Positions 1-40,810 of a DNA stretch of 40,810 nt are shown here, piece after piece. A model generated the notes under the pieces. That model worked only from the letters and a program-made list of their open reading frames with translations, was not told the origin of the DNA and did not search any database. Source of the stretch: Candidatus Halobonum tyrrellensis G22 (GTDB taxonomy: Archaea > Halobacteriota > Halobacteria > Halobacteriales > Haloferacaceae); NCBI RefSeq assembly GCF_000495475.1, contig NZ_ASGZ01000010.1, forward strand, positions 1 to 40,810. The letters run 5' to 3'. Every line of letters begins with the position of its first letter. Positions within the stretch are counted from its first letter, which is position 1. The position numbers and the translations under genes were made by a program.

Positions 1-1
1 C

Positions 2-523
2 GCGGTCGGCACGGGCGCCGGTGCCGCCGTCGGCTACCTGCCGGGCGTCTCCGCGGGCGTCGCGTCGACGCTCGCGCTCGCGGCCACCCGCGGGACCGAC
101 CCCGACCGGGAGTACGTCGTCGCGACCAGCGGCGCGAACAGTGCGACGGCCGTCTTCGCGCTGTTCGCGTTCGTCGCCCTCGACGCGCCGCGGTCGGGCG
201 TGCTCGTGGCGATGCGCGACGCGGGCGTGCCGGCCGCGCTCCCTCCGCTGCTGGCGACGACGGTGCTCTCCGCCGCCGTCGGCGTCGCGGCCGTCCTGAC
301 GCTCGGCGACGCCGCCCTCCGTGCGGTCGGCCGAGTCGACCACCGCCGGCTGGTGGTCGGGGTGCTCGTCGGCCTGCTCGGACTGTCGTGGGCGTTCGCC
401 GGCGGGTTCGGCGTCGGCCTCCTCGTCGCGGCCGCGGCGGTGGGGCTGGTTCCGCCGCGGGTCGGCTGCCGACGCGTCCACCTGATGGGCGTGCTCATCG
501 GACCGGTCGCGCTCGGACTGTGA
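2..523 (+). CDS. TctA-like tripartite tricarboxylate transporter permease, C-terminal part
   Basis: This is the 3' end of a gene that begins before the window; the frame is open from base 2 to the TGA at 521-523. The visible ~173 residues are almost all hydrophobic, with at least four probable membrane segments. They include a GYLPGVSAGVAST stretch followed by ATSGANSATAVFALFAF. Glycine-rich PGVSAG and SGANSA loops are typical of the haloarchaeal TctA-like (COG1784-type) permease family, which resembles the large membrane subunit of tripartite tricarboxylate transporters. In haloarchaea this family often appears without the periplasmic binding protein, so the substrate cannot be inferred. An internal ATG at 200 is in frame, but homologous-looking sequence continues upstream of it, so 200 is not the start. 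Confidence 0.72.
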   Translation, partial: AVGTGAGAAVGYLPGVSAGVASTLALAATRGTDPDREYVVATSGANSATAVFALFAFVALDAPRSGVLVAMRDAGVPAALPPLLATTVLSAAVGVAAVLTLGDAALRAVGRVDHRRLVVGVLVGLLGLSWAFAGGFGVGLLVAAAAVGLVPPRVGCRRVHLMGVLIGPVALGL

Positions 524-662
524 GCCGGACCCGTCGAGTCCTCGAAGCCTGCTGTCGTGGCCGGCTGGTCCGCAGGCGGGGATACGAACTCGACGGCGCG
601 GAACGCTCGGTCTCCGCCCCACCGTTCGATCTCTTCGCACGGGGCGGCGCCGCCGTCCGGTC

Positions 663-881
663 TCACCCCTCTTCGGCTGGTCGATCCGGTAGGATGGCCT
701 CTTTCGCCACGCAGTGGTATCTGAAGGACAGGACGCCCAGTACGATATAGAATCCAGTTATCGAGACGAAAGAGAGGGCCCAGTAGACCCTGGGTTGGAG
801 GTCTATCCAGACGACCGTGGCGAAGAAACCCACGAGAAACACGACCATCATCGGCAGACCGGGGTCGAGTTCGTCTAACAT
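663..881 (-). CDS. Small two-TM membrane protein, divergent paralog of the next gene
   Basis: This is a 72-residue protein with a short polar N-terminus (MLDELDPGLP) and two predicted transmembrane helices at about residues 10-27 and 34-52. A basic/acidic tail follows. I do not recognise a named family. It aligns along its whole length with the protein encoded divergently at 952-1161: LDELDPGLPMMVVFLVG matches FEEVNPRLPLMLVILVG, and the tails RYHCVAKEAI and RYSLQAREEL also match. A TATA-like palindrome at 902-911 lies 21-30 bases before the ATG, as expected for a leaderless haloarchaeal transcript. The gene is probably real because of this paralogy and promoter; its function is unknown. Confidence 0.62.
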   Translation of the reverse strand: MLDELDPGLPMMVVFLVGFFATVVWIDLQPRVYWALSFVSITGFYIVLGVLSFRYHCVAKEAILPDRPAEEG

Positions 882-901
882 GCGGGACTATTTTGATAAC
901 T

Positions 902-911
902 GTTATATAAC
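902..911. promoter_or_regulatory. Palindromic TATA element shared by divergent small genes
   Basis: The ten bases GTTATATAAC are a perfect palindrome in a locally AT-rich stretch (885-940) within otherwise very GC-rich DNA. They sit about 25 bases upstream of the minus-strand start at 881, the right place for a leaderless promoter. They are about 40 bases upstream of the plus-strand ATG at 952, which would give that gene a short leader. A second AT-rich candidate for the plus gene is CTATTTAC at 933-940. Confidence 0.5.
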
Positions 912-951
912 TATACCGGCGGTGTCCCGTAGCTATTTACCGCGAGGTATC

Positions 952-1161
952 ATGTTCGTGGTCGTGTTCGAAGAGGTAAACCCCAGGCTCCCTCTGATGC
1001 TCGTCATCCTCGTCGGCCTGTTCGCCTCGATCGTGATCGGGGAACTGGGTGTCGAGAGCCTGGATATAACCAAGTGGGTCGCCGCAGGGGGGTTCCTCGT
1101 CGTTCTGGTGGTGTTGGCCCACCGATACTCCCTGCAAGCGAGAGAGGAACTGCGAAAGTAA
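952..1161 (+). CDS. Small two-TM membrane protein, divergent paralog of the preceding gene
   Basis: This is a 69-residue protein starting MFVVVFEEVNPRLPLML, with two hydrophobic helices (about 13-30 and 38-57) and the tail RYSLQAREELRK. The frame is open further upstream (to 817), but that part overlaps the divergent gene and lies across the promoter, so I choose the ATG at 952. It has the same architecture as the 663-881 product and is recognisably similar in sequence, so the pair probably arose by inverted duplication. The family is not recognised. The conserved acidic N-terminal cap and charged C-terminal tail suggest both termini face the same side of the membrane, which is inference only. 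Confidence 0.6.
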   Translation: MFVVVFEEVNPRLPLMLVILVGLFASIVIGELGVESLDITKWVAAGGFLVVLVVLAHRYSLQAREELRK

Positions 1162-1350
1162 GTCGCCGAGCGCTCCACCGACCCACTCACGCGTCGTCGA
1201 CGGCTGGTCGTCGGGTCAGGGAGACACCCTCACCTCGGTAACTCGCGAGTGCTCGTTCGTTCTGTCGGGGTCTCCGCCGGGCGTCGAAGACCACGACGGC
1301 GACGTTCGTCGGTCCACAGTCGGCCGACGACCGCCACACGAAAGACAACC

Positions 1351-1358
1351 GTTAAAAG
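1351..1358 (+). promoter_or_regulatory. TATA box of the zinc-finger/aEF-1beta operon
   Basis: GTTAAAAG lies 23-30 bases before the ATG at 1381 in otherwise GC-rich DNA. This matches the spacing of a haloarchaeal leaderless promoter. Confidence 0.5.
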
Positions 1359-1380
1359 TCGTGCGCCGGTTCGTGTACGT

Positions 1381-1560
1381 ATGAGCGAGGCCGAGCAGCA
1401 GTCACAACGGCGCTGCGTCTCCTGTGGCATCAACGTCGCGGGCATGAGCGCCGCGACGTTCGACTGTCCCGAGTGCGGGACGCAGATCAGCCGGTGTTCG
1501 AAGTGCCGCAAGCAGAGCAACCTCTACGAGTGTCCCGACTGCGGGTTCCGGGGGCCGTAG
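1381..1560 (+). CDS. Zinc-finger microprotein (HVO_2753-like, double zinc ribbon)
   Basis: The protein has 59 residues and four CxxC knuckles: C12-C15, C29-C32, C39-C42 and C51-C54, enough for two zinc-binding sites. Length, cysteine spacing and the gene order immediately before aEF-1beta match the conserved euryarchaeal family typified by Haloferax HVO_2753. That protein has a solved two-zinc structure and a deletion phenotype in motility and biofilm formation (from memory of the literature). The ATG at 1381 is preferred over the longer open frame from 1249 because the added residues would be arginine-rich and out of character, and the TATA box sits just before 1381. The stop is followed after one base by the aEF-1beta start, so the two are co-transcribed. 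RNA or translation-factor contact is plausible but not shown by sequence. Confidence 0.9.
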
Positions 1561-1561
1561 G

Positions 1562-1828
1562 ATGGGGAAGGTCGCCGCCAAGATGAAGGTCATGCCGAAG
1601 GAGCCCGAGATCGACCTCGACGAACTCCAGGAGAAACTGGAGTCGTCGCTGCCCGAGGGCGCGGAGATCCGCGGCGTCGAACGCGACGACGTGGCGTTCG
1701 GGCTGGTCGCGCTCCTCCCCACCGTGGTCGTCCCCGACGACGCGGGCGGCACCGAGGCGGTCGAGGAGGCGTTCTCGGGCGTCGAGGGCGTCGAGTCCGT
1801 CACCGTCGAGAACGTCGGCCGTATCTGA
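1562..1828 (+). CDS. ef1b: Translation elongation factor aEF-1beta
   Basis: This 88-residue protein is the guanine-nucleotide exchange factor that reloads aEF-1alpha with GTP during elongation. It has the compact archaeal form, without the N-terminal extension of eukaryotic EF-1beta. Diagnostic features are the N-terminal beta strand [19 protein letters not shown], the central [26 protein letters not shown] and the C-terminal [15 protein letters not shown], giving the ferredoxin-like alpha/beta sandwich of the family. It follows the zinc-finger gene by a single base, indicating an operon and probable translational coupling. Confidence 0.95.
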
Positions 1829-1891
1829 GCGCGAACCGCGAACCGCGCGGCGTGCGGTCGGTTCTTCCCGTCGCTCCGCCCCCCAGCCGCG

Positions 1892-2392
1892 CTACACGTC
1901 GAAGACGACGTACGCCCTCCAGCCGTCGGCGGCCCGCTCGACCCGCATCTCCGAGTAGGTGACCGCCTTCACCTCGCGGGCCGTCACGGCCGCGAGCGGT
2001 ACGCCGCGCGCGCTCGCGTCGACCGTCCACTCGTCGGCGTCGACCCGCCCGTCGCCGGCGTCGACCCGTCCGTCGTCCGGGTGGCTCCCGGTCGCGCCGT
2101 CCGGCGTCACCCCGTCAGCGCTGACGGTCGCCTCGTTGTCGACCGGGAGGACGCTCCTGACGTCGCGCTCGTAGATGAGCGTGTCGAGGTAGTCGAACAG
2201 CGCGGCCTCGGCGCTCTCGGCGGTGACCGTCACCGCGAACCGCTCGCCGTCCGCGGGCGCGTCGTCGCACATCGCCGCCGCGAGGCCGTCGGCGACCGCC
2301 GCGAACGTCGCCCCCAGCGTCGGAGCCGACGCCTCGACTGCGACGTCGGCGGTGTGCTCGCGGAGTCGGAAGCGCCCAGTCTGGTCGGACAC
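1892..2392 (-). CDS. Archease, RtcB RNA ligase activator
   Basis: The 166-residue product carries the archease hallmarks: LREHTADVAVEASAPTLGATFAAVADGLAAAM near the N-terminus, then LFDYLDTLIYERD, and the C-terminal EVKAVTYSEMRVE. Archease stimulates guanylylation and turnover of the tRNA ligase RtcB and uses conserved acidic residues for metal binding. The start is a GTG at 2390-2392. The family is usually nearer 140 residues. The excess lies in an acidic insert at about residues 94-120 (GDGRVDADEW-type sequence) encoded by a 21-base tandem duplication at 2036-2077. rtcB itself is not in the window. The gene is convergent with the aEF-1beta operon. Confidence 0.9.
   Translation of the reverse strand: MSDQTGRFRLREHTADVAVEASAPTLGATFAAVADGLAAAMCDDAPADGERFAVTVTAESAEAALFDYLDTLIYERDVRSVLPVDNEATVSADGVTPDGATGSHPDDGRVDAGDGRVDADEWTVDASARGVPLAAVTAREVKAVTYSEMRVERAADGWRAYVVFDV
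2036..2077. repeat. 21-bp tandem duplication inside archease
   Basis: Two consecutive 21-base units (2036-2056 and 2057-2077), each beginning GGCGTCGACCCG, differ at two positions. They keep the reading frame and encode the repeated DGRVDA-type segment in a surface insert. Confidence 0.8.
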
Positions 2393-2523
2393 GGCGCGTC
2401 CGTACGGCCCGTCGGGTCAACTACTTTCGCCTCCGCCGGCCGGCTGGTGTACACCCGGCTCGACCGCTCGACCCCGCGTTCACCCGCAGTCGAGCGGGTG
2501 CGGGCGGGTCCGCCGACGGTGGA

Positions 2524-2531
2524 GTTATATT
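2524..2531 (+). promoter_or_regulatory. TATA box of the GNAT gene
   Basis: GTTATATT lies 24-31 bases before the GTG start at 2555. This fits a leaderless transcript and supports that start codon. Confidence 0.55.
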
Positions 2532-2554
2532 CTCCTCGCTACTACCGGGCCGTA

Positions 2555-3049
2555 GTGAGCGTCAACATCAGAAAGCGCGTGGACGGGCCGGGTAACGCCG
2601 ACCACGTGGCGGACGCTTGGGCGCTGAAAGAGCGCATCCGCGAGTCGGAGGGGGTGTTGAAACAGCGGCGCGGCTTCTTCGAGGACGCCTACCGCCGCTC
2701 GACGACCCACCTCCTGTTCGAGTCGCCGGGCGACGCCGACGAGGAGGAGCGGCTGGTGGGGTTCGCCTCCGCCCGTCGCGACGGCTACATCCTGTTTCTC
2801 GCGGTCGCACCCGAGGCGCGCGGCCGGGGGTACGGCAAGCACCTCGTCGCCGAGGTGGCCGACGACAACCGGAGCGTCACCTGCCACGCGCGCGCGAGCA
2901 ACGGGGCCGCACTCGACTTCTACGACCACCTCGGGTTCGAGGTCCAGCGGCAGATATCCAACTACTACGAGGACGGCGGCGACGCCTACTACCTCAAACT
3001 CGGCGGCGCGGGCGGGCTGACCGAACGGCTCTCGGAGTTCCTGCGGTAG
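2555..3049 (+). CDS. GNAT-family N-acetyltransferase
   Basis: The 164-residue protein transfers an acetyl group from acetyl-CoA to an unidentified amine. Motif A with the pyrophosphate-binding loop is visible as VAPEARGRGYG (residues 84-94), followed by the helix KHLVAEVADD. Motif B is ASNGAALDFYDHLGFEVQRQISNYY, where the tyrosine region is typical of the catalytic side. The layout resembles RimI-type protein acetyltransferases but does not identify the substrate. The frame is open back to 2081, but that part overlaps archease in antisense. The GTG at 2555 has a well-placed TATA box, so I take it as the start. The gene is divergent from archease. Confidence 0.82.
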   Translation: MSVNIRKRVDGPGNADHVADAWALKERIRESEGVLKQRRGFFEDAYRRSTTHLLFESPGDADEEERLVGFASARRDGYILFLAVAPEARGRGYGKHLVAEVADDNRSVTCHARASNGAALDFYDHLGFEVQRQISNYYEDGGDAYYLKLGGAGGLTERLSEFLR

Positions 3050-3535
3050 TCGACCCGTCGCTCGACCCGTCGCGGTCCCGGTCCGACGCGGCTCCGCGCG
3101 GCCCGACGGGACGGATGGGAACGCGGCGGTTTTTGTACCTCGACGGCGTACGGCGAGTGCGCGCACTCAGTCCCCGCCCCAGTACACCCGCTCGGGTGCG
3201 ATGACGGCGCGGAGAACCCACGCGCGCGACATCCGTCGCTTCGGCGACCGGCCGCCGCGACCGTACTCGCGGCCACCTGGTGGCAGGACGCCACCCGGTT
3301 CGACGGGTCACCCCGTCGCGCCGTCCGTCCGCGCCCGACGGCGCGGACCGCCCGGCACGAGGGTTTACCGGCCGACGCGGCACGCCGCCACGGGATGACG
3401 CCGGCTCGTTAGTGTTCCGGGCGACACCTTTCGACGCTTCACCCGACAGCGACCGCGCTCGCGCCGTCCGCCTCCCGGCTCGGGGGACTCCGCCGCGGGA
3501 CACACGCTTTTGGTTCGCGCCGCCGACTCCCGGGT
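3050..3535. other. Intergenic stretch with no convincing gene
   Basis: These 486 bases separate the GNAT gene from the aldo/keto reductase. A T5 run at 3129-3133 may help terminate the GNAT transcript, and CGCTTTT at about 3505-3511 may be the TATA box of the reductase. Longer open frames here are proline/arginine-rich and look like high-GC artefacts. Confidence 0.5.
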
Positions 3536-4420
3536 ATGGAGACGCGCCCGCTCGGCGACACCGGTCACGACAGCACCGTGATGACGTTCGGCGCCATCGC
3601 GCTCAACTGGCTCGAACAGGAGGGGGCCGACCAGATGGTCGAACTCGTCCTCGACGCCGGCGTCAACCACTTCGACGTGGCGCCGACGTACGGCGACGCG
3701 GAGTTGAAACTCGGCCCGAAGCTCCGCCAGCACCGCGAGGAGATATTCCTCGGCTGTAAGACCCAAGAGCGGACCGTCGACGCGGCGCGGGCGAAACTCG
3801 ACCGGTCGCTCGACCGCCTCGGCGTCGACACGATCGACCTCTATCAGGTCCACGGGCTGGAGTACGAGGAGGAACTCGACACGATCACCGCGGAGGGCGG
3901 GGCGCTCGAGGCGTTCCGCGACGCGAAAGCGGAGGGGTTGGTCGACAACATCGGGCTGACGAGTCACGCGGACCCCGACCTGATCCTCGACGCCGTCGAC
4001 CGGATCGACGACCTCGATACGCTGATGCTGCCGATGAACCCCGTCGTCGCGGGCAAGGACGGCGACGAGTACGACTACGAGGCGGTGCTCGAACGCGCCA
4101 ACGAGGAGGGTATCGGCACGCTCGGCATCAAGGCGTTCGCGGGCGGGTCGTGGCCGCCGACCGACGAGTTGGCCCAGGAGGACCGCCCGTACTGCAACTG
4201 GTACCGCCCGGTCGACACGTACGAGGAGGTGCGCGAGCGGTTCGACTTCGCCGCCTCCAGCGGGCTGACCAGCGTCATCAACGCGGGCGACCCCAAGCTG
4301 GTGGCGATGATACTCGACGCCGCGCGCAACTACGAGGGGATGGACGACGCCGCCCGCCGCTCGCTCGTAGAGCGGCTCCGGCACGACGACAGCCCGGTGC
4401 CCGAACAGCTCCACCACTGA
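3536..4420 (+). CDS. Aldo/keto reductase
   Basis: The 294-residue protein is predicted to be a cytosolic NAD(P)H-dependent oxidoreductase with the (beta/alpha)8 fold. The family tetrad can be placed at D47 and Y52 (HFDVAPTYGDAE), K75 (LGCKT) and H106 (YQVHG). The C-terminal half has LGIKAFAGGSW and GLTSVINAGDP, which fit the cofactor-binding part. The physiological substrate cannot be read from sequence. The ATG at 3536 gives a normal N-terminus (METRPLGDTG). The start of the methyltransferase gene follows 20 bases after the stop, so the two may be co-transcribed. Confidence 0.9.
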   Translation: METRPLGDTGHDSTVMTFGAIALNWLEQEGADQMVELVLDAGVNHFDVAPTYGDAELKLGPKLRQHREEIFLGCKTQERTVDAARAKLDRSLDRLGVDTIDLYQVHGLEYEEELDTITAEGGALEAFRDAKAEGLVDNIGLTSHADPDLILDAVDRIDDLDTLMLPMNPVVAGKDGDEYDYEAVLERANEEGIGTLGIKAFAGGSWPPTDELAQEDRPYCNWYRPVDTYEEVRERFDFAASSGLTSVINAGDPKLVAMILDAARNYEGMDDAARRSLVERLRHDDSPVPEQLHH

Positions 4421-4440
4421 ACCGGCGAGGACCGACACCG

Positions 4441-5262
4441 ATGGACCTCGACGCGGACGCCGACGGCGACGAGGAGGGCGACGGGTCGACGACGGACGTT
4501 CCGCGGACGGTGACGGCCGCCCTCGCGGACCGCCCGGTCGAGGGGCGGGTCTGTCTCGAAGCCGGCGCGGGCATCGGCAACACCAGCGCCGGGCTGCTCG
4601 CGGCGGGCGCCGACCGGGTGTACGCGGTCACGAACGACCGCGGCCACGCCGAGACGGTCCGCGACCGGGTCGGCCCGGCCGCGGCCGGCGACGCCCGCGC
4701 GAACGCCGCCGGCGGCCGAGCGGCCGACGACCGCCTCGCCGTCGTGGAGGCCGACCTCCGGAGCGTCCCGCTCGACGCGGACGCCGTCGGCCTGGTGACG
4801 GCGCACGGCCTGTTCAACGTCGTCCCGCCCGCGTCGCTCGACCGCATCGCCGCGGAACTCACGCGGGTCGCGGCGCCGGGCGCACACCTCGTGGTCGACG
4901 ACTACGACCCGCTCCCCGACGACGCCGCGGTGCGCGACCTGTTCGCCGTCGAGAACGCCGCGACGGAACTCGCGACGGGGTCGCCCGCGCTGACGTTCTA
5001 CCCGGCGGCGGTGCTCGCGCGGCTGTTCGCCGGCTACGGCTGGACGGTCGACCGCGAGCGGACGCTGCTCGACCCGGTGCCGTGGACGGGGCGGCACGTC
5101 TCGGCGCACGCCGCGAAGGCGCGCGGCGCGGCGTCGTCGCTCCGGCCCGAACTCGGCGACCCGCTGGCGGCGGAGGCCGACCGCCTCGCGGCCGCCGTCG
5201 GCGAGGAGTCGGCCGGACGGATGTACAGCGTCGCGTTACGGCTCCCCGAGGAACACGGGTAG
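4441..5262 (+). CDS. Class I SAM-dependent methyltransferase
   Basis: The 273-residue protein has a Rossmann methyltransferase core. Motif I is CLEAGAGIGNTSAGLLAAGA (about residues 38-57), the acidic residue ending strand 2 follows in VYAVTND, and a motif IV-like segment is VGLVTAHGLFNVVPP. The methyl acceptor is unknown; the wide substrate pocket implied by the helical C-terminal part (about 170-273) could suit a small molecule or a protein. The ATG at 4441 is preferred because the longer frame overlaps the reductase gene. An acidic low-complexity N-terminus (DLDADADGDEEGDG) precedes the fold. It lies 20 bases after the aldo/keto reductase on the same strand. Confidence 0.8.
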   Translation: MDLDADADGDEEGDGSTTDVPRTVTAALADRPVEGRVCLEAGAGIGNTSAGLLAAGADRVYAVTNDRGHAETVRDRVGPAAAGDARANAAGGRAADDRLAVVEADLRSVPLDADAVGLVTAHGLFNVVPPASLDRIAAELTRVAAPGAHLVVDDYDPLPDDAAVRDLFAVENAATELATGSPALTFYPAAVLARLFAGYGWTVDRERTLLDPVPWTGRHVSAHAAKARGAASSLRPELGDPLAAEADRLAAAVGEESAGRMYSVALRLPEEHG

Positions 5263-5282
5263 CGCGAGGGGAACGGGTCGAG

Positions 5283-5564
5283 CTACATCCCCATGTCCGC
5301 CGCGGCATCGGGGACGGGCAGGTCGCCGGGGGAGACGCCGAGCAGTTCCGCGGCGTGGTCGAGCGCCATGTCGAACCCGTAGTAGCGTTCGAGTTCGTCG
5401 CCGTCGGCGGTCGGGCGGACCTTCAACATCGCGTACCCCTCGCGGTTCTGCGCGACGGCGGCGGTCCGGCCGTCGCGCTCGAACGTCAACAGCCGCTCGG
5501 CGTCGGTGAGGTAGTAGCGCGCGGTGACCCCCGCGGACTCGGCTTCGGCGTCCGGGTCGTTCAC
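5283..5564 (-). CDS. Uncharacterised 93-residue protein
   Basis: I do not recognise a characterised family. From the GTG at 5562-5564 the protein reads VNDPDAEAES and then a compact fold-like segment: ARYYLTDAERLLTFERDGRTA, AMLKVRP and ELERYYGFDMALDHAAELLGV. These alternate beta strands and an amphipathic helix, with acidic surface composition typical of a real haloarchaeal cytosolic protein. The frame continues upstream to 5840, but that part is arginine/proline-rich and overlaps the SRP RNA gene, so a start near 5564 is favoured. It is convergent with the methyltransferase gene and lies downstream of the SRP RNA on the same strand. No clear TATA box is visible immediately upstream. Confidence 0.68.
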   Translation of the reverse strand: MNDPDAEAESAGVTARYYLTDAERLLTFERDGRTAAVAQNREGYAMLKVRPTADGDELERYYGFDMALDHAAELLGVSPGDLPVPDAAADMGM

Positions 5565-5691
5565 GGGCCGGCTTGGGTCGGCCGGTACTCGACGGTTCCG
5601 GTCGGCGGCCGCGCGAACGGCGGGGGCGTCCGACCAGCGGGCGCGCCGGACGGACGCACTGCTCGGGGGTCGAACCGAACGGAAGTATGAG

Positions 5692-6000
5692 TGCGGACGG
5701 CCGGCATTGCCCGGTGGTTCCGCCGTGGGGAATCCCGGGTGCCTCCTCCGCCCCGCGACCCGACGAGCGACGGGCGTCCGACGGTGGGCTGCTCGCTTCC
5801 GCGCCTGACCCGCTGCCGCCGGCAAGCCGTGGGAACGCACCCCTGCGGGTGCGCCCCGACGGACCGCTGTCCCCGCCGGACGAGGCTTCGACGTCGGCTT
5901 CCGGGGCCCGCGACGGGCGCTCCGGACGCCACCGGCGTTCGGTCCCCGCTGAAGACTCTATGGCGGGTGACGAGCAGGGCCTAACTGCCCGACCTAGTCC
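5692..6000 (-). ncRNA. ffs: 7S signal recognition particle RNA
   Basis: Read on the minus strand, this ~309-base region contains the universal SRP helix 8 signature: GGGTCAGGCGCGGAAGCGAG followed by CAGCCC, at 5785-5811, with the GGAA tetraloop at 5797-5800. Archaeal helix 6 is visible as GCACCC-GCAG-GGGTGC at about 5836-5852, a GNAR-type tetraloop hairpin that binds SRP19. The 5' part reads TAGGTCGGGCAGTTAGGC, which could form helices 3 and 4. Length and order of elements fit haloarchaeal SRP RNA (about 300 bases), which scaffolds SRP19 and SRP54 for co-translational targeting. The ends are approximate: the 5' end is set from the promoter 27 bases upstream, the 3' end from expected length. 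Confidence 0.88.
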
Positions 6001-6020
6001 ACCCCGACGTAGTCCGGACC

Positions 6021-6028
6021 CACTTAAG
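6021..6028 (-). promoter_or_regulatory. Promoter of the SRP RNA gene
   Basis: The minus strand reads CTTAAGTG here, a strong stable-RNA-type TATA element. It places transcription start near 5998, which matches the 5' end of the SRP RNA. Confidence 0.6.
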
Positions 6029-6084
6029 GGCCTTGCGGTCCGGAGTCGCGAGTCGCCGGCGTCCCGTCGCTGGGTTTCCCCCGC

Positions 6085-6495
6085 TCAGAGCACGGCGCGC
6101 GCGTACGCGCCGGCGCTCGCGGGGACCGCCGCCGCGAGCGCGAGCACGACCCAGCGGTGGTGCTCCAGCCACGACGCGCTCTGGGGGAAGCTGTACACCA
6201 CCTCGTCGGCCGCGAGCGCCCACGAGACCGCGACGAGCAGGAGCGCGACCCCCGCGACGACCGCGACGCCCGCGACCGTGTCGGGCGGCGAGCGGCCCTG
6301 CCTGCCCGAGAGGAAGACGACGACCAGCACCGCGGCGATGAACCCGGCGCCGGTGACCCCGACCGGGCCGCTGGCGTAGTACGCGCCGACCGGGGTCTCG
6401 GGGCCGTCGACGAGGACGAACGGCACGACCAACGCGACGAGGAGGGCGAGACAGGCGACGACCCCGGCGGTCGAGGCGGCGTCTTCGGCGTCCAT
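6085..6495 (-). CDS. Uncharacterised four-TM membrane protein
   Basis: The 136-residue protein has four hydrophobic helices, at about residues 8-28, 44-62, 75-94 and 115-134. The segments between them are short and polar, including DGPETPVGAYYASG and AADEVVYSFPQSASWLEHHRW. I know of no functional assignment; it looks like a haloarchaea-specific integral membrane protein. The start is the ATG at 6495. Its stop at 6085 lies about 85 bases before the SRP RNA on the same strand, so transcripts may read toward that RNA, although the RNA has its own promoter. Confidence 0.72.
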   Translation of the reverse strand: MDAEDAASTAGVVACLALLVALVVPFVLVDGPETPVGAYYASGPVGVTGAGFIAAVLVVVFLSGRQGRSPPDTVAGVAVVAGVALLLVAVSWALAADEVVYSFPQSASWLEHHRWVVLALAAAVPASAGAYARAVL

Positions 6496-6595
6496 GGTCG
6501 GGCGTCGGGCGGGCGACCACTAATCGGTTCCCGTTCGTCGCTGGAGGCGGGAGGTCCCACCGCGCGGCGGCGACCCGGGGGCGGAGAAGTGAACC

Positions 6596-6603
6596 GATTA
6601 AGT
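6596..6603 (+). promoter_or_regulatory. TATA box of the thiolase-like operon
   Basis: GATTAAGT sits 23-30 bases before the ATG at 6626. This supports that start over the upstream in-frame GTG-type start at 6602 and implies a leaderless mRNA. Confidence 0.6.
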
Positions 6604-6625
6604 GGTCCCGGCCGAACCGGCGGGT

Positions 6626-7780
6626 ATGGACCGAGTCGCAGTCGTCGGCGCGTCGATGACCCAGTTCGGGCAGCGCGACGCGTGGATACGCGGACTGCTC
6701 GCGGAGGCGGGGGAGGCGTGCCTCGACGACGCGGGCGTCCCGCCGGACGCCGTCGACCACCTCTACGTCTCGAACATGGCGAGCGGCGAGTTCGAGGGAC
6801 AGACGGGCGTGCCCAACGCGTTGGCCCACGACCTCTCGGCGATCCCCGCCTACACCGCGCGGATCGACCAGACCTCGTCGTCCGGCGGCGCGGGGACGTA
6901 CGCGGCGTGGCAGTCGGTCGCCAGCGGAGCCAGCGAGATGACGCTCCTCGTCGGCGGCGAGAAGATGACCCACCGAAGCACCGCGGAGGCGACGGACGTC
7001 ATCGCGTCGCTCACCCACCCGTGTGAGTACAAACACGGCGTCACGCTCCCCTCGTTCGCGGGGCTGACGGCGCGGCTCTACCTCGACGAGTACGACGCCC
7101 CTCGCGAGAGCCTCGGGAAGGTCGCGGTGAAGAACCACCGCAACGGCGTCGACAACCCCCACGCCCAGTTCCGCAAGGAGGTGAGCTTGGAGGAGGTGCT
7201 GGAGTCGCCCGTCGTCGCGGACCCCCTGCGGCTGTACGACTTCTGCCCCATCACCGACGGGTCGGCGGCGCTGCTGTTCTGCCCGGAGTCGGTCGCCCGC
7301 GAGTGGACCGACGAGTACGCGGTGATCTCGGGTATCGGCGGCGCGACCGACACCCACGTGGTCCACGAGCGGCCCGACCCGACCACGATGCGCGGCGTCG
7401 TCGAGTCGAGCGAGCGGGCGTACGAGATGGCCGGTCTCGGACCCGAGGACGTCGACGTGGCCGAACTCCACGACATGTTCACCATCCTGGAGTTCCTCCA
7501 GTTCGAGGACCTCGGGTTCGCGGAGAAGGGCGAGGGGTGGAAGGCCGTCGAGGAGGGTCGCACCGACCGCGACGGCGAGTTACCCATCAACACCTCCGGC
7601 GGGCTGAAGTCGAAGGGCCACCCGCTGGGTGCGAGCGGCGTCGCGCAGGCGTACGAGGTGTACGAGCAGGTGACCGGCGACGCCGGCGACCGGCAGGTCG
7701 ATGCGGACGTGGGGCTGGCGTGTAACGTCGGCGGGTTCGGCAACTGCGTGACCACGACCATCGTGGAGGCGGCGGAATGA
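6626..7780 (+). CDS. Thiolase-like acyltransferase with Ser at the usual nucleophile
   Basis: The 384-residue protein has the thiolase fold of the SCP2/archaeal acetoacetyl-CoA thiolase type. It starts MDRVAVVGASMTQFG and contains DFCPITDGSAALLFCP, the His-bearing GHPLGASGVAQA near the C-terminus and the final ACNVGGFGN. In archaeal thiolases the nucleophilic cysteine lies in an A-C-A-S/T-G motif near residue 85. Here the equivalent reads T-S-S-S-G (residues 83-87), so no cysteine is present at that point. The protein may therefore catalyse a different acyl reaction or act as a non-thiolytic partner. It overlaps the DUF35-like gene by four bases (ATGA), which matches the known archaeal thiolase/DUF35 pairing. 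Confidence 0.85.
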   Translation: MDRVAVVGASMTQFGQRDAWIRGLLAEAGEACLDDAGVPPDAVDHLYVSNMASGEFEGQTGVPNALAHDLSAIPAYTARIDQTSSSGGAGTYAAWQSVASGASEMTLLVGGEKMTHRSTAEATDVIASLTHPCEYKHGVTLPSFAGLTARLYLDEYDAPRESLGKVAVKNHRNGVDNPHAQFRKEVSLEEVLESPVVADPLRLYDFCPITDGSAALLFCPESVAREWTDEYAVISGIGGATDTHVVHERPDPTTMRGVVESSERAYEMAGLGPEDVDVAELHDMFTILEFLQFEDLGFAEKGEGWKAVEEGRTDRDGELPINTSGGLKSKGHPLGASGVAQAYEVYEQVTGDAGDRQVDADVGLACNVGGFGNCVTTTIVEAAE

Positions 7781-8169
7781 GCGGCACGAACGACCGACCC
7801 GACGACCGCCCGTTCGAGGCGGCGCGCTACCCCGACGGGAGCGTCACCTACCCGCCCCACCCGGTCGGCCCGGACGGCGAGGCGCCCGTCGGCACGGTCG
7901 ACCTCCGCGAGTACGATGCGGAAGTCGTGACGTGGACCACCTCGACGGCGACGCCGCCGGGCGTCCGGGAGCCCAACTCGATCGCGGTCGTCGAGTTCGA
8001 CGTCGATGGACAGCCGGTGCGGGCCATCGGCCAACTCACGACCGACGAGGTGTCGATCGGCGACGCGGTCGAACCGGTGTACTGCGCGGAGTTGCGCGAC
8101 CCCGACGCGGGGATCAGGGAAGCCGAGAGCCAGTCGTGGGACGGCTTCCGGTTCCGCCCCGTGGAGTAG
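7777..8169 (+). CDS. DUF35-type OB-fold protein lacking the zinc ribbon cysteines
   Basis: The 130-residue protein is the usual small partner of archaeal thiolases. In the characterised thiolase/HMG-CoA synthase/DUF35 complex the OB-fold protein shapes a shared CoA site. Here the OB-like strands are visible (GTVDLREYDAEVVTWT, NSIAVVEFDVDGQPVRAIGQL, GDAVEPVYCAELRD). The N-terminal part, RYPDGSVTYPPHPVGPDG, stands where the zinc ribbon CxxC pairs normally lie and contains no cysteine; the protein has only one cysteine. The ATG at 7777 overlaps the thiolase stop, indicating translational coupling. The loss of the ribbon parallels the missing thiolase nucleophile. Confidence 0.78.
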   Translation: MSGTNDRPDDRPFEAARYPDGSVTYPPHPVGPDGEAPVGTVDLREYDAEVVTWTTSTATPPGVREPNSIAVVEFDVDGQPVRAIGQLTTDEVSIGDAVEPVYCAELRDPDAGIREAESQSWDGFRFRPVE

Positions 8170-8193
8170 TCCGCCCGACGCCGGGAGCGCGGC

Positions 8194-9171
8194 TCAGGCT
8201 CCGTCGTCTCGACGGTCGGAATCGTCGACGGCGTCGCGGCCGTCGGCGTCGTCGCCGCTCCCGGCGCTCCCGTCGGTCTCCTCGTCCTCCTCCCCGCCGA
8301 GTTCGCGCTTGATCGAGTCGAGTTCGGCGTCGACGTCGACCTCCGGCGCCTCGTCGTCCCCGTCGTCAGCGTCGTCTCCGGCCGCGTCCGACTCGTCGGC
8401 GTCGCCGTCGGTCACGTCGATGACGACCGCGCCGTCGTCCGCGTCGTCCGACCCGTCGGCGTCGCGGCGCCGGTCCCGGCCCCGTTCCCCGTCGCGCGAG
8501 CGGTTCGTGCGGCGTTCGCGGTCGCGCTCGCGGTCTGCGGTGTCGGTCGCCTCCCCGATGCGGCGGTCGAGTTCGGCGCTCAACTCGCGCACCTCGTCGA
8601 CCAGGTCCCGTGACTCCCCCTCCTCGGGGAGGTCGGTCTCCGCGAGCACGCGCCGGAGCGTCGAGAGCGCGTCGGTGGCGTCCGACGTCGCGCGGGCGCC
8701 GGCGTCCGAGAGCCCGTCGGCGAGTCCGTCGGCCAGCCGCGAGCCGCCCCGGCCGCGTCGGCCGCCGCGGTCGCTCGCGCGGCCGTCGGGGTCGAGACCG
8801 CCAGCCAGTTGGAGGAAGCGCCGCAGGAGTTCGAGCGCCTCGACGGTGGCCTCCAGCGTTGCGACGACCGTCGGGATGGTGTAGTCGCTCGTAAAGCGGA
8901 GCAGGTCGCCCGGACTCGGCGGCCGGGGCGGCAGGGGGAAGCCGTACTCGTCGGGGCGGCGCGGGCCGCGCCGCGGCGCCCGGGGGAAGCGTGGCGGACG
9001 CCGGCGGCGGTCGTCCTCCCCACCGCGGATTCGGTCGCCGCGTCGTCCCGGCTCCCGGTCGCGTTCGGGTGTCCCGCGCTCGTCGCGGAGTTCGTCCCGG
9101 AGGTCACGGAGCGTCGACTCTAGCTCCGCGAGGAGGGTGTCGATGTCGTCGTCGGGGTCACGGCGGCTCAT
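8194..9171 (-). CDS. Disordered acidic/basic protein with one conserved-looking helical segment
   Basis: The 325-residue protein is mostly low-complexity. An N-terminal helix (DDIDTLLAELESTLRDLRDEL, residues about 8-28) is followed by an Arg/Pro-rich linker. A compact segment at about 88-122 (LLRFTSDYTIPTVVATLEAT followed by VEALELLRRFLQ) comes next. A second helical region lies near residues 165-205 (LSTLRRVLAE, LVDEVRELSAELDRR), and the tail is a long Asp/Ser/Glu run. I recall similar uncharacterised haloarchaeal proteins but no function. The alternation of coiled-coil-like helices and charged disorder suggests a scaffold or envelope-associated role, which is inference. It is convergent with the thiolase operon. 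Confidence 0.7.
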   Translation of the reverse strand: MSRRDPDDDIDTLLAELESTLRDLRDELRDERGTPERDREPGRRGDRIRGGEDDRRRRPPRFPRAPRRGPRRPDEYGFPLPPRPPSPGDLLRFTSDYTIPTVVATLEATVEALELLRRFLQLAGGLDPDGRASDRGGRRGRGGSRLADGLADGLSDAGARATSDATDALSTLRRVLAETDLPEEGESRDLVDEVRELSAELDRRIGEATDTADRERDRERRTNRSRDGERGRDRRRDADGSDDADDGAVVIDVTDGDADESDAAGDDADDGDDEAPEVDVDAELDSIKRELGGEEDEETDGSAGSGDDADGRDAVDDSDRRDDGA

Positions 9172-9226
9172 GGGTGACCGTTGTGGCCGCCGGGCGAAAA
9201 ACCTACCCGCGCCCGCGGGCCGGTCG

Positions 9227-10327
9227 CTACCTCGGCGCGGCCCGCTGGTACTGGACGGGCCACTCGACCTCCGCGCCCAGTTCGTGGGCGGCGTGGAGCG
9301 GCCAGTACGGCGAGCGGAGGAACTCCCGCGCCATCAACACCGCGTCGGCGCGGCCGTTCGAGACGATGGCCTCCGCCTGCTGGGGTTCGGTGATGCCGCC
9401 GACGGACCCGACCAGGACGTCCGCGTCTTCCGCCTCGACGTGCTCTTTGATCGTCTCCGCGTACGGAAGCTGATAGTTCGGCCCGGCGTGTGGGAGCTGC
9501 TGGTCGGGCGAGATGCCGCCCGAACTCACGTCGACGAGGTCGGCGCCCGCCTCCGCGAGTAGGGGGGCGAGCCGCGCCGACTGGCCGACGTCCCACGACT
9601 CGCGGTCGTCGAGCCAGTCGGTCGCGGAGATGCGGACGAACACCGGCTTGTCGTCGGGCCACACCGACCGCACCGCGCCCGTCACCTCCCGGAGCAGGCG
9701 CGTGCGGTTCTCGAAGCTCCCGCCGTACTCGTCGTCGCGGTCGTTGGCGACGGGCGAGAGGAACTCGTGGAGGAGGTAGCCGTGGGCGGCGTGTACCTCG
9801 GCCACCTCGAACCCCGCGGCGAGCGCCCGCTCGGCGGCGTCCGCGAAGTCGGCGACCACGTCCTCTATCTCGCCGGTCGAGAGCGCACGCGTCGGCTGCT
9901 CGTCGCCGTCGCGCGGGTACGGCGTCCCGCTGGGTGCGACCGTCTCCCAGCCGCCCTCGTCGACCGGCACTGGGTCGCCACCGTCCCAGGGTCGTCCGGT
10001 CGACGCCTTCCGGCCGGCGTGTGCGAGTTGGATCGCCGGGACCGACCCCTGCGAGCGGACGAAGTCCGCGACCGGCGCGAGGGCGTCCGCCTGCTCGTCG
10101 TTCCAGATACCCAGGTCGTACGGCGTGATCCGCCCCTCGGGGGTGACCGCCGTCGCCTCCGCCATCACGAGTCCCGCGCCGCCGACCGCCCGCGAGCCGA
10201 GGTGGACGAGGTGCCAGTCGGTCGCCAGCCCGTCGGACGAGGAGTACTGGCACATCGGCGACACCATCACGCGGTTCGGTAGCTCCGTCCCGCGGATCGA
10301 CAGCGACGAGAACAACGTATCGACCAT
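9227..10327 (-). CDS. Old yellow enzyme family NADH:flavin oxidoreductase (YqjM-like)
   Basis: The 366-residue FMN-dependent ene-reductase has a TIM barrel of the YqjM/thermophilic-like subclass. That subclass is marked by Cys26 and Tyr28 in SPMCQYSS, which tune the flavin and contact substrate, and by the His pair H179/H182 in HAAHGYLLHEFLSP, which binds the carbonyl of enones. The phosphate-binding end is seen in VGSVGGI and RADAVLMAREFL. It reduces activated C=C bonds; the natural substrate is unknown and may be electrophilic stress products. I use the ATG at 10327; extra upstream residues to 10438 are Arg/Gly-rich. A weak TATA (CATTTACTC on the minus strand) lies near 10355. The gene is divergent from the microprotein at 10487. 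Confidence 0.92.
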   Translation of the reverse strand: MVDTLFSSLSIRGTELPNRVMVSPMCQYSSSDGLATDWHLVHLGSRAVGGAGLVMAEATAVTPEGRITPYDLGIWNDEQADALAPVADFVRSQGSVPAIQLAHAGRKASTGRPWDGGDPVPVDEGGWETVAPSGTPYPRDGDEQPTRALSTGEIEDVVADFADAAERALAAGFEVAEVHAAHGYLLHEFLSPVANDRDDEYGGSFENRTRLLREVTGAVRSVWPDDKPVFVRISATDWLDDRESWDVGQSARLAPLLAEAGADLVDVSSGGISPDQQLPHAGPNYQLPYAETIKEHVEAEDADVLVGSVGGITEPQQAEAIVSNGRADAVLMAREFLRSPYWPLHAAHELGAEVEWPVQYQRAAPR

Positions 10328-10437
10328 GTGGCTCCGAGGGTCGCGGCGAGTAAATGGTCGTTGCCGGGCGACGACTTTGCCCCCTTCCGGGACGCGCCTC
10401 CGCCCCCCGCGTCGCCATAACTGTCGCCCGGGAGTCA

Positions 10438-10453
10438 TTTAGGCAGACCAAAA
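10438..10453. promoter_or_regulatory. DtxR-like half-perfect inverted repeat, upstream site
   Basis: TTTAGG-CAGA-CCAAAA has the same 6-4-6 architecture as the downstream site, with one mismatch between the arms. It sits just before the TATA box of the microprotein gene. I read it as a second, weaker site for the same regulator. Confidence 0.4.
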
Positions 10454-10461
10454 GGTATAAG
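10454..10461 (+). promoter_or_regulatory. TATA box of the microprotein gene
   Basis: GGTATAAG is placed 26-33 bases before the ATG at 10487. It is flanked on both sides by 16-bp inverted repeats, so regulator binding would block TBP/TFB access or RNA polymerase. Confidence 0.55.
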
Positions 10462-10463
10462 CG

Positions 10464-10479
10464 ATTAGGTTGGCCTAAT
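10464..10479. promoter_or_regulatory. DtxR/SirR-like operator
   Basis: ATTAGG-TTGG-CCTAAT is a perfect 6-bp-arm inverted repeat lying between the TATA box and the predicted start site. It resembles the TTAGG...CCTAA core of DtxR/IdeR-family (iron or manganese) operators, which in haloarchaea are read by Idr1/Idr2/SirR-type repressors. Identity of the regulator is inference. Confidence 0.55.
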
Positions 10480-10486
10480 TCGGGTG

Positions 10487-10627
10487 ATGGCAGCCACGCA
10501 CGCCACCGACGAGGAGAGCCCGGCCGTCTCCGCCCACCGGACCTCGCCCGAGCGGACCGTGTTCACCGAGGACGGCAACGCCGACGGCTGGATCTCGACC
10601 GACCACACCGTCGTGCTCGTCGAGTAA
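10487..10627 (+). CDS. 46-residue microprotein (probably DUF7331 family)
   Basis: This short gene reads MAATHATDEESPAV, then RTVFTEDGNADGWISTD, and ends HTVVLVE before the TAA at 10625-10627. The central EDGN-DGWI-TD motif is one I associate with a conserved family of haloarchaeal small proteins (DUF7331, from memory). It is acidic with no cysteines and no membrane segment; function is unknown. A TATA box at 10454-10461 and two DtxR-like sites make the start secure and suggest metal-responsive control. Its neighbours are the old yellow enzyme (divergent) and DpsA ferritin (convergent). Confidence 0.8.
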   Translation: MAATHATDEESPAVSAHRTSPERTVFTEDGNADGWISTDHTVVLVE

Positions 10628-10766
10628 CGAGCAACGGTCGGCGTCGACCCGCGCTCCCGCCGGTCGTCGTCTACGCGACCCAGCCGCGGCTCGCGAGTCG
10701 GTCGTCGAAAGAAGTCGGATTCTCCGTCCCGTTCGTCGCGCCGAGCGCCGAGTTCGAGTGGTACGC

Positions 10767-11318
10767 TTACCGGTCGAGCGCGCCCTCGAAGACGAGGCTG
10801 TCGTCCTCGAGGTAGTGCTCGATGTGGTGGGCGTCCTCTTCGACGTGGACGAGGTTCTCGCGGAGGATCTCCGCCGAAGTGGGGTCGCCGAGGTTGTCGC
10901 ACAACTCGACGTGCTCGCGGAGCGCCTCGATGATGTCGCCGTACATCTCGGCGTCGTGGCGGAACGAGGTGCGGATGTCGTACACGTCCTCGTCCTCGGG
11001 TTCGACGGGCGACGCCTCCTGGAGCGCGGCGGGACTGGCGTGCGGGACGCCGCCGATGGCCTGAACGCGCTCGGCGAGTTCGTCGGCGAACTCCTCGGCG
11101 TGTTCGGCCGCCTCGTCGAGGAACAGGTGAACGTCGCGGAACTCCGCGCCCTCGACGTTCCAGTGGTGCTTCCGCAGTTGGTGGTAGAGGACGTACGTCG
11201 CCGCCAGGTCGCTGTTGAGCGCGTCGACGACCTGCTCCGCGCGCTCGGCGTCGATCCGGAGCGTCTCGCTACCCGTCACTTCGCCCGCCTGTTTACGTAC
11301 CTCTCGTTGGGTGCTCAT
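10767..11318 (-). CDS. dpsA: DpsA, DNA-protecting iron-storing ferritin
   Basis: The 183-residue product matches haloarchaeal DpsA in length. It forms a dodecameric shell that oxidises Fe(II) with peroxide and stores the mineral, protecting DNA. The ferroxidase segment is visible: YHQLRKHHWNVEG (residues 45-57) followed by FRDVHLFLDEAAEHAEEFADEL (from residue 60). The C-terminal helix carries ENLVHVEEDAHHIEHYLEDD. I set the start at the ATG at 11318 because a strong TATA box lies about 27 bases upstream and the longer frame runs antisense through the next gene. It is convergent with the iron-regulator-like microprotein locus. Confidence 0.95.
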   Translation of the reverse strand: MSTQREVRKQAGEVTGSETLRIDAERAEQVVDALNSDLAATYVLYHQLRKHHWNVEGAEFRDVHLFLDEAAEHAEEFADELAERVQAIGGVPHASPAALQEASPVEPEDEDVYDIRTSFRHDAEMYGDIIEALREHVELCDNLGDPTSAEILRENLVHVEEDAHHIEHYLEDDSLVFEGALDR

Positions 11319-11343
11319 CGTACTTCGTAGTTGGAGGTCTGAC

Positions 11344-11351
11344 CACTTAAA
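11344..11351 (-). promoter_or_regulatory. TATA box of dpsA, with adjacent small palindrome
   Basis: The minus strand reads TTTAAGTG 26-33 bases before the dpsA ATG. The nine bases GGTCAGACC at 11336-11344, a palindrome around one base, overlap the downstream edge of the TATA and reach toward the start site. They could be an operator half, though the evidence is thin. Confidence 0.5.
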
Positions 11352-11583
11352 CCTACTGACTTGAAAAGTATTCTTTCGGTATCCCAAAATCACCTTCCGC
11401 TTCCGGGCGTTCCGGTTGGTCGGGGGCGGCCGTGGGTCGTCGGCGCGAGGAACGCTTCCACCCGCGAGCGCTCCCTGCCCGCACGCGGACCGGTGTGGAA
11501 CACGCCGACCCGTCGCCGACCGAAGGCGGCACGGACCGTGAGAGATGGAAACGCTCTTGGAGCCGACACGCCGACTCACGGGT

Positions 11584-13173
11584 ATGAGCGACGACGACCC
11601 CGACAACGACGGGTCCGCGGAGACGGGCGCCGACGGAGCCGAACCCGAGGGGAGCGAGGAGACCGAACGCGACGGGTCCGAGACGCCCGCCGACGAGGGG
11701 TCGGCCGACGGCGCCGACGCGGGCGAGGAGTCGTCGACCGAGACCGACGAGGTGGAGTCGGAGACCGACGAACCGATCGAGGACGCCCCGGCGGACGACG
11801 GCGAGGGGTCCTCGACCGACGGCGAGGACTCCTCGACCGACGACGACGACGAGACCACGGAGACCGACGACGCCGCGGACGAGGGCGAACCGGAGGCGGA
11901 GACGGAGGGCGACGTACCTGCCGTCTCGGCGGAGGAGTTGAACGCCCGCCTCGACGAGATCGAGACGGAGTTGGACGGGGCGGAGACGGAGGCGGACCTC
12001 GACCGCGTCGACGCGCAACTCGACGAGTTCGAGGCGGACGTCGAGGCCGCGACCCTGCCCGAACCCGAGGAGGGTGACGACGACGACGACGAGGAGGACG
12101 CGGTCGACCCGCGCGAGGAACTCGAATCGCGCATCTCCGACCTCCGCGACGAGGTGGAGGAGAAGCGCGGCCCGTACGCCGAGGAGGTCGTGACCGACGT
12201 CGAGGAGGCGCAGTCGACGCTCCGGGACACCCGGTGGACCGAACGGGGGCTGACCGAACTCGCCGCGCCGGTCGCGTCGTTCCTCGAGGACGTGAACGAC
12301 GCGCTCGGGACGAACCTCCAGCAGACGGGGTCGAACCCCGAGGGGCTGGCCTCGGACCTCGACGGCGCCGTCGAGGCGGTCGAGTCGCGCGACCTCGACC
12401 CCGACGAGGACGACGAGACCATCCGAGCGCTGTTGGAGGCGACCGACGCGCTCGCGAGCGGGCTCGACGACGCCCAGGAGTGGGACGACCTCGAAACCCA
12501 CGAGAAACTGGAGGCGCAGGGCTACTACGACTGTCTCGGCCACTACAAGGACTTCCCGCCCGAGTGGGCCGCGATGAAGGAGTGGGAGCAGCGCGGCAAC
12601 GTGGAGATGGTGCTGCTCGCGCTGGAGTCGCTCCAGTCGGATTTCATGGAGCGGCACGCGATGGAGACGCTCGTTCGGATGAACGACCAGGCGGCGTTCG
12701 ACGAGATGCACCAGCGCGCGAACAAGCGCGACAAGCCCGCAATCGAGGCGCTCGGGACGATGGCGGCCGACGACGCCGTCGAGACGCTGGTCGAGTACGT
12801 CGACGCCGACTCCGACCCCGCGCTCCAGAAGGTGACGTTCAAGGCGCTGGGTCGGATCGGCCACCCCGACGCGGTCCAGCCGCTGGCGAACAAACTCGTC
12901 ATGGACGACGACAACGTCCGCCCGATCGCCGCCCGCGCGCTGGGTCTCATCGGCGACACCCGGGCGGTCGGCCCGCTGGTCGACACGCTCGAAAACGACG
13001 ACAGCGACAACGTCCGCGCGGCGGCGGCGTGGGCGCTCCGCCAGATCGGCACCGAGGAGGCGCTGAAGGCGGCGGCCGCCCACGCCGACGACCGCTCGTT
13101 CATCGTCCAGTCGGAGGCCGACAAAGCGGGCGACGCGCTCGCGGACGGGGAAGCCGAGGCGACGACGGCGTAG
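11584..13173 (+). CDS. HEAT-repeat protein with long acidic N-terminus
   Basis: The 529-residue protein has two halves. Residues 1 to about 115 are a disordered Asp/Glu/Ser/Thr stretch. Residues 115-300 form charged helices that look coiled-coil (LNARLDEIETELDGAETEAD, LESRISDLRDEVEEKRGPYA). The C-terminal ~170 residues are HEAT repeats of the PBS-lyase type: DKPAIEALGTMAADDAVETLV, PALQKVTFKALGRIGHPDAV, VRPIAARALGLIGDTRAVGPL and VRAAAAWALRQIGTEEALK. Such repeats bind other proteins; no enzymatic domain is visible. The ATG at 11584 is chosen over the one at 11545 because it begins the acidic MSDDDPDNDGS typical of the family style. It is divergent from dpsA with 265 bases between. Confidence 0.82.
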   Translation: MSDDDPDNDGSAETGADGAEPEGSEETERDGSETPADEGSADGADAGEESSTETDEVESETDEPIEDAPADDGEGSSTDGEDSSTDDDDETTETDDAADEGEPEAETEGDVPAVSAEELNARLDEIETELDGAETEADLDRVDAQLDEFEADVEAATLPEPEEGDDDDDEEDAVDPREELESRISDLRDEVEEKRGPYAEEVVTDVEEAQSTLRDTRWTERGLTELAAPVASFLEDVNDALGTNLQQTGSNPEGLASDLDGAVEAVESRDLDPDEDDETIRALLEATDALASGLDDAQEWDDLETHEKLEAQGYYDCLGHYKDFPPEWAAMKEWEQRGNVEMVLLALESLQSDFMERHAMETLVRMNDQAAFDEMHQRANKRDKPAIEALGTMAADDAVETLVEYVDADSDPALQKVTFKALGRIGHPDAVQPLANKLVMDDDNVRPIAARALGLIGDTRAVGPLVDTLENDDSDNVRAAAAWALRQIGTEEALKAAAAHADDRSFIVQSEADKAGDALADGEAEATTA

Positions 13174-13227
13174 AGAACGTAAAGAGAAGGAGTCGAACGG
13201 GTATCCCGTTCCCGTCTGTTTTCCCGT

Positions 13228-14490
13228 CTACTCGTCGCTCTCCGAGCCGTCCGCGTCGTCGGGCAGGCTCACCGTGATGGTGTGTTCGCCGGGACCGTAC
13301 GTCTCGGTCGTCGCGTCGAGCAGTTCCTGCTGATCGACGGTGCCCATCGAGAACTCCTCGCCGGGCATCGAGTAGGTCACCAGCGAGAGCGTGACGTTCT
13401 CGCCGTCGGCGACGGTGAAGGTGACCGACGCCGTGCCGTCGTCGTGTTCGGTGATGTGGCCGTAGTCGACGGCCGACCGGATGGACTCGTTGGGCCAGGC
13501 GGTGTCCTTCTCGGTGATGCCCTCCTCGGCCGACCCGAACGCGAAGCGCATGAGACGGTCCTCCCCCGCGTACAGACGGTCGGTGCTCAGGTTCTCGATC
13601 GGGTCGCCGGCGACGAAGTCGACCTGGTAGGTGGTCGTGTCGAACACCTCACCCTCGATGGCGTTGCCGCGGAGGGTGGTGTTCGTGGTGCCGTCGAGGT
13701 AGACCGACGGGAAGGACGGCTGGTCGCTCTCTACGGTGTTGTTCGCGAACAGCGTGTCGCGCGCGTCCACTATCTCGACCACCCCGTACGACCCGCCGAA
13801 GTTGGGTGCGGTGAACGAGCCGTCGACCACACGGTTGCCGACGCCGGAGACCCGCACCGCGGGCCAGCCGTCGGAGGTGACGTTCTCGACGAGGTTGCCG
13901 TCACCGTCGACCGACAGCGCCAGATACTCCGTGCCGCCCGTCCGCGAGTCGACGACCCGGTTGTCGTCGCCGGTCACGACGAGCGTACCGATCGATGAGT
14001 TCCCGACCACGTTGTCGTCGCCGTCGACGGTGACGTACGCGGAGTTGAGACCGCCGCCGGGACCGTACGCAGTCACGTTCAGCAGGCTCCCGTCGGAGAC
14101 GTCGAACGCGACGTTCGGGTCGGTGTTGTCGTACGTGACGACCGCACGGAGGTCGCGGACGGTGACGTTCGTGAGCGAGTCGGCCCCGCCCGCCACGACG
14201 GTGCTCGACCCGCTCTCGACGGTGTGACCGTTCCCGTCGAGTGTCACGTCGCTCGCGGTGATCCGGATGCAGGCGGGCGCGTCGGGGTCGGACGACGAGA
14301 GGTCGCCCGTCAGTTCGTACGCGCCTGCCGAGTCGAGGACGGTACAGCTGTTCACCTGTGTCGTCTCCGCGCTGACGGTCCCCACCGCCGCGAGGCTCGC
14401 GCCCGCGGCGACCGTCGACGCGACGAGGAGCGCCGTCACCGCGACGGCGAGGACCCCGCGTCCGTCCGTTGGATTGGTGTTGAGTGCCAT
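13228..14490 (-). CDS. Secreted right-handed beta-helix (NosD-like) protein
   Basis: The 420-residue protein begins with a signal peptide: GRGVLAVAVTALLVASTVAA, hydrophobic to about residue 38, with probable cleavage after SA near 41. Residues 75-290 are short repeats of the parallel beta-helix type: DVTLDGNGHTVES, TNVTVRDLRAV, DGDDNVVGNSS, TGDDNRVVDSRT, DGDGNLVENVT, SGVGNRVVDGSF and TNTTLRGNAIEG. The repeated DN-V pattern resembles NosD/CASH-domain carbohydrate-binding or hydrolysing proteins. A beta-sandwich-like region follows (SVTFTVADGENVTLSLVTYS) and an acidic tail. Cysteines at about residues 49 and 74 could pair. No C-terminal sorting signal is seen. An unusual repeat cluster lies upstream at 14549-14630. 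Confidence 0.8.
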   Translation of the reverse strand: MALNTNPTDGRGVLAVAVTALLVASTVAAGASLAAVGTVSAETTQVNSCTVLDSAGAYELTGDLSSSDPDAPACIRITASDVTLDGNGHTVESGSSTVVAGGADSLTNVTVRDLRAVVTYDNTDPNVAFDVSDGSLLNVTAYGPGGGLNSAYVTVDGDDNVVGNSSIGTLVVTGDDNRVVDSRTGGTEYLALSVDGDGNLVENVTSDGWPAVRVSGVGNRVVDGSFTAPNFGGSYGVVEIVDARDTLFANNTVESDQPSFPSVYLDGTTNTTLRGNAIEGEVFDTTTYQVDFVAGDPIENLSTDRLYAGEDRLMRFAFGSAEEGITEKDTAWPNESIRSAVDYGHITEHDDGTASVTFTVADGENVTLSLVTYSMPGEEFSMGTVDQQELLDATTETYGPGEHTITVSLPDDADGSESDE

Positions 14491-14516
14491 CCGAGCGGCG
14501 AATCAGACGACTCGTT

Positions 14517-14525
14517 GATAAGATG
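14517..14525 (-). promoter_or_regulatory. TATA-like element of the beta-helix gene
   Basis: The minus strand reads CTTATCAAC about 27-35 bases before the ATG at 14490. This fits a leaderless or nearly leaderless transcript. Confidence 0.45.
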
Positions 14526-14548
14526 ACCGGATCGTTTTCGGGACGATA

Positions 14549-14630
14549 TGTATCCCACTGGCGGTAGTATCGGGTTACTCTGATCCGTATTGATACTATT
14601 CGGATACCGTGCGGATACCAGATGAATACC
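14549..14630. repeat. Phased GGTAT-type boxes upstream of the beta-helix gene
   Basis: Read on the minus strand, GGTATTC (14624-14630), GGTATCCG (14612-14619) and GGTATCCG (14601-14608) recur at 11-12 base spacing, one helical turn. Near 14588-14597 lies an ATAC/GTAT inverted pair. Further related pieces (AGTATC at 14567, GTATCCC at 14550) occur toward the gene. The AT-rich composition stands out from the surrounding DNA, and this is the only gap before the secreted protein gene, so it is a candidate regulator array. Confidence 0.55.
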
Positions 14631-14652
14631 GCCCGCCCGACGACTGGGCTGA

Positions 14653-17553
14653 TCAGCCGCGCGACCGCTCCGCGTCGGTGAGGATCTCGCTAGCGTCGTC
14701 GTCGCCGCCGATTTCGTCGAGCACGCGGTCGTGGAAGTCGCGGAGCGCGGCCGACTCGTCCTCCGCGAGCACCACGTCGCTCGCCGCGAGCGTCGCCAGC
14801 CCGAACGCGCGCGGCGAGGGGGAGTCCACCTCCCGGTGGACGACGTCGATCTCGCCCGCCTGCACCGCTTCGAGCACCTCCCGGACGCCCGCGAGGTTGA
14901 GTTTGTCCTCGGCGATCTCGCGGTACGTCTCCTCCAACACGGCGAACGAGTCGCGCTCCTCGGCGAACGAGATGAGCATCTCGCTCGACACCTGCTGTTG
15001 GGCCGCGCTCTTCTCGTACCCCTTGTACCGCTTCAGGATCATCAGCGCCCGCGTCGCGTTGATCCGGAAGTAGCGCTTGAGCAGGTCGGTCCCGTCGAGC
15101 ACCGACCGGAGGTCCGCCGCCACCTCGTCCGGTTCGATGTCGCGGAGCGCGCCCGCCACGTCGGCCTTCCGGTTGAGCGGCATCGAGACGGTGAACCCGT
15201 TGTCGGCGACCGCCACCTGGACGTTGGCGTTCGTCCGCCGGGAGCACCGCCCCGCGACCAGCCGCGAGAGCCCGTCGTTGAACCGCCGACCGTACCCCGA
15301 GTGGACGTAGTAGCGCCGGCGGTACGCCTCCCTGTCCCGTTCCTCCTCGACGACGACCCGTCCGTCGGTGGCGACCGACTCCGGGCCGGCGTACCGCACC
15401 TGCCGGTCGAACATCCGCGCGACCGCGCGGACGCTGTTTTCGTCCATCGGGAAGCCGCGGAGCCACTCGCGGGCGGCGGGCAGACCGCCGCGGTCCAGCC
15501 GGTCGACCAACTCCCCCTGGAAGGCGAGTATCTCGCGACCGAGGTCGTAGCTCAGCGGCAGGCGCTCGGAGAACCACGACGGGACCGTGGGCCGAGAGGA
15601 ACTGTGGTCGACGTACACCTTCGACCCGCGGCGGTAGCGGAACTCGTAGGTGCCGCCGCCGATCTGGAACACGTCGCCCGGTTCGAGCGTGTCGAGGTAC
15701 GACTCGTCGAGGTGGCCAACCCGCTCGTCACCGCCCCGAACGTGCACCTCGCAGGTGAACGAGTCGGGAATGGTGCCGATGTTCTGCATGTAGATGACGC
15801 GCGCCAGCCGCCCCCGCTTGCCGACCAGGGGTTCGCCCACGTCGAACTCGGGGTAGTGGTGTTCGCCGTCGGGCGCGTCGTTCGTGTCGCGCCACACCTT
15901 CGCGTAGACGTTCTTCTCCTCCATCCCCGCGTAGTCGGCGGTGAGATACCGCAGCAGCGACTCCCAGTCGGCGTCGCCGTAGTTGCGGTAGGGGTACGCC
16001 GACCGGAGCGTCTCCAGCACCTCCGTCTCGCGTCTCACCCCGTTTATCGCCATCCCGTACACCTGCTGGGCGGCGACGTCCTGGGCGTTCTCCGGGACGA
16101 ACACCCGGTCGACGAACCCCTCTTCGGCCTTCTTCAGCATCACCGCACACTCGACGAGTTCGTCGCGGTCGAGCGCGATCACCCGTCCCTCGACCGTCTC
16201 GCCCAACCGGTGGCCCGCCCGCCCCACCCGCTGGAGCAGCGACGCGACCGACTTGGGCGAGCCGACCTGCACCACTAAGTCGAGGTGGGGCATGTCGATA
16301 CCGAGTTCGAGCGACGTCGAGGAGGTGACCACGTCGACGTCGCCCGCCTTGAGCGACTCCTCGACGCCCTCGCGCGCCTCCGTCGACATCGAGCCGTGGT
16401 GACAGCCCGAGTTGTCCTCGTCGTACGCGTCGAACCGGTCGCGGAGGCTCCCGAGTACGCGTTCGGCGCCCGACCGGGTGTTGGTGAACACCAGCGTGTT
16501 CTCGTGGGAGCCGACGAGTTCGTGGAGGCGGTCGTAGAAGCGGTCGGTCACCGTCTCGCGTGGCGTCCCGATCAGGTCGTCGGTCGGACACTCCAGCCGG
16601 AGGTCGAACTCGCGGACGAACCGGGTGTCGACCAGTTCGTACTCGCGGGTGACGTACTCGTAGTCGTCCGCCGCGCCGTCGCCGTCGACTCCCGTCGCGC
16701 TCGCGTCGTCGCGGGCCTCGCTCGCGTCCGCCACCGCTGTCCCGCCCGCCTCGCTCTCCCCGTCCGCGCCGTCGACCCGCCGCCGCTCGCGGCCGACGAG
16801 GAACTCCGCCATCGTCGACAGCGGCTCGACCGTCGCCGAACAGCCGATCCGGGTGGGCGACCCCTCACAGAGGCGTTCGAGCCGTTCGAGCGAGACGGCG
16901 AGGTGGGTGCCCCGCTTGTTCTCCGCGAGGCTGTGTATCTCGTCGACGACGACGTACTCGACGCTCCGGAGCTTCTCCTTGAACTTCGGCGAGTTGAGCA
17001 GGATGGCGAGCGTCTCGGGCGTCGTGTTGAGGATGTGCGGCGTCGTCTCCAGCATCCGCCGGCGCTCGGCGTCGGCTGTGTCGCCGTGTCGGATCGCCTG
17101 CCGGAGCCCGGTGTCGTGGCCGCGTTCGGCCAGCCGCTCTTGGACGCCCGCGAGCGGGTCCGCGAGGTTGCGGTTGATGTCGTTCGCGAGCGACTTCAGT
17201 GGCGAGACGTACAGACAGTAGACGGCGTTGTCGAGCCCCGCCGCCGACTCGCGCTCCCGGCGGAACAGGTCGTTGATGATCGCGGTGAACGACGCGAGCG
17301 TCTTGCCCGACCCCGTGGGGCTACAGATCAGACAGTTCTCCCCCTCGTCGATCAGCGGGATGGCCTCCCGCTGGGGCGGCGTGAAGAACCCCCCGTTGCC
17401 GGGGACGTACGCGCCGAACCGGTCGACCCACCACTCCCGCACCGCGGGTTCCAGCCGGTCGAGGGTGTCGCCGTCGGCGATGTCGACCGTCGCGGGGTCG
17501 AACTCGTACCCGTGCTCGTCGGCGCGCGCCGCGAGCAACTCCCGGCCGCTCAT
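14653..17553 (-). CDS. Lhr-type superfamily 2 ATP-dependent helicase
   Basis: The 966-residue protein matches the Lhr-core family of DNA/RNA helicases. Walker A is at residues 78-86 (CSPTGSGKT), followed by the DEIH-box VVVDEIHSLAENKRGTHLAVS, motif III GCSATVEP, the motif IV-like VFTNTRSGAERV, and the motif V-VI region SSTSLELGIDMPHLDLVVQV and LLQRVGRAGH. The long C-terminal part includes the winged-helix and Lhr-specific domains. Lhr proteins translocate 3'-5' on single strands and are linked to repair and recombination. An acidic insert at about residues 255-290 (DGADGESEAGGTAVADASEA) is lineage-specific. The ATG at 17553 gives the normal N-terminus; the frame continues upstream only as low-complexity sequence. 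Confidence 0.93.
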   Translation of the reverse strand: MSGRELLAARADEHGYEFDPATVDIADGDTLDRLEPAVREWWVDRFGAYVPGNGGFFTPPQREAIPLIDEGENCLICSPTGSGKTLASFTAIINDLFRRERESAAGLDNAVYCLYVSPLKSLANDINRNLADPLAGVQERLAERGHDTGLRQAIRHGDTADAERRRMLETTPHILNTTPETLAILLNSPKFKEKLRSVEYVVVDEIHSLAENKRGTHLAVSLERLERLCEGSPTRIGCSATVEPLSTMAEFLVGRERRRVDGADGESEAGGTAVADASEARDDASATGVDGDGAADDYEYVTREYELVDTRFVREFDLRLECPTDDLIGTPRETVTDRFYDRLHELVGSHENTLVFTNTRSGAERVLGSLRDRFDAYDEDNSGCHHGSMSTEAREGVEESLKAGDVDVVTSSTSLELGIDMPHLDLVVQVGSPKSVASLLQRVGRAGHRLGETVEGRVIALDRDELVECAVMLKKAEEGFVDRVFVPENAQDVAAQQVYGMAINGVRRETEVLETLRSAYPYRNYGDADWESLLRYLTADYAGMEEKNVYAKVWRDTNDAPDGEHHYPEFDVGEPLVGKRGRLARVIYMQNIGTIPDSFTCEVHVRGGDERVGHLDESYLDTLEPGDVFQIGGGTYEFRYRRGSKVYVDHSSSRPTVPSWFSERLPLSYDLGREILAFQGELVDRLDRGGLPAAREWLRGFPMDENSVRAVARMFDRQVRYAGPESVATDGRVVVEEERDREAYRRRYYVHSGYGRRFNDGLSRLVAGRCSRRTNANVQVAVADNGFTVSMPLNRKADVAGALRDIEPDEVAADLRSVLDGTDLLKRYFRINATRALMILKRYKGYEKSAAQQQVSSEMLISFAEERDSFAVLEETYREIAEDKLNLAGVREVLEAVQAGEIDVVHREVDSPSPRAFGLATLAASDVVLAEDESAALRDFHDRVLDEIGGDDDASEILTDAERSRG

Positions 17554-17784
17554 TGGATGTGAGACGGCCCCGAGGGGGAAGTGGGTTGCGCCCGCGTGGT
17601 GAAAGTGAACCGCCGCCTCTCGGCGCCGAACGCGCCGGGTTCGCCGCGGCGGTCGACGGGACCGAGTCGCCGTCCCGCCGAGCCGCCCCCGCCTCACCGG
17701 GGCGTCCGCGGCCCCACCTCGTCGAACCGCCAGCCACCCCACCGAGCCGCCACGCCTATCCCCGGCGCGCGCCCGCGTTCGTCC

Positions 17785-18567
17785 ATGCGCGTGACGTTCC
17801 TCGGCACCGGCGCGGCGATGCCGCTCCCCGACCGAGTCCAGACCGGCCTGCTCGTCGAGGCGGCCGCGGGCGACGACCGGCCGCTGCTCGTGGACTGCGG
17901 TTCGGGCGTCCTCCACCGCCTCGCGCAGACCGACCCCGGCTACGAGGCGGTGTCGTCGGTGCTGCTCACCCACCACCACCTCGACCACGTCTCGGACCTG
18001 CTCGCGCTGTTGAAGGCGCGGTGGCTCGCCGGCGAGGAGCACCTCGAAGTCGTCGGCCCGCGGGGCACCAAGGCGCTGCTCGACGGGCTACTCGACACCC
18101 ACGACTACCTCGACGGTCGGGTCGACCTCAGGGTGCGGGAGGTCCACGACGGCGAGTCGTTCGAGGTGGCCGGCGTCGCCGTCGAGGCGAGCGAGACCCG
18201 CCACTCGATGGACTGTCTCGCCTACCGGTTCGCCGGCACCGACGACGCGAGCGGGACCGCCGACGGCGGCGACGGCGAGTTCGTCTTCTCGGGCGACTCG
18301 GAGGCGTTCGCCGGGCTGGCGTCGTTCGCCGACGGCGCGCGGGTGCTCGCACACGACTGCTCGTTCCCCGACGACGTCGACGTGGACAGCCACCCGACGC
18401 CGAGCCAGTTGGGCGACGCGCTCGCGGGCCGCGATATCGACCGGGTGTACCTCACCCACCTCTACCCCCACACCGAAGGCCGGCACGAGGAGATGGTCGC
18501 GAGCGTCCGCGAGCGGTTCGACGGCGACGTGCGGGTCGCGCGCGACGGTCTCCGGTTCGGCGTCTGA
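17785..18567 (+). CDS. MBL-fold metallohydrolase (RNase Z-like)
   Basis: The 260-residue protein has the metallo-beta-lactamase fold. It starts MRVTFLGTGAAMPLPDRVQTGLLVE, has the metal motif THHHLDHVSD (about residues 58-67), a further histidine in ETRHSMDCLAYR, the bridging aspartate in FSGDSEAFAGL, and the C-terminal histidine in THLYPHTEGRH. The order resembles the RNase Z/arylsulfatase branch. I do not see the exosite arm of true tRNase Z, so a phosphodiesterase or other hydrolase is equally likely. The ATG at 17785 is used; upstream in-frame residues are Pro/Arg-rich. It is convergent with the IPK gene. Confidence 0.85.
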   Translation: MRVTFLGTGAAMPLPDRVQTGLLVEAAAGDDRPLLVDCGSGVLHRLAQTDPGYEAVSSVLLTHHHLDHVSDLLALLKARWLAGEEHLEVVGPRGTKALLDGLLDTHDYLDGRVDLRVREVHDGESFEVAGVAVEASETRHSMDCLAYRFAGTDDASGTADGGDGEFVFSGDSEAFAGLASFADGARVLAHDCSFPDDVDVDSHPTPSQLGDALAGRDIDRVYLTHLYPHTEGRHEEMVASVRERFDGDVRVARDGLRFGV

Positions 18568-18616
18568 GTCCGGACCGAGCGTCCGCGCTATCTCGGTAGC
18601 CGCTTCGCCTCTCGCG

Positions 18617-19348
18617 TCACTCGACCCGGGTGCCCGCGTCCGCGCCCGCGAGAAAGGCCGCGAGCGCGTCCGGGCCGAACACGTGCGCCGGCGCGTCGAG
18701 TTCGAGCAACTGTCGCACCTTCCCCGCCATCCCGCCGGTCACGTCCGTCGCGTTCGACGCGCCGAGCGCGTCGGCCACGTCGTCGAAGTCGCGTATCTCC
18801 GGGATCACCTCGCCGTCGGCGTCGAGCACGCCCGACACCGTCGAGCAGAGTCCCACCCGGTCGGCGTCGAGTCCGCGCGCGAGGTGGACCACGAGTTCGT
18901 CACCCGACAGCACCGTCACGCCCTCGCCCGCGTGGGCGACGCCGTCGCCGTGGAGGACGGGGAGAAAGCCCTCGCCGAGCATCGTCTCGACCTGTCGGGT
19001 GGGCATCGACAGCGACCCGTCGGCGTCGCGGGCGGCCGCCGACAGCGGGTGGACCGGCAGCGCGGGCGCGCCGCGGTCGTGTAGCCGCGACACCACCAGC
19101 CCGTTGAGCGTCTTCATCGCGGTGTGGACCGCCATCACCGCCGCGGGATCGTGCGTCCCCTCGGTCGTCGTGACGCCGCGTTCGTCGGCGTGGTGGTGGC
19201 CGAACGACCCGCCGCCGTGGACCAAGACGAGACCGTCGGCGTGGTCCGCCACCGCGTCCGCCGCGGCGTCGAGCGCCCGCCCGTCGAGCGTCTCCGGGCG
19301 GTCCTTCTCGGTGACGAGCGAGCCGCCGAGTTTGAGCACCGTGGTCAT
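18617..19348 (-). CDS. Isopentenyl phosphate kinase
   Basis: The 243-residue amino-acid-kinase-fold protein phosphorylates isopentenyl phosphate to IPP, the last step of the modified archaeal mevalonate pathway. Key pieces are MTTVLKLGGSLVTEKDRPET with K6, and VLVHGGGSFGHHHADE with the family catalytic histidine at H51. The nucleotide-binding segments are GEGVTVLSGDELVVHLAR and RVGLCSTVSGVL, and ATDVTGGMAGKV is near the end. Its ATG is one base after the stop of the mevalonate kinase gene, so the two enzymes are co-expressed. The ATG at 19348 excludes a few extra residues that would overlap the kinase gene. Confidence 0.94.
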   Translation of the reverse strand: MTTVLKLGGSLVTEKDRPETLDGRALDAAADAVADHADGLVLVHGGGSFGHHHADERGVTTTEGTHDPAAVMAVHTAMKTLNGLVVSRLHDRGAPALPVHPLSAAARDADGSLSMPTRQVETMLGEGFLPVLHGDGVAHAGEGVTVLSGDELVVHLARGLDADRVGLCSTVSGVLDADGEVIPEIRDFDDVADALGASNATDVTGGMAGKVRQLLELDAPAHVFGPDALAAFLAGADAGTRVE

Positions 19349-19349
19349 C

Positions 19350-20378
19350 TCAGGCCGCCTCCTCCACGCGGACGCCGTCGGTCGCGAGTTCCGCCCGGAA
19401 CGCGTCCTCACAGCCCGGCGTGAACGACAGCGCGGTCCGCGTCTCGGCCGTCGGGTCGAGCGCGACGATACAGCCGCCGCCGCCCGCGCCCGTCAGTTTC
19501 GCGCCGCGTGCGCCCGCGTCGCGGGCCGCCCACACCATCGCGTCGAGCGAGCGCGAGGAGACGCCCAGCGCCGACAGCAGGCCGTGGTCGAAGTCCATGA
19601 GTTCGCCCAACTCGTCGAGGAACGCCCCGTCGGCCCCGTCCGCGCCGGCGTCCGGGTCCGCTGCGGTCAGTAGCTCCGTCCCCTCGCGGACCACGTCGCC
19701 GATGGCGGTCACGGCGTCGGCGGCGAACCCGTAGCGGTCGCGCAGGTCGCGCACGCCGGAGACGAGTTCGCCCGTGTCGCCCGCGCCGCCGTCGTACCCC
19801 ACCACCAGCGGGAGGTCGGGCGCGTCGAGTTCGCGGCGGTCGGTCCCCTCGACCCGGACCGCCCCGCCCACCGCCGAGGTGAACGTGTCCGCGCGCGACG
19901 CCTGCCCCTCCTGCACCTCGTGTTCCGCGCGGTAGGCGCGTTCGGCGACGTCGCGGGCGTCGAGTTCGACCCCGAGCGACCGCGTCGCGGCGTCGATGGC
20001 GGCGACGGTCACCGCCGCCGACGAGCCCAGCCCCGCCCCGACGGGTATCTCCGACTCGACGGTCACGTCGAACCCCGCGTCGGGCGCGTCGGCCGCCTCG
20101 CGGGCTTGCGACACCGCGGCGTCGATGTACCCCGTCGCCGCCTCCACGAGCGGCGTCGGCACGTCCACGTCGGGCGGCCCGCCCTCCGCGCCGTCCCAGG
20201 TGACGGTGAACCCGTCTATCGAGAGGTCGGTCGCGTCCACTCGCACGCGCCCGTCGTCGCGGGGGTCGACCGTCACCCGCGCGCGCCGGTCGACGGCGCA
20301 CAGTACGGCGGGTTCGCCGTAGACGACCGCGTGCTCGCCGAGGACGTACACCTTCCCCGGCGCGCTACAACAGGTCAT
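19350..20378 (-). CDS. mvk: Mevalonate kinase
   Basis: The 342-residue GHMP kinase phosphorylates mevalonate with ATP, feeding the archaeal isoprenoid-lipid pathway. The N-terminus SAPGKVYVLGEHAVVYGEPA, the ATP loop IPVGAGLGSSAAVTVA and the C-terminal KLTGAGGGGCIVALDP are the three GHMP motifs in order. The catalytic lysine/aspartate region fits GQASRADTFTSAVGG. I use the ATG at 20378. A GGAGGT lies directly against this ATG with no spacer, so it cannot act as a normal Shine-Dalgarno for it. An in-frame ATG at 20402 would add eight residues (MSPLGVGG) and is the alternative start. Confidence 0.94.
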   Translation of the reverse strand: MTCCSAPGKVYVLGEHAVVYGEPAVLCAVDRRARVTVDPRDDGRVRVDATDLSIDGFTVTWDGAEGGPPDVDVPTPLVEAATGYIDAAVSQAREAADAPDAGFDVTVESEIPVGAGLGSSAAVTVAAIDAATRSLGVELDARDVAERAYRAEHEVQEGQASRADTFTSAVGGAVRVEGTDRRELDAPDLPLVVGYDGGAGDTGELVSGVRDLRDRYGFAADAVTAIGDVVREGTELLTAADPDAGADGADGAFLDELGELMDFDHGLLSALGVSSRSLDAMVWAARDAGARGAKLTGAGGGGCIVALDPTAETRTALSFTPGCEDAFRAELATDGVRVEEAA

Positions 20379-20753
20379 ACCTCCTACTCCGAGCGGGGAC
20401 ATACAGGCGTTCCGACTCGCCCGCCGGCGGCCCCCTCGCCCGCCGAACGGTCGGCGCTCGCCGGCCCCGCGGCCGCCGGGTCGGCCCGCGACACCGGCGG
20501 TGCTTTTTTGTACGGATGGTCCTCCGACCCGACCGTGGTGCACCGCCGACCGCCTCGCGGGCGCCGGCCACGCATCACTCCCATCGCGGGCGTCCGAGCA
20601 CGGGAGAGAGGCGCACGCCGTCGCGCGGCCGCTCGGAGCCCGAGAGTCGAACCGCGCCGCGCGACTCGCCGGGCCGGCGGGCCGGAACGCCACGTGACCA
20701 CGGGCGTTTGCCTGGCGCCCCCTCGCATCGTGGCCCCGCCGCCCGGCGTTCCC

Positions 20754-20773
20754 CGACGGGAGCGCTCCCGTCG
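20754..20773. repeat. Perfect 20-bp palindrome
   Basis: The sequence from CGACGGGAGC to GCTCCCGTCG is fully self-complementary with no spacer. It sits about 115 bases after the S2 stop and 375 before the mvk start. It could be a dimeric-protein site or an extruding hairpin; no adjacent T run makes it a bacterial-type terminator. Confidence 0.8.
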
Positions 20774-20859
20774 CGGGAGTTCCGACCGCCGAACCGCACT
20801 CGCGAGCGGCGCCCCCGCCGGCGGCGCCGCCGCTGGTGGGAGTGTGGTGGCCGAGTGTC

Positions 20860-20876
20860 GAAAGGAAACGAAACGT
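20860..20876 (-). terminator. T-rich tract after the S2 gene
   Basis: The transcript would read CGUUUCGUUUCCUUUC starting about 11 bases after the S2 stop. Archaeal polymerase often ends at U-rich stretches, so this is a likely end of the ribosomal/enolase operon. Confidence 0.4.
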
Positions 20877-20886
20877 CGCGACCCGG

Positions 20887-21756
20887 TTAGAGGTCCGCCT
20901 CGAACTCGTCGAGGGCGTAGTCGGGTTCGGCGCCGCGGCGGTCGAGCGTCTCGTTGGCGAGCAGCCAGTAGACGACCGACAGCGCGCGGCGACCCTTGTT
21001 GTTCGTCGGGATGACCAGGTCGACGTTCGACAGCTGGTTGTTCGAGTCACACATCGCGATGACCGGGATGCCGACCGTGATGGCCTCCTTGACCGCCTGG
21101 GCGTCGCCGATGGGGTCGGTGACGACCACGACGTCCGGTTCGATGTAGCCCGCGTACTCGGGGTTCGTCAGCGTACCCGGGATGAACCGCCCCGTCCGGG
21201 CGCGCGCGCCGATGGCCTCCGCGAACTTCTCGGCGGGGAACCGGCCGTACTGCCGCGAGGAGGTGACGAGCACCTGCTCGGGGTCGTACCCCGACAGGAA
21301 GTTCGCCGCCGTCCGGATCCGGCCGTCCGTCTGGCTCACGTCGAGCACGTACAGGCCGTCGTCGCGGACGCGGTGGATGAACCGCTCCATGTCCTTCGTC
21401 TTCTGCTGGGTCCCGATGTGAACCCCGGCGGAGAGGTAGTCCTCGACGGGAATGAGGAGGTCGGCCTCCTCGTCGGGCATGACGTCCTCGTCGAAGCGGG
21501 GACCAGCGTCCTCCTCCTCGTCGTCCGCTTCGCCGGCGTCGACGTCGGCCGCGGGGTCGTCGTCCGCCGTGCCGGTGCCCGTCTCGGGTTCGGGGTCGGC
21601 GTCGGCCTCCTCGGCGGCGTCCGTCTCCGCCTCGGTCTCCTCGGTCTGTTCCTCCTCGTCGGTTTCGGGCGCCTCCTCGGCCGCCGCGGGGGTCTCCTCC
21701 TCGGTGACCTCCTCGTCGGCCTGCGCCTCTTCGTTGTCGTTCTCGCTTTCGCTCAT
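20887..21756 (-). CDS. rps2: 30S ribosomal protein S2 (uS2)
   Basis: The 289-residue protein has its conserved core from about residue 100: [85 protein letters not shown] and [20 protein letters not shown]. It helps bind S1-like elements and mRNA on the 30S platform. Residues 1-95 are a very acidic, low-complexity extension that is long even for a haloarchaeon. The ATG at 21756 overlaps the stop of the enolase gene (ATGA), implying coupling. It is the last gene of the long minus-strand operon. Confidence 0.96.
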
Positions 21757-22964
21757 ACGGCTTCCTCCGCGATGCGGATGAGTTCGTTCAGCTTGGCGGT
21801 GCGCTCGCCGCCGACGGTGCCCGTCTTGATGAACGGCGCCGCGGTGGCGACGGCGAGGTGTGCGATGGTGGTGTCTTCGGTCTCGCCCGAGCGGTGGGAG
21901 ACCACCGCGTCCAGCCCGTTGCGGTGGGCGAGTTCGACCGCGTCGAACGCGTCCGTCAGCGTCCCGATCTGGTTGGGCTTGATCAGGATGCTGTTGGCCG
22001 CGCCCTCCTCGATGCCGCGTTCGAGCCGCTCGACGTTGGTGACGAACAGGTCGTCGCCGCAGACGAGCGTCCGGTCGCCGACGCGGTCGGTCAACTCGGC
22101 GAACGAGTCGTACGCGTCCTCGTCGAACGGGTCCTCGACGTACGCGAGGTCGTACTCGGTCACCAGTTCCTCGACGTAGTCGACCTGCTCGTCGGGCGTC
22201 CGCTCGTCGTCGCCGTAGCGGTACACCTCGTCGTCGGCGTCCCACAGTTCGGCGGCGGCGACGTCGAGTCCGAACCGCACCTCGAACCCGAGGTCGTCCT
22301 CGACGCGGTCGGTGGCCTCCTCGACCACCTCGAACGCCTCCGCGTCGTCGATGGGGGGCGCCCACGCGCCCTCGTCGCCCTTCGCGGCCGCGACGCCGCG
22401 CTCGTCGAGCACGTCGCCGACCGCCGCGTGGACCGCGGCGTTCGCGAAGACGGCCTCCGAGACCGACGGCGCGCCGACGGGCGCGGAGAGGAACTCCTGG
22501 ATGTGAGTCGCCTCCTTGGCGTGTTCGCCGCCGCCGACGACGTTGCCCAGCGGCGTCGGGAACGCGTGGGTGGCGTCGCGGAACGTGCCGCCGAGGTGCT
22601 GGAACAGCGGCACGCCCAACACGTCGGCGGCCGCCTTCGAGGCGGCCATGCTGATGGCGACCGCGCTGTTGGCGCCGACCTCAGAGAAGTCGTCCGTGCC
22701 GTCGGCGGCGCGGAGCGCGGCGTCGACGTCGCGCTGGTTGCCCGCGTACACCTCGCCGACGAGGCGGGGAACCGCGTGCTGGCGGGCGGAGGCGATCGAC
22801 TCCCGCGGCGGGAGTTCGATCGCCTCGTACTCGCCGGTGCTCGCGCCCGAGGGGGCGGCCGCGCGGCCGAACCCGCCCGACTCCGTGAGCACGTCCGCTT
22901 CGACGGTCGCGTTCCCGCGCGAGTCGAGCACGCGCCGGAGCGACACCGACTCGATCAGGGTCAC
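21753..22964 (-). CDS. eno: Enolase
   Basis: The 403-residue glycolytic enzyme interconverts 2-phosphoglycerate and phosphoenolpyruvate with Mg2+. Family marks are the N-terminal [12 protein letters not shown], the flexible loop [11 protein letters not shown], the metal aspartate/glutamate run in [13 protein letters not shown] and [11 protein letters not shown], and the catalytic lysine in [33 protein letters not shown] closes the active site. The start is a GTG overlapping the rpoK stop (GTGA). Placement between RNA polymerase and ribosomal genes is a known archaeal arrangement, tying central metabolism to growth. Confidence 0.97.
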
Positions 22965-23143
22965 CGCTCCATCCCCCGGCGCACCGTGAACGGGAGCACG
23001 CCCGCGTCGTACTCCTGGGCCGCGATCAGGATCGGTTCCGACTGGTCGGTGTCGACCAGCACGGGCGCGCCGTACGCGAGTTGGAGCGCGCGCGCGCCGA
23101 GGATGCGGGCCTTCTCGTAGCGGTTGTACTGTTGACTGCTCAT
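22961..23143 (-). CDS. rpoK: DNA-directed RNA polymerase subunit K (Rpb6/omega)
   Basis: The 60-residue subunit stabilises the assembled polymerase. It contains [20 protein letters not shown], the core helix-turn of the RpoK/omega family, then [20 protein letters not shown]. Its usual length is under 100 residues, and archaeal forms are this short. The ATG at 23143 overlaps the stop of rpoN by four bases. Longer upstream reading of the same frame would run antisense to good sense in rpoN and is rejected. Confidence 0.95.
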
Positions 23144-23334
23144 TGGTAGGGGGAGACCACGTCGACGAGGTCGGTGTGACTCACCATCATCCGCCGGCAG
23201 CAGTGGCGGTCGACACCCAGTTCGTCGAGCACCTTCGCGGGGTCCTCGTCGCCCTCCTTCGCGCGGGCTTTGAACTCCTCCCAGTGCTCGCCGATGACGG
23301 TGCCGCAGGTGAAACACCGGACGGGTATCATCAT
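23140..23334 (-). CDS. rpoN: DNA-directed RNA polymerase subunit N (Rpb10)
   Basis: The 64-residue zinc-binding subunit is marked by CFTCG near the N-terminus (C7-C10) and CCRRMM in the middle (the CC pair), giving the atypical CX2C...CC zinc site of Rpb10. It helps assemble the RpoD/RpoL platform. Two adjacent ATGs exist at the start (MM); I give the longer one. It overlaps rpoK by four bases and follows S9 closely. Confidence 0.96.
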
Positions 23335-23346
23335 GCGTGGATCACC

Positions 23347-23745
23347 TCAGCGGTACGACTTCTGGTAGCGGGCGCGCGCGCCGGGCCCGCCCCACTTCTT
23401 GGGTTCGGACTGGCGGGAGTCGTTGACCAGCAGCGACCGGTCGAACTCCATGAACGCGTCGCGCAGTTCCGCGTCGTTGAGATGCTGGACCAGCCCGCGG
23501 GCGATGGCCGTCCGCACCGCGTCGGCCTGTCCCGAGTAGCCGCCGCCGTTGACGGTCACTTCGATGTCGACCTGCGACCGGAGGTCCTCGCCGGCGATGC
23601 GGAACGGTTCGAGCATCTTGAGGCGGGCCTGCTCCGGTTCGGCGAGTTCGACGGGCTGGGAGTCGATACGCACGCGCCCCTCGCCCTCGCGGACGGTCGC
23701 GCGGGCGACGGCGGTCTTCTTCTTTCCGGACGTGTTCGTTACCAT
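23347..23745 (-). CDS. rps9: 30S ribosomal protein S9 (uS9)
   Basis: The 132-residue protein has the S9 core [51 protein letters not shown] and the basic C-terminal tail [14 protein letters not shown], which reaches the P-site tRNA. It overlaps L13 by seven bases and is followed 12 bases later by rpoN, in the conserved L18e-L13-S9-RpoN-RpoK order. Confidence 0.97.
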
Positions 23746-24218
23746 GTGACGTTTGCCCCCAGGTCCTCGGAGATCTCGCCGAGGCTGGTGAACTTGATGT
23801 TCGACAGCCGGTCCAGCGACGTCCCTTCGAGCACCTCCGCGTCGACGGTCTCGCCGTCGCCCGGCGAGTTCGACGCGTCGGTGTCCTCGTCGAAGGGGTT
23901 GCCGACGTAGACGCGGACGTTCTCGAACGCCTCGCGCCCGCGCGGCTTCTTGTACGGTACCATCCCGCGGATCGACCGCTTGAAGATCCGGTCGGGGCGC
24001 TTGGGGTACTCCGGCCCGCGGTCGGAGCCGAGCTCCGAGCGGGTGCGGTACTTCTCCATCGTCGTCTCGGGGTTGCCCGTGATGACGGCCCGCTCGGCGT
24101 TGACGACGGCGACGCGCTCGCCGTCGAGCGCGCGCTGTGCCACCTCCGACGCCACGCGACCCATGATGCAGTCGCGCGCGTCGACGACTTGGTCGGGAGT
24201 GAACTCGGCGAGGCTCAT
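23739..24218 (-). CDS. rpl13: 50S ribosomal protein L13 (uL13)
   Basis: The 159-residue protein is recognised by [35 protein letters not shown] and [26 protein letters not shown]. It is one of the early-assembling 50S proteins. A C-terminal acidic segment (about residues 110-130) is a halophilic addition. It overlaps L18e by four bases and S9 by seven, so the three genes are likely translationally coupled. Confidence 0.96.
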
Positions 24219-24571
24219 CGGATCACCCGGACGTTCGACCCTTCGGGGTTGTTCGACAGCGCTTCTTCCAGCGTCACGGCCTCGCCCGCCTGGTCGATCT
24301 TCGTCTCGGCGGTGCCGGAGAAGTCGACGGCGGCGACCGTGACGTCCTTGCGGAGCACGCCCGAGCCGAGCACCTTGCCCGGCACGATGACGGTCTCGTC
24401 CTCGGTGGCGTATCGTTCGATCTGCCCGAGGTTGACCTCGGCGTGCGTGCGCCGCGGCTTTTCGAGTCGGTCGGCGACGTCCTGCCAGACTCCGGCATCG
24501 GACGAGCGCGCGGCCGACTTCAGTTCGGCGATGAGGTTCTGAAGTCTCGGATTGGTCTTGCTACTACTCAT
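24215..24571 (-). CDS. rpl18e: 50S ribosomal protein L18e (eL18)
   Basis: The 118-residue archaeal/eukaryotic large-subunit protein has [40 protein letters not shown] and [20 protein letters not shown]. It is the first protein gene after tRNA-Leu(CAG), 66 bases downstream, and overlaps L13 by four bases. Confidence 0.96.
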
Positions 24572-24637
24572 AGGATCCTCCTACGTGAGTGGTTGTGCGC
24601 GTGAAACCCGACCCGAGAGAAACGAAGCGGAGTGGAC

Positions 24638-24722
24638 TGCAGGGAGCAGGATTTGAACCTGCGGACTCCTGAGAGACAGCGCCCTGAACGCTGCGCCGTT
24701 GGCCAAACTTGGCTATCCCTGC
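24638..24722 (-). tRNA. tRNA-Leu (CAG)
   Basis: On the minus strand the 85-base gene begins GCAGGGATAGCC and ends CTCCCTGC plus discriminator A; CCA is not encoded. The acceptor stem pairs GCAGGGA with TCCCTGC. The anticodon arm is CAGCG-TTCAGGG-CGCTG with anticodon CAG. A long variable arm (TCTCTCAGGAGTCC) marks a class II tRNA. It lies between rpoD and rpl18e. A weak TATA (CGTTTACGG on the minus strand at about 24750-24758) may give it its own promoter. Confidence 0.95.
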
Positions 24723-24870
24723 GTGCACTCCTCCGTACCGCGTCCCACCGTAAACGGCTTTCGGTCCGACGCGCGAAGCGGGCCGCCGGCCGGGCCGGCG
24801 TCGCCGCTCGCGGGCCGTCGCGTGCGCCGTGGCGGTGTGGGTCGCGGTCATGGGTTCTCTCGGAGGGGGG

Positions 24871-25626
24871 TTACACTGCGACTTTGGTCGCCAGTTCGTC
24901 CGCGCGGTCACGCAACGAGTCGACCGCCCGGAGCACCAGTTCGTCGACGTCCATCGAGCCGTCCGTCTCCACGTGGAAGACGAACGCGTCGGGGACGTCC
25001 GTCACCGCCAGCTCCTTGCCGGGGTAGCGGTTCGTGAGGTCCGCACCGAACTCCTCCGTGTGGACGAGTTCGCCCTCGTCGGTCTCGATGACCCCGCGGA
25101 GGATATGGGGCTCCTCCTCGTCGAACCCGTCGCGGTCGCCGAGTACCTCCACGCGCTGGAGGTGGCGGTAGCCGACGGCCACGCCGCCCTGGTGTTTGGC
25201 GTGGTCCTTCCCGGTGTCGAGCACCGCGTCGGCCTCGAATTCGAGCCGCTGGCCCTGCTTGAGTTCGATGATGGGGATGTTCTCGTCGGCCGGTCGGACC
25301 AGGCTGTCGGAGGTTTCGAGGTCCCCCGAGTACGCGGTCGCCGGCCCCTCAACGTCGAGCGCGAGGGTGACGGTGTCGCCCAGTTCGAAGTCGTCGAGCG
25401 GCGTCGTCAGCGGCACCAGACCGAGCCGGAGCGCCACCATCTCGTCGAACATCACCGACGAGTTCTCGACGAACCGCACGGTGTCGATCGAGAGGGTGGG
25501 CACGTCCGCGACGACCGCCCGACGGATACCGTTCGCCATCGCCGGGGTCAGCCCCCGGACGAGGAAGCGGGCGCTCCTGCCGTCCTCGTCCCGCGAGATC
25601 ACCTCGACGTCGAAGTCGTCTGCCAT
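24871..25626 (-). CDS. rpoD: DNA-directed RNA polymerase subunit D (Rpb3/alpha-like)
   Basis: The 251-residue subunit dimerises with RpoL to start polymerase assembly. Visible alpha-type motifs are [30 protein letters not shown] and [18 protein letters not shown]. The protein contains no cysteine, so the 4Fe-4S ferredoxin-like domain present in some archaeal RpoD cannot bind a cluster here, as expected for haloarchaea. It begins one base after the S11 gene ends and is followed by tRNA-Leu(CAG). Confidence 0.96.
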
Positions 25627-25627
25627 G

Positions 25628-26038
25628 TTAGAGCCGGTTCTTCTTCGGCGCTCGGGTCCCGTCGTGGGGGATCGGCGTTACGTCCTCGATGCGACCGATC
25701 TCCAGTCCGGCCCGCGCGAGCGCCCGGATGGTCGCCTGCGCGCCCGGCCCGGGCGACTTCTGTGCGTTCCCGCCGGGGCCGCGCACGCGGACGTGGACGC
25801 CCTCGATACCCTGCGCGAGCAGGTCCTCGGCGACGCCCTCCGCCATCTGCATCGCGGCGTACGGCGACGCCTCGTCGCGGTTCTGCTTCACCACGGAGCC
25901 ACCGGAGGACTTCACGAGCGTCTCCGCGCCCGTCACGTCCGTCACGGTGATCAGCGTGTTGTTGAACGATGCGAACACGTTGGCGATGGCCCACTTGCCC
26001 TCGCCTTGCGGCTGGTTGTTGGACTCTGAGTCGCTCAT
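25628..26038 (-). CDS. rps11: 30S ribosomal protein S11 (uS11)
   Basis: The 136-residue platform protein shows [46 protein letters not shown] and [20 protein letters not shown], with the basic tail [11 protein letters not shown]. Its ATG immediately follows the S4 stop (adjacent codons), and RpoD follows after one base. Confidence 0.97.
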
Positions 26039-26563
26039 TTACTGACCCTCCGCGCGTTCGGGGTGGAGGTCGTCGGCGAGCGGCGACCCCTCGTCGAAGT
26101 CGACGAGGTCCGCCTCGGCGGTCTCGACGGTGTACGACGGGCGCGTCACGCGCGCGTCGCCGACGACGACGTGGCCGTGGACGATGAACTGCCGCGCCTG
26201 CTTCGGCGTGTTGCCGACGCCCTTCCGGTAGGCGACCGTCTGGAGCCGCCGTTCGAGCACGTCGGTCACGTCGAGCGACAGCACGTCGGACAGCGCGTCG
26301 TTGTCGCCGAGGATGCCGTTCTTCTGGAGGCGGGCGACGAACTCCGACCCCGCCTCGTTGGCGGCGTCGAGGTCGCCCTGCGCGTCGCCGATGAGGCTCC
26401 GCGCCTCGCGGCGGTAGTCGCGCAGTTCCGACTGCGCGCGCCACAGTTCCTCCTTGTTCGAGAGGCCGTAGCGGCCGAGCAGGTCGGACTCCTGGGCGAT
26501 CCGCTCGCCCTGGTACGGGTGGTTCGGCGTCTCGTAGCGCTTGGTGGAGTTTCCGGTGGCCAT
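26039..26563 (-). CDS. rps4: 30S ribosomal protein S4 (uS4)
   Basis: The 174-residue primary rRNA-binding protein contains TKRYETPNHPYQGERIAQES, LLGRYGLSNKEELWRAQSEL and the S4 RNA-binding domain VLERRLQTVAYRKGVG followed by ARQFIVHGHVVVGDARVTRP. Its ATG directly abuts the S13 stop and its stop abuts the S11 ATG, so there are no intergenic bases on either side. Confidence 0.97.
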   Translation of the reverse strand: MATGNSTKRYETPNHPYQGERIAQESDLLGRYGLSNKEELWRAQSELRDYRREARSLIGDAQGDLDAANEAGSEFVARLQKNGILGDNDALSDVLSLDVTDVLERRLQTVAYRKGVGNTPKQARQFIVHGHVVVGDARVTRPSYTVETAEADLVDFDEGSPLADDLHPERAEGQ

Positions 26564-27097
26564 CTACAGTCCCTCCTCGTCGTCGTCGTCGGCGGCCGCC
26601 TCGTCCTCCATCTCCTCGCGGATCTCCTCGACGTTGACCCCGATGGTCCCCTCGGAGCGGCCGGTGGACTTGGTCCGCTGGCCGCGCACCTTCTGGCCCC
26701 GCTGGTGGCGGATGCCCTTGTACGAGTCGATCATCTGCATGCGGTTGATATCCTGGCGGCGCGTCTCGTCGAGGTCGTTCCCGACGACGTGGGTGGTCTC
26801 GCCCGTGAAGAAGTCGTTCTGGCGGTTGACCATCCACCCGGGGACGTGTTCGTCGAAGTTCTCGACGACGTCGATGATGCGGTCGATCTCGTCGTCGTCG
26901 AGGAGGCCGATCGTGGCGGTTCGGTCCACTTCGGCCGCCTCGGTGACCAGTCGCGCCGTCCGCTGGCCGATGCCTTTCATGTCGGTGAGGCTGCGCTCGA
27001 CGGACTTCGTCCCGTCAAGGTCGGTCTGACCGATCCTGACGAAGTACCGAAGGTCCTCGTCGTCGTCTTGCGCGTCCTCTGGTTCTTCTGCACTCAT
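26564..27097 (-). CDS. rps13: 30S ribosomal protein S13 (uS13)
   Basis: The 177-residue head protein contains DLRYFVRIGQTDLDGTKSVE, TDMKGIGQRTARLVTEAA and the C-terminal YKGIRHQRGQKVRGQRTKST, followed by an acidic tail. The ATG at 27097 is chosen since the longer frame runs into tRNA-Ser. It lies 20 bases after the tRNA 3' end, so the tRNA is probably cut from the same transcript. Confidence 0.96.
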   Translation of the reverse strand: MSAEEPEDAQDDDEDLRYFVRIGQTDLDGTKSVERSLTDMKGIGQRTARLVTEAAEVDRTATIGLLDDDEIDRIIDVVENFDEHVPGWMVNRQNDFFTGETTHVVGNDLDETRRQDINRMQMIDSYKGIRHQRGQKVRGQRTKSTGRSEGTIGVNVEEIREEMEDEAAADDDDEEGL

Positions 27098-27117
27098 GTC
27101 TTTGGGGGGTTGGACAG

Positions 27118-27202
27118 CGTTGCGGCGGGGATTCGAACCCCGGAGGCTGTGCGCCACTGAGTTAGCAACCCAGCGCCTTGGGCCAGGCTTGGCTACCGCA
27201 AC
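27118..27202 (-). tRNA. tRNA-Ser (GCT)
   Basis: The 85-base minus-strand gene begins GTTGCGGTAGCC and ends GCCGCAAC plus discriminator G, which is the serine-type base. The anticodon arm is CTGGG-TTGCTAA-CTCAG, giving anticodon GCT. The long variable arm (GGCGCACAGCCTCC) marks class II. It is the first gene of the ribosomal/polymerase operon and has a TATA box about 85 bases upstream. Confidence 0.95.
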
Positions 27203-27285
27203 ACCTGTGTGCCGGTTATCGTCGCCCGCGTGGACTCGGGGGACCGCGCCCCTACAGTATCTGCGTTCGGAGGATGTCCCGTCGC

Positions 27286-27294
27286 CTACTTAAG
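27286..27294 (-). promoter_or_regulatory. Strong TATA box of the tRNA-Ser/S13 operon
   Basis: The minus strand reads CTTAAGTAG, the stable-RNA type TATA also seen before the SRP RNA. Transcription would start near 27263 with a leader of about 60 bases before tRNA-Ser. Confidence 0.55.
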
Positions 27295-27380
27295 CGTCAC
27301 GAAGTCGCCGGCCGAACGGGCGTGTACACGCGCCGTGACGCGCCGTCTCGCTCCTGCGACGCTCACGCCGCGATCACCGC

Positions 27381-29597
27381 TCAGTTCCCGGGGGTATCGT
27401 CGCCCGCCTCACCCGGCCCGTCGCCGGCGTTCCCGCCGGTCGCCCACTCCAGCGCCGCCCCCAAGTCGCGGTTCGGCGGCGAGCAGGTCCGGTCGACGCA
27501 GACGTACGCCGTCGGCTCGCCCGCGGGCGCCCCCCGGTTGGCCCAGACCGGCGGCGCCTCCGCGAGGCCGAGTCGGTCGAGCCACGCCTCCAGCCCCGAC
27601 TCCGTCGCCGGCCGCGGGGCGTACACCGCGCCCGGGAGGTAGCGCCGGGCGAGCGTCTCGCGCCACTCGTCGGGCGTCTCGTCGGCGGCGAGCGTGAGTT
27701 CGAGCGGCCCGCGGGCGCGCTGGGCGGCCGCCATCGCCAGCGACACGTGTTCGAGCGGACTCGACGCCACCCGGCGGTCGTGGGTGGCGAGCACGTCCGC
27801 GGCGGCGTCGCCGAACCCCTCGTCGGGGGCGAACCCCTCCAGGTCGAGCAGCAGCCGCGTCGCCACGCCGAGACTCGACGGCGTCGACTGGTCCATCGGC
27901 TCTTGGGGCCGCGCGACCAACTCCTCGCCGTCGGCGGGCGTGGAGTAGATGGTGCCGTCGTCGGCGTCGTAGAACTCGTCGCGGATTACCCGCGCCAACT
28001 CGAGTGCGAACGCGAGGTGGTCCACCTCGCCGGTCGCGCCGTACAGGTCGAACGCGCCGCGCGCGAGGAACGCGTAGTCCTCTAGATACCCTCGCCCCTT
28101 CACGTCGCCACGCTGGGACGCCTCCGGCGTCCCGTCTGCTCCGGAGCCACGCTCCGGAGCGTCCATGAACCGCCGCGACAGCCGCTCTCGCTCGTCGTCC
28201 CAGAGGTGGTCGCGCACGAACGACAGCGCCTCCGCCCCGCGGTCGGCGACGGCCGGGTCGAGCGTCCGCGCGCCGGCGGCGTACGCCGAGACCATCAGCC
28301 CGTTCCACCCCGCGAGCACCTTCTCGTCGCGGGGCGGCCGCTCGCGTTCGCCCCGCGCGTCGAACAGCGCCAGCCGCGCCTCCATCAGCCGCTCGCGGAC
28401 CGCCGTCTCGTCGAGGTCGTACTGCTCGGCGAGGTCGGGCACCGACCGCGTCACCGTCAGCACCGTCGTCCCGCCCTCGAAGTTGCCGCCCGACTCGACG
28501 CCGTAGCGCTCGCAGAACAGCTCCGCCGTCGTCTCGTCGTCCACCGCGTCCGCCACCTCCGCGGGCGTCCAGACGTAGAAACTGCCCTCTCCCTCGCCGG
28601 AGTCGGCGTCGAGCGTGGCGTAGAAGCCGCCGTCGGGGTGTGAGAGCTCCCGCTCGGCGAACGCCAGCGTCTCCGCGCCGACGAGCGCGTACCGCGACCG
28701 GCCGGTGAGCCGGTAGGCGTCGAGGAAACACCGCGCGAGTTCGGCGTTGTCGTACAGCATCTTCTCGAAGTGGGGGACGACCCACTCGCGGTCGGTGCAG
28801 TAGCGGTGGAAGCCGCCGCCCAACTGGTCGTACAGCCCGCCGTCCGCCATCGCGTCGAGCGTCTCGGTCGCCACCGCCAGCGGCTCCTCCCGGCCCGAGC
28901 GCTCGGCGGCGCGCAACAGCAGGTCGACCCGGCCGGGGTGGGGGAACTTGGGTCCCGACCGGCCGAAACCGCCGTGCTCGCGGTCGGCGCTCCGGAGCGC
29001 CGCCGTCGTCGCGTCGTCGAGCACCGTCTCGTCGGGCGCGGCGCGGTCGCCGTCCGGGGGGGCCGGCGACGCCTCCACCTCGTCGCGGACCGCGTCGGTC
29101 CACTGGTCGGCGCGCGCCTCCATGTCCGACCGCTGGTCGGGGTCGGCCCACGAGTCGGCGATGTTCCGGCAGATCTCGAGGAAGCCGGGCATCCCGTCGC
29201 GGCCGTCCCGCGGGAAGTACGTCCCGACGTAGAACGGGCGGCCGTCGGGCGTGAGCCAGACGGAGAGGGGCCAGCCGCCGCGGCCGTTGACGAGTTGACA
29301 CACCGACTGGTAGACGCTGTCGAGGTCCGGCCGCTCCTCGCGGTCGACCTTGATCGGGACGAACGACTCGTTCATCACCTCGGCGACGGCGTCGTCCTCG
29401 AACGACTCCTCCTCCATCACGTGACACCAGTGACACGCCGAGTAGCCAACCGAGAGGAAGATGGGAACGTCGCGTTCGCGCGCGGCCGCGAGCGCGTCGT
29501 CGTCCCACGGCTGCCAGTCGACCGGGTTGTCCGCGTGCTGACGGAGGTACGGGCTGGCCTCCTCGTCGAGTCGGTTCCGCGCCGTCGGGTCGCTCAT
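27381..29597 (-). CDS. DUF255 thioredoxin-fold/six-hairpin protein (YyaL/SPATA20 family)
   Basis: The 738-residue protein has an N-terminal thioredoxin-like domain (residues about 1-165) with the CxxC of the family in SVGYSACHWCHVMEEESF, and NGRGGWPLSVWLTPDGRPF. The rest is an alpha/alpha six-barrel like that of glycosidases: PHFEKMLYDNAELARCFLDAY, DADSGEGEGSFYVWTPAEV and DEKVLAGWNGLMVSAYA. The biochemical role of this widespread family is unsettled; a thiol-redox or sugar-related role is proposed. A palindrome-rich insert at 28115-28160 encodes a low-complexity linker. Its start is the ATG at 29597, divergent from the APC permease gene. Confidence 0.92.
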   Translation of the reverse strand: MSDPTARNRLDEEASPYLRQHADNPVDWQPWDDDALAAARERDVPIFLSVGYSACHWCHVMEEESFEDDAVAEVMNESFVPIKVDREERPDLDSVYQSVCQLVNGRGGWPLSVWLTPDGRPFYVGTYFPRDGRDGMPGFLEICRNIADSWADPDQRSDMEARADQWTDAVRDEVEASPAPPDGDRAAPDETVLDDATTAALRSADREHGGFGRSGPKFPHPGRVDLLLRAAERSGREEPLAVATETLDAMADGGLYDQLGGGFHRYCTDREWVVPHFEKMLYDNAELARCFLDAYRLTGRSRYALVGAETLAFAERELSHPDGGFYATLDADSGEGEGSFYVWTPAEVADAVDDETTAELFCERYGVESGGNFEGGTTVLTVTRSVPDLAEQYDLDETAVRERLMEARLALFDARGERERPPRDEKVLAGWNGLMVSAYAAGARTLDPAVADRGAEALSFVRDHLWDDERERLSRRFMDAPERGSGADGTPEASQRGDVKGRGYLEDYAFLARGAFDLYGATGEVDHLAFALELARVIRDEFYDADDGTIYSTPADGEELVARPQEPMDQSTPSSLGVATRLLLDLEGFAPDEGFGDAAADVLATHDRRVASSPLEHVSLAMAAAQRARGPLELTLAADETPDEWRETLARRYLPGAVYAPRPATESGLEAWLDRLGLAEAPPVWANRGAPAGEPTAYVCVDRTCSPPNRDLGAALEWATGGNAGDGPGEAGDDTPGN
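28115..28160. repeat. Palindromic mini-insert inside the DUF255 gene
   Basis: GGGACGCC-TCC-GGCGTCCC (28115-28133) is a hairpin with 8-bp arms. It is followed by GCTCCGGAGC twice (28138-28147 and 28151-28160), each a perfect palindrome. Together they encode the linker around ERGSGADGTPEASQ and keep the frame. Confidence 0.75.
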
Positions 29598-29676
29598 GTC
29601 CGGAGCCTGGGCGGCACGGGTGAAAAGGTGGGCGGCCCGCCCGCGGGGCGGAGTCGAGACGCGTCGGCGGCCCGAT

Positions 29677-29684
29677 GAGTAAAG
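29677..29684 (+). promoter_or_regulatory. TATA-like element of the permease/UspA operon
   Basis: GAGTAAAG lies 24-31 bases before the ATG at 29708, at the right distance for a leaderless start. Confidence 0.4.
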
Positions 29685-29707
29685 GGCGTCCGCCGTAGAC
29701 GCGGCAC

Positions 29708-31132
29708 ATGAGCCGCGACCCCCCGCCGGCGGACGCGGGAACCAACGTCGAGGGTGACGCCCCCCAGATCGAGCCGACGGTCGAGACGGACGAGGCCACC
29801 ATCACCGACGACGCCGAACTCGAACGGACGCTCGGTCTCTCGGGGGGGCTCGCCATCGGTATCGGGACGATGATCGGCGCCGGAATCTTCGTCTTCCCCG
29901 GGCTGGCGGCGGGACGCGCCGGTCCCGCCGCCGCCGTCTCGTTCACCATCGGAGCGGTGATCGCGCTCCTCGTCGCGCTGCCGGCGTCGGAACTCGCCAC
30001 CGCGATGCCCAAGAGCGGCGGCGGCTACTACTTCGTCTCCCGGGGGCTGGGCACGCTCGCGGGGACCGTGATCGGGCTGTCGCTGTGGTTCGGGCTGGTG
30101 TTCGCGTCGGCGTTCTACCTCGTCGGGTTCGGCTACTACGCGGTCGACACGCTGGCGGAGGTCGGGGTCGCCGTCGGCGACGGGCTGGCCGTCCCGCTCG
30201 CGTTGGCCGTCGGGGCGGGGTTCACCCTCCTGAACGTCACGGGGACGGAGAACGCGGCCAAACTCCAGAACGGCGTCGTCGCGCTCCTGCTGTCGATCCT
30301 CGCGTTCTTCCTCGGCTACGGGACGCTCGACGCCCTCGGCGTCCTCGGCGCGCCGAGCGCGCCCGAGCAGTTCACCCCGTTCGGCGTCGCGCCGATCCTG
30401 ACGACCGCGGCGCTCGTGTTCACCTCCTATCTCGGGTTCGCGCAGGTCGCCACGGTCGCCGGCGAGATGAAAGACCCCGGCCGGAACCTCCCGCTGGCGA
30501 TGGTCGGGTCGGTACTGGTCGTCGGCGTGATGTACGTACTCACCATCTTCGTCGCCACCAGCGCGTTCGGTAGCGCGCGGCTGTCGACGTTCGGCGAGAC
30601 CGCGATGGTGGAGGTCGGCCGGGAGCTCCTCGGTCCCGCGGGCGCGCTCGCCATCGTCTTCGGCGGGCTGCTCGCGACCATGTCGAGCGCCAACGCCTCG
30701 ATCCTCGGCACCTCGCGCGCCATCTACGCCGTCTCGAAGGACGCGCTGTTGCCCCGGTGGGCGAGCCGGATCAACCTCCGGTACGGCACGCCGCACGTCG
30801 CGCTCGGGCTGGCCGGCGGGCCGACCCTGGGGCTGGTCGCGACCGGTCGGGTCGAGGTGCTCGCGGAGGTGGCGTCGTTCCTCCACCTGGTGTTGTACGG
30901 GCTGATCTGCGTGGCGCTCGTCGTCATCCGCCGGGACGAACCCGAGTGGTACGACCCCGACTTCCGCGTGCCCGGCTACCCCGTGACGCCGGTCGTCGGC
31001 GCGGTCGCCAGTTTCGCGCTGATCGGGTTCATGCAGCGGCTCTCGCAGGTGATCGGCGTCGCCATCATGGTCGCGTCCGCCGGCTGGTACCTCTATTACG
31101 CTCGGGGCGTGAAGCTGAAGGGGGTGCTCTAG
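29708..31132 (+). CDS. APC-family amino acid permease
   Basis: The 474-residue protein has about 12 transmembrane helices after a 45-residue acidic cytosolic N-terminus. Its first helix carries [20 protein letters not shown], the unwound substrate-binding GAGIF segment of the APC superfamily. [20 protein letters not shown] and [25 protein letters not shown] are further hallmarks. It is a cation-coupled or exchanger-type transporter of an amino acid; which one is not readable. The stop is immediately followed by the UspA gene start with no gap. In related archaea UspA domains are fused to such permeases, so the UspA partner probably senses energy state for it. Confidence 0.93.
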
Positions 31133-31831
31133 ATGACCCGCGTACTCGTTCCGACGGCGATCCTCGAAGGGGAGTCGGTCCCGTTCGGGCTGATGGACCT
31201 GCTCGGCACCGTGGACGTCACGGTGCTCGGCTACCACGTCGTGCCCGAGCAGACGCCGCCCGACCAAGCGCGGATGCAGTACGAGGAGCGCGCGGTGGAG
31301 GCGCTCGAAGACGTCGCCGAGGAGTTCCACGCGGCGGGCGGCGACGCCGACCACCGCCTGGTGTTCACCCCCGACCGGGCGAAGACGGTCCAACGCGTCG
31401 CCGAGGAGACCGGGGCGGACGCGTACACCATCAGGGGGACGACCGGGTCGGTCGAGCGACTGCTCGTCCCGCTGTCGGGCGACGTCGCCGTCGAACGCGT
31501 GCTCTCGTTCGTGACGGACCTGATCGGCGGCCGCGACATCGGCGTCACCCTGTTGCTCGCTACCGACGACGAGTCCGACGGCCGCGATAGACTGACGGCG
31601 GCCGCCGACCGCCTCGCCGCCCGCGGGGTCGACGTCCGCACCGAACTCGCGGTCGACGACGACCCGGTCGCGGCGCTCGTCGCGGCGGTCCCCGACCACG
31701 ACGCCGTCGTCATGGGCGAGCGCGCGCCGTCGGTCCGGTCGTTCCTGTTCGGCGAGGAGGCCGAACGCGTCGCCGCGGAGACGGTCGGCCCGGTGCTCGT
31801 GGTCCGGCGGGACGAGGCGGCCGAGGAGTGA
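31133..31831 (+). CDS. UspA-family protein, two domains
   Basis: The 232-residue protein has two tandem universal-stress-type domains: MTRVLVPTAI through about residue 105, then VERLLVPLSGDVAVERVL to VGPVLVVRRDE. The ATP-binding GxxGxG pattern is degenerate; GERAPSVRSFLFGEEAERV occupies its place in domain 2. The start codon directly follows the permease stop codon, so it is coupled to the transporter and likely regulates it at the membrane face. No membrane segment is present. Confidence 0.88.
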   Translation: MTRVLVPTAILEGESVPFGLMDLLGTVDVTVLGYHVVPEQTPPDQARMQYEERAVEALEDVAEEFHAAGGDADHRLVFTPDRAKTVQRVAEETGADAYTIRGTTGSVERLLVPLSGDVAVERVLSFVTDLIGGRDIGVTLLLATDDESDGRDRLTAAADRLAARGVDVRTELAVDDDPVAALVAAVPDHDAVVMGERAPSVRSFLFGEEAERVAAETVGPVLVVRRDEAAEE

Positions 31832-31923
31832 GTGCCCGGCCGGGAGGCCGACCCCGTCACGCGGAACGGACGACCCGCCCGCGGATGCACGAACGTGGTC
31901 AGATTCGGGGCGGAGAAGAACAA

Positions 31924-31931
31924 GCTTTACA
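31924..31931 (+). promoter_or_regulatory. TATA box of purD
   Basis: GCTTTACA lies 25-32 bases before the ATG at 31956. Confidence 0.5.
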
Positions 31932-31955
31932 CTACCGTGCGTACCGCCTCGGGGT

Positions 31956-33245
31956 ATGGAGACGGTGCTTCTGGTCGGCGGCGGGGGACGCGAGCACGCC
32001 ATCGCCCGCGCGCTCTCGGCCGCGGACGACTGCGCGCTGTACGCCTGCGCGAGCAACCGCAACCCCGGCATCGCGGAGTCGGCCGACGGGTTCGCGTCGG
32101 TCGGCGAACGCGACGCCGACGGCGTCGTCGAGTACGCCGCGTCCGTCGACGCCGACCTCGCGGTGGTCGGCCCGGAGGCGGCGCTCGAAGCGGGCGTCGC
32201 GGACGAACTCGACGACGCGGGCGTGTACACGTTCGGTCCCCACGCCGCGGAGGCGCGCATCGAGACCGACAAGGCGTACCAGCGGGAGTTCATGGCCGAC
32301 CACGACGTTCCGGGCACCCCGGAGTTCGAGACGTTCGACTCGGCGGACGCGGCCGCGGAGTACGTCGACTCCGTCGACGGCGACGTGGCGGTCAAGCCGG
32401 CGGGGCTCACGGGCGGGAAGGGCGTCCGCGTCACCGGCGACCAGGTGACCCGCGCGGAGGCCGCCGACTACGTGCGGGAGAGCGACCACGACGAGTGGGT
32501 GATAGAGGAGCGACTGGTCGGCGAGGAGTTCACCGTCCAGGCGTTCGTCGCGAACGGCGAGATGCGGACGACGCCCGCGGTCCAGGACCACAAGCGCGCC
32601 TACGAGGGCGACGAGGGACCCAACACCGGCGGGATGGGGAGCTACACGGACACCGAACTGACGCTGCCGTTCATGGACGAGGGTGACTACGACGACGCCG
32701 TGGCGGTCCTGGAAGCCGTCGTCGACGCCCTCCCCGACTACAAGGGCGTCCTCTACGGCCAGTTCATGCTGACCGCCGAGGGGCCGAAGGTGGTGGAGTT
32801 CAACGCCCGCTTCGGCGACCCCGAGGCGATGAACACCCTGCCCGTCCTGGAGACGCAGTTCCTCGACGTGTTGACCGCCGCGCGCGACGGCGACCCGCTC
32901 CCCGACCTGGCGTTCTCGGGCGAAGCGACCGTCTGTAAGTACGCCGTCCCCGCGGGCTACCCGACCGACCCGGAGGCGGGCGCGCGCATCGAGGTGGACG
33001 TCGACGGGGGCGACGGCGCGCTCCTCTTTTACGCCAGCGTCGACGAACGCGACGACGGCCTGTACACCACCACCTCGCGGTCGTTCGCGGTGGTGGGCCT
33101 GGGCGACTCCATCGCGGCCGCCGAGGAACGCGCGGAGGCGGCGCTGTCGGGCGTCGGCGATGGGTTCCGCGTCCGCCACGACATCGGGACCGAGCGACTG
33201 GTGCGGTCGCGGGTCGACCACGTGGCCGAGTTGCGCGGCGAGTAG
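31956..33245 (+). CDS. purD: Phosphoribosylamine-glycine ligase
   Basis: The 429-residue ATP-grasp enzyme makes glycinamide ribonucleotide, the second step of purine synthesis. It starts METVLLVGGGGREHAIARAL, the PurD N-terminal loop. The ATP-grasp core shows VAVKPAGLTGGKGVRVTG and VIEERLVGEEFTVQAFVANG, then PNTGGMGSYTDTELT and KVVEFNARFGDPEAMNTLPV for metal and substrate binding. Length is normal. No other pur gene is beside it. Confidence 0.96.
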   Translation: METVLLVGGGGREHAIARALSAADDCALYACASNRNPGIAESADGFASVGERDADGVVEYAASVDADLAVVGPEAALEAGVADELDDAGVYTFGPHAAEARIETDKAYQREFMADHDVPGTPEFETFDSADAAAEYVDSVDGDVAVKPAGLTGGKGVRVTGDQVTRAEAADYVRESDHDEWVIEERLVGEEFTVQAFVANGEMRTTPAVQDHKRAYEGDEGPNTGGMGSYTDTELTLPFMDEGDYDDAVAVLEAVVDALPDYKGVLYGQFMLTAEGPKVVEFNARFGDPEAMNTLPVLETQFLDVLTAARDGDPLPDLAFSGEATVCKYAVPAGYPTDPEAGARIEVDVDGGDGALLFYASVDERDDGLYTTTSRSFAVVGLGDSIAAAEERAEAALSGVGDGFRVRHDIGTERLVRSRVDHVAELRGE

Positions 33246-33272
33246 CCCGACCGGGGAGGGCGGACACCTCGC

Positions 33273-33325
33273 CCGACGGCACAGCGGACACCCGTCCGAC
33301 GACACAGTGGATACCCGCCCGACGG
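33273..33325. repeat. Short imperfect tandem repeat after purD
   Basis: Two 23-base units (33273-33295 and 33296-33318), each running from CCGACG through CACAG to ACCCG, differ at four positions. A third unit begins with CCGACGG. They sit in the gap between purD and the next gene. Confidence 0.65.
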
Positions 33326-33355
33326 TCGACTCGACCGCTCCGCCCGAACGCACGA

Positions 33356-33365
33356 GATTGATAAC
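33356..33365 (+). promoter_or_regulatory. TATA-like element of the acyltransferase gene
   Basis: GATTGATAAC lies 23-32 bases before the GTG at 33388 and supports that start. Confidence 0.45.
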
Positions 33366-33387
33366 GCCGGGCGGCTCACCTTCGAAG

Positions 33388-33948
33388 GTGAGTGACGACG
33401 CGAGCGCCGGCGGCGACGCGAACGGGGACGCGCCGACGACCGAGGGGGCACCGGCGCGGTACGACCGGCTGGAGCGGCACCCGACCCCGGAGGGGGGTAA
33501 CTCCCTCCGCTTTTGGACCGACGCCAAGTCGCCGCTGACGGTCGCGCGCAACTACGCGGTGGTGTGGCTCTGCCGGATATCCCCCAGCCTGCGGCTGAAG
33601 AACCGGTTGTTGGAGGCGCTCGGCGTGACCGTCGGCGACGGCGTCTCGTGGGGGCTCGAGGCGACGCCGGACGTGTTCTGGCCCGAGCGGATCACCCTCG
33701 GCGAGGACGCCATCGTCGGCTACGACTCGGTGCTGCTGTGTCACGAGTTTCTCCAAGACGAGTACCGCCTCGGCGACGTGGTCGTCGGCGACCGCGCGAT
33801 GCTCGGCGCGAACGTGACCGTCCTCCCGGGGGTGCACATCGGCGACGACGCGCAGGTGGCCGCCAACTCGCTCGTCGCCGACGACGTGCCCGCGGGGACC
33901 ACCGTCGCGGGCGTGCCCGCCGAACCCGTCGACCGGGAGCGCGAGTAG
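33388..33948 (+). CDS. Left-handed beta-helix acyltransferase (hexapeptide repeat)
   Basis: The 186-residue protein belongs to the trimeric CoA-dependent O-acyltransferase group (maltose/galactoside acetyltransferase-like). Hexapeptide turns are seen as LGEDAIVGYDSVLL, LGDVVVGDRAMLGANVTVLP and GVHIGDDAQVAANSLVADDVPAGTTVAGVPAEPVDRE. The histidine in LLCHEF is at the position typical for catalysis in some family members. An N-terminal helical part (SLRLKNRLLEALGV) packs on the coil. The GTG at 33388 is chosen over the longer open frame because of the TATA box and the acidic VSDDASAGGDANG N-terminus. The acceptor is unknown. Confidence 0.85.
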   Translation: MSDDASAGGDANGDAPTTEGAPARYDRLERHPTPEGGNSLRFWTDAKSPLTVARNYAVVWLCRISPSLRLKNRLLEALGVTVGDGVSWGLEATPDVFWPERITLGEDAIVGYDSVLLCHEFLQDEYRLGDVVVGDRAMLGANVTVLPGVHIGDDAQVAANSLVADDVPAGTTVAGVPAEPVDRERE

Positions 33949-33977
33949 CCGGCCCGGAGCCGCCGCGACCCCATGCG

Positions 33978-34826
33978 CTACTCGCGGACGCGGACGATGC
34001 CCTCGGTGAACGCGCGGCGGTTGGGGACGACGTACTCGCTGTCGTCCGTCTCGACGCGCGTGACGAACACGTCCACCTCCTGGACGATGCCCTCGGTGTC
34101 GCCGATGCGGACGCGGTCGCCGATGCCGTACGGCTGGTCGAGAAGCAGGTAGACGCCCGCCGCGCCCGACGCGAGCAAGTCCCGAAAGGCGAGCGCGGAG
34201 AACAGCACTAGCGCGAACACGTACGCCGCCAGCAGGACGACCAGCGCGTCGGTGTCGACCTCCAGTTGTCCCAGCGCGACCAGCGCGGCGATGTAGAAGA
34301 CGCTCCACTTCGCGGCGAGCGGGAGGATGCTCACCTCGGGGAGTTTCACGCCGCGCAGGCGGTTGTCGACCAGCAGTTCCACCTTGTCGGCGACGACGAC
34401 GCCGACGATCAGGACGAGGACGGCCGTAAAGAGTCGCGGGAGGAAGAGGACGACCCGCCGCCAGAACTGCGCGATGTACCCCACGTCCGCGACGGTGAGC
34501 GCGACCAACACCGCGAGGATGAAGATGAAGTACCCCGAGATGCGCGCGACGATGGAGACGGTGGAGGTGCCGAGTTCGCGGGCGGTGCGCTCGAAGGCGG
34601 TGCCCTCGATGGAGTCGGGGACGCCCGCGCCCTCGAGGATGCGCTGGTTGACCGCGATGACGAGGTAGCTGAGCACCCCGCCGAGGACGAGCACCGCGAG
34701 CGCGAGCCACAGGCGGCCGGGGACGGAGTCGACGAACCGCCCGGCCGCGTCGAGCGGCGACGACCCGCCGGCGGCCGCGGGAGACGTAGCTTGGGCGAAC
34801 GCCGCCCCCGCGCCGAGTACACCCAT
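33978..34826 (-). CDS. MscS-family small-conductance mechanosensitive channel
   Basis: The 282-residue protein has five hydrophobic segments between about residues 38 and 215. A beta-domain follows: LLDQPYGIGDRVRIGDTEGIVQEVDVFVTRVET, then EYVVPNRRAFTEGIVRVRE. The pore helix region FRDLLASGAAGVYLLL precedes that domain, as in MscS TM3b. It would open under hypo-osmotic shock. Its ATG is three bases after the dacZ stop, so channel and c-di-AMP synthase are made together. Confidence 0.92.
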   Translation of the reverse strand: MGVLGAGAAFAQATSPAAAGGSSPLDAAGRFVDSVPGRLWLALAVLVLGGVLSYLVIAVNQRILEGAGVPDSIEGTAFERTARELGTSTVSIVARISGYFIFILAVLVALTVADVGYIAQFWRRVVLFLPRLFTAVLVLIVGVVVADKVELLVDNRLRGVKLPEVSILPLAAKWSVFYIAALVALGQLEVDTDALVVLLAAYVFALVLFSALAFRDLLASGAAGVYLLLDQPYGIGDRVRIGDTEGIVQEVDVFVTRVETDDSEYVVPNRRAFTEGIVRVRE

Positions 34827-34829
34827 CCG

Positions 34830-35639
34830 TCAGTACTCCTCCGGGTCGAGTTCGAGGACGAGCGACCCGCCCTTGAACGCCCGAACCAGCCCGTCCGACT
34901 CGGAGAGGACGATGGAGACGGCGTTGGTGTCGCGGGTGATCGCGCCGCCGGCCATGTGGCGCGCCCCCAACCCCTTCGGGATGTCGACGCCCTCCGCACC
35001 GGGTTCGAGGTAGCGGTACGCCGAGACGATCTTCCCCGAGTCGGAGATGACGAACGCGCCGTCCAAGCGGGAGAACTCCTTGAGCATCACGTTCACGATG
35101 GGGTCGCCGACGTGGACGTGGCTCTTCTCGAAGGGGTTGTAGCTCAGCGGGCGCGACTTGTTCATCACCTTCCCCGCGTCGCCGACGACGAACAGCGCGC
35201 CGACGGGTTTGCCCTTCTGGCCCTTCTTGCCGAGTTCGATCGCCACCTCGAACACGTCGCGGATGACGCTCGGGTCCGCCCGCGAGTTGGCGAACAGGTC
35301 GTAGATGCCCGAGTGGATCGACTCCGAGACGGTCGTCCGGACCACCGCGTCGATGCCGTCGCTGAAGACGCCCGCCGCACACGCCAGCGTGTCGCCGTCC
35401 TCGCAGAAGTTCTGGTCCATCGCCCCCTCGACGCCGAACCGGATCCGGTCTTTCACGTTGTCGAACTCGACGGGGAGTTCGACGAACCGTTCGGCACCGA
35501 CGTCGTTGTCGGCGGCGACGACGACCGGCGACCGGTCGGACTCGGCGAAGTCGGTGTAGGTCGACCCCGTCGGCGAGAAGAGGAAGACGCCGTCCACGTC
35601 CGCCACCAGGCCGGAGAGGAGGTCAGCGGGAGTAGCCAT
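34830..35639 (-). CDS. dacZ: Diadenylate cyclase DacZ (c-di-AMP synthase)
   Basis: The 269-residue cytosolic enzyme condenses two ATP to cyclic di-AMP, which controls osmolyte and potassium balance in haloarchaea. The DisA_N catalytic motifs are LDGAFVIS (the DGA loop) and GLGARHMAGGAITRDTNAV (the RH-type loop). The N-terminal ~125 residues match the archaeal DacZ-specific PK-like extension: MATPADLLSGLVADVDGVFL and GALFVVGDAGKVMNKSRPLS. A TATA-like GCTAAAGG (read as CCTTTAGC on the minus strand) lies about 27 bases upstream at 35663-35670. The downstream mscS pairing is conserved in Haloferax. Confidence 0.94.
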   Translation of the reverse strand: MATPADLLSGLVADVDGVFLFSPTGSTYTDFAESDRSPVVVAADNDVGAERFVELPVEFDNVKDRIRFGVEGAMDQNFCEDGDTLACAAGVFSDGIDAVVRTTVSESIHSGIYDLFANSRADPSVIRDVFEVAIELGKKGQKGKPVGALFVVGDAGKVMNKSRPLSYNPFEKSHVHVGDPIVNVMLKEFSRLDGAFVISDSGKIVSAYRYLEPGAEGVDIPKGLGARHMAGGAITRDTNAVSIVLSESDGLVRAFKGGSLVLELDPEEY

Positions 35640-35967
35640 TGCCCCGATATGCCCTCGGCGGCGCTAAAGGCCTTGCGTCCGCGTCTGACGCGAGGCATGC
35701 GGCGTCCCGGGTCGTCGGTCGGTCGTTTGCGTTCATCCGTTCTTCGTTCGCACGGAGTAACTTCCCGGTATATAACGGTACGTTCGTAGTTCTCGAACTG
35801 AGAGAGTCGCTCCGCTCCCCGTTCGCTTCGAGGTCTCACTCCGTTCGGCCTCGCACTGCGCGGGACCGGATTCGAACCGCGGTCGGACGTGCTCGGCTCG
35901 CTTCGCTCGCCTGTGCGCGCCCTCTCTGGTTCGAACCGACCTGCTCTTCGCTCACTTCGTTCGCTCA
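35640..35967. other. Gene-free stretch with tRNA 3'-end remnants and TTCG-rich repeats
   Basis: There is no plausible gene. The interval has an AT-rich TATA-like spot GTATATAACG at 35772-35781, an AGTTC-TC-GAACT inverted repeat at about 35789-35800, and repeated CACTTCGTTCGCTCA-type words. A 23-base exact copy of the tRNA-Leu 3' end lies at 35857-35879 and a degenerate one at 35914-35940. It looks like an integration-scarred tRNA flank. Confidence 0.55.
35857..35879 (-). repeat. 23-bp copy of the tRNA-Leu(TAG) 3' end (att-like)
   Basis: These 23 bases are identical to 35968-35990, the acceptor/T-arm end of the adjacent tRNA-Leu including the discriminator base. Such copies mark integrase attachment sites; here they are 111 bases apart with no integrase between. 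Confidence 0.8.
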
Positions 35968-36052
35968 TGCGCGGGACCGGATTCGAACCGGCGGACCCCT
36001 ACGGGACAGCGTCCTAAGCGCTGCGCCGTTGGCCTGGCTTGGCTACCCGCGC
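35968..36052 (-). tRNA. tRNA-Leu (TAG)
   Basis: The 85-base minus-strand gene begins GCGCGGGTAGCC and ends GTCCCGCGC plus discriminator A, without CCA. The anticodon arm is CAGCG-CTTAGGA-CGCTG, giving anticodon TAG. The variable arm (TCCCGTAGGGGTCC) is long, as in class II leucine tRNAs. Its 3' end is duplicated at 35857-35879. Confidence 0.95.
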
Positions 36053-36113
36053 CCGCCCACGTCTACTGGAAATCGCGGTAAGTAGCTGTCGAACGCGCCC
36101 GGCGGCTCCCGAC

Positions 36114-36121
36114 CACTTATG
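36114..36121 (+). promoter_or_regulatory. TATA-like element of the TFB-like gene
   Basis: CACTTATG lies 25-32 bases before the ATG at 36146. It overlaps the earlier in-frame ATG at 36119, which argues against that earlier start. Confidence 0.5.
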
Positions 36122-36145
36122 CCCGCCGGCCTCGAAGCCGCGTCC

Positions 36146-36454
36146 ATGTACCGGGCGAGCGACGAGGTACAGAACGAGGAGTGGCTGACCGACCTCCGCC
36201 GGGCGGCGGAGTCGCTAGAGCTGTCGGGCGAGGCGCGGTCGAACGCGACGGATCTCTTCCTCTCGCACGTCCCCGACGCCGACCGGTCGAAGCCCGCCAC
36301 CGCCGCGGCGGCGCTGTACGCCGGCGCGCTCATCGCGGGCGACGAGCGCTCGCAGACCGACGTGGCCGACGCGATGGACGTGACGCGGCTGTCGGTCCAA
36401 CAGCGCTGGAAGGAACTTCTCCGGGACGCCGGGTTCTCGCCGCCGACGTGGTAG
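36146..36454 (+). CDS. Single-cyclin-repeat TFB-like protein
   Basis: The 102-residue protein resembles one cyclin-like repeat of transcription factor TFB/TFIIB: MYRASDEVQNEEWLTDLRRAAESLEL, then SKPATAAAALYAGALIAGDE and SQTDVADAMDVTRLSVQQRWKELLRD. There is no zinc ribbon, B-finger or second repeat; full TFBs are about 300 residues. It could compete with or modify TFB on promoters, or be an orphan HTH regulator. The start at 36146 follows the TATA placement; starting at 36119 would add nine residues. It is divergent from tRNA-Leu(TAG). Confidence 0.75.
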   Translation: MYRASDEVQNEEWLTDLRRAAESLELSGEARSNATDLFLSHVPDADRSKPATAAAALYAGALIAGDERSQTDVADAMDVTRLSVQQRWKELLRDAGFSPPTW

Positions 36455-36518
36455 GGCGGCGCTCGCGTCGAGCGTCGAACCGCGCCGAGCGTCGAATCGC
36501 GCCCGCGGCGGACGCGAA

Positions 36519-36743
36519 CTACGCTTCGAGCACGCGCCACGCGACGACGACCAGTCCGACGACGGCGACGACCTGTCCGACGACGAGCGCGCTCGCGCCG
36601 ACGTACGCCAGCACGCTGTCCGGGTCGGTCCCGCCGAGTCGGACGACCCGGTAGCCGACGAGCGCGAGCGCGCTCCCGCCGAGGAGCGCCAGCGTCGCCC
36701 GCGACCGGGCGGCGAGCCACCCGGCCACCTCGTCGGCGGCCAC
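36519..36743 (-). CDS. Small two-TM membrane protein
   Basis: The 74-residue protein begins MAADEVAGWLAARSRATLAL from a GTG codon. It has two hydrophobic helices (about 16-34 and 44-70) separated by VVRLGGTDPDSVLAYVG. The family is not recognised. It starts four bases after the stop of the phosphopantetheine adenylyltransferase gene, so the two are probably co-transcribed. Confidence 0.62.
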   Translation of the reverse strand: MAADEVAGWLAARSRATLALLGGSALALVGYRVVRLGGTDPDSVLAYVGASALVVGQVVAVVGLVVVAWRVLEA

Positions 36744-36747
36744 GGCG

Positions 36748-37260
36748 CTACCCGGACCCCGACCCGGACTCCGAGTCGGCGGGGTCGCGGCCCGTCCGGT
36801 CGGGCGTGAGGTTGCCGTGTTCGTCTATCTCGCCCTCGACGATCCGGGTCGAGGAGATGCGCTCGCCGTCGTCGGCGGGGACGGGCTCGACCACCTCGAT
36901 CCGCAGCGGGTCGTAGCCGAGTTCGGCGCGTATCTCGTTGATCCGCTCGCCGCCCGCCCGCGTCTCGGGGGAGACGATCAGCGCGTCGTACCGCTCTTCG
37001 ACGGCGATGCCGGTCGGCTCCGTGAGTTCGCGCACCTCGTACTCCCGGCCGTACTCGTCGGCGAACCGCGACAGCTCCGCCTCCAGGTCGCGCTTTCGCT
37101 CGTCGAACGGGCGGACGTAACGGTCGACGTGGCGGGTCGCCGGCGCGAGGTCGTCGGAGGTTAGCCCGACGGTCACGTCGCCGAGCTCGAACGCGCGGTC
37201 GAACAGCGCGCGGTGCCCGTCGTGGAGCGGGTCGAAGGTCCCCCCGAGCGCGACGTTCAT
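36748..37260 (-). CDS. Phosphopantetheine adenylyltransferase, archaeal type
   Basis: The 170-residue nucleotidyltransferase makes dephospho-CoA from 4'-phosphopantetheine and ATP. The HxGH-type site is in ALGGTFDPLHDGHRALFDRA and the second motif is RISSTRIVEGEI. Both fit the archaeal/eukaryotic PPAT group rather than bacterial CoaD. A short disordered acidic tail (DPADSESGSGSG) is lineage-specific. It follows the winged-helix gene on the same strand with 41 bases between. Confidence 0.93.
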   Translation of the reverse strand: MNVALGGTFDPLHDGHRALFDRAFELGDVTVGLTSDDLAPATRHVDRYVRPFDERKRDLEAELSRFADEYGREYEVRELTEPTGIAVEERYDALIVSPETRAGGERINEIRAELGYDPLRIEVVEPVPADDGERISSTRIVEGEIDEHGNLTPDRTGRDPADSESGSGSG

Positions 37261-37301
37261 ATCCGGGCGTCGCCGCGGCGGAACATAAAAGGGACGTTAC
37301 C

Positions 37302-37940
37302 TCACTCCGCGTCCGGCCGGCCGTCGGGGGCGGCACCCTCCGCGTCGCGCTCCCGAGGGGCGTCGCTCCCGCCGTCCGCACGCTCGCCGGCGTCGGCGGT
37401 CCCGTCGACGGTGACGGTGACGGGGTCCCGCTCGGCGCCGCCCGTCCGGCCGAGCCGTCGGTCGAGGTTGAACACGGTGTTCAACTCCGACTGGACGCGG
37501 CCGGCGACCCCCTCGACCAGGTCGGCCGGCGGGATGGCCTCGTACTCGTAGGGGTTGTTGCCCGCGCCCGACGACTCGCGTTTCGTCCGCGTCACCACGC
37601 CCTCGCCGTGGAGTTCCGCGAGCGCCTCCCGGACGGTGCTGGGGTACAGCCCCGTCCCGTCCGCTATCTCCTCGCTGGTCGACCCGGGGCGCTGGCGGAG
37701 GCGGACGAAGATGCGCGCCTTCGTCTCGGTGTCGAGGAGCCACGCGAGTAAGTCCACCAGCCGCTCGTCGAACTCCTCGACCACGTCCGCCTCCTCGGTG
37801 CGGTCCGCCGCCGCACCCGCTCGGCGTCCCTCCCCGCCGGCGCCGTCCGACTCCGCGCGCGAGCCGGTCTCCGGGATCCCGGCCGCGTCCGCGCCGCTCC
37901 CGTCCGCTCCGTCGGCGGGTCCGGTGTCGTCGGTAGCCAT
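37302..37940 (-). CDS. Winged-helix transcription regulator
   Basis: The 212-residue protein has a disordered acidic N-terminus (1-55), then a winged helix-turn-helix at about 60-130: FDERLVDLLAWLLDTETKAR, IFVRLRQRPGSTSEEIADGT, GLYPSTVREALAELHGEGVV and TRTKRESSGAGNNPYEYEAI. The wing-like TKRESSGAGNNPYEY and TrmB/MarR-type layout point to a DNA-binding regulator with no ligand domain. A charged disordered tail ends the protein. A perfect 8-bp-arm inverted repeat lies between its TATA region and ATG, suggesting self-regulation. Confidence 0.82.
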   Translation of the reverse strand: MATDDTGPADGADGSGADAAGIPETGSRAESDGAGGEGRRAGAAADRTEEADVVEEFDERLVDLLAWLLDTETKARIFVRLRQRPGSTSEEIADGTGLYPSTVREALAELHGEGVVTRTKRESSGAGNNPYEYEAIPPADLVEGVAGRVQSELNTVFNLDRRLGRTGGAERDPVTVTVDGTADAGERADGGSDAPRERDAEGAAPDGRPDAE

Positions 37941-37942
37941 CT

Positions 37943-37961
37943 GTCCGACCGGCGGTCGGAC
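37943..37961. promoter_or_regulatory. Inverted repeat just before the winged-helix gene
   Basis: GTCCGACC-GGC-GGTCGGAC is a perfect inverted repeat ending two bases from the ATG of the regulator gene. A T-rich candidate TATA (GTTTTTG on the minus strand) lies just beyond it near 37971-37977. It could be an operator for the encoded protein or a leader hairpin. Confidence 0.5.
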
Positions 37962-38084
37962 CCTCGCGGGCAAAAACCCGTCGCCCGGACCGGTCCGGAC
38001 CGGGTCGGAGTCGGCCGGGTCGACCGGGGGTTCGCGCCGGCGCCGGAGTCGGCCGGGGCGGAACGGGGGAGCCCGCCGGGCCGG

Positions 38085-39197
38085 TCAGAGCACGAGCGCG
38101 TCACACAGCGCGTCGAACCCCGCCGTCTCGCGAATGTGGCGCTGTCGGGTCGCGCCGGACTCGCGGTCGAGGAGGGCCGACAGCGCGTCCGTCGACAGCC
38201 GGTCGGTCTCGCGGTCGACCACCTCGGCGAGCGACACCACCGACTCGCCGTCGCGGTCGACGAACGACGCCTCCCGGCCGTGTCTGGTCGCACGCCACTT
38301 GTTCTCGTCGAGCAGTTCCCGCCGGAGTCCGGTCGCGCCGTCGGCCGCGTCGCCCGCGCCGTCGGCGCTCGGGTCGGTCTCGTCGTCGTACCGCTCCGCC
38401 AGGTCGACCACGAGCGCGTGGACGTACTCGACGAACGCGCACACCGCGTCGGGGTCCGACTGCCCGTCGGGGGTGCGAACCTCGACGGTGCCGTGGCCCG
38501 TGTGGGGCCGGACGTCGAACCAGAGTTCGCCGCGGTCCTCGATCGACCCCAACTCGACCATCCGGCGCTCGAACCGTTCGAACGACTCGTAGTCGGCGAA
38601 CCGACCGGGCATCCCCGTGTTGGGGAGGTTCTCGAATATCTTCGCGCGTGCGGACGCCAGCCCGGTGTCGAACCCGTTCCAGAACGGCGAGTTGGCCGAC
38701 AGCGCGAGCAACGGCGGGAGATACCACCGGAGTTCGTTGGCGACCCACACCGCCTTGTCGGCGTCGTCGACACCGACGTGGACGTGGAGCCCCGCGGTGG
38801 TGTTGCGGTGTTGGGGGTACTGGATCCGGTCCAACTGCGAGCGGTAGCGCGGCTTGGTCGCGTGGTCGAGTTCGCGCCACTTCGCCGCCGGGTGGAGTCC
38901 CGCCGCGGCGACGCGGTAGCCGTGCGACGCCGCGTGGTCGACGAGGGCGTCCCGGACCGCGGTGACGCGCTCGCGTACGTCGCTCGGTTGTTCGATCAGC
39001 GGCGTCTGCGTCTCGATGGTGAACTGGAACAGTTCGTGGTCGAGCCGACCCGCCAGCGGGTCGGGGGGGTCGTCGTCGCCGTACACCAACTCGTCGACGC
39101 CGGACGTCGGGCGGCCCTCGCCGTCGACGACGTAGAACTCCTCCTCGACGCCGAGGGTACCCATCCGCGCGAACGACTCCGGCGAGCCTCGATCCAT
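38085..39197 (-). CDS. gshA: Glutamate-cysteine ligase (gamma-glutamylcysteine synthetase)
   Basis: The 370-residue carboxylate-amine ligase makes gamma-glutamylcysteine, the main low-molecular-weight thiol of haloarchaea. The N-terminal [13 protein letters not shown] is the metal-binding hallmark of the GCS2/YbdK family. [44 protein letters not shown] and [15 protein letters not shown] carry further active-site residues. Start: ATG at 39197, with the TATA-like CGTATAGC (minus strand GCTATACG) about 27 bases upstream. An in-frame ATG just before GTLGVEEE is the alternative. An acidic insert ([16 protein letters not shown]) interrupts the C-terminal third. Confidence 0.94.
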
Positions 39198-39220
39198 CGC
39201 ACCCGGCTTCGGCGGGGGGG

Positions 39221-39228
39221 CGTATAGC
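39221..39228 (-). promoter_or_regulatory. TATA box of gshA
   Basis: The minus strand reads GCTATACG at 24-31 bases before the ATG at 39197. Confidence 0.5.
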
Positions 39229-39325
39229 AGTTGGTGAACGCGGGACCCTTGACCGGTTCTCCCCCACGGCGGGCCGACGACCCGCCCGGCCCGTCGGCCC
39301 GGGTCGGCCTCACCGTCCGGCGGCG

Positions 39326-39976
39326 CTACTCGGTCGTCTTCGGACGGGCGACGATACCGAGGTGGTCGGCGTGGAACCGGTCGAGTCGCGCCTCGTCGAG
39401 CAGTTCGTACGTCCCGCCCAGTTCGGCGCGCACCGACTCGAACACCGCGTCGGGGTCGGCCGCCACGTCCTCCGAGCGGGCTTTCACCGCCAGCAGCAGG
39501 CGGCCGTCGGGCGCGAGAAACCGCGCGTTGTCGGCCGCGACGGCGGCCTGTCCCCGCGTCGCCACGTCTTGGACCACCACGTCGAGACCCGACTCGACGA
39601 CGTGGGCGTACGTCTCCGGCCGCCGGGCGTCCTTCAGCAGGGGGAAGAGGTTCTCCCGCGGTTCGCAGGCGTCGAGCAGGTCGCGCGCCGGCCGGGGCGC
39701 GAACTCGACGGCGTACGTCGGCCCGCAGAAGTCGGCGACGTGGCTCACCGTCGTCCCGTTGGCCGCGCCGAGATACAGCACCGACTCGCCGCCCGACAGC
39801 CCGGTGTCCAGCCCGAGTTCGAGCATCGCGCCCAGTTTCGACCGGCCGGCGTCCCACGCGCGCCACCCGCCGTCGGTCGGCTCGCCGTACACCGGCTCCC
39901 CCCGGGTGGCTAGCCGGTCGCGACCGCCGATGGCCCGGCGCTCGACGCCCGCCGGCAGCGACTCGTCGTCACTCAT
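39326..39976 (-). CDS. flpA: Fibrillarin-like rRNA/tRNA 2'-O-methyltransferase
   Basis: The 216-residue protein is the catalytic subunit of the C/D box RNP that methylates ribose 2'-OH. SAM motif I is [20 protein letters not shown], with [16 protein letters not shown]-like positions following as [18 protein letters not shown]. The catalytic aspartate/lysine region fits [19 protein letters not shown] and [12 protein letters not shown]. Its start overlaps the Nop5 stop by eight bases, so the two partners are translated together. Confidence 0.95.
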
Positions 39977-40810
39977 CGTCGTCCCCCGCGGCCCCGCCGG
40001 CCGGTCCGTCCGGCCCGTCGGCGCCGGCCGCGTCGGCTCCGCCGTCGTCCGCCCGCGCTCTGATAGTCCGGATCCGCTCGTCGAGTTCGTCGCCGAGTTC
40101 GGGCCGCCGGTCGCCCGCGTAGTGGTCGACCCGCGCGGCGATGGTCAGCTTCCCCGCGAGCGCGCGCGCCGCGGACCCGCGGTCCTCGGGGCGGGTGCCG
40201 CGGACGTACTCGTGGGTGTAGATGACGCCGTGTTTCGGCGACGGCGCGTGCCCGCGGAGATGCGCGAACAGCGCGTCCTCCGCGCCGAGCACCTGGAGGG
40301 TACCCGATGGCTTGCGCGCGAGCGGTTTCAGCCCGCCCGCCAGCGATATCAGCCGCGCGGCGAGCACCGGTCCCGCCATCGCCGCCATGTTGGGCGCGGC
40401 GACCCTCGCGCGCTCGCGGACGAACGCCTCCAACTCGTCCGCCTCGTCCGCCAGGTCCGTCACTCGCTCGGCGAGCGAGACCACCCGCGCCTCGCCCGGC
40501 CCGTCGGGGTCGCGGCCCGCCACCTCGCGGGCGTACTCGACGCCGTCGCCCGACTCGTCGTAGACGCTGCCCGCCCACTCCCCGAGCCGTTCGGCGAGTT
40601 CGTTCGCGGTCCGGGTCGCGTCGTCCATCGCGCGGACGGCGTGTTTCACCTGCTGGTCGTCCGCGCGCTCGCGCTCGCGGACCGCCTCGCGGACGGCGCC
40701 GACCGTCGCCTCGCGGAGCGCGTCGTAGTAGTCCGCCTCGTCGTCGGCGAACCCGGTGTCGACGGCGCGGGCGGGCCAGTCGGCGGGGTCGTCGGCCGAC
40801 CGCGCGCGAC
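39969..40810 (-). CDS. Nop5/Nop56/58 family C/D box RNP protein, N-terminus missing
   Basis: The gene runs off the window; the 5' part lies beyond 40810. The visible ~280 residues contain the coiled-coil region EAVRERERADDQQVKHAVRA and the Nop domain NMAAMAGPVLAARLISLAGGLKPLARKPSGTLQVLGAEDALFAHLR, with GVIYTHEYVRG, which binds the kink-turn RNP and fibrillarin. The acidic Asp/Ala/Gly tail is disordered. An in-frame GTG near 40649 is not the real start because the coiled-coil sequence continues upstream of it. It overlaps flpA by eight bases. Confidence 0.93.
   Translation of the reverse strand, partial: RARSADDPADWPARAVDTGFADDEADYYDALREATVGAVREAVRERERADDQQVKHAVRAMDDATRTANELAERLGEWAGSVYDESGDGVEYAREVAGRDPDGPGEARVVSLAERVTDLADEADELEAFVRERARVAAPNMAAMAGPVLAARLISLAGGLKPLARKPSGTLQVLGAEDALFAHLRGHAPSPKHGVIYTHEYVRGTRPEDRGSAARALAGKLTIAARVDHYAGDRRPELGDELDERIRTIRARADDGGADAAGADGPDGPAGGAAGDDDE

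Follow-up and report, generated by a model that had tools for sequence, protein, structure and literature searches.

A predicted iron-responsive double operator at the promoter of a haloarchaeal microprotein gene with ties to dpsA

The main finding of this work was a compact double operator, probably read by an iron-sensing regulator of the DtxR family, at the promoter of a gene for a 46-residue protein in a haloarchaeal genome of 3.68 Mb. The window, that is, the whole stretch of DNA that was analysed, is a contig of 40.8 kb from this genome. Taken as a whole, the explanation in which the double operator causes the microprotein to be made in iron starvation, and in which the protein is tied to DpsA, has in our estimate a probability of about 0.7. 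To our knowledge, little is understood about the retrieval of iron from archaeal Dps-type ferritins; a testable candidate for this task is the near-universal microprotein of haloarchaea, with its predicted repression by iron and its tendency to vanish along with DpsA. Judged from its promoter, the protein is probably produced when iron runs short, and it may act on stored iron. The family itself is unstudied. An initial annotation of the window had proposed a DtxR-like double operator and a role as a modulator of iron homeostasis, a reading which proved right in the main and to which we add evidence of conservation across the class, of a 26-bp architecture and of co-occurrence with DpsA. The features of the locus are as follows.

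9230-10327, reverse strand: gene for an OYE-type FMN oxidoreductase, divergent upstream neighbour of the microprotein gene
10439-10452, forward strand: predicted upstream operator TTAGGCAGACCAAA, an imperfect palindrome
10456-10461, forward strand: TATA box (TATAAG), with a T/A preference by position in 65 homologous promoters
10465-10478, forward strand: predicted downstream operator TTAGGTTGGCCTAA, a perfect TTAGGN4CCTAA ending 8 nt before the start codon
10487-10627, forward strand: microprotein gene, 46 aa (ATG at 10487, TAA at 10627)
10767-11318, reverse strand: dpsA, DNA starvation/stationary phase protection protein DpsA, ferritin-like, convergent neighbour

Architecture and conservation of the promoter

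Direct reading of the sequence confirmed the two repeats that had been described on either side of the TATA box. The downstream repeat (10464-10479, ATTAGGTTGGCCTAAT, ATTAGG-TTGG-CCTAAT) pairs at 6 of 6 arm positions, and the upstream one (10438-10453, TTTAGGCAGACCAAAA, TTTAGG-CAGA-CCAAAA) is imperfect, pairing at 5 of 6; from centre to centre they are 26 bp apart, and TATAAG lies between them. The distance of about 28 nt from TATA box to ATG implies a predicted leaderless transcript, so that, of the earlier placement of the downstream repeat between TATA box and start site, the first boundary was read and the second follows from this distance only. The 46-residue gene followed by convergent dpsA was also found as described, the latter being identified as an NF041388 equivalog (289 bits vs a cut-off of 170), and the two stop codons are about 140 bp apart. 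Within the window, the operator pattern has two matches with at most one mismatch vs 0.05 expected, and none of 100 shuffles had two.

The initial annotation had named the absence of the repeats upstream of orthologs in close relatives as evidence against its proposal, and the outcome was the opposite. An operator lies at the same place in 58 of 60 homologous promoters, drawn from 60 relatives, vs 0.16% of shuffled promoters; both sites are present in 19, the upstream site only in 13, the downstream site only in 26 and neither in two. The two siteless promoters belong to extra copies, and the other copy in those genomes has the site. Among 80 named haloarchaeal loci the operator occupies the same position in 77; in the remaining three a longer in-frame start was called, and the site probably falls inside the called ORF.

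The spacing is exactly 26 bp in all 19 homologous promoters with both sites; among the named loci, 28 have 26 bp, three have 27 bp and two have 17 bp, the last representing a different site pair. When the 60 genomes were searched strictly for double sites at 26 bp, 17 were found at homologs, one elsewhere and none with the reversed controls. Double operators elsewhere in these genomes mostly have a spacing of 34-37 bp, about one DNA turn longer; many of them (e.g., in G041, G048 and G013) are symmetric on both strands, which suggests divergent promoters. In relatives, the upstream operator of the microprotein gene reads TTAGGNNNACC(A/G)AAAC, and its right half is merged with a BRE-like AAAAC ahead of the TATA box. 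Because this right half is ACC(A/G)AAAC, and never CCTAA, in 65 promoters aligned on the site, we infer that the operator overlaps the BRE and that the repressor would be in competition with TFB for these bases.

The microprotein family and its tie to DpsA

The initial annotation had also proposed that haloarchaeal genomes be searched for homologs of the microprotein, and these were found in 55 of the 60 relatives and, across the haloarchaeal class, in 276 of 292 genomes and 75 of 77 genera; among the genomes sampled outside the class there were none. The proteins are 46-66 residues long, W35 is invariant and V25, F26, E28, N31, D33, I36 and D39 are almost so. Judged from a codon comparison with automatic start calls and non-independent pairs, the homologs are under purifying selection (median pairwise dN/dS 0.41, with 98.8% of pairs below 1). 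The predicted structure is a three-strand beta sheet over residues 14-38, at moderate confidence (pLDDT 75.7, pTM 0.45). Fold searches of the PDB and of viral models gave no match below E 0.4, a sequence profile search of the PDB with the microprotein reached only E 0.92, and the protein shows no evident metal-binding or catalytic residue. A zinc-finger or ferredoxin-like protein was considered and rejected, since the window protein has no cysteine and none is conserved, let alone invariant, among the homologs.

A convergent dpsA lies at most 600 bp away at 40 of the 60 homologs, with gaps of 0-450 bp, and at 43 of the 80 named loci. In about one third of the genomes dpsA is not a neighbour; in Halorubrum it is not adjacent and the OYE-type upstream neighbour is kept instead, as it is in many genomes. 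This variable neighbourhood, most clearly in Halorubrum, would suit an iron-repressed microprotein that makes no contact with DpsA and has an iron-sparing or regulatory role elsewhere, with the DtxR protein or iron enzymes as its target, for instance, its linkage to dpsA being inherited gene order. Such a role would also suit four genomes of a single genus (G170, G184, G194 and G291; loci L176-L180) that keep DpsA and have no microprotein; no operator site or signature was found beside DpsA in these four.

The joint distribution of the two genes points in the other direction. DpsA, scored as present on a full match (best E 3e-54 or better in the microprotein genomes), occurs in all 85 tested genomes with the microprotein vs 4 of 17 without it, the 17 being 16 that lack it and one (G045) with a weak hit only. 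The association has a Fisher p of 2.5e-13, uncorrected for kinship and with a second batch of genomes picked largely from sister groups. Genomes without DpsA are spread over several families, and both genes were lost together within the genera g28, g47, g51 and g76, whose sister species keep both; moreover, both genes are jointly present also in genomes where they are unlinked. These co-losses and the joint presence of unlinked genes argue for a functional tie to DpsA and against mere inheritance of gene order. A single deletion of two linked genes could contribute to the co-losses. A microprotein without DpsA contact is in our view a serious possibility, on the less probable side, and the co-occurrence with DpsA lends indirect support to the proposal of a modulator of iron homeostasis.

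A common operator at dpsA itself was also considered and discarded: only 10 of 47 dps promoters have a site that matches at 9 or more of 10 positions, and the dpsA promoter of the window has none. Near-operators at dps promoters were noted at L133, L149, L117, L103, L108, L109, L118, L125, L126 and L140. Tandem dps-like genes occur in G002, G029, G119, G212 and G297, the extra copies being 38-43% identical to the DpsA of the window.

Predicted regulon, metal and mechanism

The TTAGG...CCTAA core had been attributed to DtxR-family regulators, and this attribution was supported. The IdeR/DtxR box has been redefined as the 14-bp TTAGGNNNNCCTAA, bound by one dimer (PMC8464063), and the window operators carry the same pattern. 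Two DtxR-family genes of the genome are candidates for the regulator: one encodes a 231-aa protein with three domains (DNA-binding, dimerisation and FeoA), whose nearest solved structures are of the DtxR/IdeR/SloR type, and the other a 150-aa protein with two domains.

Pattern searches of the genome found 11 exact copies of TTAGGN4CCTAA vs one for the reversed control pattern, and a weaker excess, 25 sites vs 16, when one mismatch was allowed; several of the one-mismatch sites sit 35-36 bp from another site. Most of the exact copies stop 5-8 nt short of a start codon, chiefly those of genes for siderophore-type ABC binding proteins. Iron-uptake genes of the same genome are among those preceded by the operator: behind exact sites and near-matches stand seven genes for Peripla_BP_2 lipoproteins, which are siderophore-type binding proteins (two of the seven score under Pfam's cut-off), along with genes for a DUF5059-plastocyanin protein and single Gluconate_2-dh3 and RGP genes, and one double site precedes an apparent operon of reductase, permease and ATPase (ABC), read from translation only. 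This set looks like an iron-siderophore regulon, and DtxR-type iron regulation of the microprotein promoter is, at the level of prediction, strongly supported. In one region (L005, G000:C2:45125-54086) the same operator precedes a cluster with several genes for binding proteins and an operon for an ABC permease/ATPase, with a site at C2:54073, and at L008 2671-5169 (G000:C5:155670 onward) an 833-aa DUF5059 plus plastocyanin-type protein lies behind a 35-bp double site.

Of the two metals that the initial annotation had allowed, iron is the better supported and manganese the less. A regulator that senses manganese in the manner of MntR or SirR, with the microprotein gene in a manganese regulon, would agree with the MntR model being the top NCBIfam match of both DtxR-family proteins, under its cut-off in each case (226 bits of the required 350 for the three-domain regulator). 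We consider it unlikely, because the operator precedes the seven siderophore-type genes, which are the main group among those sharing it, and because the site equals the IdeR/DtxR iron box.

We hypothesize that an iron-sensing repressor of the DtxR family controls the promoter at 10439-10486 through a compact double operator, of which one dimer site flanks the TATA box on its BRE side and the other falls between TATA box and start codon. When iron is plentiful, TFB/TBP and RNA polymerase would be shut out by the bound repressor, since dimer sites 26 bp apart lie on both sides of the TATA box; when iron is scarce, the repressor would leave, and a leaderless mRNA for the 46-residue beta-sheet protein would be produced alongside the siderophore-uptake regulon. 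The microprotein would then act together with DpsA, either by restraining iron storage or by promoting the release of stored iron, a step that we put forward tentatively, at somewhat less than an even chance. Iron deficiency lowers DpsA in Halobacterium salinarum (PMC3600143), which is opposite to the direction that the operator predicts for the microprotein; this pattern resembles that of a starvation factor acting on a store. The opposite regulation, together with the convergent gene order and the short gaps, would also fit a transcript that is itself the useful product, lowering DpsA as a low-iron antisense into dpsA with the short ORF secondary, but the strong conservation of the protein (W35, N31, D33, E28), a dN/dS of about 0.4 and retention of the gene where dpsA lies elsewhere make this very improbable, even more so than a manganese regulon. 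The reading in full, of a class-wide family that is a dedicated, starvation-induced, non-ferredoxin partner of DpsA with its promoter locked by a 26-bp, BRE-fused double operator, is possible, though we lean against asserting it in every part.

Comparison with known systems

The microprotein family appears to be distantly related to PF24018/DUF7331, since 43 of 47 homologs match this model at E ≤0.1 (best 3.7e-7) over the same C-terminal two-thirds. Membership was rejected for the window protein, which scores 17.1 bits (E 0.008) where the curated cut-off is 27; the genome encodes a true DUF7331 paralog at another locus, which does not figure among the operator sites found. A literature search on DUF7331 and HVO_0536/0537 gave nothing useful.

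Bfd, the bacterioferritin-associated ferredoxin, is a small iron-starvation protein encoded beside a ferritin gene, with a proposed role in iron release, and it holds an iron-sulphur cluster via cysteines. The microprotein gene also lies beside a ferritin-family gene, the convergent dpsA, but the window protein is without cysteine ligands. Closer in lineage are the haloarchaeal DtxR regulators cited in PMC11349517, Idr1 and Idr2 of Halobacterium and Idr, SirR and TroR of Haloferax volcanii, which share with the system proposed here the organism class, the regulator family and a part in iron homeostasis. The likeness to bacterial IdeR/DtxR extends to an identical consensus, one dimer per palindrome and an iron-uptake regulon (PMC8464063). 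In contrast, the sites described here are predicted ones on an archaeal TATA/BRE promoter, and there are two of them, 26 bp apart around the TATA box, in place of one overlapping 19-bp box. If true, the 26-bp double operator over BRE and TATA box would clearly illustrate the adaptation of an iron repressor of bacterial type to an archaeal promoter.
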